Positions 1-48,080 of a DNA stretch of 48,080 bases are shown piece by piece (the first letter of the stretch is position 1; every line of letters begins with the position of its first letter). Below the pieces are notes generated by a model. The model was given only the letters and a program-made list of their open reading frames with translations, made no database searches and was not told where the DNA came from. The translations under genes and the position numbers were made by a program. Origin of the DNA: Candidatus Moraniibacteriota bacterium (GTDB lineage Bacteria > Patescibacteriota > Minisyncoccia > Moranbacterales > DUUL01). The stretch lies in NCBI GenBank assembly GCA_027008775.1, contig JALVDV010000009.1:1-48080 (forward strand), written 5' to 3'.

Positions 1-792
1 ACCGGAAACATCTAAACTATAGGCTGGGTTGGTTTTGCCAATGCCAATATGACCATTACTGCCTTTGATAAATAAACTGTTATTGTCAAAAGAAAGATTG
101 TGGTTGTCCAGATTGACATTGCGGTTATTGTTGAGGGTGCCGTCTTCGGTGTAAAGATTATGGATTTCTACCTTAGTATTGTTAGTATTGATTTCCAAAT
201 CAATTTCACTTACACCTCCCGTTCCCGGGTAAGCGGGTAGATCTAAAAGAGAATTATCTATTTTTCCGTCTTCGTTGAGAACAATAATATTTCCCGGTTT
301 GGTGCCGACTTTTAGTTTATTGAGAACCTGAGAAAAGGATTGACTTATTTTTCTATCTATAATGCTTTCCAGCTTTACTTCTTCTTCCTCTCCTCCCAAA
401 ATAACCGCTTTGCGGGGAATCATTTCTGCATCTTGGTTGATACGAATTCCCAGATAGTATTTGTTGTAAGGTAAGCCGGGAGGATTAAGAGTGGCTTCCA
501 GTTTGCCGTCTTTGATTTCTATGGTTTTATTGGTAGACCAGACTCTTTCTTTTAAATCTGCGTCAGAGGGATAAGGATCTTTTTTTAGGCGGTTGATTTT
601 GTATAAGGCAAATCTTACTTGATAAGAACCGTCAGCTACCAGTTGGCCGTTTTTCTTATCAAAAATCAAAGCTCGGACAATAAAAGGCTCTTTCTTTTCC
701 GCTGAAGCTTGGTGAATAAAAACTCCGATACTAAAAAGAACCACTGCCAAGAGCAGGCTCAGTTTGATTTTGTTTTTTGTTTTGGTTGGCAT
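1..792 (-). CDS. Secreted/surface protein, truncated at window start; signal peptide and tail-fibre-like GIGxxNPxxxLDVSG motif
   Basis: Complement of 1-792 is open for 264 codons: MPTKTKNKIKLSLLLAVVLFSIGVFIHQASAEKKEPF... to ...SLFIKGSNGHIGIGKTNPAYSLDVSG at base 1; not in the ORF track because it has no stop in the window. Confidence 0.85.
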   Translation of the reverse strand, partial: MPTKTKNKIKLSLLLAVVLFSIGVFIHQASAEKKEPFIVRALIFDKKNGQLVADGSYQVRFALYKINRLKKDPYPSDADLKERVWSTNKTIEIKDGKLEATLNPPGLPYNKYYLGIRINQDAEMIPRKAVILGGEEEEVKLESIIDRKISQSFSQVLNKLKVGTKPGNIIVLNEDGKIDNSLLDLPAYPGTGGVSEIDLEINTNNTKVEIHNLYTEDGTLNNNRNVNLDNHNLSFDNNSLFIKGSNGHIGIGKTNPAYSLDVSG

Positions 793-879
793 TTTTGATT
801 TTGGTTAAACAAAAACTTCAAAAAACTGGTCAGTCAATCTGGTTTTTTGTTTATGTTTTCCGTAATTTTCGCTTTGTTT

Positions 880-1068
880 TTATTCTTTTTCAATACTGAT
901 GGCTTCAACCGGACAGCTATCAATGACATCCTGGATGTCACAGTCGGCTCCGGAACAATCATCGGCAATTACCTGGGCTTTGCCGTTTTCTAGTTGGAAG
1001 CACTGGCTACACATCAACTCACAAGTGCCACAACCAATACATTTTTCTTGATCTACTTTAACTTTCAT
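880..1068 (-). CDS. 4Fe-4S ferredoxin
   Basis: 62 aa; CIGCGTCELMC...SCPVEAI cluster-binding pattern. Confidence 0.88.
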   Translation of the reverse strand: MKVKVDQEKCIGCGTCELMCSQCFQLENGKAQVIADDCSGADCDIQDVIDSCPVEAISIEKE

Positions 1069-1212
1069 TTTTAATTGGACTTATTTTTAATTTCTTGGTC
1101 AGTATGTTTTCTTTTTTGATTTTAACACAAGAAAAAATTTCCGCAAGTGTTTTGTTGCTTTGCGTCTTCTTACATCTCAGCGGTTGTATTTTCGGAGAGA
1201 ATGGAGTAAGAT

Positions 1213-1923
1213 ATGGTTATGAAAATCATAACGATTAGCGGAGTTGATGGCTCCGGTAAAACAACTCAGTTATTACTGCTTAAAGAATATTTGGAAAAGA
1301 AGGGTTTTTCCGTGATTCTCTTTCATTCTGTTAGCTTCTCCTTGGTCAACAATCTTTTGAAAAAGAAAAAAGAAAAATTGGCTCGGCGGGTGAAAGAAAA
1401 ATCAAAAGTTAGTCAAGAACAGGTTTCAATTTTTGAAGAAGAACCGGCCAAGGCGGTCACTCGCTCCGGTTGGTTGGGAATTTTAGCCAGAAAATTAGTC
1501 CTGCTGATTGACCTTTACCGTTTCAGACGACTGCTCACAAAACTTTCCCATGAAGGAACCGACTACCTATTGTCTGATCGTTATTTTTATGACCAAATTA
1601 TTAATATTCTTTATCTTTCTTTCCAGGAAAGGATTTTGCATAATTTGACTTCGCCTCGGAAAAAGAAAGTGCCGGTTAAACTCTCCCTTTTACTGAGGCT
1701 GGCTGACAGGTTGATTGTAAAACCAGATTGGTCGTTTTTTGTTGAAATTAAACCGGAGGTTGTTTTGAAAAGAGATAAAGAGTTGGAACAAGATAAAAAT
1801 TACCTTCTAATTAAAAATTCCTTGTATCGTAAGTTTGTTCCTCATTGGCAAATTAGGGTTTTAGATGGTCAGGATAGTATAGAGAATATTCAGGAAAAAA
1901 TCAGAAATATCATTGGTGTCTAG
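1213..1923 (+). CDS. Thymidylate kinase-like P-loop nucleotide kinase
   Basis: N-terminal ITISGVDGSGKTTQ P-loop; DRYFYDQ motif. Confidence 0.75.
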   Translation: MVMKIITISGVDGSGKTTQLLLLKEYLEKKGFSVILFHSVSFSLVNNLLKKKKEKLARRVKEKSKVSQEQVSIFEEEPAKAVTRSGWLGILARKLVLLIDLYRFRRLLTKLSHEGTDYLLSDRYFYDQIINILYLSFQERILHNLTSPRKKKVPVKLSLLLRLADRLIVKPDWSFFVEIKPEVVLKRDKELEQDKNYLLIKNSLYRKFVPHWQIRVLDGQDSIENIQEKIRNIIGV

Positions 1924-2096
1924 CAAATAGCTGTGTAATCAAAAGAAATCTAGAGTGGAAATTTATTCCGGCAAAGCAGATAAGTTGATGTGCGCGCTTG
2001 TTGATTTTTTTTCTGAATGTCGCCAAGTTTGTTACCTAACCACCCTGGATTGATTGCGAGGCTATTGGTTATTAAGGACTAACGAAATTACTAGAA

Positions 2097-3632
2097 ATGT
2101 CTGCAATTATTAAAGTTTCTCTTCTGCTAACTTTGGCGGAATTGTTTTTTAATCTTTCCGGTTATATCACCCACGCTATTTTGGGGAGGACATTGGGTCC
2201 GGCGGAATATGGACGCTACGGCTTGGTTATCACCGTGGCCACAATGATTGTCACTCTAATCGGACGAGGAGTACCGGTGGCCATGAGTAAATATCTTAGC
2301 GAAGTTTATTCTCGGAAACCAAAGGAACTTAAGCATATCAAAAAAGTTAGCGCCGAAGTGCAATTTGTTTTGGTTTTTTTCTTGACTCTGTTTTATTATT
2401 TGGCCGCCCCTTTCTTGGCTGATATTCTCAATGACTTTTCTTTAACGCCTCTTTTTCGGTTATCAACTTTGATTATCCCCGCCTTTGCCGCCGCCAGTTT
2501 TTACGTTTATTTCTTTACCGGAGTTCACAAATTCAAACTTCAGGCTTATCTGAAATTTTTTCGCGGACTAAGCAAGATTGTTTTGATTGTGGGTTTGGCC
2601 TACTTTTTCAGAACAAAAGGCGCCATTCTGGGGCACGCTTTGGCTCCTTTCTCTGTTTTTGTACTGGCTTTGCTTATTGATCAGGGTTTTATTTTGAAAA
2701 GCAAACGAAAGGGATCGGATGACAGGATTAAGACCAATTCAGACTCAAAAAGAGAAAATTTGGAAGCAAGCGGAGAGAAATTTGCCTACAAAAAACTTTC
2801 CCGCCGAGCTTTGCTTAATTTTGCTTGGCCAATCACCCTTTTTATGATTTTCTACGAGATTATGATCACCATTGATCTTTATATGGTCAAGGGTTTATTG
2901 GAAAGCGATCGGCTCACCGGTTTTTATAACGCCTCTTTGACTGTCGGTCGTCTTCCTTTTTATGCTTTTTATTTCCTGACCATTATTCTCCTGCCGAAAG
3001 TTTCGGAAATTAAAGCGCGCCGTGACAACCGGCAAATGCAAAAAACTTTGCAGAGCGCCATGCGCTTCTTGTTTATTTTGATTATCCCCAGCGTTAGCTT
3101 GCTGGCGATTTTTTCTCGTCCCACTCTGGAGTTGTTTTATGGACAAAAATATTTAATGGCTACGCCTCTTCTGCAAGTCCTGGCTATCGGTCTGGGATTT
3201 TTGACCGTTTTCTACATTTTGGCTTTTGTCTTGAACGGCGCCGGGAAGAATAAACTGCCGATGTGGATAGCCCTGGTTGGAATGATTGTCAACAGCGGAT
3301 TAAATTATGTTCTCATAAATAAATTGGGAGTGTTGGGGGCCGCTTTGGCTACCAGTTTGACTTCTCTGCTTATAATGGTTTTGGCGGTTGTTCTAACGGA
3401 AAAATACGTGGCCAGCTTTTTGAATGTAATCTCTCTTTTAAAATATGCCTTGGCCACTGTCGTAATTTCGCTAATCGCCTATCATTTACCTCAAGGAAAA
3501 ATAATTTTTATTTTTGAATTTGCCGTCCTTTTGGCAATTTATTTTGCAATCTTGCGAATTTTGGGTGAAGTAACCGACGAAGATTTAAATTATTTGCGTC
3601 CCTTTTGGAAAAAGTTTTTGAAAAATAATTAG
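2097..3632 (+). CDS. Polysaccharide flippase (Wzx/MATE-like, multi-TM)
   Basis: 511 aa polytopic; ITHAILGRTLGPAEYGRYGLV N-terminus typical of oligosaccharide flippases. Confidence 0.85.
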   Translation: MSAIIKVSLLLTLAELFFNLSGYITHAILGRTLGPAEYGRYGLVITVATMIVTLIGRGVPVAMSKYLSEVYSRKPKELKHIKKVSAEVQFVLVFFLTLFYYLAAPFLADILNDFSLTPLFRLSTLIIPAFAAASFYVYFFTGVHKFKLQAYLKFFRGLSKIVLIVGLAYFFRTKGAILGHALAPFSVFVLALLIDQGFILKSKRKGSDDRIKTNSDSKRENLEASGEKFAYKKLSRRALLNFAWPITLFMIFYEIMITIDLYMVKGLLESDRLTGFYNASLTVGRLPFYAFYFLTIILLPKVSEIKARRDNRQMQKTLQSAMRFLFILIIPSVSLLAIFSRPTLELFYGQKYLMATPLLQVLAIGLGFLTVFYILAFVLNGAGKNKLPMWIALVGMIVNSGLNYVLINKLGVLGAALATSLTSLLIMVLAVVLTEKYVASFLNVISLLKYALATVVISLIAYHLPQGKIIFIFEFAVLLAIYFAILRILGEVTDEDLNYLRPFWKKFLKNN

Positions 3633-3766
3633 TTGTGTCACTTGTTAATTTCGTCGTTATCGGTAAAATATTAGTAAAAAACATATAAGATGTGATATAT
3701 CGTGCGCAAAATACTGTTTAAATCATGGAATTATATACACTGGAACTAAATTCATAACATCTTCAA

Positions 3767-5608
3767 ATGTCTAGAAAATACACTTTTTCTTTCTTGTTTA
3801 TCATTCTTTTGCTGGGCTTCGCTCTGAGATTTTACAATCATCACCAATGGCTTTTCTTTAAATGGGATCAAGGACGGGATGCCATTTTGTTGGCGCCGGC
3901 CGTCAAATACGGTCCGGAACATTTACCTTTATTGGGACCGCGAGCCACTAAAATTGAGGGTGATTACCTTCGTTTGGGACCAGCTTATTATTATGTTCAG
4001 TATCTGACAGCCAAAATTTTTCGCTCCGTTCAACCACCGGTCTTTGCTTACTCCGATTTATTTTTCGGTGTTTTGACAATTTGGTTGCTCTACCTTTTTC
4101 TTCACCTTTATTTTTCTCGCTCCATTTCTTTACTGGGAGCGCTCTTTTATTCCTTGTCTTTTTTGGCAGTGCAATATTCCCGTTTTTCCTGGAATCCCAA
4201 TTCCGTGCCTTTTTTCACTTTGCTGACTTTCTACAGTTTGTTACGTTTTGCCGGGGCGAAAACTTTTAAAAGTAGGCTGGGCTGGTTAAGTTTGTGGGCG
4301 CTGGCTTTTGCGGTAGCTTCCCAATACCATTTTTTCGCTTTTTTTGTTTTGACTTTCGTCTCGGCGAGTTTTTTTGTTTTTTATTTTTGGCGAGAAATTA
4401 CAACCTTTTCCAAAAAGAAAGATTTTTTTTCCACGCTGAAATTCATTCTCTCTCAAAGAGGTTTGCGCTACTTGCTGAGAAAAATTTTTTCAAGGGCTTT
4501 TATTTTTTCCGGAGCGATTATTCTACTCATTTTTGCCTTTGTTTACAGTCCGGTCATTATCAGTGATTACAAGACCGGGGCCAGCAATACCAAATTGTTT
4601 TTTAAAATGTTTAGTGAATCCGGTCGGGCAGACAAAACATTTACCCAAAAACTGTTGAGAAATTTTCGTCAACAGGGTGATAATTTTTGCCTGCTAACCA
4701 CCGGTTTTAAACACCGGGCCGGACATAAAAACGATCCCTTAACGGTCGGTTTTGGTCTAGCTTTACTTTTCTCTTTTTGGCTGATTCTAAAAAAAGAATG
4801 GGAACTGAAAAGAAATTATCCGGAAAAATTTAAATTTTACTTTCCGGTTTTGCTTTTCATTTGGTCGGCGGGATTTTTTCTAATCACCATTCCCGCTTCC
4901 TACCAACTGCGTCCACGTTATTTTGTGCCCGTTTTTACTTTGCCGGCTATCATACTCACTTTTTGGCTCTCCCTTTTGGACCGCAAGTTGGTAAAACATA
5001 ATTTCATAATTTTACTGATCTTGACTTTGCTGGCTTCCTTCCCTAATATCTACAACCTGGGGCGGTGGTTCAAAGAGCAAAAGCTTTCTCAAGAACACTC
5101 TTTCAAAACTTATCATACCTTGATTTTAAAGCATCGTGACGGAGTGACCCTGGGACAATTGGAAAGAGCCAGAGATTATTTAATTGAAGAACAAAATAAT
5201 TCTCCGTCTGAAAAACTATACTACAATACTCCTACTGAATACTATTTACCTTTTATTTATCTATTAGCCATCAAAAACAAAAACGAGAAAATTTTGCCGG
5301 TAAGAGATTTGTCGGAACTGGCCGGGAAAAGAATTATTTACGTTATCAATACCGGAGCTGATAAATCTGCCGGTAAACAGTTGAAGCCTTTTTTACGAAG
5401 AATCTCTTACCGACAATTTGGACAGCTGTTTGTTCACAAAATGACGGTGGTAAAAAAAGAGGAGTTGCAAAAAAGACTGGCAGAGAGAAACAGGAATTTA
5501 GCGACAAAAGGAGATTTGGCAACGGAAAAGAAAACCAAGCGATTATTTTGGCGTGATATTTTTGGCACTGATGATGATTTAGACGAAATATTGATTAAAA
5601 GTAAGTAA
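3767..5608 (+). CDS. Integral-membrane glycosyltransferase, PMT/ArnT-like (GT-C fold)
   Basis: 613 aa; N-terminal TM then KWDQGRDAI motif and many TM helices. Confidence 0.7.
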   Translation: MSRKYTFSFLFIILLLGFALRFYNHHQWLFFKWDQGRDAILLAPAVKYGPEHLPLLGPRATKIEGDYLRLGPAYYYVQYLTAKIFRSVQPPVFAYSDLFFGVLTIWLLYLFLHLYFSRSISLLGALFYSLSFLAVQYSRFSWNPNSVPFFTLLTFYSLLRFAGAKTFKSRLGWLSLWALAFAVASQYHFFAFFVLTFVSASFFVFYFWREITTFSKKKDFFSTLKFILSQRGLRYLLRKIFSRAFIFSGAIILLIFAFVYSPVIISDYKTGASNTKLFFKMFSESGRADKTFTQKLLRNFRQQGDNFCLLTTGFKHRAGHKNDPLTVGFGLALLFSFWLILKKEWELKRNYPEKFKFYFPVLLFIWSAGFFLITIPASYQLRPRYFVPVFTLPAIILTFWLSLLDRKLVKHNFIILLILTLLASFPNIYNLGRWFKEQKLSQEHSFKTYHTLILKHRDGVTLGQLERARDYLIEEQNNSPSEKLYYNTPTEYYLPFIYLLAIKNKNEKILPVRDLSELAGKRIIYVINTGADKSAGKQLKPFLRRISYRQFGQLFVHKMTVVKKEELQKRLAERNRNLATKGDLATEKKTKRLFWRDIFGTDDDLDEILIKSK

Positions 5609-5737
5609 ATATTTACAAAATCGCCAATTTTTAATTTTGAATTTGTTAAGTTTATGGTGGTTGCTAGACAGGTGGTTTTGGATGAAAATACGCTCTTCGT
5701 CTGCTGGAATATTTAAAAAATTAACTCATCCCCAAGA

Positions 5738-6907
5738 ATGAAAGAAGAAGTAAATTATTTGCGAAAAAAAAAGAAGTCTTTGAAAAAAGGGTCGCCTTTT
5801 GTAACCATTATTCCGGCCACTTTTAATGAGAAGGATAATATTGCTCCCCTGGTGGAAGGTATTAAAAAGACGATGAGCAATACACCTTATGATTATGAAA
5901 TCATTTTCGCCGACGATAGCAATGATGATACTCCACAGGAAATCAAAAAATTCGTAGTTAAATATCCGAACTTGGTGCGCTACTGGCGAGCTCCCGGTCA
6001 AGGTCTTTCAGCCGCTTTTATTTCCGCTTTTTCTCAGGCCAAAGGAAAATATATTGTTTGCATGGATGCCGACTTGCAACATCCACCGGCTTTAATTCCC
6101 AAGTTGTTACGGAAGTTGGATAAAGGCGCGGAAATCAGTATTGCCAGTCGCTATATTCCGGGGGGCAGTAATGAAGGCCTGGGAAAATTCTGGAGCTTTT
6201 ACGGGATTTATCGCCGAATAGTATCAATCGGAATGTCTTATTTGACTAAAATTTTATTTGTTCCCATTCGGAAGACAACCGACCCGATGACCGGCTTTTT
6301 CGCCTTCCGAAAGGATTTAATTAAGGACATCAAACTGGAGGCCAAGGGTTTTAAAATATTAGTGGAAATCTTGATGCGCTCCAAACCGGTGAATGTAAAA
6401 GAGGTTCCCCTGAAATTTCAACCCCGAGAACACGAAACCAGTAAGGCCACTTTGAAACAAGGTGTTAATTTTTTCAAACACTTGAAACAATTATTTTTTG
6501 AATTGCCCGAGGCGGGAAGGTTTTTTAAATTTTGTCTAGTGGGCCTCAGCGGAGTGGTGATAAATCTGGGATTTTTGTATTTATTTGTTGAGTTTTGGTT
6601 GATGCAAAAAACTTACGCTTTCGCGCTTTCAATTATTATTTCCATTTTAACCAACTATTTTTTCAACTCCCGTTTCACCTACCGTGACAATCGCTCCTCC
6701 TCCCGCAAAGAAAGTCTGCGTCGTTTGACTTACTACTACGCTTTTGCTTTTTTGACCATGTTTGTCACCGTGGTCGTTTATAGTATCTTGCTAAACGTTT
6801 TTTCTCTCCACTATCTGCTGGCCGGTTTCTTGAGCATCGCTTTCACCACCATTCTTAATTTTGTCTTGGTGACCAAGATTATTTGGAAATTACCGGTGGA
6901 AATATAA
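5738..6907 (+). CDS. Dolichol-phosphate mannosyltransferase-like GT2 fused to C-terminal GtrA domain
   Basis: TIIPATFNEKDNIAPLV, FADDSNDDTP, DADLQHPP GT2 motifs; C-terminal FKFCLVGLSGVVINLGFLYLFVE GtrA-like TM domain. Confidence 0.88.
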   Translation: MKEEVNYLRKKKKSLKKGSPFVTIIPATFNEKDNIAPLVEGIKKTMSNTPYDYEIIFADDSNDDTPQEIKKFVVKYPNLVRYWRAPGQGLSAAFISAFSQAKGKYIVCMDADLQHPPALIPKLLRKLDKGAEISIASRYIPGGSNEGLGKFWSFYGIYRRIVSIGMSYLTKILFVPIRKTTDPMTGFFAFRKDLIKDIKLEAKGFKILVEILMRSKPVNVKEVPLKFQPREHETSKATLKQGVNFFKHLKQLFFELPEAGRFFKFCLVGLSGVVINLGFLYLFVEFWLMQKTYAFALSIIISILTNYFFNSRFTYRDNRSSSRKESLRRLTYYYAFAFLTMFVTVVVYSILLNVFSLHYLLAGFLSIAFTTILNFVLVTKIIWKLPVEI

Positions 6908-6989
6908 AACTTGTTTTCCCGGCGCGGAAGAGGGAAAGTAAAGTTGCCAGCGCTTGTTTTATCTGTTCTTGACAACCGTTGTTAACCGG

Positions 6990-8711
6990 TTAAGATTTTT
7001 GACTTTTGTCTAAACTGAGATAGCCAATCACCGTCGCTAGCCAAACCCAAAAGAAAGCCAGAAAAAATCCGCTGTTGAAAAGGTTTGGAATCAAGATTGC
7101 CAGAAAAGTCAGCAAGAAGTAGGTGGCGACCACTTCGTTTTTCTTTTTTGATTTGGCCGGGCTGAGTAATATTTTGCTGGCGATAACCAAAGGAGTAAGA
7201 AACAAGAGCGTGAACAAGAGGAGTCCAAAGAGGCCGGTTGATAACCAAACTTCCAGAAAAATATTGGAAGTGTTGTAGCGATGTCCCAGACTATCATTAC
7301 CTAAAATGAAGCCGCTGCTACCCAGACCTTGGCCAAAAAGTCGGTGCTTTTTTATGTTTTGCCAACTGAGACGGTATATTTTCCAGCGCAGATTGATATT
7401 GGGGTCCGGCCGAAAGACTTCTTTGATTAAATGGCCCCGTTCCCTCTCGGCAGAAATTTCTTCCAAATTGATGTGACGGCAACCAAATTTTTTCAACTCT
7501 GAAAGGTTTTTGATGGTGGCGCCGGCAGGTAATTCATTGGTGAAGTCTGAGAGTTGACAACTAACGGTTATTTTCTGCAGACCGGTCACGGAACTGGCGG
7601 CCCTGTTAGATAAATGAAATGAAGAAAGATGAAAAAGCTTGAGGATAAAGAAAGTAAAAAGCATAATCAACAGAAAGTTCAGCGATTCTTGCCAAAATTC
7701 TTTTCTGTTTTTGCGGAAAAACAAAATTGCTCCGTAGGCAAGGAAAACGGCCAGGACAGACAACCAAGCGCTACGGGAAACAGTGGCCAGTAAAATAATG
7801 AAAACCAGCGCCAAGAAAAGGTTCAGCAACCACTCCCCCACTCGGACCGCCGGAATGTTGAAAATACGCAAATCGGAAATTCGCCGAGAAAGTTCCCCTT
7901 TTTCGTCTGAATTCAAAAGTTTGAAGGTATACTTGGTGGCTAGAAGCAAAGCGATGATAAAAACCAAATACATACCCAGCCAATCCGGTTCGGTAAAGGT
8001 GGCATTGACTCTTTCAGCCATAACTGTCAGTGTCGGCCAGGCAAATTTTTCCCCAATCATTTGATAAAAGGCGGAAGCGACAACTGTTAGACTTCCCAGA
8101 AAGAAAAACCAGATTCCCTCTCGCAAATCTTTGAGAGTACGCAGGAAATTGCGGACCAGCCAGTAGAGTAATAAATAACTGAAAAGAACCAAGCTTAGTT
8201 TTAGGGAGAGTTGTTTATCAGGAGCGTTTTGCAGGGCCAAAATAGTGGCCAACCACAATAAAAGCAAAAGACGATCAAGAGGATTAAAATATTTTTCGTG
8301 GGGACCAATCTTTTTTTCTTGGCGGTGACGCCCTGCCCCGGCTTCACTGGACAATTTAAATCGCCAAAATTCTTTTCTTAGACAAGCCGGGCGAAGAATA
8401 TTAAAATCTATTTTGGCTGGACGAAAGATTTTCAAAATAATCAGCGCAATGGCCAGAATGAGTCCCAGCAATTGAAAGGGACGCAGGGAAAAGGGTAGTG
8501 TAGGCGGAGAAATAATAATATTTTCCAGGGGCAAGGTGGAAAGAAAAAGCCAAAACATTTGGCGAGGATATTTAAGAGAAAGAACAAAAAAAACCAGCGC
8601 CAAAAGGACAAAGCCCGCTGTTGAAAAAGGAGTGTTGCCGGTAAAATAAAGGAGTGTGAGGCTTAAATTGAAAAGAATAACAATCAGGCTCCAAACTAAA
8701 TATTTTCTCAT
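6990..8711 (-). CDS. O-antigen ligase/polymerase-like membrane protein
   Basis: 573 aa polytopic; LFGQGLGSSGF...NTSNIFLEVWLSTGLFGLLLF typical of the Wzy/WaaL family. Confidence 0.78.
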   Translation of the reverse strand: MRKYLVWSLIVILFNLSLTLLYFTGNTPFSTAGFVLLALVFFVLSLKYPRQMFWLFLSTLPLENIIISPPTLPFSLRPFQLLGLILAIALIILKIFRPAKIDFNILRPACLRKEFWRFKLSSEAGAGRHRQEKKIGPHEKYFNPLDRLLLLLWLATILALQNAPDKQLSLKLSLVLFSYLLLYWLVRNFLRTLKDLREGIWFFFLGSLTVVASAFYQMIGEKFAWPTLTVMAERVNATFTEPDWLGMYLVFIIALLLATKYTFKLLNSDEKGELSRRISDLRIFNIPAVRVGEWLLNLFLALVFIILLATVSRSAWLSVLAVFLAYGAILFFRKNRKEFWQESLNFLLIMLFTFFILKLFHLSSFHLSNRAASSVTGLQKITVSCQLSDFTNELPAGATIKNLSELKKFGCRHINLEEISAERERGHLIKEVFRPDPNINLRWKIYRLSWQNIKKHRLFGQGLGSSGFILGNDSLGHRYNTSNIFLEVWLSTGLFGLLLFTLLFLTPLVIASKILLSPAKSKKKNEVVATYFLLTFLAILIPNLFNSGFFLAFFWVWLATVIGYLSLDKSQKS

Positions 8712-8723
8712 AGGTCTTTTTTG

Positions 8724-9974
8724 TTACTTGCCAGTTATCGTGAATTGTTTGTTTACTTTGTCTTGACTCTCCTCTCGGAGAAGTTGCAAAAATGTTTTTG
8801 TGAACCGGGACCAGGAAAATTTTTGACTCTCCCGGTAAGCCAAAGATATTTTTCGCTCCCTATTTTTCGGGTTATCCGTTAAGGATTTTTTTAGCATCTT
8901 TTTAATTTCATTTACATTTTCTGGATTTTCCACCAAATAGCCCGCTTCTTGACTGATTATCTCCGGAGTGGCGCTGGTATTAGAGGTTACCACCGGACAA
9001 CGAGAGGCCATGGCTTCTAAAACCGGCAAGCCAAACCCCTCGTAAAGTGAAGGATAAGCAAAAACCGTAGCCGCTTGATAAAAAGCCGGCAGATCACCCT
9101 CGGGAATAAAGCCGACCAGACGGTAGAGCTTTGGGTTTAAATGGTAATGCTCAGAATTATTTTTAATTTCTTTTTTGAGGTCGGTGACTAAAGGCACCAG
9201 GTGAGGATAAAAACGACCGGCCAGAACCAATTGAGGCGGATCAGCCAGACTGCTGGCTAAGGAGCTATAGGTTTTGATTAAATTGGCAATATTTTTACGA
9301 ATGTCAAATCCGCCGACATAAAAAATAAAATCGTCGCCGGGACTTAGGCCATATTTTTTTAGCTTCTCAAATATTTTATCGGGAGAGAGAGGTTGATAGA
9401 AAATTGGATTACAGGCAATGTAATTGACGGTAATTTTTTGAGGAGGAATGTGATAAACCCGGCTGATTTCCTCTTGAGAAAACTTGGAAACCGTTAAAAT
9501 TTTGTCAGCTCGTTTAATGGCTCGGTCAACAAAATATTGATAGCTTTTTTTGCGCCAATTGTTCAAGTAAACTGGAAAACGTTTGGGAACAACATCGTGC
9601 ACCAACATCAAATGTCTAAGACTTCTTGTTGAAAAAACGGAAGCGGACTGGTAAAGACTAAAAAAGTCAGTGCAACCATCTCGCTTGGCTTGTTGAGGCA
9701 ACCAATATCTTTCCCAAAGAAATTTTCTAAATAAATCGTCTCGCCGATAGTTGCCGGAGACGACTTGAAAAGAAATGTTTTGACCGGACAGTTGTTGTTG
9801 AAGTTTTTCCGGCACTTTTTTCTTTAGGTAAATTATAAATCGCCAGTCGTTAGGCAAATTTGTCCGAGCCAGGTCTTTTAAGAAGGAAACAGACACTTGA
9901 CCTATTCCAGTATCCGGCTGACACAGAAAGAATCCATTTATACCAATAACCCTGGACTTTGTTTTTTGAACCAT
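8724..9974 (-). CDS. Glycosyltransferase family 4 (GT-B)
   Basis: 416 aa; YVGGFDIRKNI, YPSLYEGFGLPVLEAMASRCPVVTSNTSATPEI. Confidence 0.9.
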   Translation of the reverse strand: MVQKTKSRVIGINGFFLCQPDTGIGQVSVSFLKDLARTNLPNDWRFIIYLKKKVPEKLQQQLSGQNISFQVVSGNYRRDDLFRKFLWERYWLPQQAKRDGCTDFFSLYQSASVFSTRSLRHLMLVHDVVPKRFPVYLNNWRKKSYQYFVDRAIKRADKILTVSKFSQEEISRVYHIPPQKITVNYIACNPIFYQPLSPDKIFEKLKKYGLSPGDDFIFYVGGFDIRKNIANLIKTYSSLASSLADPPQLVLAGRFYPHLVPLVTDLKKEIKNNSEHYHLNPKLYRLVGFIPEGDLPAFYQAATVFAYPSLYEGFGLPVLEAMASRCPVVTSNTSATPEIISQEAGYLVENPENVNEIKKMLKKSLTDNPKNRERKISLAYRESQKFSWSRFTKTFLQLLREESQDKVNKQFTITGK

Positions 9975-9975
9975 T

Positions 9976-11718
9976 TTATTTTCTGATGACTTCCAATTGA
10001 ATCTTTTCCGGTTGTTTGGGTGAGTGACTTACCCAGCTGGGAGCCAGATTAATTGAAGCCTTTTTTATTCCGTTTTTTTCTCCCAGAACCGCTTTTAATT
10101 CCGACAAATTTTTGTTGATCAATTTGTTTTTCAACTCTTCTTCATTTATTTTAAACCAACCTCGGGCCTGCAGATCAGCATAGGCGGTCATAGTTTTCTT
10201 GTTGAAGTCGGCAATCCCCCTTTTAAGCTGAAATTTAATACTTTGTTCATCTACCGCAAAAAGCGGTCCAAGTTTTTTCTCAACTAAATATTTAGCCAGC
10301 TTTTCCAAGTCTCGCCGGAAAAAAGTAATTAGTTTTAATTTGTAAGTAACGGTGTAAGTAAAAGAGTCGGTGATGCTGTCTTGCAAATGGGAGGATTCAC
10401 TGGCAACCACTTCTTTTTCCACCGCTGATTCCAGAAAGGCTTTATCACTACCTATTCTTTTTTGAATCTCTTCTTTCAGTTCCTTGTCCAATTCTTCCAG
10501 AGTTATTTTTCTAGCCTTGTCCAAATCACTTTTGCTGACAGCGGCGACAACCTTGTGCTCCGAAGAAGTAACCCCGCCGGTCATCGGACCCTTGGCCTCC
10601 ACTTTGAATTTTTCATATTTGGGGCCACCCTTAAAACCTTCAATGGTAAAAGTCTCCGGTCCGATATTATATTCTTGCCCCGGTTTATCCGCTTCCACCG
10701 GTACCGCTATTTCTCCCGGCTCTTCTCCTTTTTTTCCGGGAACAATAACGCTTTTTGTTAATCTGAATAATTTTCCGCTTTGGGAAAGAACGCGAGTTGT
10801 TTTCACCAGCGGTTGCGGTTTGTCAGAGTAATAATTGCGAATAATCACAACTCCTCTGGCTTTGGCCCCGTTTTTATCCAGAACTTTTTGCCCGGTTGTT
10901 TTAAATTCCTTCTTTTTGCTAACAGTCATTTCCAAATATTCACCGGGAATAACTTTCTGATCCGGATCTACTTTCTCCGCTTGGCTGTCAACCAGAACTT
11001 TTACTTCCTCCCGGACCGATTGGGAACGCGGTTCTATTTTGACTAATAATTTGGGATAGTTGGCTAAATAATAACCGCCCCCTCCCAGCGAAAAAAGGAG
11101 AACGAGCGCCAGTAACCAAAAAAATATTTTTCCCTTTTTTGATTTCTTTTTCCGATGCTTTTTACGCGAAGAAGATGTTTTTTGGTGAAAATAATTATAT
11201 TCTTTATCATTGATTGTTGCTTCCGAGGGGCTAGAAGGAGTCTGATTGAAAGAAGAGGTGCTGGAAGAAGATGATGTCGGAGGATTATTAAAAGAAGCGG
11301 GGGGTTGAGAGCTTGCGCCAGCTTGAGAATAGAAGGTCTTGCTGCCAACTGATAAATTTTCCCGACCAACCTCTTGGACTGCTTTTTCCGAGGCTTCTCG
11401 GACTTCTTGCTGATAATATTGTTCGTCTCCCAAGGAGCCATCGGTTTCGTGACCATAATGGAGGCGTTGATAATCTTCCGTTTTTAAACCGGCTCTCTCT
11501 ACAATAGTTTTGGCTTTTTGATCATTGGGCGTAACCACCACCAGGGATTTACCCAATTTCTCAACTTCTCTTTTGAGGATTTTTAAATTTAGGACACTAT
11601 TCAAAAAAGTGGCTCCTTGGGGAACTACCAAAAAAATTTCCCGCGCCCTCTGTTGGCGAATTTTGTCCAAAATACTGGTTATTTCGTCGTCAACGTTGAT
11701 GTATAATACTTCTTGCAT
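9976..11718 (-). CDS. Baseplate J-like membrane-anchored protein
   Basis: 580 aa; N-terminal domain, Ser-rich linker, Lys/Arg-rich stretch then TM (FFWLLALVLLFSLGGGGYYL), then a region resembling baseplate-J-like proteins; family call from memory. Confidence 0.5.
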   Translation of the reverse strand: MQEVLYINVDDEITSILDKIRQQRAREIFLVVPQGATFLNSVLNLKILKREVEKLGKSLVVVTPNDQKAKTIVERAGLKTEDYQRLHYGHETDGSLGDEQYYQQEVREASEKAVQEVGRENLSVGSKTFYSQAGASSQPPASFNNPPTSSSSSTSSFNQTPSSPSEATINDKEYNYFHQKTSSSRKKHRKKKSKKGKIFFWLLALVLLFSLGGGGYYLANYPKLLVKIEPRSQSVREEVKVLVDSQAEKVDPDQKVIPGEYLEMTVSKKKEFKTTGQKVLDKNGAKARGVVIIRNYYSDKPQPLVKTTRVLSQSGKLFRLTKSVIVPGKKGEEPGEIAVPVEADKPGQEYNIGPETFTIEGFKGGPKYEKFKVEAKGPMTGGVTSSEHKVVAAVSKSDLDKARKITLEELDKELKEEIQKRIGSDKAFLESAVEKEVVASESSHLQDSITDSFTYTVTYKLKLITFFRRDLEKLAKYLVEKKLGPLFAVDEQSIKFQLKRGIADFNKKTMTAYADLQARGWFKINEEELKNKLINKNLSELKAVLGEKNGIKKASINLAPSWVSHSPKQPEKIQLEVIRK

Positions 11719-11727
11719 AACTATTTT

Positions 11728-13035
11728 TTAATCTTGAATTACCTTAACTGCTTGGCGCAAAACTTCTTTAATTACTTTGTCTTCGTACTCCATATTAACC
11801 GACAGACTAGCCAGACCCAAAGCGGCGATGGACTGCGGAGTGGTTAGTTGGTGTGTCTGGTCAACAACATTGATAATGTCTTTGGGCTGGAGGTAGCCTA
11901 TTTGCAAATCATTGCTAATGGGCAAATCGCTTTTCCAATTTCGCCGATTCAGGCTATTGACCAGGTTTGGCAAAGCGCTGCCACCGCCACAAAAAAGTAT
12001 CCGGGCCGGCAAAATTTCTCTGTTGCGAAAACTTTCCAAGGCGATCTCCAGACCGGTTAGCCAAACCTTGGCATCCTCTCTAAATATCTTATCTATTTTA
12101 AGCGCCCAATTTTCTTTTATTTCGCCCAGAGAATACTTTATTTTTATTTGTTCAGCTTCAGCAAAAGAAATAGCAAAGGTTTGCGCCAGTCTCTTGGTGA
12201 ACGCTCTGCCACCGAGAGCAAAGATAGCCGTTCCCTCCAGACCACCATTCCTAACCACGGCCACATCGGTTGTTCCTCCGCCAATATCAATGATGATAGC
12301 GCTGAAATCCTCCTGGCCATAAACACTGATAGACTGGGCGATGGCGTAAGGTTCAGCGGCAATGGAAACTATTTTCAGACCGAGACCATCGGCTATCTGT
12401 TGCAGGGCGCCCAAATGAATCATGGGCGCGTAGGCATTGAAAATACTGATGGAAACATCTCTTCCCTGAAAACCGATGGGATTTGTTATGCGATAACCAT
12501 CTATTTTCACACTGACAATGGCGGCGTTGATTAGCCTGACATCAATGGCTTCTTGTCCCGTTTCCCAGGCTAATTGTTTTTTGATACGCTCAAAGGCCTT
12601 CCACTGCACTTTTTGTAAAATATTTTTTAACTCCGGCAAATCAATGCGAATTTCCGGATTGGCTCGTTCGTAGTGCACAGTGGTGGTTGTTCCCTTAACC
12701 AATTCTCCGGCGATACCTAAGACAACTTTGTCTGACGTCAAGCCGGCCATTTCTTCCGCTTCAGTGACAGCTTCTTGACAAGTTTCAATAACACTCTTGA
12801 TATCACTAACCGCTCCGGCCGTCATACTGCCCAGTTTTTGTCTAGCCTGTCCTTGCCCTAGAACAATTGCTTTCTTACTCTCCTCGTCTATTTTATATAA
12901 GATCACCTTGACCAGCTCGGTGCCGATGTCCAAGGCGAAAAAAAGTTTGTCTTTTCGCCGTTTGGAAGTGGTGATTTTACTTAGAAGACTCATTTTTTCA
13001 AGAATTTTAGATTTTGCGATTGTAACATCCGCCAA
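11728..13035 (-). CDS. FtsA/PilM-like actin-fold ATPase
   Basis: FFALDIGTELVKVI, SAIIIDIGGGTTDVAVVRNGG, ILFCGGGSALPNL phosphate/adenosine motifs. Confidence 0.82.
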   Translation of the reverse strand: MADVTIAKSKILEKMSLLSKITTSKRRKDKLFFALDIGTELVKVILYKIDEESKKAIVLGQGQARQKLGSMTAGAVSDIKSVIETCQEAVTEAEEMAGLTSDKVVLGIAGELVKGTTTTVHYERANPEIRIDLPELKNILQKVQWKAFERIKKQLAWETGQEAIDVRLINAAIVSVKIDGYRITNPIGFQGRDVSISIFNAYAPMIHLGALQQIADGLGLKIVSIAAEPYAIAQSISVYGQEDFSAIIIDIGGGTTDVAVVRNGGLEGTAIFALGGRAFTKRLAQTFAISFAEAEQIKIKYSLGEIKENWALKIDKIFREDAKVWLTGLEIALESFRNREILPARILFCGGGSALPNLVNSLNRRNWKSDLPISNDLQIGYLQPKDIINVVDQTHQLTTPQSIAALGLASLSVNMEYEDKVIKEVLRQAVKVIQD

Positions 13036-13194
13036 AATAGATTTTAAAATTTCCTGCCTGGTGGGTGGTTTATGAATTTTATTTCAGAGGTTTTTGTCAG
13101 TAGTTTAATTATACCACAGAAGAACTTCTCTTCAAATTCCATTTGCCGGTAAAATAAAAGCCTCTTAAAAAGAAAACAACTTTTGAGCAGAAAT

Positions 13195-13842
13195 TTAAGT
13201 TTTCGTTTTCAGAATGATTTTTTTGGCCTCCAAAAGATTGCTAATGGTAAAATCGCAATATTGATTGGGTTTGTCGCTGTAACGCCCTTCCGGACGCCTC
13301 ACCAAAAAAGTCGTGAGGTCGGGGTTTTTCAGTTTGGCATCTTCTATTTGTTCAACTCTGTCGTCCAAAAAGTAAGCTGAAACATTCTTACTGGTTTCTT
13401 TCCTGATTTGTTGAATAATCTTTCCTTTGGGCTGGTTGATGACAATAATTTTTTTAAAATAAGAGCTTAAACCGCAATTATTGATTTTCTTTAATTGCAA
13501 CTCGCTTTCTCCGTAGGAAATGATATACAAATCTTCTGAAGCAAAAGTTTTTAGAAACTTGACGACGTCTGGAAAAATAAAAGAAGAGGTATCAGCCACC
13601 AGTGTTTTTACCGCTCTTCTTAACCGAGAAAGGCTCTTCTTTTTTTCCTTTTCTAGGTAATCAATCTGTTGCCAAATATTGTAAACTGTCAGCCGGCCAT
13701 TTTTTTGCCGACGGGGATAATCAAGGTAAGTTCTATCAAACTCTTCCTTGGAAATTCCATTTTTTTCAAATTCTTTTTTGAGGACTTGAACAAAACGACT
13801 GGTATTGAACAGAACATCATCAAAATCAAGGAAAATTTGCAT
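13195..13842 (-). CDS. HAD-superfamily hydrolase
   Basis: N-terminal IFLDFDDVLFNTS (DxD-type HAD motif I), YFLDDRVEQIEDA motif. Confidence 0.7.
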   Translation of the reverse strand: MQIFLDFDDVLFNTSRFVQVLKKEFEKNGISKEEFDRTYLDYPRRQKNGRLTVYNIWQQIDYLEKEKKKSLSRLRRAVKTLVADTSSFIFPDVVKFLKTFASEDLYIISYGESELQLKKINNCGLSSYFKKIIVINQPKGKIIQQIRKETSKNVSAYFLDDRVEQIEDAKLKNPDLTTFLVRRPEGRYSDKPNQYCDFTISNLLEAKKIILKTKT

Positions 13843-13847
13843 TGTGT

Positions 13848-14882
13848 TTAGATTATTTCCTTAATGATTTTCTTTCGGTTTAATTCTGACAACTCCACTA
13901 AAACTTTAGCTAATTTATCACCATCATGTCTGATGAAGGAACGGGTCTTGGCTATGGCATCGTTTTTGTTCTGTCTGGCCGGACTTCGCTTTAGAATGTT
14001 GGCTTTGATCACTTTATAACTCCTTTCCGGGTTTTTGTCCGGATGAAATTGGACCATTGAATTTTTCCCTTCCAGTTTTTCGTATTTTTTAACCAAGGCG
14101 GGAGCAGGTCGGCTGACATTGTAGATAACGTAATCAAGTCTATCTTGCAAATATTTGTTGACAAATTCGGCATAATCGTCCAGATCAAAGTTGTCCGTTT
14201 GCCCCTTTTTGTTGGAGAGATTGCAGACATAGATTATTTTGGCTCGGCTATCTTTGATGGCTTGGGCCAGACCGTCAACCAAGAGGTTGGGCAAGATAGA
14301 ACCGTAAAGATCTCCCGGGCCAATCACAATAAAGTGTGCCTTTTTAACCGCTTGCTTTACTCTTTCATTTAGGCGCGCTTTTGGCCGCAAAAAAACTTTT
14401 TTAATTCCTATTTTTTTGACCGCTTTGTTTTGATCTAACTGCTTCTCGCCAACCAGAAGTCGGCCGTTGCGAAGGCGAACATGCAAGGACATTTTATCCT
14501 TGGAAACGGGTATAACTTTGTTTTTAACGTTGAGGATGCGTGTAGCCTCTTCCAAGCCCTTCTCAAAATCTCCGGTGATTTTTTCCAAAGCGGAGAGAAA
14601 GATATTGCCAAAATTGTGTCCTTTTAAATCACCTTTTTCAAAACGATAGACCATCAAATCACGAAGAAGTTTAGGGGTGTTGCTGAGAGCTACCAAACAC
14701 TGTCGGACGTCACCGGGAGGCAGAACGCCCAGTTCGTCCCTGAGGCGACCGGTGGAACCACCGTCGTCGGCCATGGAAACCACTGCTGAAATATTTGTAA
14801 AATATTTTTTTAAACCGGTTAATAAAGTAAAATGTCCGGTCCCTCCACCAATGGTAACGATTCTGGTCTGTCTGCTTTCCAT
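13848..14882 (-). CDS. yvcK: YvcK/CofD-family gluconeogenesis factor
   Basis: TIGGGTGHFTLLTGLK, VSMADDGGSTGRLRDELGVLPPGDVRQCLVALS. Confidence 0.92.
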   Translation of the reverse strand: MESRQTRIVTIGGGTGHFTLLTGLKKYFTNISAVVSMADDGGSTGRLRDELGVLPPGDVRQCLVALSNTPKLLRDLMVYRFEKGDLKGHNFGNIFLSALEKITGDFEKGLEEATRILNVKNKVIPVSKDKMSLHVRLRNGRLLVGEKQLDQNKAVKKIGIKKVFLRPKARLNERVKQAVKKAHFIVIGPGDLYGSILPNLLVDGLAQAIKDSRAKIIYVCNLSNKKGQTDNFDLDDYAEFVNKYLQDRLDYVIYNVSRPAPALVKKYEKLEGKNSMVQFHPDKNPERSYKVIKANILKRSPARQNKNDAIAKTRSFIRHDGDKLAKVLVELSELNRKKIIKEII

Positions 14883-15076
14883 ATTTTCTCAGTTAGTTTA
14901 TTTTAATCATTACTGTATTAGTTTAACTAACTGATTTGTTTAAAGCAAGCTTTCAAGAGTTGTCTGAGAATAATGAAAGCGCTTTTGATTGAAGAAGTTG
15001 CCACAGAGTTGTTTTTCCGATTTCCCTCGGGCGGTTATTTGTTTTTATTTTCTCCAAACCTCTTTTTGTCTTTTTG

Positions 15077-18000
15077 TCATTCAATAATTTTGAAATCCTT
15101 TTTTAAAATTCCGTCCTTGATGTTTATTTCCCTTTCAAAGGAAAAAGTGTGACCACTGATTGGTTGTCCCTTGATTTTTAAAGTGTAGTGACCGTCTTTA
15201 GCTAAAAGATAATAGCGTCCTTCCAAATCGGTTACGGTAAAGTATTTTCTTTGATTATCTTGATACAATTCAACCACCGCCAGAGGGATCGGTTTACCGG
15301 CTTGATTGCGGAGAGTGCCAAATTTTTTGCGAAAACCGCGAGCCAAAAGATAAATAATGGTAAAACCGTATACGGCTAAAACCAAATAATTAAACCAGTG
15401 CGGGTATTTTATTGTTACTTGCAAGGAATAAATGGCACCCAGGATAAATATTCCGTAGAAAATGAAGTTTAAAACTTTGTGAAGTAGTCGCGTCTGATCA
15501 AAGCTCCGCAAATATTCGTGCCAGTTTATTTTTTCTTGCTTGAGAGCCAGGTTGAGATTCTCCACCGAAGCCGGATCTATTTCCTGGGGATGAGTGTAAA
15601 GTTTGCCGTAGAGAGGGTCTTCAGAATGACTGGTGTCCAGAGAATAATTCTTCAATTTTACCAATAGGCCGTATTTACCTTTTTGAGAAATTAAGAAACC
15701 GTAGCGACCTTGCTCGTCGGAGAAAGTGGTGGCAACGACTTTGCCACTATTCATTTCTTGAAGTTTTATTGGAACTTTTTTAAGAGGCTGCTTGGTTTCT
15801 TCGTCAAAAACAACACCCCAATCTTTGGTTTTGCGTCTTTTGGTAAAAGGAAAGGCGAAAAGAGCCAAGAGGGAAAAATGGGAAACTGGTGAAGCCAAGG
15901 GAATACCGGCCAAACCCAGGGCCACCAGGCCAACCAGTGTGGAGATTTTAGCCACCGGATTTGGAGATGGTGGCTGACTCTTTGGCTCACTGGTGCCGGG
16001 GAAAGAAATTTTTTCTGTCTCCCTTTTTCTTTCTTCTTCTTGTTTTACCTCTTCCTTTTCTCGTTTGGCCTGACACTCAACTTTTTCTCCATCTTTTTCA
16101 CATTCCCAGCGGACTGTTTGTCCGGGGGCGGGAAAGTCCGGTTCGCTAATCACTTCTCCATTTTCACAAAGCGCTCCTTGAAAAGTAGTGTCCGCAGAAG
16201 AATAATCTCCCGCCCCGGCTCCGCAAAGGGGTGGCAAGCTTAGATTATAGTCATTTTTCTTTTCGGGAACTTCAATGTTTTTTTTGTGAGGACAATATTC
16301 GTAAGTATCACTATTCGTTTTATGTTTGACTTTTAATTCGTATTTAGCGCCTGATTCCAAACCATCTATAAAGAGGCTAACTCTTCCGGCGGCCGACGGT
16401 CTTTTTTTGATTTCCACTTTTCGTTCGCTCCCATTCAACAAATTTTTGACAGTCACTCTGAATTTCTGTTTTTCATGAGAAAAACTCGGATCAACTTCTA
16501 CTCGGAGTTTAACCGAGTTGGTGTTTAATTCTTTTACGCCAATGGTTTTACATTCTGTTTCTTCCGATTCTTCTTCGTCGGGCGGAGTGGACGAAGAGCC
16601 ACCTGTATTACTGGGAGAGTGACTGGAATAATTGATTTGTACTCCATTCAAAACTGGCATTGATCCTTTGTATAACATCGCTCGCCATCTTAGATCGTTG
16701 CCGAGGTTAGAGAAAGTGACTTCTTCTCCACTGTCTACTTTTATCCAATTGTTGCCTCCATCATTACTGAGGTAATAATCTATATATGACTGCCCGTTTA
16801 AAATAGCATCAGCCGTTAAAGTTGCTTTTTCAATATCATTGATATCGCCGTTTATTTTTTTGGACTGAACAGTCAGAGGTGACTGAACAGAAATTGGCAA
16901 AACGCTGAAAAATATATCTCCGGTGGAATTTTCTTGCCAAACAACAAAAGGCTCATCTTCACTATCAATAACTAGATCAATCTCGCCGGTTCTGACATGA
17001 CCGGACAGGTTGTCGTCAGCGCTGGAACCATCGGCGCCACTCCAGGCAGAACCATTCCAGTAAGTGAAATGTGTACTGAACCATTGACTGGCGCTCCAAA
17101 CTATCAAAGGTTGGTTCTGGGAATTTATTTTTAATTTCAGATCTGATAACGAAGCTCCTGCTTCAACATCAATAGTGTCATAAGAATTGCTCCCACCTAA
17201 ACCATGCCAATCGTCGGTGCGTTTGGAAACCAGAATATCCCCAGCGTTATCATCCAGCCAAGCCAGAATGGGATTGTCGCTACCATCCAGCTCCATCCTG
17301 ATAACTCGCAACGGTGAGGCTTGGTCATATCCGATCTGTACCCAATCACTTCCGTTCCAGCTTTTCACCCCTATACCCGGATTGGGACCTCCTAGATTGT
17401 TTTGATAAGCCACCAGAGGATGGTTCTGGGAATTTATTCGTAAGACGGGCAAAATATCATAGGCATAGCCGAAAATTGTATCCCGGTTGTTAGCGGAATT
17501 ATTCTCTAACCCGCGCCAAGCAGACCCATTCCAATAATTAAAGAACACTCCATTGTTTGTGCCCGCGTTATCCCCCCAAACTACCATCGGTGTATCATTG
17601 TCATCCCTGCTTAAAATAACATCGTTAGCCACAGTTGAACTATCCCCATATATCACATCATAGGCACCTCCGCCTTTTCCTCGCCAAGAGCTTCCATTCC
17701 ATTCTGTGTAAATAGGAAATTGGTGGCCAGCGCCATCATTCATAATGCCAACAACCATCGGGTTTCCTTGGCTGTTTTTGGTTATTTGAAAAGTGTTTAT
17801 GCCATCGTCATAGTAAATGACCTCCATATTCCCAAAAGGTCGTTCCGCCCCCGTAACACTCCCATCCATTGTTGTCCAAGCGGAGCCGTTCCATTTTCTG
17901 ATGTATAGATTATTGCTATTAGAATCACTATTATACCCGTGCCACAACACTATGGGATAGCCGTTGTTGTCTGTAATGATCTGAGGAACACGAGAGCGTA

Positions 18001-19321
18001 AACAGCTAGTTCCCCCGCCAGTACAATTAGCTGCCACACTGGAAATGTCTTCACTGCCATTAACGCCCGACATCGTCGTCCAAGCGGAGCCGTTCCAGCG
18101 AGTAAAGTAAATCTTGTTGTCGTCTTGCCAAACAGCCATCGGTCGCCCCTGCTGGTCTAAAGCCAGTTTTGGATAACGAGCATAGTCAGAAGCGTGGTAA
18201 ATATTTTCCTTGCCAAGAGTGGTTTTGTCGGCATGACTCCAAGAGCCTATCTGCGAAACCAAGGTATAGGCGCCTTGGCTTTCATTATAATGAGCGTCTG
18301 TCTGGTCGTCATCTATAAAATCCTGGTTGTTAAAATCGTCTGCAAAGGTAAAATTATTACCTTCCGGTCTGGTGGTAAAGTGCCAGGTAGTTTTGTCAGA
18401 GATGCCCGGAAAAAGATTTACGGCGGTGTCATCTACGTTAACGTAATATTTGGTGTTGTAAGATAATTCACTGGACAGAGCAACGGAAATGGTATTTGTA
18501 CCCCAGCCGGTAACTTGCGGAGAATCAACCGAAACGCTTTCTACAACGGAATCATCATCGTATTTTTTTAAGATTATATTTCCGTTACCTCGTTCCGCTA
18601 TTTGATCAAAAGTGATAGACAATGTTGGACGAAGAGAGACTGTATTTATTCCACTGATTGGTTGTAAAGAGTTAATATGTAAATAGAAATCCCCCCAGGC
18701 ACTACTCTGAGCATTATTGAAATTAGTTTGTCCGCTTAATTGAGAAAATAAGCTGGTACCTCCTTTGAAATTATAAAAACCAACCGTAATTGGGATCCCT
18801 CGATCGGTATTTTCTCCAAAGTTAAACTTAAAGCGTCCATCTCTGTATACTATTGTTTCCACATTGAAAACATCGCTCGGAGAATTCAGACTTCCGGCTT
18901 GAACGCGTATAATAACATCATCTTGATTTTCAGTTATATAAATGTCATCCTCCGGATGTTGGTCTAAACTGAGAAACAAGTTTGAACCATTATATGAATA
19001 AATAACATAATCTATAGGATCTTCCGCCTGTGTCAAAGGGGTAATAGCGACACCATTCTTGCCAACATGAATGTTCATTTTCGTAACTGTTTCTCCAAAC
19101 ATGGCAACCGGAAAGGGAAGGTCATAACTGTAGGAAACATTACTACCGGACAAATTTTTCCTCTCACCTCCCCCTTGAAATTCATGAGACAAAAGCATTT
19201 CAGTGGTGGCAGTATCTATAGCTAAAACATTTTTTGATAGAAACCACCCTCCTAACAACAGAACTGCAAAAACAAGAATTACACGCAGTAAATCTGTTTT
19301 ATTTTTTGTTTTATTTTTCAT
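15077..19321 (-). CDS. Very large surface protein with repeated WNGSAW units and C-terminal carboxypeptidase-regulatory-like domains
   Basis: 1414 aa; N-terminal TM/signal; many WNGS(A/D)W repeats; C-terminal FDEETKQPLKKVPIKLQE..EQGRYGFL and LRNQAGKPIPLAVVELYQ..LEGRYYLL domains around TM helices. Confidence 0.85.
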   Translation of the reverse strand: MKNKTKNKTDLLRVILVFAVLLLGGWFLSKNVLAIDTATTEMLLSHEFQGGGERKNLSGSNVSYSYDLPFPVAMFGETVTKMNIHVGKNGVAITPLTQAEDPIDYVIYSYNGSNLFLSLDQHPEDDIYITENQDDVIIRVQAGSLNSPSDVFNVETIVYRDGRFKFNFGENTDRGIPITVGFYNFKGGTSLFSQLSGQTNFNNAQSSAWGDFYLHINSLQPISGINTVSLRPTLSITFDQIAERGNGNIILKKYDDDSVVESVSVDSPQVTGWGTNTISVALSSELSYNTKYYVNVDDTAVNLFPGISDKTTWHFTTRPEGNNFTFADDFNNQDFIDDDQTDAHYNESQGAYTLVSQIGSWSHADKTTLGKENIYHASDYARYPKLALDQQGRPMAVWQDDNKIYFTRWNGSAWTTMSGVNGSEDISSVAANCTGGGTSCLRSRVPQIITDNNGYPIVLWHGYNSDSNSNNLYIRKWNGSAWTTMDGSVTGAERPFGNMEVIYYDDGINTFQITKNSQGNPMVVGIMNDGAGHQFPIYTEWNGSSWRGKGGGAYDVIYGDSSTVANDVILSRDDNDTPMVVWGDNAGTNNGVFFNYWNGSAWRGLENNSANNRDTIFGYAYDILPVLRINSQNHPLVAYQNNLGGPNPGIGVKSWNGSDWVQIGYDQASPLRVIRMELDGSDNPILAWLDDNAGDILVSKRTDDWHGLGGSNSYDTIDVEAGASLSDLKLKINSQNQPLIVWSASQWFSTHFTYWNGSAWSGADGSSADDNLSGHVRTGEIDLVIDSEDEPFVVWQENSTGDIFFSVLPISVQSPLTVQSKKINGDINDIEKATLTADAILNGQSYIDYYLSNDGGNNWIKVDSGEEVTFSNLGNDLRWRAMLYKGSMPVLNGVQINYSSHSPSNTGGSSSTPPDEEESEETECKTIGVKELNTNSVKLRVEVDPSFSHEKQKFRVTVKNLLNGSERKVEIKKRPSAAGRVSLFIDGLESGAKYELKVKHKTNSDTYEYCPHKKNIEVPEKKNDYNLSLPPLCGAGAGDYSSADTTFQGALCENGEVISEPDFPAPGQTVRWECEKDGEKVECQAKREKEEVKQEEERKRETEKISFPGTSEPKSQPPSPNPVAKISTLVGLVALGLAGIPLASPVSHFSLLALFAFPFTKRRKTKDWGVVFDEETKQPLKKVPIKLQEMNSGKVVATTFSDEQGRYGFLISQKGKYGLLVKLKNYSLDTSHSEDPLYGKLYTHPQEIDPASVENLNLALKQEKINWHEYLRSFDQTRLLHKVLNFIFYGIFILGAIYSLQVTIKYPHWFNYLVLAVYGFTIIYLLARGFRKKFGTLRNQAGKPIPLAVVELYQDNQRKYFTVTDLEGRYYLLAKDGHYTLKIKGQPISGHTFSFEREINIKDGILKKDFKIIE

Positions 19322-19516
19322 TTTTGTAGCCTTTTAGGGTTTTCGTGATTATAGCATACTCTCGTATAGTTTGGCAAAAAAATATTTCTTTAAAATGAAA
19401 AAATGCAATTGTTTTTGAAAAATAAAGCAACACACTGTTTGTCTTTTGAAATTCAAAATTAATCTCATCTATTAAAAAGCCAACCGGAGTCGGTTTTTTA
19501 ATAAGTGAAAATATCG

Positions 19517-19822
19517 TTATTTATCCTTCTTCTTGTCCAGTTTGTCCAGCTTTAGCTTCTTGAAAACATAATAAACAACAAAAGCAATAACCACGAAGTC
19601 AATTAAGGTGGAAATGAAACTGCCCAACATAATATCGGCGCCGGCAACAGAGAAATACATTTCTTTCAAGCCATCGGCGTTTCCCAAGACCAGACCAAGA
19701 ACAGGATCTATAATGTCTTTTACCAAAGACTTCATCACATCGGAAACAGCCCCACCTAAGATGAAGGCAATAGCTAACCCAACTACTCCTTGCTCTCTAA
19801 CAAAATCCATAAATCCCTTCAT
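19517..19822 (-). CDS. mscL: Large-conductance mechanosensitive channel MscL
   Basis: 101 aa; MKGFMDFVREQGVVGLAIAFILGGAV...LVKDIIDPVLG; strong RBS aggaggtgatgac. Confidence 0.93.
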   Translation of the reverse strand: MKGFMDFVREQGVVGLAIAFILGGAVSDVMKSLVKDIIDPVLGLVLGNADGLKEMYFSVAGADIMLGSFISTLIDFVVIAFVVYYVFKKLKLDKLDKKKDK

Positions 19823-20104
19823 ATTGTCATCACCTCCTCTCCCATTGTTTTTATTTTAATCATTCTAAAATTCTTCACACAAGTATTCGCTCTAATAATA
19901 ACAAAAAACAGAACTAAAGACAACAAAACAACGAGGAGTGATTTACGATAACTTATACGATTTTTAAATATTTTTTCTTTATATCTACTTCCTGTCATCA
20001 TTAGATATTTTTTCCGACAATGGGCAATTGACTAAATTAAAGTTTTGTTGCAGACTGGAAACCGGAATGGTTCTTTTTAATTTTTTCTCTGAAGGAGGTA
20101 AGAA

Positions 20105-20299
20105 ATGAAAGAATGCGCAACGGAAATTTATTTTTGTCCCGTATGTGACGGGGCGTTGACAGAAAAAGAAATGCGGGACAAGGACAGTGTTTTACGCTTT
20201 TTTGAGTGTGCCAGCTGTTCTAAGGAATTTTTTAAAATAAAGGGGGTAAAAGACTTATACCCCCGATATCCTGTTGGAGATCTTAAGATTTCTTGTTGA
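20105..20299 (+). CDS. Small zinc-ribbon-like protein
   Basis: 64 aa; CPVC...CASC Cys pairs; strong RBS gaaggaggtaagaaATG. Confidence 0.65.
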   Translation: MKECATEIYFCPVCDGALTEKEMRDKDSVLRFFECASCSKEFFKIKGVKDLYPRYPVGDLKISC

Positions 20300-20547
20300 T
20301 AAAACAAGGTGGCAAGCGGTCGCCTGCCTAACCGGACCTGCAAAAAGCGGGTCTTTTAATTATATTAACTTTTAAATCCGTTAATAACTCGTGGGCAACA
20401 GTTTTTTTACAACCCTTCTTTCTTTGGTTTACCATCCTTTACTACTCTCATCAATCTATCTCTCTTCCCGGCTTCTACCTCTAGACAGGTTGGGCACAAG
20501 GCTTTCAACTTTGACAAATCACCATCCCAATCAATCGGACGAAAAAC

Positions 20548-23403
20548 TTAAACCACCAAATTAATCAATCTGCCTGGGACAAAGATTGTTTTTTTGATTT
20601 CTTTGCCCTCGGTGTATTTTTTTATTTTCTCACTGGCCAGAGCTTTTTCCTTGGCTTCTTTTTCGGAAATATCCGCTGGGACTTTTATTTTATCTCGCAC
20701 TTTGCCATTTACTTGGATGACCAACTCTGTGGTTTCTTCTTGAATAAATTTAGAATCATATTGAGGCCATTTTTGGTCTAAAATAAAATCTTTTTTGCCC
20801 AACTGTTCCCATAAATATTGGCTAAGGTGGGGAGCGAAGGGAGAAAGTAAAATCAGAAAGTTTTCCATTACTTTTAGCAAAGTCGCGGAACTACGCGGAC
20901 TTGACGCTGAACCACGCAGAATATTTTTTCCCACGCCACTTTGTATTCTTTCTGCGTCCTTCTGCGTTTGTTCTACGTCTGTTTGCGGCTGCGAAACGAT
21001 TCGTGAAGCGGTATTAATAAAAATCATCAATTTGCTGATAGCCGTGTTGAATTTTAGTTCTTCTATATCTTCAGTGACCCCTTTGATTGTTTTATGCAGA
21101 ATAAATGGTAATTTTTTGTCTATCTCAAAACTTTTTCCTTCCCGGCAATCAATCAAATTTTTTTCTTGAAAAATTTTCCAAACTTTTTGCAAAAAATTGT
21201 AAACTCCTTTAACACCCTCCTCTTTCCACATTACGTCTTCCTCTAAAGGACCGGCAAACATCATATACATTCGCGTGGCATCGGCTCCAAATTGTTTGAC
21301 CATATCGTCAGGGTTAACTACATTGCCTTTGGATTTGCTCATTTTCATACCATTTTTATCCAAAACCATCCCTTGGTGACGCAATTTCAAAAATGGCTCA
21401 TTGAAGCTAACCAGTCCCATTTTATACATCGCTTTCACAAAAAATCGGGCATACAAAAGATGCATATAAGTATGCTCCGCTCCGCCGATATATAAATCTA
21501 CCGGCAACCATCTTTTTAATTTCTCCGGACTGCAAAATTCTTTTTCGTTTTCCGGATCGGGATAACGCAAGAAATACCAAGAAGAATCCACAAAAGTATC
21601 CATGGTATCCACTTCCGGTGTCCAACCTTTACCAAAAATTTTCTCCGTTCGCTCTTTCAACTCTTTTGATTTCGCCAAAGGCGCCGTTCCGGTCGGCTTA
21701 AAATCCACATCTTCCGGTAGCAACCACGGTAAATTTTCCTCACCGACAAATTTCGCTTCACCTTCCGGCGAATAAACAATTGGAATTGGACAGCCCCAAT
21801 AGCGTTGCCGAGAAATGGACCAATCCCGCAAACGATAATTAGTCGTCATCTCTCCACCCACAAATTCCGTAATCGCTTTCTTCGCCTCCTCGCTGTTCAT
21901 ACCGTCAAATTGTCCGGAGTTAATTAATACATTTTTACTAATAGAATGAAAGTTAATTATTCTTTTCGCACTCAAATTTTTTTTATATCCAAAATAATCG
22001 TGACTTTCAAATTCTAAAACTGTGCTTGTCCTTGATATTATCTTAGTTTTATTTGGATGAGTATGTTTCAACACCCAATCAAAAAAATTATTGATTTTTT
22101 CTTGTGCGTCTATTTTAAACTTACTATCTACTACATACTTAATCCTATATTTAGTTACATATCTAATCGGCAAATCATATTTTTTAGCAAACTCAAAATC
22201 CCTCTCATCATGTGCCGGGACTGCCATAATTGCTCCGGTTCCGTATCCGCCTAAAACATAGTCCGCTACAAAAATCGGAATCTCTGCTTCTGACGAAACC
22301 GCGGACTCACGCGGACTTAACGCCGAACCACGCAGAATATTTTTTTTCACGTCCTTCTGTATCTGTTCTGCGTCGGTTTGCGATTGCGAAAGCATTTTCG
22401 CAATAGCCGGGTTAATCGCCACCAATCCCTCCAATTTTACACCTGTTTTCTCTTTACTTTCCAACCTTTCCATTTCCGTTTTATTCTTCGCCCGCTCTAT
22501 ATACTTTTTCACTTCACTCCAGTTTTTAATTTCCAATTTCAATTTTTCTATCAACGGATGTTCCGGCGCCAGTACTAAATAAGTCGCGCCAAAGAGAGTG
22601 TCCGGTCTTGTGGTAAATACAGAAATTTCATCATTCAAAGTTTCACGTTCTTCCGTGTTAGTCTGCGTTAAGTCTGCGTCGGTCTGCGAAGATTTCTTTA
22701 TTCTGAAAGAAATCTTAGCTCCTTCCGACTTCCCTATCCAATTAATCTGATTCTTCTTCGTCGCTTCCGGCCAGTCCACTTTGTCCAAGTCGTTGATTAA
22801 ATCCTCGGCAAAGTCGGTAATTTTGAAAAACCAACCGGGTACTTCTTTTTGCTCAATCTCCGTTTTACATCGTTCGCATTTTCCGTTTTCCACTTGCTCG
22901 TTGGCAATGCCCGTATTGCAAGAAGGACACCAGTTTATCTTATCTGTCTTTCGCTCCACCAAACCGTTTTCAAAAAACTTGCCGAAAAGCCATTGGGTCC
23001 ATTTGTAATAGGACGAGTCGGAAGTATAAATCAAGTGATCCAAATCATGCCCCAAGCCGAGCATTTTCATTTGCCGAATATAGTTTTCGGTATTCTTTTT
23101 GGTGGTTTCTTTGGGATGAATACCGGTTTTGACAGCGTAATTTTCCGCCGGCAAACCGAAAGAATCAAAACCTTGGGGGTGCAAAACATCAAAACCCCGC
23201 AACCTTTTGTAGCGGTAAATTATGTCCGAAGCGGTGTAGCTTTCCGTGTGTCCCATATGCAAACCATCCCCGGAAGGATACGGAAACATATCCAAGACAT
23301 AATACTTAGGTTTGTCTTTTTGGTCACGATGAAAATAAGCCTTATTTTCCTCCCATTTTTTCTGCACTTCTTTTTCAATTTTTCTCGGGTTGTATTTTTT
23401 CAT
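20548..23403 (-). CDS. leuS: Leucyl-tRNA synthetase with several non-canonical in-frame insertions
   Basis: MFPYPSGDGLHMGHTESYTASDI (HIGH), KMSKSKGNVVNPDDM (KMSKS), TTRPDTLFGATYLVLAPEHP, GYGTGAIMAVPAHDERD editing domain. Confidence 0.97.
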   Translation of the reverse strand: MKKYNPRKIEKEVQKKWEENKAYFHRDQKDKPKYYVLDMFPYPSGDGLHMGHTESYTASDIIYRYKRLRGFDVLHPQGFDSFGLPAENYAVKTGIHPKETTKKNTENYIRQMKMLGLGHDLDHLIYTSDSSYYKWTQWLFGKFFENGLVERKTDKINWCPSCNTGIANEQVENGKCERCKTEIEQKEVPGWFFKITDFAEDLINDLDKVDWPEATKKNQINWIGKSEGAKISFRIKKSSQTDADLTQTNTEERETLNDEISVFTTRPDTLFGATYLVLAPEHPLIEKLKLEIKNWSEVKKYIERAKNKTEMERLESKEKTGVKLEGLVAINPAIAKMLSQSQTDAEQIQKDVKKNILRGSALSPRESAVSSEAEIPIFVADYVLGGYGTGAIMAVPAHDERDFEFAKKYDLPIRYVTKYRIKYVVDSKFKIDAQEKINNFFDWVLKHTHPNKTKIISRTSTVLEFESHDYFGYKKNLSAKRIINFHSISKNVLINSGQFDGMNSEEAKKAITEFVGGEMTTNYRLRDWSISRQRYWGCPIPIVYSPEGEAKFVGEENLPWLLPEDVDFKPTGTAPLAKSKELKERTEKIFGKGWTPEVDTMDTFVDSSWYFLRYPDPENEKEFCSPEKLKRWLPVDLYIGGAEHTYMHLLYARFFVKAMYKMGLVSFNEPFLKLRHQGMVLDKNGMKMSKSKGNVVNPDDMVKQFGADATRMYMMFAGPLEEDVMWKEEGVKGVYNFLQKVWKIFQEKNLIDCREGKSFEIDKKLPFILHKTIKGVTEDIEELKFNTAISKLMIFINTASRIVSQPQTDVEQTQKDAERIQSGVGKNILRGSASSPRSSATLLKVMENFLILLSPFAPHLSQYLWEQLGKKDFILDQKWPQYDSKFIQEETTELVIQVNGKVRDKIKVPADISEKEAKEKALASEKIKKYTEGKEIKKTIFVPGRLINLVV

Positions 23404-23517
23404 AAATTTATTTCTTGGTTAAAAAATTTTTGCTCAGCGGAAAAATAGGAATTTTGCGAAATTGTTACTAAGCACTTTTTTATTATAATAAAAATGCTTG
23501 TTTTTACAAATATTTTA

Positions 23518-23553
23518 AAAGGACGGTTGAAAAATTAGAATCAACCGTCCTTT
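23518..23553 (-). terminator. Intrinsic terminator-like hairpin downstream of 23557-25450 operon
   Basis: AAAGGACGGTTGA-10 nt-TCAACCGTCCTTT, 13-bp perfect stem; T-rich tract on the - strand. Confidence 0.75.
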
Positions 23554-23556
23554 GCT

Positions 23557-24141
23557 TTAGAGTTCACTTTTTTGGGTGTCCCAGGGAAATTTTCCGTCTA
23601 AAAAAATACTCACAGGGCACCCATCCTTCTCTCCTCTTATGACCACCCTGCCATTAACGAGGGTGACCGTATAGTTTTCATGAAGTTTTGCTAATAGGGT
23701 GCCTAACAAAACTTCTCGGGAGAGATTCATATTTTTAACCACCCCCGCATTAGCGAAGGCGGAAAGGATTGCTCTAAAAATTTCTACCGGCATGTCATTA
23801 ATAAATTGCCGGGGATCTGAAATACTGTACTCACCTGGTAGATCAAAATAGGTTTCCACCAGTTTTTCTGCCGGAACTGCAGGATCCACTCTCAACAAAA
23901 GATCTTTTATTGACACTTCGGGAAAATGGCTGATAAATTTTTTTACATGTCTAAACCTCATGCGAACTGGAGATTCAGGGTTGCACATAGAGGAACAAAC
24001 TGGGTATGCAACCCCAAGCAGAGCTGCCAGTTCCTTTACCGAAAGCCTCTTTTCGCTAAAGGAGAGCATGGCCTCTCTCACCAGCCCTGTCTTTTCTTTT
24101 TTTACCGGAGTTTTATCCGGCAAATCCTTGATATTCACCAT
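23557..24141 (-). CDS. Hypothetical protein, overlaps the upstream phosphatidyltransferase ORF
   Basis: 194 aa ORF; start overlaps the 3' end of 24113-25450 (same strand), suggesting translational coupling. Confidence 0.65.
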   Translation of the reverse strand: MVNIKDLPDKTPVKKEKTGLVREAMLSFSEKRLSVKELAALLGVAYPVCSSMCNPESPVRMRFRHVKKFISHFPEVSIKDLLLRVDPAVPAEKLVETYFDLPGEYSISDPRQFINDMPVEIFRAILSAFANAGVVKNMNLSREVLLGTLLAKLHENYTVTLVNGRVVIRGEKDGCPVSIFLDGKFPWDTQKSEL

Positions 24142-25450
24142 TGTGATTCTCCTTTTTTTTCACAATTTCCCCGGTGACAACATATGCAATCACCAGGAAT
24201 AAGATAAAACAACCCAATTGTGTCTGGTTCTTGGCTTTGAAGAGCCAAGAAAGGTAAACCAGACATAAAGTTAAAAAAACTATCAGAGCCGGCTTTGGGA
24301 CTTTTTTGGTTATCCCTCGGCCGAAGTGGACAAAGCGGATTGTGCTCACTGACAATACAACAGTCAAAAGCACGATTGTCACTTTGATTAATTCGGGGAG
24401 AGGTGTTAAATATGCTCCCCAAACAGTTATGGTCCCAGCCGGACTGGGCAGGCCGAAGAAAAGTTCCGGACGGTAGTCCGGTCTTTTTTTGTCAACCAAG
24501 ACAAATCTCAATAGCCGATAAAAAATGGCTAAGAGATAAGTACCGGCCAGTGGACCGGCCAAATCGGGGTTGGCAGTTTCTTGGAAAATCAAGAAACTGG
24601 GCGCCAAGCCGAAATTAACCAAATCAGCTAAGTCATCCAGCCAAGGTCCAGCCTTGGTGCCTCCATGTTTGACGGCCATCCGACCATCCAGGAGGTCAAA
24701 AATTTGACCGAGCATGGAGGTCAACACCGCCAACATTAAATCTCCCTGCCAAATGAAATAAATGCTCCCTAAACCGCAAAGCAGGTTTAGCAGGGATAAA
24801 ATGTCGGCGTATGATTTGTTCGGGATGATTTTAAATGCGGCCGAACAAATTGCCAACACAAGGCAAGCCGTCATTATTTGCTCGGTCAGATCCGGTAGAA
24901 AACTACCGGTCTGAAGAACAAAAACGTAGGGAAAAATAGCAAAGGCTAAGGTGGCCTTTATTTTCCCAAACAAATTGGCGGCCACCGATAAGTTATGCTT
25001 CTCGGCAACCCGCCTAACCAAAGTCTGTCCCAACAGTTCCGCCAGAATAAAAGCGACAGACTGCCAAAATGGCAGAATACCCACAACAACAAAATAACCA
25101 ATTGGAAGCAGATAGGTTATTTTGTCGCAGAGAGGGTCAAGCTTTTCTCCGCGACGACTGACCAGTTCAGTCGCCCGGGCCAGCATACCATCTAAAGCAT
25201 CACCAAAGGAGGCAATAATGTAGATGGCAATGCCGATTTTGTGATAATCCAAGATGTAAAAGATAATTCCCACAAAAGATAAAAAGACCCGACCATAACA
25301 AACCCAATCCGGATGGAAGGGGTTTCTCTTTTTGTTTTGAAAGGATATCAAATAGTTCACCACCCTTTCCTCCTCCAACAACCTGGCTATACTCAAAAGA
25401 ATAGCCAAGCAACAAATGCAAACAACCAAAATTAATAGCAAATTTTCCAT
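24113..25450 (-). CDS. Tandem two-domain CDP-alcohol phosphatidyltransferase
   Basis: Two signature motifs in one ORF: DALDGMLARATELVSRRGEKLDPLCD and DLLDGRMAVKHGGTKAGPWLDDLAD. Confidence 0.85.
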   Translation of the reverse strand: MENLLLILVVCICCLAILLSIARLLEEERVVNYLISFQNKKRNPFHPDWVCYGRVFLSFVGIIFYILDYHKIGIAIYIIASFGDALDGMLARATELVSRRGEKLDPLCDKITYLLPIGYFVVVGILPFWQSVAFILAELLGQTLVRRVAEKHNLSVAANLFGKIKATLAFAIFPYVFVLQTGSFLPDLTEQIMTACLVLAICSAAFKIIPNKSYADILSLLNLLCGLGSIYFIWQGDLMLAVLTSMLGQIFDLLDGRMAVKHGGTKAGPWLDDLADLVNFGLAPSFLIFQETANPDLAGPLAGTYLLAIFYRLLRFVLVDKKRPDYRPELFFGLPSPAGTITVWGAYLTPLPELIKVTIVLLTVVLSVSTIRFVHFGRGITKKVPKPALIVFLTLCLVYLSWLFKAKNQTQLGCFILFLVIAYVVTGEIVKKKENHNGEYQGFAG

Positions 25451-25911
25451 TTTTTATATACCTCCCAAAAAATTTTGATTTTTTATTGTCAATGAACACA
25501 AACTCTTTCATCTTTTTCAGATGAAAAAGTTGATTTAACTTCCCAAAGAAATTCGTTTCTTTGGGAAGTTAAACTAACATATGATTCCAGATAAAGCAAC
25601 AGAAAAAGTTGTGATTTGTTCCTAAGATACTGACTGTTTCCAGAACACCGGCCTACATCTTGGGCGACTCTGTTTTTTTATTATGATGTTATTGATAATT
25701 TCATAATAAAAAGCTCGAGCGATTTGTTGTTGACAATATAAGCAACCAACTTTGGACAGTTCATTTTTATTTATATTTATGAACAGCACAACAACTGCTC
25801 CATAAAATTTGTATCTTATTTAGTGCGCCTTGTTTGCGTAAATAGATCAATAATCAACTGGAAAGAGTATTATGATATTATTGATAATATCATAATACTT
25901 ACCCTATAAAC

Positions 25912-26015
25912 CCCCAGCATAGCTGGGGTGTATATTTGAAGGCATTTAACGTATGATAAAACCGTCCAGCCGGCAATTCGGCCGGCAGACTCTAAGCCAC
26001 CGGCAGAGCCGGTGG
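25912..26015. repeat. Cluster of three short GC-rich hairpins
   Basis: CCCCAGC-ata-GCTGGGG; GCCGGC-aattcg-GCCGGC; CCACCGGC-aga-GCCGGTGG in AT-rich surroundings. Confidence 0.75.
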
Positions 26016-26087
26016 TCGATTACTTTAGTGCTAGTTGAGAGATTTCGTTTTTATTTGCGAGTGCAAAAATATTTATTTGTAATCTTT

Positions 26088-26585
26088 TTAAAGCCTGATG
26101 AGTTTTAGTTTGCCACTATCAGTATCCCAAACAGCAAAAGTGGCGGGGTAACGAATATTAGCGACATTGCCGGGGTTTATTAATCGGCAATGACCAATTT
26201 TCTCCTCCCAAGGTTGATGGGTGTGTCCATAGAAGACCAGGTCGTATTTTCCGCTGACTGCCAATTCACGAGCTTTTTCCGGAAAATGAACAAAGGCAAC
26301 TTTATATCCATCAAATTCCGCTTCTCCTACGGAAGGGAATATTTTTAAATTTGTTCCGGCAAACTTTTCACTCAAATTTTTATAGTCCCAATAGCCGGCG
26401 TCCATATTGCCCGGCACCAACAAAATTTTGCCGGGAAAGTTGGTTTGCAAAAATTCCACAGTTTCCTCCGAAGCGGTATCTCCGCAACAGATGATTGTTT
26501 CAACACTCTCTTTTTGACAATAATCCAAAACTTTTTGCAAATTAGCCAGATTATCGTGAATGTCGGAAATAATTGCGATTTTCAT
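26088..26585 (-). CDS. YfcE/MJ0936-family metallophosphoesterase
   Basis: IAIISDIHDNLANL, CCGDTAS, VPGNMD, FYGHTHQP metal-binding motifs. Confidence 0.93.
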   Translation of the reverse strand: MKIAIISDIHDNLANLQKVLDYCQKESVETIICCGDTASEETVEFLQTNFPGKILLVPGNMDAGYWDYKNLSEKFAGTNLKIFPSVGEAEFDGYKVAFVHFPEKARELAVSGKYDLVFYGHTHQPWEEKIGHCRLINPGNVANIRYPATFAVWDTDSGKLKLIRL

Positions 26586-26975
26586 TTTTGTTTGAAAAAA
26601 TATTTACTTGAGAAAATGATTCTTGAAAATATTCTAAATAGAAATCAGCGGGCTCTTAAAAAACCACACAATCACCAACTCAAACACAATTACCGTCAAT
26701 AACTCAAAATACTATTATGATATTATCAATAATATCATAATGATTATATTCTCACCAATATATCGCCCGGCCTTGATAAACCGTATAATTGCAAGGGTGA
26801 TACGCAACATACTTTGTGAGCCTTGGAACTACTGCACTCCCCTTATTATGATATTATTGATAATATCATAATAACAAATTTTGCTTCGCCTGTATTGAGT
26901 GGCTATTATAAATGCTCCGTCCTTAGAAAGAGAGAGTTCTCGCTGGATTAAATTACGGCCGTGACTCTTCCAGTT

Positions 26976-27269
26976 TTAATTCTTTTCATTCAACAATTTT
27001 TCAAAAAAGTTCAACACCTTTTTCCCTCTGGGAGTGATTGTATGTAAAACTTCCATATTGGAATATTTTTTGTAAATGAAACCGGCCTTCTCCAGTTTTT
27101 GAATATGAGAAGCGGCTGTTTGATATTGAATCTTTACCTTGTCTGCAATTTTTTCAACGTTTAAGGCGGGAATTTTTTCAATCAAGATTAAAATTTTTAT
27201 TCGTTTTTTGTTGGCCAAAGCTTTGAAATAAATTTCCAATAGCTTTATTTGTTTCTCGCTGAAATTCAT
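26976..27269 (-). CDS. ArsR-like winged-helix transcriptional regulator
   Basis: 97 aa; FKALANKKRIKILILIEK...IADKVKIQYQTAASHIQKLEKAGFIYKK..TITPRGKKVL. Confidence 0.8.
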   Translation of the reverse strand: MNFSEKQIKLLEIYFKALANKKRIKILILIEKIPALNVEKIADKVKIQYQTAASHIQKLEKAGFIYKKYSNMEVLHTITPRGKKVLNFFEKLLNEKN

Positions 27270-27471
27270 ATTTTTCTTGTTTAAAATTTAACCCCTCCCC
27301 TATTATGATATTATCAATAATATCATAATAAAGCAAGTCCCCTTATAATAACGCCTTGTTTGTCAAACACATCGCAACCCGGGAAAACACTGAAGAGATA
27401 AGCAACTAAAATACTAAAAAAGCAAACAACTCTTGAGGTTTAATAAAAGGTACTATGTCAGTCGCTGTCTT

Positions 27472-28719
27472 TTATTGATTTTTTAAAATATTTTTTAACT
27501 CTTCTGTTTTTACAATTTGTCCTTCTTTGTTTGTCCGCTTTTTTAATTCTACCCCGCCGGCTTGCAGAGAGCGAGAAGAAACAACTAAACGCCAGGGAAA
27601 ACCGAGCAGATCGGCATCGGCGAATTTTTCCCCCGGCTTCTTGTCGGGACGGTCGTCCCAAAAAACTTCCACTCCTTCTTTGCGCAAATCTTGATAAATT
27701 TTTTCCGCTTCGTCTCCGGCATCAATATCAATCAAGTGAACTTGGAAAGGCGATACCTCCGCCGGCCAGACAATTCCCTTGTCGTCGGCAAAAACTTCCA
27801 CTATCGTCCCCAGCAAACGACTGATGCCGATTCCGTAACTGCCCATAAAAACAAAATGTTCTTTCCCGTTTTTATCTTTGAATTTCAAATCCAAGGGCTC
27901 GGAAAATTTTGTTCCCAGAGTAAAGATATTGCCGACTTCAATGGCCTTGGCTTCTTTCAGTTTATTTTTATTTTTGATACCTAATTCGGCCAATACCTCA
28001 TCGTTAAAAACCTCTCTGTTGACAGCCAAATTTTTTTCTTGGTCAATGTAAATAATGTCTTCACCCGCTTCGGAAAGAGTTTGAAATTCGTGAGAATATT
28101 TGGAAAAAGTTCCGCCACTGGCAAATGTTAAATATGTTAAATCACCCAGACCGACCCTGCGAAAAATGTTTTGGTAGGCCTTTTGGGCTTGTTCGTAAAA
28201 TTTATAATGCTCTTCTTCATTTTTGGAAAAGGAATAAAGAGCTTTCCAATAAAATTCTCGCCCGCGCATCAAACCGGACTTGGCGCGTTTTTCATTGCGA
28301 AACATGGTTCTGATATCGTAGGGATAGGCAGGTAAATCCCTGTGAGAAGAAATGAATGTTTTCATCAAATTGGTCATAGCTTCTTCGTGCGTAAAGGCCA
28401 AGCCCAAATCGGAACCGCTTTTGAGTTTGGTTTTAAACCAATTGTCAACCAATTCATCGTCCCAGCGATTAGTCTTTTCCCAATTAACTTTATTCTGCAG
28501 AACGGAATTTTTCATTTGTTGCCCGCCAATTTTATCCATCTCCTCTTTAATGATGGCGCTTATTTTTTCCAGAACGCGCAGGCCCAGGGGGAGCAATGAA
28601 TAGACTCCGGCCATTTCTTTGTAAACATAACCGGCGCGAATGAGCAGTTGAGCGTTGCGACTGACTTCATCTTTGGGGGCGAATTTTTGTGTTTTGGTAA
28701 ACAGTTCGGATTGTTTCAT
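27472..28719 (-). CDS. proS: Prolyl-tRNA synthetase, short form without an evident editing insertion
   Basis: LIRAGYVYKEMAGVYSLLPLGLRVLEKI, FTHEEAMTNL, RNEKRAKSGLMRGREFYWKALYSF class II motifs; 415 aa. Confidence 0.95.
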   Translation of the reverse strand: MKQSELFTKTQKFAPKDEVSRNAQLLIRAGYVYKEMAGVYSLLPLGLRVLEKISAIIKEEMDKIGGQQMKNSVLQNKVNWEKTNRWDDELVDNWFKTKLKSGSDLGLAFTHEEAMTNLMKTFISSHRDLPAYPYDIRTMFRNEKRAKSGLMRGREFYWKALYSFSKNEEEHYKFYEQAQKAYQNIFRRVGLGDLTYLTFASGGTFSKYSHEFQTLSEAGEDIIYIDQEKNLAVNREVFNDEVLAELGIKNKNKLKEAKAIEVGNIFTLGTKFSEPLDLKFKDKNGKEHFVFMGSYGIGISRLLGTIVEVFADDKGIVWPAEVSPFQVHLIDIDAGDEAEKIYQDLRKEGVEVFWDDRPDKKPGEKFADADLLGFPWRLVVSSRSLQAGGVELKKRTNKEGQIVKTEELKNILKNQ

Positions 28720-29763
28720 AAATTTGTTTTCTCTAAAAATTGTGATTTCCTATCTTAATTAAACACCAAAAAACCGATTGCGACAAGGGAGGAGAGAAGT
28801 CATTTACCGGCTTGAGATAAATTGCGAGGTTGTAATGTTAACTATGAATTACCATAAGCAATTAAAAAACGGGAACTGCGAATAATAAGCGATTATTCTT
28901 TGAATATTATGATATTATCAATAATATCATAATACCCATTTTTGGTTTTGATTATTTTCTTGGTCAATCTTTTTTAGATTATTGTCTTTTGACTGCAATC
29001 CTGGTTTAAATCTGAGTGATATTAAAATTAAAACAATGAAAAAAAGAAACAACAATGAGCTATAATAAGCTGGGAACAAAAATAGTTTATTTTACAGCTT
29101 ACAAATAGATATTGGGGATAATCGACAAAAGATAAACTGTCATTTTCAGATCAATTCAATCTGATTTTAAGTATTATGATATTATTGATAATTTCATAAT
29201 ACTATTGTTTTTTTGATAACTTGGAATTTCCCAGGATAAATTATATGTCCTGAGAATTAATGATGGGGTGACAACGACAAAGCAAAAATCTTAAAATTTT
29301 ATTTTCCGAATCGGGTGAACTTTTGTTATTATGATATTATTGATAATATCATAATACCTTTCTTTTAGCTGATTATTGTTCCCTGGTAAGTCACTGGTTC
29401 AAAGAATCATAAACGACAATTTGTCAGTTGGATTTCACTTTTGTCTATTATGATATTATCAATAATATCATAATAGCTTTTTTTGTTGGTCAGTTGGTGG
29501 GCTTGGAGAAAGCAAATAGAGGACAGATTATGATTTGCGAAATGGGTGATTTTATTCCTAGAAACAGGGCTTTTTGCCGGATTAAATATACGGGACAATT
29601 GATTTTTTCTTGTTGTGATATTGTTACAATTTATGACATCATTGTAATAGCAACCGTTCTTTCCGGAATTTACCGATTCCAAATGCATTATGAATACTGA
29701 AAAATTGGTCGTGAGTAGAAAACCGAGAGCTGTGAGTTGTTGTTCAGAAAATTAAATAAAGAG

Positions 29764-29783
29764 TTATCCACAGTTTTTCCACA
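29764..29783 (+). other. Two DnaA-box-like 9-mers
   Basis: TTATCCACA (29764-29772) matches the E. coli DnaA-box consensus; TTTTCCACA (29775-29783) is one mismatch away. Confidence 0.4.
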
Positions 29784-29792
29784 GTGACTTGT

Positions 29793-29820
29793 TTGACATT
29801 TTTTGAGAAGATTTTATAAT
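29793..29820 (+). promoter_or_regulatory. Consensus sigma-70-type promoter
   Basis: TTGACA (29793-29798), 16-nt spacer, TATAAT (29815-29820). Confidence 0.85.
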
Positions 29821-29872
29821 GAGAGTGCATCGTTGTTTATTGCGATGACAAAATGAAAAGGAGGAATTTTTT

Positions 29873-29950
29873 ATGAAACGGTTTTTTTTCAGTTCTTTTG
29901 AGATAGGTGTATCTGGCGCATACAGGCAGCAGACAGAGACCAGGCCATAA
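29873..29950 (+). CDS. 25-aa small ORF MKRFFFSSFEIGVSGAYRQQTETRP
   Basis: ATG at 29873, TAA at 29948-29950; AGGAGG (29859-29864) at 8-nt spacing. Confidence 0.5.
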   Translation: MKRFFFSSFEIGVSGAYRQQTETRP

Positions 29951-30081
29951 GATGCCAGAGCCCGGTAGGAGACGCGGACCATGCAGATAGTCTTTAGGAG
30001 GCCGCGGGACGGCCTCTAGCAAACACAAAGATAGCCTCTCTTGAGGTGTAAAAATAAAAAATCTCCGCAACACAACCACCA

Positions 30082-30119
30082 CCCCCAATCCTCTAACAGG
30101 ATTGGGGGCTTTTTCTTTT
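30082..30119 (+). terminator. Intrinsic terminator of the 29.8-30.1 kb transcript
   Basis: CCCCCAATCCT-ctaac-AGGATTGGGGG, 11-bp perfect stem followed by cTTTTTcTTTT. Confidence 0.92.
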
Positions 30120-31237
30120 GTGAGGGACAACTTATCAATTTAAAATTGACTTTTTTCAACAATTTATTCTTAAAAACTTAAATGACAAGATCTTTATTTC
30201 GCCTAAGTCTGTGGTCTTTAAATGTAGCTTTGAAAATTACTGCGAATCTCTTAAACGGAAACCAATTTGTTGATTCTCTTGTCCTCAGAAATACTTACAA
30301 CTCAGAAGATAAACAAATAATAATCCGTTTGGAAAAAAGTTAAAAAGATAGTGATATCTTGAGGAAGGGATAGTAAATCTAGCAAAAAGAGAGGCGTGAA
30401 CTGTGTCTAATCTATAAATTATGAACCGTAATGAATTGCAAATTATAAACCGGCTGAACTTTCTGTATTATGAAATTATCAATAATTTCATAATGCCTTT
30501 ATTTTCACCTCCACTGATACAGTGTTAAATTTGAGTAAATTATGATGAATAGGAAATTAGCTGTAAACGATAAATTAACTAGTTGTATTTTATGATTATG
30601 CCTTTTTTATTATGATATTATTGATAATATCATAATGCCCTTTTCTTTTTAGCGGAATATTGCCTTCAAATAAGTCTCGGCTAAAAAATCAGGGGTGATA
30701 ATTTGTCGGTCAGTTTTCACTTTTGTCTATTATGATATTATCAATAATATCATAATACTCTTTCATTTTTTTGTCAGTTACTCATCGGATTGCCAAATCA
30801 TTAAATTGGCAGAATTATTGCGAATTAAAAAATCCGGTACTTGAAGTCCGGTAAATAAATCAAAAACTTTAACTTTTTACCTAATTGCATTATTCCGTTT
30901 TGTAAATACTTGCAAAAAGTCTGATTCGCCCTTACCGGAAATCATCAGAATTAAATCAACGAACAGAATAGAAGTGACAGCTTATACCCCCGAAATATAC
31001 CCCCGAAATCTGACATATTGTGAGTGTTAGGATTTTCCGGTTTAATCTTAAAGACAAAGGCGGGGACACTTTTAGAAATATTGTTGTCAGAAATTGATTT
31101 TTGGTGTTTAATGGACAAGGGAAAACAGTTTGTGTAATTGTAATTCTGAGAAATATTGCCGACTTAGTTTGAGTCCGTACTTCGGTTTGTCTTTAGTCAA
31201 TTTTATATAAAGACTGCGCCTCTTTTCCGGAATTTGT

Positions 31238-32998
31238 TTGTTTTTTCTCATTTTTTATTTGCTCCCAAAAATATTTTTCCCGAATCATGATTTTCACTCT
31301 TATTTAGCCTCTTATTTTATGACACGCTTGCAACGAAAACTCTATACCTTATCCTTCGTGATTTTGTTTATTCTGACCGCTCCCCTCTTAATAATGATGG
31401 CCAGTGGTTACAGTTTTGATTGGGTGGGCAAAGTCTTGGTACATAATGGAGGAATAACTATTAAAAGCATTCCGCGCGAAGTGGACATTTTTTTGGATGG
31501 CAAAAAAATTTCCGACAAAAAATTAAATATCATTAACGGCAACTATTTGATTAACGGGGTTCGCTTCGGCAAGCACACTGTCCGTTGTGAAAAAGAGGGT
31601 TATACCAGTTGGCAAAAAACGGTTGACGTTCATTCCGGAGTTTCCACCGAGTTTTGGAATGTAATTTTATTTCCCTTGAATAACAAAACCTTAAAAATTT
31701 ATTCTCCCACCAACGTAGAACGATTTTTTTTGTCACCCCGCAATGAAAATGAATTGGTTTTGTACCGTAAAAATGGCGATAAACTTTCCATTTCTTTGCT
31801 CAATACTAAAAGCGGGCAGGAAAAGTTATTGTTTGAAACCGACTCTTACATTCACTTTTTGCCACAAGCGGAAGAAAACGTGGAATGGAGCAGTAACCAT
31901 AAAAAAATATTGATTCCAGCGGAAAAATCCACTGGAGAAAAGGATTACCTTATTTTGGACACTGAAAACGAAGAAATCAAGCCGATATTTTTTTCGGAAA
32001 TTATCAAAAAAACCCCTCTTTTGACAAAAAATTTGTCGGCGGAAGAAAAACAAAAAGCAAATTTAAAAAAATCCAATTCGGCGGAAGACGCTCTGTCAAA
32101 CGGTGAGGCAAAAAAAGGCAAACGGGCCGGGCAAACTTTTTCCGGTAAAGAGGCGGTAGTAAAAGACAAAAAGGCCGGTAAAGCTTTTTCTCCGGTTGAT
32201 TTGATTTATTACGCTCGCTGGATGTTTGACAACGATCATAAATTATTGCTGTTGACGAGCGACCATCGCCTCCTTTTTGTGGATGTTGATGAGCCGACAG
32301 AAACACTCTTAATAGATGAAGGGGTTAATGGCTTTGATTTGGCCGGGGATCATTTATATTATTTAAAACTTAATTCCGGAGAAATTTGGGACGTCAAACC
32401 GGGAAAAGATTATCGTCAGCTCATAGCCAAAACAAAATTTCCTCCGGCAATAGGCAATGAGATTTTTTTGAGGATGTTTGTTTACGATGAATTAAGAATG
32501 ACTTTTCTAACGCCTACCAAGGAGTTGTTTGTTTTAAATAAACTGAAACCTTATGACTGGGAGTTGATTTTCAATAAGATTGCCGATGGTGTCAAAGGCA
32601 TCCAATTTAGCGACGACGGCAAAAAAATGCTTTACTGGACCAATAATGAAATTTGGGTTTATATGCTTCGTGATTGGGACAATCAACCGCGACGACACAG
32701 GAACGAAAAGATATTCATCACTCGTTTTCTTTCCGGAGTGAACAACGTGCAATGGTTGGAAACATTTGAAAACGTGATATTCACCAAGGAAAATCTCATT
32801 AAGGCGGCCGAACTGGACAACCGGGATAAAATAAATCTGGTGGATGTTTATCAAGCCAAGGGCGAGATAGAAGAACATAATGGCTTGTACAATAAACAAA
32901 CCGGCTTGTTTTATTTCTTGGAAGATGGCGATTCGCAAAAGCAAGTGCGCTCCATTGAGGTTATTAAACATTCAAGTTTTTTCGGTTTAGGCGCTTAG
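31238..32998 (+). CDS. Membrane-anchored PEGA-domain protein with beta-propeller-like C-terminal region
   Basis: GGITIKSIPREVDIFLDGKKIS...GVRFGKHTVRCEKEGYTSWQKTVDV; start likely internal at 31319 (MTRLQRKLYTLSFVILFIL). Confidence 0.8.
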   Translation: MFFLIFYLLPKIFFPNHDFHSYLASYFMTRLQRKLYTLSFVILFILTAPLLIMMASGYSFDWVGKVLVHNGGITIKSIPREVDIFLDGKKISDKKLNIINGNYLINGVRFGKHTVRCEKEGYTSWQKTVDVHSGVSTEFWNVILFPLNNKTLKIYSPTNVERFFLSPRNENELVLYRKNGDKLSISLLNTKSGQEKLLFETDSYIHFLPQAEENVEWSSNHKKILIPAEKSTGEKDYLILDTENEEIKPIFFSEIIKKTPLLTKNLSAEEKQKANLKKSNSAEDALSNGEAKKGKRAGQTFSGKEAVVKDKKAGKAFSPVDLIYYARWMFDNDHKLLLLTSDHRLLFVDVDEPTETLLIDEGVNGFDLAGDHLYYLKLNSGEIWDVKPGKDYRQLIAKTKFPPAIGNEIFLRMFVYDELRMTFLTPTKELFVLNKLKPYDWELIFNKIADGVKGIQFSDDGKKMLYWTNNEIWVYMLRDWDNQPRRHRNEKIFITRFLSGVNNVQWLETFENVIFTKENLIKAAELDNRDKINLVDVYQAKGEIEEHNGLYNKQTGLFYFLEDGDSQKQVRSIEVIKHSSFFGLGA

Positions 32999-33053
32999 AA
33001 AACGATGCATGATGTAGCAAATTCTGTTCTTATCAATTAGAAAATTCCAACTA

Positions 33054-33082
33054 AAAAATCGGGACAGGTAATCCCGATTTTT
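33054..33082. terminator. Bidirectional intrinsic terminator between convergent genes
   Basis: AAAAATCGGGA-caggtaa-TCCCGATTTTT. Confidence 0.88.
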
Positions 33083-33113
33083 GAAATGTTGCCAGCAGAC
33101 AATTCACTGTTTC

Positions 33114-33392
33114 CTATTCCACCACCGCCAAAACATCTTCCATAGCATTAAGGATTAGATATTCTTGGCCTTTAAATTCAACCTTACTGCCGGCATATTG
33201 TTTGAAAATAATTTTAACGCCTTCTTTAATTTTAGAATTGATGCTTGAGCTGTCACCAACAGCCACAACTTCCCCTTCTTGAGGGGTTTCATTTCCCTCA
33301 CCTTCCGGCAAAACAATGCCTGACTCGGTAGTTTTTTCTTCCTCTACCGGTTTAACCAAAATGTTTGCTCCCAAAGGTTGTATTTTTGCCAT
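33114..33392 (-). CDS. groES: Co-chaperonin GroES
   Basis: IQPLGANILVKPVEEEKTTESGIVLPEG...GEVVAVGDSS; 92 aa. Confidence 0.95.
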   Translation of the reverse strand: MAKIQPLGANILVKPVEEEKTTESGIVLPEGEGNETPQEGEVVAVGDSSSINSKIKEGVKIIFKQYAGSKVEFKGQEYLILNAMEDVLAVVE

Positions 33393-33565
33393 TTTATTTA
33401 TCTGTTAATTATTAGTTATTGATTAGTTGTTTATTCTTTCGTTTCTTATTTTAAGAATTTTAGCAATCGTGTCAAGTAATTGCTAATTATCGACCCGGCC
33501 CCCTTGATTTAATTGCACAGTTGGGTATTATTTATTTGCACGGGTTTGTTGTGAGTGCTTTATTT

Positions 33566-33638
33566 GCCTGCATAGCTCAGTTGGTAGAGCAACGCACTCG
33601 TAACGCGTAGGTCATCGGTTCGATCCCGATTGCAGGCT
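33566..33638 (+). tRNA. tRNA-Thr (anticodon CGT)
   Basis: GCCTGCA/TGCAGGC acceptor; D-arm AGCTCAGTTGGTAGAGC; anticodon loop CTCGTAA; T-arm ATCGGTTCGATCCCGAT. Confidence 0.93.
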
Positions 33639-33718
33639 CAAGATTGTTACTGTGCTGATCAGAAGACAAGCAAATCCAATGTCACTAAAAAAATAAAAAC
33701 GAGTGAAAGAAAAGAAAG

Positions 33719-34300
33719 ATGAATAAAATTTTATTGCGTCTCAGATATCCAAAATTGATTTTACTTGGAGTGTCTTTTTTGTTGGGTTTTTTGATTTATT
33801 TTGACCAAAATAATTTTCATTTTCACACCCTCATTGACAAGGCCGGTTATTGGGGAATTTTTTTGGCGGGCGCTTTTCTTTCCCATGGTTTCACTTTGGG
33901 TCCCGGCATCGCTGCCCTTTTAATTGTCGCCCAAGAAACCGGCAGACCTTTTTGGTTGGTCAGTTTGATTGCCACCTTGGGCGCCATCATCGGCAATGGA
34001 ATAACTTACAATCTCTTGCGGATTTCTTATCATCAGGAATTGGAGGAATTATCGCGTCTGCCCTTTTTTAAAAGACTGCAAGAATGGAGTGAACGACATA
34101 CGCCAAATCTGATAAAAAAATATCTCTTTCCCGTTTTCGCCGGCATTATTTCCGCCACTCCCTTGCCCGATGAATTTAGCATTTTGTTGATTAAGGCTTC
34201 GCAAGGAGTTTCCATTACCGCCTTCACCATTATTACCGCCTTGGTTAGTATTTTCGGGGTAACTGTCATTTTACTGCTGGGTCGGATACTCGCCGGCTAA
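33719..34300 (+). CDS. Polytopic membrane protein, possibly VTT/DedA-like
   Basis: 193 aa with several hydrophobic helices; IISATPLPDEFSILLIKASQG; family assignment tentative. Confidence 0.55.
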   Translation: MNKILLRLRYPKLILLGVSFLLGFLIYFDQNNFHFHTLIDKAGYWGIFLAGAFLSHGFTLGPGIAALLIVAQETGRPFWLVSLIATLGAIIGNGITYNLLRISYHQELEELSRLPFFKRLQEWSERHTPNLIKKYLFPVFAGIISATPLPDEFSILLIKASQGVSITAFTIITALVSIFGVTVILLLGRILAG

Positions 34301-35271
34301 TTCATTTTCTTATTTTCAATCCATTCCCGCAAAGCTTCCTGGTAAGGACGTAGGGGCGGTCTTTTTCTGTTTTGCAAAACGGAAACCGCCGGTCTCTGCG
34401 CCGGCCGAGGAAATTCTTCCGGTCCCACCGGAATTATTTTTGTTTTCAGGTTTAATAGACTATAAAGAGTTTCTACGCCTTCAAACCAAGTGGCTACCCC
34501 TTCATTGGCCAAGTGGTAAATTCCGTTTGGTTCACGATTCTCAACAATCTCCCGACTGGCCCGGGCCAGATCGGGAGCGTAAGTAAATTTACTGAGTTCC
34601 CCGTCCACCGCTTTCACGCTGAAATGCTTTAATCCCAATTCCCACATCACTTCAAAAAAACTTTTTTTAGCCAAATTGTTTTTGGAATCACCACCAAACA
34701 ATTTGGAAAGGCGAATTAAATAATAGTCGCCGCTAACCTCTTCCACCGCCTCTTCTCCACGCCACTTGGTGTAGCCATAACGGTTGAGCGGGTTGGGCTG
34801 ATCGTCTTCGGCATATTGCCAGCAAGAAATTGTTTCCTCTCTGCCTTCATACTGACAACCATCGCAACCGTGTCCACAGCAATAGGGCGCTCTCTGACCG
34901 TTTTTATATCTTGGTCGCTTTCCGTCAAAGACATAATCGGAAGAATAGTGGACAAAAGTGCTTCCCAAATTATTGGCTATTTCCGCCAATTTCTTTGGCA
35001 AATCAATATTTAAAACTTTGGCTTTGGCATATTCCTCATCATCTTCTTCGCAGGAATCAACCGCGTTGTAGGCTACGGCATTGTAAATAACGTCCGGCCA
35101 GACAGCTTGTACTTTGTTTGTTAATTTTTTAAAATCACGAACGTCCACTTCATCAATGTCCCAAGCAAACACTTGATAATCTTCAGGGTTATTGGCTTGG
35201 AGCTGGCGGTAGAGCTTGGTTAATTCTGAACCAAGCATACCTTTGGCTCCTAAAATCAATATTTTTTGCAT
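34297..35271 (-). CDS. dTDP-4-dehydrorhamnose reductase-like (RfbD) with Cys-rich insertion
   Basis: ILILGAKGMLGSELTKL Rossmann motif, SSDYVFDGK, YGYTKWRGE; insertion RAPYCCGHGCDGCQYEGREETISC. Confidence 0.88.
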   Translation of the reverse strand: MQKILILGAKGMLGSELTKLYRQLQANNPEDYQVFAWDIDEVDVRDFKKLTNKVQAVWPDVIYNAVAYNAVDSCEEDDEEYAKAKVLNIDLPKKLAEIANNLGSTFVHYSSDYVFDGKRPRYKNGQRAPYCCGHGCDGCQYEGREETISCWQYAEDDQPNPLNRYGYTKWRGEEAVEEVSGDYYLIRLSKLFGGDSKNNLAKKSFFEVMWELGLKHFSVKAVDGELSKFTYAPDLARASREIVENREPNGIYHLANEGVATWFEGVETLYSLLNLKTKIIPVGPEEFPRPAQRPAVSVLQNRKRPPLRPYQEALREWIENKKMN

Positions 35272-35280
35272 AGTCTTAAA

Positions 35281-36087
35281 TTAAGTTGTTTTATTTTTAC
35301 TAATCACCCTCTCTAACTGAAAACGAGCAATTTCACTTAATTCTTCGCGGTTACTTTGCTTGTCAACATAAAATGGTTTTCCCAAATAAACATCTTTTTT
35401 CTTAAATGCTACCGGAATTATAGGAAGAGCTTGTTCGTTTATTTTTTGATAAAGTTTGGCAATCAAGCCGTATCCGGGGAAAGGGTGTCGTGGATCATTT
35501 TTCAAGCGAGTCCAAAGACCATCAACAAATAATTGAATATTTTGTCCCGCCAAAAGAACGGCTACGATTTGTTTTAAATATTTTTTATTTTTTAACAAAT
35601 CAACTGCTGAGTATCTAAGTATTTTCTCTTGATTTCTTTTTTCCCAAAAGGGCGCTCGTTTTAAAATTTCTTTTTTTTCTTCTAGACTCAATTCCGGAAA
35701 TTTAGCCCGTAACGGCAACATTTCCAACTCTTTCATCAGATTTTTTTTGACACCAAAAAGAAGTTGATCCTGCCAATGAATGGTTTCAGAAGCTACCAGA
35801 TGAACTTTTTCGTCTAAAGCCACCATGAGTCGCCAGATGTCATCTCCTTCATTGTGCCGACTGATAAATAGTTTTTCGCCGACGGGAAGGTTTTCTTGAC
35901 CGTAAACATGCTCCACTAATCTACTCTTAACCATTTTGACCAGGTTGTAAATAAGGGAGGGTTTGTCAGCCGGCCTGATATAATCTGGTAGATATTTTCT
36001 GATAAATTCTTCTTTTTTATTTGTAATCTTTTCTTGATTAAAATTTGCTTCTTTTTTATTTTTATTCAATGCCATATTGATATCCAA
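35281..36087 (-). CDS. PlsC-like acyltransferase (divergent)
   Basis: HNEGDD fits HX4D acyltransferase motif I; later FVDGLWTR in the position of the FPEGTR motif. Confidence 0.55.
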   Translation of the reverse strand: MDINMALNKNKKEANFNQEKITNKKEEFIRKYLPDYIRPADKPSLIYNLVKMVKSRLVEHVYGQENLPVGEKLFISRHNEGDDIWRLMVALDEKVHLVASETIHWQDQLLFGVKKNLMKELEMLPLRAKFPELSLEEKKEILKRAPFWEKRNQEKILRYSAVDLLKNKKYLKQIVAVLLAGQNIQLFVDGLWTRLKNDPRHPFPGYGLIAKLYQKINEQALPIIPVAFKKKDVYLGKPFYVDKQSNREELSEIARFQLERVISKNKTT

Positions 36088-36094
36088 CTAAAAC

Positions 36095-36646
36095 TTATTT
36101 TGCCCGAGGAGGTGGAATACGAGGACCGAGTTTTTTAATTTTTAAATTATTCAATTGTCCCCTTATTTTATTGATTTCTTTCAATACTTCTTTCTTTTGC
36201 CAACCCTTCCTCTCTAGCAAATTAAGACAATATTCAATGGTTTTTTCATAGTTGTTTTTAAAACGAGTATTGATTTTTTTCCAGGGAATACCTCGCAAAT
36301 CGTCAGCCAGCCGGTGGTTAAATTTTACCAAACCCTCTTGCAACAAAACGGCAATCATCGGATAGCCAAGATATCCCTGCCAGTAACTGCCGTTATCATT
36401 AGCCGTCAAAGCATTGAAATCTTTGTTGGCTCTAACCAAATAAAATTTGTTTCGCTCGGAAGAATAAACCCGCCAACAAAGTTCACTTTTGCTTCTTTTC
36501 TCTGACGGAGCGCAGGGTTTTATTCTGTCTTTATCGCCCAGAGTGCCCAGGGCCTCAAAAATTTTAATCAACGGTGGTTGTTTCCAAAAATTTTTTCCCG
36601 GCGCCACCGTCCCGTGTCTGTTCATCAGTTTACTGTTGGTTGCCAT
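36095..36646 (-). CDS. Hypothetical protein
   Basis: 183-aa ORF collinear with neighbours. Confidence 0.6.
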   Translation of the reverse strand: MATNSKLMNRHGTVAPGKNFWKQPPLIKIFEALGTLGDKDRIKPCAPSEKRSKSELCWRVYSSERNKFYLVRANKDFNALTANDNGSYWQGYLGYPMIAVLLQEGLVKFNHRLADDLRGIPWKKINTRFKNNYEKTIEYCLNLLERKGWQKKEVLKEINKIRGQLNNLKIKKLGPRIPPPRAK

Positions 36647-36661
36647 AATAATTTTTGAAAC

Positions 36662-36796
36662 TTAAAATAGTTTTCCCAATATATTTTCACCGGTACTAGA
36701 GTTATTGAAAAGCCATCCGACCAAATAGATCAGCAATAAGAACAGCAGACCTGATATCGTTGCCAATATGATGTAGAATTGATATTTTTTATTCAT
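36662..36796 (-). CDS. Small single-TM protein MNKKYQFYIILATISGLLFLLLIYLVGWLFNNSSTGENILGKLF
   Basis: 44-aa ORF with one clear TM helix, between rarA and 36095-36646. Confidence 0.5.
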   Translation of the reverse strand: MNKKYQFYIILATISGLLFLLLIYLVGWLFNNSSTGENILGKLF

Positions 36797-36822
36797 TCTT
36801 TTAGGAAGGATTATTTTTTAAA

Positions 36823-38088
36823 TTACTTTTTAATATTTAACCATTTTTTATTCTTCAACTCGGGGGGCAAGAAAGTTTGTTTCTTGTTTTCTTCGGCTGA
36901 AACTTTGGGAGTGTATTTATAGCCCTGACCATAACCTAATTCTCTCATCAATTCGGTGGAGGCATTGCGAAGGTGCAAGGGAACCGGTAGGTGGCCAGTT
37001 TTTTTGACTGTTTCGGTCACTTTTTGGTAAGCCTCGTAGAGAGCGATTGATTTTTTGCTTTTAGCCATATAAACGGTGGCTTGGGCCAAATTGAGAGCAC
37101 ATTCCGGCATCCCCAGAAAGCGACAGGCGTCGTAGGCGGCAGTGGCTTGAGGAAGCGCCAGACTGTTGGCCAAGCCGATATCTTCACTGGCAAATCTAAT
37201 CAAACGACGGGCAATGTACAGAGGGTCTTCTCCCCCTTCCAGCATCCTGACCAACCAATATAGGCCGGCGTTGGCGTCTCCGCCACGCAATGATTTATGA
37301 AAAGCGCTAATGAGGTTATAATGTTCTTCTCCTTGGCGATCGTAAAAAAGATTTGATTTTTGCATGGCCTCTTCAATATCCCGGCGCCGGACAATTTTTT
37401 GGCTAATTGATTTGCTTTTACCTTTTTCTTTTGCCCGACTGGTTGAACAAATTTTAGGCAAAACTTCCAAGGCATTGAGCAATGTTCGGGCGTCACCATT
37501 GCTGAGGGTGACCAAGTAGCGTTTATTTTTGTCCGATATGACTAAATTTTCTTTCCCCAAACCATTCTCCTTGTCCTTCAAAACTTTATTTAAAATCTTT
37601 AACAAATCTTTGTCCAAGAGACTGTTAAGAATAAAAGTGCGACAACGCGACAATAAAGCGTTATTAACGGTAAAACTGGGATTTTCGGTGGTTGCTCCGA
37701 TGAGGATTATTTTCCCCTTTTCCACATAAGGCAACAAGGCGTCTTGTTGCGACTTATTGAAGCGGTGAATTTCATCAATGAAAAGAATTGTCCGCCGGCC
37801 AGACCGCAAATTATCCGTTGCTTGACGAGCGATTTTTCTGATTTCCTTGACTCCCGCTTCGGTAGCATTGAGCTGTTGAAAATCGGCTTTGGTTTCTTGA
37901 GCAATAATATTGGCCAAAGTGGTTTTACCACTACCCGGAGGTCCCCACAGTAAACAGGAGGCAACCTGATCTTGGGCGATCAATTGTTGTAAAATTTTTC
38001 CTTCTCCGACTAAATGTTTTTGGCCGACAAATTCAGCCAGATTCTTCGGGCGCATTCTTTCGGCTAAGGGCGCAGATTTATTTTGCAT
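36823..38088 (-). CDS. rarA: Replication-associated recombination protein A (RarA/MgsA AAA ATPase)
   Basis: PLAERMRPKNLAEFVGQKHLVG, LLWGPPGSGKTTLANII, LFIDEIHRFNKSQQDALLPYVE. Confidence 0.95.
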   Translation of the reverse strand: MQNKSAPLAERMRPKNLAEFVGQKHLVGEGKILQQLIAQDQVASCLLWGPPGSGKTTLANIIAQETKADFQQLNATEAGVKEIRKIARQATDNLRSGRRTILFIDEIHRFNKSQQDALLPYVEKGKIILIGATTENPSFTVNNALLSRCRTFILNSLLDKDLLKILNKVLKDKENGLGKENLVISDKNKRYLVTLSNGDARTLLNALEVLPKICSTSRAKEKGKSKSISQKIVRRRDIEEAMQKSNLFYDRQGEEHYNLISAFHKSLRGGDANAGLYWLVRMLEGGEDPLYIARRLIRFASEDIGLANSLALPQATAAYDACRFLGMPECALNLAQATVYMAKSKKSIALYEAYQKVTETVKKTGHLPVPLHLRNASTELMRELGYGQGYKYTPKVSAEENKKQTFLPPELKNKKWLNIKK

Positions 38089-38110
38089 AACTAAATTTTG
38101 AAAGCTTGAA

Positions 38111-39229
38111 TTAACGAACCGACCGGTAACCTCCGGGCACTCCCTTTTTGGACAAAACTATTTGCCAAAGTTGATTCTTGCGAGCGCGGAAGGAGCCGGC
38201 GCAGGAAAGAAGGTAGTACTTCCACATCCGGTAAAAACGATAATCATATTTATCCTTTAATTTCGGGTAGTGTCTGTCAAAATTTTCAAACCAAGCCATC
38301 AGGGTTTTATCGTAATCGGTTCCAAAATTATGCCAATCTTCCATTACAAAAATATTTTCAATAGCTTTGCCTATTTGAGCGATGGAAGGCAACATTCCGC
38401 CGGGAAAAATGTATTTATCAATCCAGGCTTCGGTGTTACGCACAGATTTGTTTCCGCCAATGGTATGCAGCAAAGTTAGGCCGTCATCTTTTAACAGTTT
38501 GGCAACTGTTTGCATATACTGACGATAATTTTTGTAACCAACATGTTCAAACATGCCGACGGAAACGACTCTGTCAAATTTGCCTTGTAGGTCACGATAG
38601 TCTTTTAAGAGAATTGTTACCGGCAAGCCGGCGCATTTTTCCCGGGCCAGTTTGGCCTGTTCCCGGGAAACAGTGGTACCGACGACTTCTACCCGATATT
38701 TTTCCGCCAAGTATTTAGCCAACTCACCCCAGCCACAACCAATGTCCAATACTTTTTGTCCCGGTTGAAGTTGAAGCTTGCGAGCAATGAGTTCAAATTT
38801 GGCCAGTTGGGCTTCTTTGAGATTTTTTGCCCGGCGCCAATAGCCGCAACTATAAGCCATTACTTCTCCCAACATCAGACGGAAAAGATTATTGCCAATA
38901 TCATAGTGTTTTTTACCAATGTTGAAAGCTCGCAACTTGCGTCCGAAATTAAACAGAATTGGCTTTAACAAACGCCAGGCTGTTTTCCAATTTTTTATTT
39001 CCGGGCTTTGATCCAATTCGGCTCTCAGTATTTTTGTAAACAAAACATCCAATTGTTGGCTGTCCCACCAATCATCCATATAGGATTCGCCAAAACCGAG
39101 AGTGCCATCACGAAAAAGACGATCGTAAAAACGTTCATCGTGAACAACCAAGTCCCACGGTCTTGAACCGTTGATTTTGACATCGGCTCGGCTCAAAACT
39201 TTGTAGACTAAAGTTTTTTTACCATTCAT
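38111..39229 (-). CDS. cfa: Cyclopropane-fatty-acyl-phospholipid synthase
   Basis: GFGESYMDDWWD, HYDIGNNLFRLMLGEVMAYSCGYW, VLDIGCGWGELAKYLAEKY, VSVGMFEHVGYKNY, YIFPGGMLPS. Confidence 0.95.
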   Translation of the reverse strand: MNGKKTLVYKVLSRADVKINGSRPWDLVVHDERFYDRLFRDGTLGFGESYMDDWWDSQQLDVLFTKILRAELDQSPEIKNWKTAWRLLKPILFNFGRKLRAFNIGKKHYDIGNNLFRLMLGEVMAYSCGYWRRAKNLKEAQLAKFELIARKLQLQPGQKVLDIGCGWGELAKYLAEKYRVEVVGTTVSREQAKLAREKCAGLPVTILLKDYRDLQGKFDRVVSVGMFEHVGYKNYRQYMQTVAKLLKDDGLTLLHTIGGNKSVRNTEAWIDKYIFPGGMLPSIAQIGKAIENIFVMEDWHNFGTDYDKTLMAWFENFDRHYPKLKDKYDYRFYRMWKYYLLSCAGSFRARKNQLWQIVLSKKGVPGGYRSVR

Positions 39230-39289
39230 TTTGAAATGATAAACAAAATTTGATTAACAATAATCAGGTGATCGCGAACTTGCCGGAAA

Positions 39290-40549
39290 CTAAATAATCT
39301 TTTTTTCTTTGGCTTTTTTGATAATCCTTTTGATAGCGATTTTGTAGGAAGCGCGTCGGTAAGTCAAACCTTCTTTTTCCGCCAATTCTTTAACTTGCCG
39401 ATAGGCCCCCACTATTTTTTCTTTCAATTTGCTGTTAACCTCCTCCAAACTCCAATGCTCTCCGCTTAAATTTTGTTTCCATTCAAAATAAGAAACGATG
39501 ACCCCGCCGGAATTAGCCAAGATTCCCGGTATAATTTTGATACCTTTGTCAACCAAAATCGGCTCGGCTACCGGCATAATCGGACCATTAGCCAATTCCA
39601 AAATCATTTTCGCTTGAACAGCTGGGGCGTTTTTAAGCGTGATAACTCCACCCAAGGCGGCCGGGATTAACAAATCAACGTCCAAACTTAACAATTCTTC
39701 GTTGTTGATTCGCCGGTATTTATCATAAGTAATTAACTTTTTTGTTTTCTCTTGACCGTGAACATATTTAATCAATTCGGGAATGTCCAAGCCTTCGGCA
39801 TCGTAAAGACCGCCGGAAGAGTCAGAAACGGCCACCACGCGATAGCCGGCGTCAAATAATAATTCCGCCATCACCGAACCGGCGTTACCAAAGCCTTGGA
39901 CGGCTACAGTTATTTCACTTTTTTCTTTGTCTTTATATTCTTCTTCTAAAATGTAAAAACCACCCATAGCTGTTGATTTATCACGACCTTCGGAACCGCC
40001 TTGCTCCACCGGTTTTCCGGTGATGAAGGCCGGGCTGGGTTGGCCGGCAATCTTCTCGTACTCATCCAGCATCCAAGCCATAATTTGCGGATTGGTATTG
40101 ACATCCGGCGCCGGAATATCTTTGTGTGGACCAACAATGTCAAAAATTTCTCTAACATAGCCACGAGCGATTTTCTCCAACTCTTTTTGAGAATAATTCT
40201 CCGGATTGATACGCACGCCCCCCTTGGCCCCGCCAAAAGGCAGGTCAACCAAGGATGTTTTTAGAGTCATTCCAAAGGCCAGTTCACTAACTTCATCCAC
40301 GTCCACTGATTGGTGAAATCGTATTCCTCCCTTCCCCGGACCGAGAATAAAACTGTATTGAACGCGGAAGCCGGTAATAATTTCCAAACTGCCATCATCT
40401 TTCTTAATGGGGAAGTTGACTTGCATAATTCTTTCCGGATGCTTTAACAAGACCAGTTCGTCTTTTGTTAAAAGATTCTCTTTACGGATATTATCTAGCT
40501 CCGTTTTACAATTTTGGCAAACAATCAGTTCGCCTTCGGTGTAAATCAT
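39290..40549 (-). CDS. Glu/Leu/Phe/Val dehydrogenase (glutamate dehydrogenase-type)
   Basis: GPGKGGIRFHQSVDVDEV, LPFGGAKGGVR, PAPDVNTNPQIMAWMLDEYE, VQGFGNAGSVMAELL. Confidence 0.95.
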   Translation of the reverse strand: MIYTEGELIVCQNCKTELDNIRKENLLTKDELVLLKHPERIMQVNFPIKKDDGSLEIITGFRVQYSFILGPGKGGIRFHQSVDVDEVSELAFGMTLKTSLVDLPFGGAKGGVRINPENYSQKELEKIARGYVREIFDIVGPHKDIPAPDVNTNPQIMAWMLDEYEKIAGQPSPAFITGKPVEQGGSEGRDKSTAMGGFYILEEEYKDKEKSEITVAVQGFGNAGSVMAELLFDAGYRVVAVSDSSGGLYDAEGLDIPELIKYVHGQEKTKKLITYDKYRRINNEELLSLDVDLLIPAALGGVITLKNAPAVQAKMILELANGPIMPVAEPILVDKGIKIIPGILANSGGVIVSYFEWKQNLSGEHWSLEEVNSKLKEKIVGAYRQVKELAEKEGLTYRRASYKIAIKRIIKKAKEKKII

Positions 40550-40603
40550 ATTATTAAAGATTAAAGATTAAATTTTGCTTATTTCATTGTAGCACTTTAC
40601 TTT

Positions 40604-40945
40604 TCAATTGACCACCTTGCCAGTTGATTTTATCTTAGTCGCCAGCAAGAGACTGACCCCGGCTACAGTTAAAGCCAAGAATAACATTAAAACGAAAAAA
40701 GACCACTTATCCAAAATAAACCCGGTTATAAAAACAATTATTGAAGTGGTCGGCCTTAATAGCAAGCCTTTTAAGGAAAGTAGGCTAGCTCTATTTTCGT
40801 CACGAATTCTTTTATTAATTTCAACGGTTAATTTGGTGCTCAATATTCCCCTAATGAAATTGATTAACAGAACTCCAATCACGGAAACAATTAAATATTT
40901 CACCGTACCCATCAATAACATTGCCAGCATAAGACTAATCAACAA
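40604..40945 (-). pseudogene. C-terminal remnant of an MFS-type transporter
   Basis: ~113 aa with about four TM helices and INKRIRDENRASLLSLKGLLLRPTTSIIVFITGFILDKW; no N-terminal half. Confidence 0.55.
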
Positions 40946-40969
40946 CAGATTTAAAGTAATTTTGATTTT

Positions 40970-42241
40970 CTAGCGACAGGAATCCCGGCCTCCTTTTAGA
41001 TCGTAATCCATTTTTAGCCAACTGAATTTCATAGCATTGGCCTGGGGGCAGAATTTTTTCTTTTTCAATTCATACTCCACGCCCAAGACAGCTTTGTTTT
41101 GCCTAATGAAAGCCTGCAAAGGAGCGCACTCGTTGTATTCAAAGCATTGTTCGTTGATGGCAAAATCAAAATCATTAACCAGTTGTCCCACCTGTTCGAT
41201 ATCATTCTTCAAGGCAATGGCCAAGCCTCTTTTGTGAGCCTCTCGCGCCAACCATTTATTGTAGCGTAATTGATCTTGGGCGGTAATTTTGAAACCGGTC
41301 TTATTGGTATAGCCATCTATGTTGTCAGGTTCAATCCCGTCACATTTTTTCTTAACAGCCAAATCCATTCGCCTTAGGATGATGGGAGCGAATTTTTGAA
41401 ACTGAGCAATATTCAACCAACGTTCACCCGGCCAATCTTCCAATTTGCGACCGATAACATCTTTGGGAAATTGCCCGGCATCCGGTCGCCATTTTTCCCA
41501 AGTACCGGCGGAGAAATAACAAATAACTTTTATTCCCCTTTTGTGTAAACTGTCAATAACAGATTGCGGAGTATCAAATAAATCAATGTCATAAAGATTG
41601 ACATTATAGGAGGTGTTAATGGGTCCATCCAATTGCCACTGCCAGGTAATTCCGGGGCGAGGATGATACCAGGTGACTTTGTTGGTATTCTCTTTTTGCT
41701 CTGATTGATTGCCGACTTTATCATTTTCTTGGCCGGTGACTAAAGAGTAGCCGGCTTCTTTCCAGGCGTTTAGACCCCCTCGCAGTTCGTAAACTTCTTT
41801 GAAACCGAGTTCTCTGGCCAATTTTTCCGCTCGTTGACTACGGCATCCGGAAAGACAATAATACAGATATTTTTTATTTCTATCCATTTTGGCTACCTGC
41901 TCTTTAAAATCCGGTTGGAGAAAATCCAAATTTATAGCTCCCTTAATATGCCCTTCTTGATATTCCCGGGGCGTTCTGATATCAACAATAACATAGCCAC
42001 CCTCTTCAACCTTCTTTTTGAATTCAGTCGGAGAGAGCAGATTCACTCCAAAATTATTTTCATTACCCATTTCTGCCGGTTGCTCGTTTTTTACTTCCGG
42101 CTTTTGCTCACTATTTTGTCCGGAAATATTTTTGGAACGATTAAAATTGTAGAGAAAAATAACCAACATCAACAGGCCCAATATTGTTACCCCTCCCAAC
42201 CAAATAATTTTTCGTTTTAATATTTGTTTGAACATACTCAT
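40970..42241 (-). CDS. TM-anchored rhodanese domain fused to GH114 (TM1410/PelA-like) glycosidase
   Basis: IVDIRTPREYQEGHIKGAINL...YCLSGCRSQRA rhodanese; then WQWQLDGPINTSYNVNLYDIDLFD..ICYFSAGTWE..KCDGIEPDNIDGY GH114. Confidence 0.85.
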   Translation of the reverse strand: MSMFKQILKRKIIWLGGVTILGLLMLVIFLYNFNRSKNISGQNSEQKPEVKNEQPAEMGNENNFGVNLLSPTEFKKKVEEGGYVIVDIRTPREYQEGHIKGAINLDFLQPDFKEQVAKMDRNKKYLYYCLSGCRSQRAEKLARELGFKEVYELRGGLNAWKEAGYSLVTGQENDKVGNQSEQKENTNKVTWYHPRPGITWQWQLDGPINTSYNVNLYDIDLFDTPQSVIDSLHKRGIKVICYFSAGTWEKWRPDAGQFPKDVIGRKLEDWPGERWLNIAQFQKFAPIILRRMDLAVKKKCDGIEPDNIDGYTNKTGFKITAQDQLRYNKWLAREAHKRGLAIALKNDIEQVGQLVNDFDFAINEQCFEYNECAPLQAFIRQNKAVLGVEYELKKKKFCPQANAMKFSWLKMDYDLKGGRDSCR

Positions 42242-42255
42242 TGATAAATTAATTA

Positions 42256-43551
42256 TTATTTAAAATTTGTTTGAGTATTTGTTTGAGTATTGGCGTCATT
42301 ACTTTCATTTTCTCCTTCAGCGCCGATAAACCTTGGGTTGGCAATATATTTTCTGAAGGTAGCCAAAGCCGCCGGTGAAGAATCCAAGCGTAAAGTGGCC
42401 CAAAGATTATCATCTTCTTCCCAGTTCTCGTGCCAAGGAGAAATTGCCTTGAATTGTAGAGGGCTTTGAGGATTTAAAATATACTGAAAGGCCCCGGCCA
42501 GCCAGTGATCTTTTCTACCCAAAGGATGATGATCAGTAACTCCGAATTCCAAAAGAGCAATCGGTTTCTTATTACTGATTTCCAAAATTCGTTGTTGTGT
42601 TTCTTTCATTATCTCCGGAAATGTGTCCCAGTAGTCTTCAGCCGGATTTTGGGGACCATAGGCGCTGATGCCAATCCAATCAACATAGTTGTCGCCGGGA
42701 TAATAATTTTTTTGGCGATTCCAAGCCACATCGGGATCAGAGTAAACATCCGGATGCCAGAACCAGGTAACATTTTTAACTTTTTCTTCTCGGAAAATGT
42801 CCACGATGTGCCGATAGGCATCTATAAATCTTTCCGGTCCGTCCGCTTTTTGCGGGTCTCCGTATTTGGTTTTAACGCCACCGCCATTAACCGCCCCGCT
42901 CCAAGGAAACCAATTACCGTTCATTTCCAGGCCGAAGTCAATTAAAACCATTTTACCGTAATCTTTGACATCTTTAGCGTATTGATGCAGTTCATCATCA
43001 AATTTTCCGTCAATAATTTTTTGCAGAGAAAAAGTTTTATCATAAGCTGTATCCAAAATTTTACGGGGCATCATACGAACAAAAGGAATAGTCCCGGTGG
43101 AAGCAATAATGTCAACTTTTTTACGGGGAAATTTTAGTCCGTCTCTTCCCCAATTATTGGAAAAATAAGCCCACTTGATTTTCTTGCCAACCAATTTGTT
43201 AAAATTTTCTATCCTTTTGGCGGTAACATAATCTTCCGGTCCGCCGAAGTCGGGAAAAGCGCCAAAGTAAATTTTGTCATCATCCGGCGGGAGAAGTTTT
43301 ATTTCCGAGATGGTTTGTTCTTTTTGCTTATCCGAATCAACTTTTCTGTCATTGTTTAACAAAGATGTTGCCTTTTTGCCATTAGTGCGATTGTTATCAT
43401 TAACGGATTGTTTTAGTGTTTTGTTTACCTTCTTTCGTAGATTTGGTTGTTTAGTAGAATGTATTTTAAAGAAGTAAAAAATCAATCCGACTGATAAAAT
43501 CGCCAAAAGAATCAACGAAATAATTAGTTTTGATTTTGATAAATTAGACAT
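42256..43551 (-). CDS. TM-anchored glycoside hydrolase family 26-like (beta-mannanase fold)
   Basis: FGLEMNGNWFPWSGAVNGG, VTWFWHPDVYSDPDVAW, YVDWIGISAYGPQNP, IALLEFGVTDHHP. Confidence 0.82.
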   Translation of the reverse strand: MSNLSKSKLIISLILLAILSVGLIFYFFKIHSTKQPNLRKKVNKTLKQSVNDNNRTNGKKATSLLNNDRKVDSDKQKEQTISEIKLLPPDDDKIYFGAFPDFGGPEDYVTAKRIENFNKLVGKKIKWAYFSNNWGRDGLKFPRKKVDIIASTGTIPFVRMMPRKILDTAYDKTFSLQKIIDGKFDDELHQYAKDVKDYGKMVLIDFGLEMNGNWFPWSGAVNGGGVKTKYGDPQKADGPERFIDAYRHIVDIFREEKVKNVTWFWHPDVYSDPDVAWNRQKNYYPGDNYVDWIGISAYGPQNPAEDYWDTFPEIMKETQQRILEISNKKPIALLEFGVTDHHPLGRKDHWLAGAFQYILNPQSPLQFKAISPWHENWEEDDNLWATLRLDSSPAALATFRKYIANPRFIGAEGENESNDANTQTNTQTNFK

Positions 43552-43645
43552 ATTGTTTAAAAAATAATTTTTAAATACTTATTTATTTGTTTGTTATTTG
43601 ATTTATGAATTTGAATTTGTATTTGCTGATTTGGAGTAGTTTGAC

Positions 43646-44266
43646 TTATGAAGGGATGTTAATTTTCCGACTGATGAGCAGTTTTGGTTCACCTTTGTCT
43701 AAGATTGGATCGGTACCGGTTTTGTAAACTTCCACTTGATAATTTCCGGGCTTTAGTTTGTCAACGGTAGCTTCCAGGGAAGAGTAGCATTGACAACGAC
43801 AACCACGACCATGCCAAATCTCGTAAATTTTAATCTGATTGTCACGAATATCAGATTTTATTTCTACTTGGCGACAACAAAGATGATAATCGGCGCGATA
43901 ATATTTTACAGCGTTGCCTTGAGCTTCCAGACGAATTGTTTTGGGACGATTAAAAAATTCTGAAGGACTATTTTTTCGGCCAGCCTGTTTTTTCGTCTGT
44001 TTTTGATCCCCTTCCCCACAGCCATTTACTTTGTAAGAAAAAATTGGTTTGATTTTTGTCGGTTTAAACTTGGAAATAAGTCTTTGAAATTTACCGGCGG
44101 ACTTTGGCGGTTGACCAGCAGGAAATTGATGAATTTGTTTATTTTGAGGAAAAATGTTTTCGGCGAAACTTTTAATGTTTTGACCAACCGGAAATTTCAG
44201 AAGCAAAATAGCCACTACAACAAAGATGGAAATGGCGATAGTCAGGAAAATTCTTTTTTTATTCAT
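43646..44266 (-). CDS. Hypothetical secreted/anchored protein
   Basis: 206 aa; N-terminal TM; YHLCCRQVEIK and GRGCRCQCYSS Cys pairs. Confidence 0.6.
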   Translation of the reverse strand: MNKKRIFLTIAISIFVVVAILLLKFPVGQNIKSFAENIFPQNKQIHQFPAGQPPKSAGKFQRLISKFKPTKIKPIFSYKVNGCGEGDQKQTKKQAGRKNSPSEFFNRPKTIRLEAQGNAVKYYRADYHLCCRQVEIKSDIRDNQIKIYEIWHGRGCRCQCYSSLEATVDKLKPGNYQVEVYKTGTDPILDKGEPKLLISRKINIPS

Positions 44267-44457
44267 TTTGTTTTTTTATTTTTTAAATTTTTATGCTTGC
44301 GTTTGTTTTGAAATTTTTTGAAGTGTTTCTGAAGAGACTTTATCTGCAAAAAAACCTGCAAAAATCTGAACTTGATAACCGCGGAAATCAAAACCTGATT
44401 GTTTCATTGTTTAGTAATCGGGAAATGATGTTCTCCGTCGGTTGTGAAAAATTTTTG

Positions 44458-44528
44458 TCGGGATGCCGAGAGTTGAACTCGGGCTACACGCACCCCATGC
44501 GTGCGTACTACCGTTATACTACACCCCG
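44458..44528 (-). tRNA. tRNA-Pro (anticodon GGG)
   Basis: CGGGGTG/CATCCCG acceptor; CACGC-ATGGGGT-GCGTG anticodon arm; CCGAG-TTCAACT-CTCGG T-arm. Confidence 0.9.
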
Positions 44529-44650
44529 CTAAAATGGTTTTCTACGCTGATTATACTAACATTGTTTGGGCATCTTTTCAAATAGACCTTGCTTCTGACG
44601 ACTTGATGCGTTAGGACAAAAATAGCCAAGCATAAAAAAGGAGGTGCGAA

Positions 44651-44743
44651 ATGAAAAAAGGGGGGGAAGAATTTTTAGGAAAGGTGAAGAGGTTTTTTAT
44701 GAATTGGGAGGTGATTTTTTTATTGTTCTTTCTCTCTGGTTGA
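44651..44743 (+). CDS. 30-aa small ORF MKKGGEEFLGKVKRFFMNWEVIFLLFFLSG
   Basis: Strong RBS aaggaggtgcgaaATG; hydrophobic C-terminal half. Confidence 0.35.
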   Translation: MKKGGEEFLGKVKRFFMNWEVIFLLFFLSG

Positions 44744-44818
44744 ATTTAAAGAATCAAAGCCAGAGGAACTAAAAAGAGAAGGAATTTATCTAGAGTTTCT
44801 CCTTTCTGAGGTTCGGCC

Positions 44819-44913
44819 AAGCTTTCTGGATGTTATTTTCTACCTGATGTTTGACACTTTATTGATTAAAGAAGAAGTCAAACATGTGTCCGAAAATAGC
44901 ATCCAGAAAGCTT
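44819..44913. repeat. Long nested inverted repeat / hairpin
   Basis: AAGCTTTCTGGATGTTATTTTC (44819-44840) vs GAAAATAGCATCCAGAAAGCTT (44892-44913); inner ATGTTTGAC/GTCAAACAT; innermost CTTTA/TAAAG. Confidence 0.92.
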
Positions 44914-45029
44914 GATGGACAAAGGATTTAGGGGGATAACACTAAATGAGTTAAAGTTGTAAAAAAAGAGGGAGGGAAAAGGCGAAAGAATTGGGAATGT
45001 GGCCGTAACGGTCAAAAATCTCCTGGGGC

Positions 45030-45056
45030 TGAATTTCATCAGCCTTTTTGTTTTTA
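45030..45056 (+). terminator. Intrinsic terminator-like hairpin
   Basis: GGCTGA-atttca-TCAGCC followed by TTTTTgTTTTT. Confidence 0.6.
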
Positions 45057-45069
45057 AAAATTCTTTATT

Positions 45070-45228
45070 TTATCTTCTTGTTTTCAACGGCCTCCACCAA
45101 TCGGGATTGTTTTTGTACCAATCAACGGTTTGTTTTAGACCTTCTTTCCAGGAGATTTTTGGCTCCCAACCCAGTTCGTTTTTGATTTTGCTGAAATTGG
45201 GCAACTTTTTGCTAAATTTTTGCAAACT
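45070..45228 (-). pseudogene. C-terminal remnant of dTDP-glucose 4,6-dehydratase (RfbB)-like gene
   Basis: Translates to SLQKFSKKLPNFSKIKNELGWEPKISWKEGLKQTVDWYKNNPDWWRPLKTRR*, the conserved RfbB C-terminus, with an in-frame stop just upstream. Confidence 0.75.
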
Positions 45229-45276
45229 TCATTTTACCTAACCCCATTGGCGACTCTTATAAAACAATGAAAAACC

Positions 45277-48080
45277 TTAATGAAGAGTTTGCTCTGTTGT
45301 TATTGGCCTGATAATTACCCAATGCATATTTTCTCCTCCTTCTGTATCTTCTTCTATTTCTTCTAAAACAAATTTTACCCCAATTTCCTTACCTAAACGA
45401 TTTAGTTGCTTGGTTATAATCTGATAACTGGTTTTTTCTCTGGCTCTGGCCAAAAGTGGCAAGGAATTGTTTTTGTCTAGATAGTACTTTTTATAAAGCT
45501 GCAGAAAAGCTTTAATCAATTTTCCTCCGGCCAATTTTGCTTCCGGCAAAGCCGCTAAATCAGAGATATAAATTACTTTCTCGCCTTCATCTTCTCCTTC
45601 GTAAGCAAAGAGATAACCTTTCATCTTCCCCTTTTCATCTTCATAGGCTAAAGATAAATTGGGGCGATTAAAATGAGTGTTATAAATATCTTTAGCAATC
45701 AAACCATTTTCCATATTATGAAGATACTCCATCAGAGTTTGATTGTCCGCGTAAGCCTTGCCTTCAATATAGGAAACTTTAAGAGTATCGACATAGGTAA
45801 GAGGACGGATGTTTTTAGGATATTTTTCTTTTCTTTTTTCTTTTTCTGAGAAGAAAATTTGTGTTGCCCAGAGATTTAAAGTTTTGCTTTGGTTTTTTTT
45901 ATTCACTGTCACCTCATAAACATTTTCACCAGTACTATCGCTGTAAGCCACAGGCGCCACCGGCAAAAAAGTGTTTTCTATGCTATTGCCAAATACCAAA
46001 TCGTTATACCCCATGCCTATTAAAAATTTCTGATTATTCAAATTATCGTCTGTTGCATAATGTTTTAGATATTCGGCAAAAAATTTTCTATATAATATCT
46101 CTAAAACATTTATATTTCTTCCAATATTGGGACGAACCTCGATATTATCACAAACCACCACTTCTTTTTGTTGCTCGATAATATCATCGGAAACAAAGTC
46201 ACTCATAGATTTATGCTCCTCTTGGGCCAACTTAATAATTTCCGGAATGGGTTTCTTAATGTCAATATCCTTGGTTAAAACCGATTGGGCAATCGTGCGC
46301 CAGACCCTTTTTCCTTTCTCCTGAGTTTCTACCTGAATTACAAATTGTCCGCAATTGGGATTAAAGGTGTAAACATTATTTTTCCCGGACCCAAAGGGCA
46401 TACAACACTCTGTGTCGTTACCGGCCACTACAGCTTCCGGATCAGATTTCCAGGTTATTCTAGTCCGATAATTTCTAAACTCTGCTCTAAGACCGATTGA
46501 TTTATCAAAAATTATTTCTTTAACTTGTTTTTCTATTTCCGGGCTTAAAGTAACTTTATTGTTCAAGAGATCCAGCAAAGTTGCGCTTTCTTTTTTAAGG
46601 AGGCGATTGACTTCCGCAAATAATTTTTTAGGGTGGCGCGCTTGGCCTTTGATTTTTTCTTGTCGCGACCCTAGGGCTGTTTTAATTAACTTCTTTAAAT
46701 CCAGGTCCCAATATTTTTCATTTACCGGAGCCGTAAAATACATTTCTGCCGGGGCAAAGGTTTGGATTTTATCTAAGGAACCTTCCACAACTGCGTCTCT
46801 TAGATCCTCAGCAGTTAAAGGTAAAAAAGGGATTTGGGTATAATGAGAAGGTTTTTTCAGTTCATGAGCTTCAGGAGCATGCTTTTCCTCAATTTGCAAA
46901 AATGTTTTTGGATTTTTAAAAAATTCTATAACCGCCCGGGTATTTATCCCCGGATGGAAAACAAGAGTTTCTATATAATCTTTTAATTTTTTCTTTTCCG
47001 GAGGCATCTCTCTAATTTCTTCTAAAATTTCTCTTTTGTTCAAAAGGTCAACTATATCATCAAACTTTTGCAATACTTTCCAGTTAAGAAAAATATCTTG
47101 AGGGGTTTTAACACCTTCCAATAATTGCGCCATGGATTTTATATCTTTATACTGGCGCGCTTCATTTAAAGTTTCCTCTAAGTTTACATTTTCCAAACGA
47201 TCGACAATTTTATTCAGCTTCTGATAAGCGTCCTGGCTGTTGTCTTTTCTAACCTGAAAAAGGATTTGGCCAAAAAATTGCTCTGGGGAAAGATTAGCTT
47301 TTTCTTTTAATTTTAAAATTTTATCAAAATTAAACAAGGCATCGTGCCGATCATAACCCCCAATAAACTTAAACATCTTTTCATAACCAAACACTTCCGC
47401 GCCTCTTTGGAAAGCGGAAAATATCTCATGATTGTTTCCTTCTTCATCCCAAACACTGCCTTTTAATCCTTTTAAGTTTTCCAAAATATTTTTGTATTTT
47501 TCTTCTCCTGACAGCTCCCAAACCTCAGGATTTTTTTCAATTTTCTCTTGGTTGGCAAAGTAATTTTGCAAGTTTTCCGCCACAGTTAAATTGGAATCTA
47601 AATATTTTTTATCCGGAATTGCCTCTTTGCCAAATAATTTTTCAAAATCTTTCCATGATAAATTTTGTAAAACAATTAGTTCTTGGCTTTGGTATAGTTG
47701 AAAAGGATAGTGAGAGAGGTCATAGTTTGAGAGGAAGTGTTCTTTGATTTCGAGGGCGTCGTCAATCCTTCCTTTTTTCAATTTTTCTTCCAATCTTTCT
47801 AACACCGCCTCTATTATCTCCAAATCATTTATTTCCGGATCATTTTTTATTCTTTCTTCCTCTCCTTGGAGAAAGTATACTTTAATTGTGAGGGCGTTAT
47901 CAATTTTTCCTTCTTTTAACATTTCTTTCATCACTTCCAATGCCATTTCTTTTATTTTTTCTTCCTTTTCCTCTCCATGGAGAAAGTGTTTTTGAATCTT
48001 AAGACATCTGTCAATATCTATTTTCTTCAATCTTTTTTTAAATACCTCCCATGCTATTTCTTCTATCTCCGGATCATTTT
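45277..48080 (-). CDS. Very large protein with N-terminal helical repeats and possible C-terminal GNAT-like domain; 5' end beyond the window
   Basis: The ORF-track start (48030, TTG) is not the true start: the frame stays open to 48080 (NDPEIEEIAWEVFKKRLKKIDIDRCL...). Confidence 0.8.
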   Translation of the reverse strand, partial: NDPEIEEIAWEVFKKRLKKIDIDRCLKIQKHFLHGEEKEEKIKEMALEVMKEMLKEGKIDNALTIKVYFLQGEEERIKNDPEINDLEIIEAVLERLEEKLKKGRIDDALEIKEHFLSNYDLSHYPFQLYQSQELIVLQNLSWKDFEKLFGKEAIPDKKYLDSNLTVAENLQNYFANQEKIEKNPEVWELSGEEKYKNILENLKGLKGSVWDEEGNNHEIFSAFQRGAEVFGYEKMFKFIGGYDRHDALFNFDKILKLKEKANLSPEQFFGQILFQVRKDNSQDAYQKLNKIVDRLENVNLEETLNEARQYKDIKSMAQLLEGVKTPQDIFLNWKVLQKFDDIVDLLNKREILEEIREMPPEKKKLKDYIETLVFHPGINTRAVIEFFKNPKTFLQIEEKHAPEAHELKKPSHYTQIPFLPLTAEDLRDAVVEGSLDKIQTFAPAEMYFTAPVNEKYWDLDLKKLIKTALGSRQEKIKGQARHPKKLFAEVNRLLKKESATLLDLLNNKVTLSPEIEKQVKEIIFDKSIGLRAEFRNYRTRITWKSDPEAVVAGNDTECCMPFGSGKNNVYTFNPNCGQFVIQVETQEKGKRVWRTIAQSVLTKDIDIKKPIPEIIKLAQEEHKSMSDFVSDDIIEQQKEVVVCDNIEVRPNIGRNINVLEILYRKFFAEYLKHYATDDNLNNQKFLIGMGYNDLVFGNSIENTFLPVAPVAYSDSTGENVYEVTVNKKNQSKTLNLWATQIFFSEKEKRKEKYPKNIRPLTYVDTLKVSYIEGKAYADNQTLMEYLHNMENGLIAKDIYNTHFNRPNLSLAYEDEKGKMKGYLFAYEGEDEGEKVIYISDLAALPEAKLAGGKLIKAFLQLYKKYYLDKNNSLPLLARAREKTSYQIITKQLNRLGKEIGVKFVLEEIEEDTEGGENMHWVIIRPITTEQTLH

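Follow-up and report, generated by a model that had tools for sequence, protein, structure and literature searches.

Does a small winged-helix gene that lies within an array of palindromes encode the protein that binds them, and what would such an array control? The question is raised by a 48,080-nucleotide stretch of DNA from a Candidatus Moraniibacteriota bacterium (contig JALVDV010000009.1 of assembly GCA_027008775.1), hereafter the window, in which the gene for a 97-aa protein is surrounded by copies of a single inverted repeat. An initial annotation had proposed that this ArsR-like protein regulates itself through the palindrome, and that the copies constitute a local regulon linking lipid head-group synthesis, a phosphoesterase, ProRS and an RNA at 29.8 kb. 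Our analyses indicate that an autoregulated ArsR-fold regulator probably binds a 28-bp palindrome, the operators having multiplied to 44, and that the protein is probably a genome-wide regulator.

Pattern scanning recovered a perfect palindrome at 27301-27330, just ahead of the winged-helix start as first reported, and the five further copies that had been listed at 25679, 25868, 26713, 26844 and 28905 are all real; six more bring the total to 12 copies of ATTATGATATTAT-NN-ATAATATCATAAT (also written TATTATGATATTAT-NN-ATAATATCATAATA), all of them within 25679-30757, where 0 were expected from 100 shuffles. The regulator gene is bracketed by two of these copies, one upstream of its start codon and another beyond its stop. 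In the following list the gene is assigned from domain profiles and an AlphaFold model and the palindromes from the pattern scan, together with conserved placement in relatives for the copy at 27301-27330.

25679-25708, unstranded: palindrome, 2 mismatches
25868-25897, unstranded: palindrome, perfect
26713-26742, unstranded: palindrome, between the regulator and the phosphoesterase gene
26844-26873, unstranded: palindrome, perfect; downstream bracket, 103 nt after the regulator stop
26976-27269, minus strand: regulator gene P0001, 97-aa ArsR-fold winged helix, proposed palindrome-binding autoregulator
27301-27330, unstranded: palindrome, perfect; upstream bracket and proposed autoregulatory operator, 31 nt before the regulator start
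28905-28934, unstranded: palindrome, perfect; upstream of proS
29172-29201, unstranded: palindrome, 1 mismatch; non-coding region between proS and 31238
29327-29356, unstranded: palindrome, perfect; non-coding region
29446-29475, unstranded: palindrome, perfect; non-coding region
30466-30495, unstranded: palindrome, symmetric variant ATTATGAAATTAT in the arms
30608-30637, unstranded: palindrome, 1 outer-base mismatch
30728-30757, unstranded: palindrome, perfect

The repeat had been described as a 14-2-14 form, but its invariant core spans 28 bp (13-2-13), with the flanking T/A present in about 80% of half-sites. This core has the architecture 5-3-5-2-5-3-5, such that each half consists of two tandem pentamers 8 bp apart, and the central dinucleotide is CA/TG in 43 of the 44 copies in the genome.

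Those 44 copies were found when the whole genome (11 contigs, 929 kb, the window being contig 9) was scanned with up to 3 mismatches allowed, and they are distributed over 10 of the 11 contigs; the reversed pattern, used as a control, gave none. Although 12 copies fall within the 5 kb of the window (clustering P<0.0002), most lie elsewhere, beside unrelated genes; the array is thus not local, and the local regulon first proposed is not supported. Thirty-nine of the copies are clearly intergenic, against 81.5% coding in sampled DNA (P about 1e-23), and the remaining five are inside small, doubtful ORFs. Outside the window the copies are commonly paired 43-64 bp apart, and the distances between partners group around 4, 5 and 6 turns of the helix (P about 0.001 when compared with uniform spacings). 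Sampled stretches supplied the gene context, in which the neighbours of the sites include Clp ATPase, groEL, gyrB/dnaX, topA, priA, smpB, nusB and ribonucleotide reductase, as well as murG, a Mur ligase, an HtrA-type protease, a LysM-CHAP protein, comEC and a lamin-tail/PKD protein; no single pathway is obvious among them. Site density is highest in divergent intergenic regions, although only mildly so, and many sites are 100-700 bp from the nearest start codon. A promoter scan of the genome found no consistent spacing between site and promoter, and the notion that the operator lies just upstream of the -35 element in all targets was rejected on account of this irregularity. Patescibacteria/Paceibacterota drafts are the sequence relatives of this genome, and the origin region of this Patescibacterium is of the canonical ParB/parS kind: five perfect copies of parS (TGTTTCACGTGAAACA) lie close upstream of dnaA (L032 9623-10219, contig C6) and the ParB gene is on C10. 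It also contains a single Y1 transposase gene (G000:C1:127531-127896), about 0.5 kb from an integrase-core ORF with a palindrome beside it.

The protein bears out the ArsR-like assignment in its fold. Its Pfam MarR domain (PF01047) scores 34.7 bits against a cut-off of 24.6, the AlphaFold model (pLDDT 87) has ArsR topology, and the top Foldseek matches of that model are CzrA, HlyU, NolR and SmtB; an ArsR-like fold is supported by this predicted structure. The recognition helix comprises residues 49-61, YQTAASHIQKLEK. The NCBIfam profile HTH_metalloreg (NF033788, ArsR/SmtB) reaches 36.7 bits, below its cut-off of 55, and by this curated score the protein is not an ArsR/SmtB metalloregulator. 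It contains no cysteine and two histidines only (55 and 76), and neither an ELCVCD motif nor an alpha5 metal site was found; since cysteine is lacking, the classical metal site is absent, and the sequence does not support a classical ArsR metal sensor. Nor does the protein, at 97 aa and with an ArsR-like model topology, resemble a MarR-type chain of approximately 140 aa, in which N- and C-terminal helices make up a dimerisation domain. The other named genes of the window, encoding a CDP-alcohol phosphatidyltransferase, a calcineurin-like phosphoesterase and a class II tRNA synthetase (proS), were verified, and all are on the minus strand.

If protein and palindrome belong together, homologs in other genomes should co-occur with the same repeat, as the initial annotation had suggested checking, and they do so beside close orthologs in two genomes. 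Among the genomes of 84,980 species, the exact palindrome occurs in Patescibacteria drafts only, in seven genomes besides its own, and it is absent from the IMG/VR viral contigs that were also scanned. The genome of RS_9_47 has just two copies, and these flank the gene for a 94-aa ortholog, with one positioned 20 nt ahead of its start; in MM_PC_MetaG.mb.223 a single exact copy lies 13 nt past the gene for a 95-aa ortholog. Each ortholog shares 64% identity with the window protein and has an almost identical recognition helix. Their neighbours differ from proS and the phosphoesterase of the window, being transketolase-like and MnmA-like genes (named by inspection of translations), and so it is the regulator and its palindrome that stay together. 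MM_PC_MetaG.mb.223 has two further close paralogs, each flanked left and right by a palindrome of its own, ATTAT-GTT-ATTAT-GC-ATAAT-AAC-ATAAT and ATTAT-ACG-ATTAT-AT-ATAAT-CGT-ATAAT, in which the triplet is GTT or ACG in place of GAT; a GTT-type member in RS_5_36 is bracketed likewise. Six of the other genomes have 1-8 copies each and, where a close ortholog is present, the copies are at its gene.

An array in a genome without the regulator would count against this association, and on paper there is one such case. S145_42 (G002) has 15 copies, yet its only family member is of a different type with palindromes of its own. This draft is 91% complete in 90 contigs, several sites are less than 1 kb from contig ends, and a GAT-type regulator, being small and flanked by repeats, could be missing from the assembly. 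G059 has two GAT-type sites, but the close regulator found there is GTT-type only, and G061 and G062 are smaller cases that count against a reading with one regulator.

The association extends well beyond close orthologs. A search of the phylum separated the family, at 89 bits or more, from generic winged-helix proteins at 63 bits or fewer, and distant members (28-38% identity, from other families and classes of the phylum) have 28-bp palindromes beside their genes with the same 5-3-5-2-5-3-5 architecture in other letters, among them ATTCT-CAC-ATTCT, ATTCA-AAC-ATTCA and ATCCT-TAA-ATACT. Among 38 members, and with looser criteria for weak palindromes that were set after the family had been seen, a palindrome is upstream in 30, downstream in 30, on both sides in 25 and on either side in 35, compared with 5%, 4%, 0% and 9% for 1,280 pseudo-gene placements at the same loci. 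Under a strict rule the figures are 28/38 for either side and 15/38 for both, against 2.7% and 0% for pseudo-genes. The window gene itself has a tandem-pentamer palindrome on both sides. Of 12 members not previously seen, six have at least 12 of 13 paired bases near the gene and 10 are positive under a rule that adds the tandem signature; generic winged-helix controls have a palindrome in 4/17 and the full tandem signature in 0/17. Three of the 38 members have no qualifying palindrome beside them, namely the C6 paralog in the same genome, L138 and L141. The nearest relative of this C6 paralog (L115 / G000:C6:65205-65468) is the S145_42 member, which is bracketed by ATACAACTATTCA-type palindromes. 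In the same order, ArsR genes of the ordinary kind, which encode a CVC metal motif (L069, L070, L072), have a different upstream palindrome, for example ATATATCAATATGTATTGATATAT.

Operator letters track the protein clade, through the ATTAT, ATTCT and ATTCA types. When 384 genomes of the class were scanned for the ATTAT scaffold, only the genome of the window matched, and the ATTCT scaffold is present in 12 of 57 relatives; each variant thus has a narrow distribution. The seven ATTAT-type members all fall in a single supported clade and have Gln or Ser at residue 50, the second residue of the recognition helix, and all 22 members with Lys50 have C at pentamer position 4. Contacts of Gln with A, and of Lys with G on the other strand, are chemically sensible, and we hypothesize from these sequences that the pairing of residue 50 with base 4 may be a specificity determinant. 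As an independent specificity code it was rejected, there being about three changes on the tree, confounded with phylogeny.

Because close orthologs have the palindrome adjoining them and letter variants stand beside distant members, a cognate and autoregulated relationship is supported, and the 97-aa protein is very probably the self-regulating binder of the palindrome. The proposal of autoregulation thereby holds very probably, on the strength of gene-palindrome co-occurrence across the family, with binding itself predicted. Autoregulation is common in the ArsR/SmtB family. From the palindromes, their bracketing, architecture and constraint, and their co-inheritance with the protein, we infer that protein dimers bind the 28-bp operator; the tandem pentamers, two to a half and spaced 8 bp apart, point to a pair of dimers on the 28 bp, which would make four protein contacts at each operator. 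The gene would be controlled through its two bracketing copies, most likely by repression when protein binds just upstream, and bracketing or paired sites may permit cooperative binding or looping. With the other 42 sites, among them those near distant genes, the protein becomes a candidate global regulator or architectural factor.

How the sites multiplied is indicated by the sequences between them. Two site pairs at distant loci have related spacers (z = 6.4 and 5.1); in the L022/L024 copies the spacers are 71% identical and all four palindromes are identical. With spacer identity down to about 70% but no divergence of those four palindromes, the palindromes are constrained, and by this comparison paired units have been copied within the genome and their palindromes held constant since. 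A promoter region belonging to a family of exported proteins likewise retains the palindrome both in this genome and in S145_42, which is of another genus. In S145_42 the family has a fixed layout: a strong TTGACA promoter follows the site at a distance of 60-85 bp, an arrangement that would fit activation, or else an architectural role, in that genome. The paralogs (L035 3086-3865, L041, L043, L044, L047, L051) are conserved at the N-terminus, MNKRNLIIGIVVLVALVGG..., and divergent in their C-terminal parts; the promoter block AAAATTTTGTTTTTGAA...TTTGA..AAAATTTTGATTGA, with the palindrome before it, is common to most of them, and they are arrayed in S145_42. It is conceivable, though we think it unlikely, that palindrome, gene and palindrome together are a self-propagating cassette, in which the regulator would bind the repeats that frame it so that the unit and loose operators are copied round the genome, and that what relatives have as a two-site autoregulatory module grew in this manner, in this lineage, to a network of 44 sites, either a regulon or a nucleoid scaffold. 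If that were true, the paralog-specific letters of the palindromes would record how new protein-DNA specificities evolved repeatedly in a single family.

Copying also recalls mobile REP/REPIN-like repeats, which would be spread by a transposase with the winged-helix gene incidental or riding along. Like these, the palindromes are short, intergenic, often paired and numerous, and the related spacers of pairs at distant loci show that units were copied; the Y1 transposase at C1:127531, of the IS200/TnpA-REP superfamily, lies between sites 2.7 and 1.6 kb away, and an integrase-core gene adjoins one site. REP elements carry a conserved unpaired GTAG or CGTC tag and are found mostly downstream of genes, between tandem or convergent ORFs (PMC3733652). 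The repeat in the window has no such tag, the bases next to its perfect dyad vary, and divergent regions are where it is densest, unlike REPs. It appears tied to a winged-helix gene and not to a cognate RAYT, a Y1 transposase flanked by the repeat; it is scarce in the six genomes with few copies, where it keeps to the gene of the close ortholog if there is one, and variant palindromes track variant regulators. We regard a purely mobile origin as quite improbable; copying of units and operator function are compatible and not exclusive. Serine-recombinase crossover sites, with two symmetric arms about a non-palindromic central dinucleotide, would account for the nearly uniform CA/TG centre, but no resolvase/invertase (PF00239) was found in the genome and related genomes have GA, GC, AT and other centres, on which grounds this extremely improbable candidate was rejected.

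The dense cluster in the window raises the further prospect of a centromere or nucleoid organiser that nucleates at the 12 sites and then spreads or bridges between sites. AspA, a small winged-helix segregation protein of the archaeal plasmid pNOB8, spreads after binding a 23-bp palindrome that lies upstream of the aspA gene itself (PMC5120986). It is among the nearest solved (PDB) structures to the 97-aa protein by both sequence and fold, and the two are alike in having a palindrome upstream of the gene (with binding predicted here); twelve sites in 5 kb, helically phased pairs and the many sites far from start codons would also accord with such a role. AspA, however, is encoded with parB-parA, and the window has no such operon, with no ParA- or ParB-like gene found adjoining the regulator; the genome has a chromosomal ParB and parS beside dnaA, separate from this locus, and in other genomes a close ortholog may have just one or two sites, situated at its own gene. 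We consider an AspA-like organiser improbable. Still less can be said for canonical parS or replication-origin repeats, a very improbable identification to which the cluster and a pair of DnaA-box-like sites at 29764/29775 might point. The palindrome is not the parS sequence, of which the five perfect copies stand together with dnaA on C6, and the window has two isolated DnaA boxes only and no clear skew switch, with dnaA on another contig; both the parS and the origin interpretation were rejected.

An autoregulated ArsR-fold regulator with multiplied operators, the reading preferred here, has its nearest counterparts in the ArsR/SmtB repressors CzrA, SmtB, NolR and HlyU, with which the protein shares its size, the order alpha1-alpha4, wing and alpha5, and, a short way upstream of the predicted regulated gene, a long inverted repeat whose centre is 2 bp. 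ArsR operators are imperfect 12-2-12 inverted repeats (PMC8790569), whereas the operator here, a repeat of that general kind, is a near-perfect 13-2-13 of tandem pentamers with different spacing. The protein also departs from that family in its lack of cysteine or an ELCVC-type metal site, and in having operators that flank the gene on both sides and are present in 44 genomic copies. What sets it apart from known autoregulated ArsR-fold regulators is the bracketing by tandem-pentamer operators and the amplification of the operator within its own genome. We found no experimentally defined Patescibacteria regulon or operator in the open-access literature. The family offers approximately three dozen predicted protein-operator pairs that are open to in vitro testing with no need to culture the hosts, with controls built in among them (ATTAT-type against ATTCT-type operators), and it provides a natural series both for the joint change in specificity of a transcription factor and its operator and for the way in which an operator multiplies within a reduced genome, here from 2 copies to 44.

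Other features of the window deserve brief description. The RNA at 29.8 kb corresponds to an unannotated, transcript-like unit at 29796-30115 (plus strand) with a perfect TTGACA-16-TATAAT promoter, GGAGG, a 25-codon ORF (MKRFFFSSFEIGVSGAYRQQTETRP), GC-rich stems and a strong terminator; an Rfam search returned no significant family match. Just upstream of its promoter, at 29764-29783 (plus strand), are the two DnaA-box-like sites, 11 bp apart (TTATCCACA, TTTTCCACA). Upstream of the CDP-alcohol phosphatidyltransferase gene, at 25529-25578, there is an inverted repeat that is unrelated to the palindrome family, with 23-nt arms that are 91% complementary and a 4-nt loop.

Follow-up and report, generated by a model that had tools for sequence, protein, structure and literature searches.

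In model bacteria, DnaA serves as a transcription factor for dnaA, nrdAB and repair genes, and the consensus of its binding site, the DnaA box, is TTATCCACA (PMC8203912). Accessible C-rich boxes are a signature of small RNAs that target Shine-Dalgarno (SD) sequences (PMC3861533). The transcription unit described here can be compared with both systems. As in the DnaA-regulated promoters of Escherichia coli dnaA and nrdAB (PMC8203912), a consensus box TTATCCACA lies next to the -35 element, but here the box drives a small, RNA-sized unit and the action of DnaA is putative. With the dual-function small RNAs of the Staphylococcus RNAIII type (PMC3861533), the unit has in common an autonomous promoter and terminator, a short open reading frame (ORF) preceded by an SD sequence that is predicted to fold away, and a C-rich stretch, predicted to be unpaired, that could face SD sequences. 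However, the unit is shorter than these RNAs, has no sequence relation to them and carries its C-rich stretch in the tail rather than in hairpin loops. The literature that we searched describes neither such units nor DnaA-box promoters in Patescibacteria, and it contained no study of small RNAs in this group.

Layout of the unit

The unit is located in the window (the whole 48,080-nt stretch of DNA that was analysed) between proS (27472-28719, minus strand) and the gene for a PEGA-domain protein (first ATG at 31319, plus strand), an interval that holds no gene of annotated size. Its features are listed below.

29764-29772, plus strand: DnaA box TTATCCACA, 20 nt upstream of the -35 element; consensus, present at the counterpart locus (G002) too
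29775-29783, plus strand: second DnaA-box-like site TTTTCCACA, one base off the consensus, from the sequence
29793-29820, plus strand: sigma-70-type promoter TTGACA-N16-TATAAT, the sole perfect match in the window
29828-29847, plus strand: 5'-end hairpin CATCGT...GCGATG, a predicted fold; 5' hairpins are predicted in G002 too
29858-29864, plus strand: SD sequence AAGGAGG, 8 nt before an ATG, from the sequence
29873-29950, plus strand: 25-codon ORF MKRFFFSSFEIGVSGAYRQQTETRP and its stop, from the sequence
29901-30020, plus strand: GC-rich stretch, 59%
29912-29974, plus strand: block weakly alignable with G002 (TCTGG..ATAC....GAGACC....GATGnnAGRGCCC...RGGRGACG)
29998-30016, plus strand: hairpin GAGGCCG-CGGGA-CGGCCTC; a comparable hairpin with a 5-nt loop occurs in G002
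30034-30047, plus strand: small predicted hairpin GCCTC-TCTT-GAGGT
30066-30081, plus strand: C-rich single-stranded tail CGCAACACAACCACCA before the terminator; similar, and also unpaired, in G002
30082-30119, plus strand: intrinsic terminator, 11-bp stem and T tract

An earlier note, made from the letters of the window, had proposed an unannotated transcription unit with a perfect promoter and terminator. This claim is supported, in that the unit is self-contained, has no Rfam match and keeps its position in a second genus. The promoter is exact (TTGACA at 29793-29798, 16 nt, TATAAT at 29815-29820) and is the only match at 12 of 12 positions in the 48 kb, compared with the 0.04 expected from dinucleotide shuffles. 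The terminator is present as described, with 11 pairs in CCCCCAATCCT-CTAAC-AGGATTGGGGG followed by CTTTTTCTTTT. Strong transcription of the unit is likely, and such a promoter would make a transcript of ~290 nt that ends at the intrinsic terminator; the high expression proposed earlier is judged from the promoter only. The unit is not placed for cis control, as the next gene on the same strand starts more than 1.1 kb past the terminator.

The first reading missed the translation signals. About 46 nt past the expected start, AAGGAGG-N8-ATG opens the 25-codon ORF, whose peptide has no match in Pfam or PHROGs. Because a good SD sequence and a short ORF are present, the term noncoding is not established, and the transcript may be a small mRNA or a dual-function RNA. 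In the predicted fold, most of the SD sequence pairs with 30054-30066 and 30109-30112, at probabilities of about 0.5-0.8.

GC-rich islands are typical of RNA genes in AT-rich genomes. The transcript was rightly described as locally GC-rich: the stretch at 29901-30020 (59% GC) ranks at the top of 561 non-coding windows of 120 nt (median 34%), and GC contents of 57.5% or more occur in only 0.2% of coding windows. The hairpin GAGGCCG-CGGGA-CGGCCTC is also where it was reported, at 29998-30016. The idea of a novel structured RNA fared less well. The whole transcript folds with z = -2.4 against shuffles, but the terminator is the sole source of excess folding energy. The structured part of the claim is unsupported because the RNA minus its terminator folds no better than shuffled sequence (z = -0.84), nor does the GC-rich core alone (z = -0.48); the post-ORF part of the G002 unit has z = -1.7. 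The novel-RNA part may hold: no Rfam family applies, and a coding ORF is possible.

A scan with the Rfam 15 covariance models gave no family at gathering score in the unit, and at E<=10 there were only sub-threshold, partial matches of terminator type. The terminator-like hairpin resembles the expression platform of PyrG_leader and PyrR (Rfam RF02371 and RF00515), but the unit's scores for these models, 21 and 20 bits, fall short of the thresholds (65 and 54, respectively), and no pyrimidine gene lies downstream. No match to the unit was found in the phages and plasmids searched.

DnaA-box promoters across the order

Two DnaA boxes lie just upstream of the -35 element, and these were also missed in the first reading. 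Because both boxes are directly upstream of the promoter, the promoter is probably tuned by DnaA. Consistent with this, the consensus box adjoins the promoter, is conserved and is found in this arrangement above chance.

This last point comes from a survey of a comparison set of 133 genomes of the order, in which the source genome of the window is called G000. The strict pattern TTATCCACA-N0-25-TTGACW-N16-18-TANNNT occurs at ~100 places in 58 of the 133 genomes, and a control pattern in which only the box was changed, by scrambling, occurs once (~100-fold). Among the genes that follow the pattern in the loci retrieved are recA, lexA, a RecQ-like helicase (assigned by a DEAD-helicase Pfam match and sequence resemblance), nrdR and those for DUF3276 proteins. 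A looser pattern applied within the family finds dnaA itself (DnaA being assigned by sequence resemblance); its other matches, besides the two units discussed here, are at protein genes or next to nothing unit-like. Example loci are L137, L139, L141 (recA), L142, L144, L145, L155 (lexA), L152 (RecQ-like helicase), L092 (nrdR) and L124/L125 (dnaA).

From their position and enrichment, the boxes appear to act on transcription in this order. Their order-wide coupling to promoters of recA, lexA, the RecQ-like helicase, nrdR and small units points to a broad role of DnaA in transcriptional regulation in these reduced genomes, and this association is probably a more general finding than the unit itself. 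As a separate observation, the motif TTGACAGTGATA-N-AGTGATATAATATCA is common to many of the DnaA-box promoter loci and is perhaps the SOS box of the clade.

A counterpart in a second genus

The search for homologues suggested in the earlier note had a mixed outcome: there is one positional counterpart, in G002, and no other among the 133 genomes of the order. G002 belongs to another genus of the same family and is identical to GenBank WGDO01000072.1 (Patescibacteria isolate S145_42). Here the gene order proS - gap - PEGA - groES - DedA-like is kept. The gap of ~1 kb between proS and the PEGA-domain gene contains, in the same orientation, TTATCCACA, the promoter TTGACA-N16-TATACT and predicted hairpins, followed by a GGAGG ribosome site, N7-8 and an ATG that opens a 48-codon ORF (MKNVRGSTAEQKAITHTIITSENHLIDAGNTHAMSCSCLDNTKTAEIP and its stop). 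A GC-rich part that includes a hairpin with a 5-nt loop comes next, then CGCAATAACCACCCC and finally a terminator. Since G002 has only two strict DnaA-box promoters in 1.3 Mb, we calculate the chance of finding one in this gap at ~0.0016.

Little of the sequence is shared. The alignment of the two transcripts beats 300 of 300 global and 297 of 300 regional shuffles, mostly by way of the C-rich tail and terminator. Without the terminator, its score is reached by 24 and 21 of 300 shuffles (p ~0.07-0.08), which is suggestive. The alignable transcribed parts, namely the GC-rich block and the tail with the terminator, lie outside the ORF or in a different frame from it. Both ORFs begin with ATGAAA, and the 25-aa and 48-aa products are otherwise unrelated, with no in-frame conservation between the homologues. 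In the predicted folds of both species, the SD sequence is hidden and the C-rich tail is unpaired (unpaired probability mostly 0.6-1.0 across these two species).

Wider searches added no further members. BLASTN of the unit against 98 relatives returned only short chance, coding or promoter-like matches; the promoter pattern and DnaA boxes did not reveal the unit in the regions upstream of PEGA in 20 further genomes; and a PEGA scan of genome contigs gave the G002 record as the only close relative. A sequence model of the best block matches only the G000 and G002 loci among the 133 genomes. Its third match (E 0.18) was set aside as GC-rich, apparently coding DNA.

Because one related genus has the layout, but little of the sequence, at the corresponding place, this short, self-contained, unannotated gene, with its promoter, DnaA box, tiny possible ORF and terminator, is probably a real and fast-evolving gene for a small RNA or a tiny protein. 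A clear promoter and a position that is kept across genera while the sequence drifts make it a tractable candidate.

Possible functions of the transcript

We tentatively favor a DnaA-linked autonomous small-RNA gene, possibly dual-function, with an occluded ribosome site and a C-rich tail. Its product would work mainly as a trans-acting regulatory RNA. The SD sequence would be folded away against the 3' part so that the short ORF, a dispensable or dual-function part, is held closed, and the C-rich tail ACCACCACCCC could, being unpaired, bind target mRNAs at their G-rich ribosome-binding sites. An unpaired C-rich stretch is indeed kept between the two homologues, as judged from the predicted folds of two species. 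DnaA might link expression to replication or to replication stress, as proposed for other DnaA-box promoters. A more specific version, in which a DnaA-controlled dual-function small RNA ties the translation of its targets to the replication state within an order-wide regulon (recA, lexA, RecQ-like helicase, nrdR), is unlikely as it stands. Several results weigh against the small-RNA reading: there are only two homologues in 133 genomes, the alignment minus the terminator is marginal, no excess folding extends beyond the terminator, and the good SD sequence and ATG, with an ATGAAA start in both species, favor translation.

These same translation signals make it possible that the unit is the mRNA of a small protein, which we consider nearly as likely as a small RNA. 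The locus would then be a slot for strong expression of a tiny protein that changes fast or is exchanged (of 25 aa in the window and 48 aa in G002), and the 5' hairpins and stable 3' end would protect the message. AAGGAGG-N8-ATG in the window and GGAGG-N7-8-ATG in G002 fit this view, and the order itself offers a direct precedent. Six species of genus g22 (L107-L112) have a DnaA-box unit that follows a murF-like gene, and in several of them tRNA-Glu lies further downstream (gene names by sequence resemblance). All six units can be aligned in the promoter, the 5'-UTR hairpin and the terminator, and their short ORFs are of four unrelated kinds. In the two homologous ORF pairs, differences fall mostly at third codon positions (34 versus 13/7 and 23 versus 11/11), so these ORFs are of a translated type, and the g22 unit seems to accommodate tiny proteins that are exchangeable or evolve very fast. 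Like the window unit, it has a DnaA box, a strong promoter, a 5'-UTR hairpin, an SD sequence, a changing ORF and a terminator. It differs in genomic place and sequence, and its ORFs are clearly of translated type. The window unit and its G002 counterpart likewise combine a constant frame with a changing ORF; past the ORF, however, they are GC-rich, whereas the g22 units are AT-rich. Also against a small-protein mRNA are the lack of similarity between the two ORFs, the lack of a domain in the 25-aa peptide, the predicted occlusion of the SD sequence, and the position of the alignable parts outside the ORF or in another frame. A second promoter of g22 type, TTGACTTTTTGACGAAAAAGGAGTATAAT, was seen at G072:C12:10848 (L136); it has no DnaA box and precedes a gene whose product has an N-terminal hydrophobic segment.

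Quite unlikely is the remnant of a decayed gene, in which the promoter and terminator survive, the coding part is lost and the transcript is functionless. The short ORF, the low conservation and the long AT-rich gap with many palindromes could be read in this way. However, the unit retains a perfect promoter, the DnaA boxes, the SD sequence and the terminator, and each of these is found again in the other genus at the syntenic locus; moreover, the ORF matches no protein family, and 59% GC is far above the coding DNA of the genome. Very unlikely is a site for DnaA titration or control (datA/DARS-like) at which transcription itself matters rather than the RNA. Two adjacent DnaA boxes at the promoter and a long AT-rich gap are what such a site might offer, but the gap holds only these two boxes, single boxes occur at ~100 other promoters in the order, and a pure DNA site needs no SD sequence, C-rich tail or terminator.

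A divergent member of a known RNA family (RNase P RNA, tmRNA, SRP RNA, 6S RNA or a riboswitch/attenuator) is most improbable and mostly refuted by the Rfam results and the absence of a nearby downstream gene for cis control. The earlier note had seen no hallmarks of RNase P RNA, tmRNA or SRP RNA, and it was correct: the unit is neither of the first two because G000 has its own copies elsewhere, and there is no SRP match at E<=10 and no SRP apical loop. The one point in favor of this identity is that the small bacterial SRP RNA model has no match anywhere in G000, a 96% complete genome, so that its SRP RNA is unaccounted for. A degenerate rpmH at oriC, considered on account of ATGAAACGG and the DnaA boxes, was rejected, as both rpmH (C1) and dnaA (C6) have intact copies on other contigs, which look different.

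The surroundings of the unit hold one further peculiarity. Between 25679 and 30757, a 30-bp palindrome, TATTATGATATTATYRATAATATCATAATA, occurs in twelve near-identical copies within 5 kb of the window, where none is expected; it was not seen in the syntenic gap of G002. Seven copies surround the unit, and one lies just upstream of the gene for a winged-helix (MarR/ArsR-like) regulator at 26976-27269.
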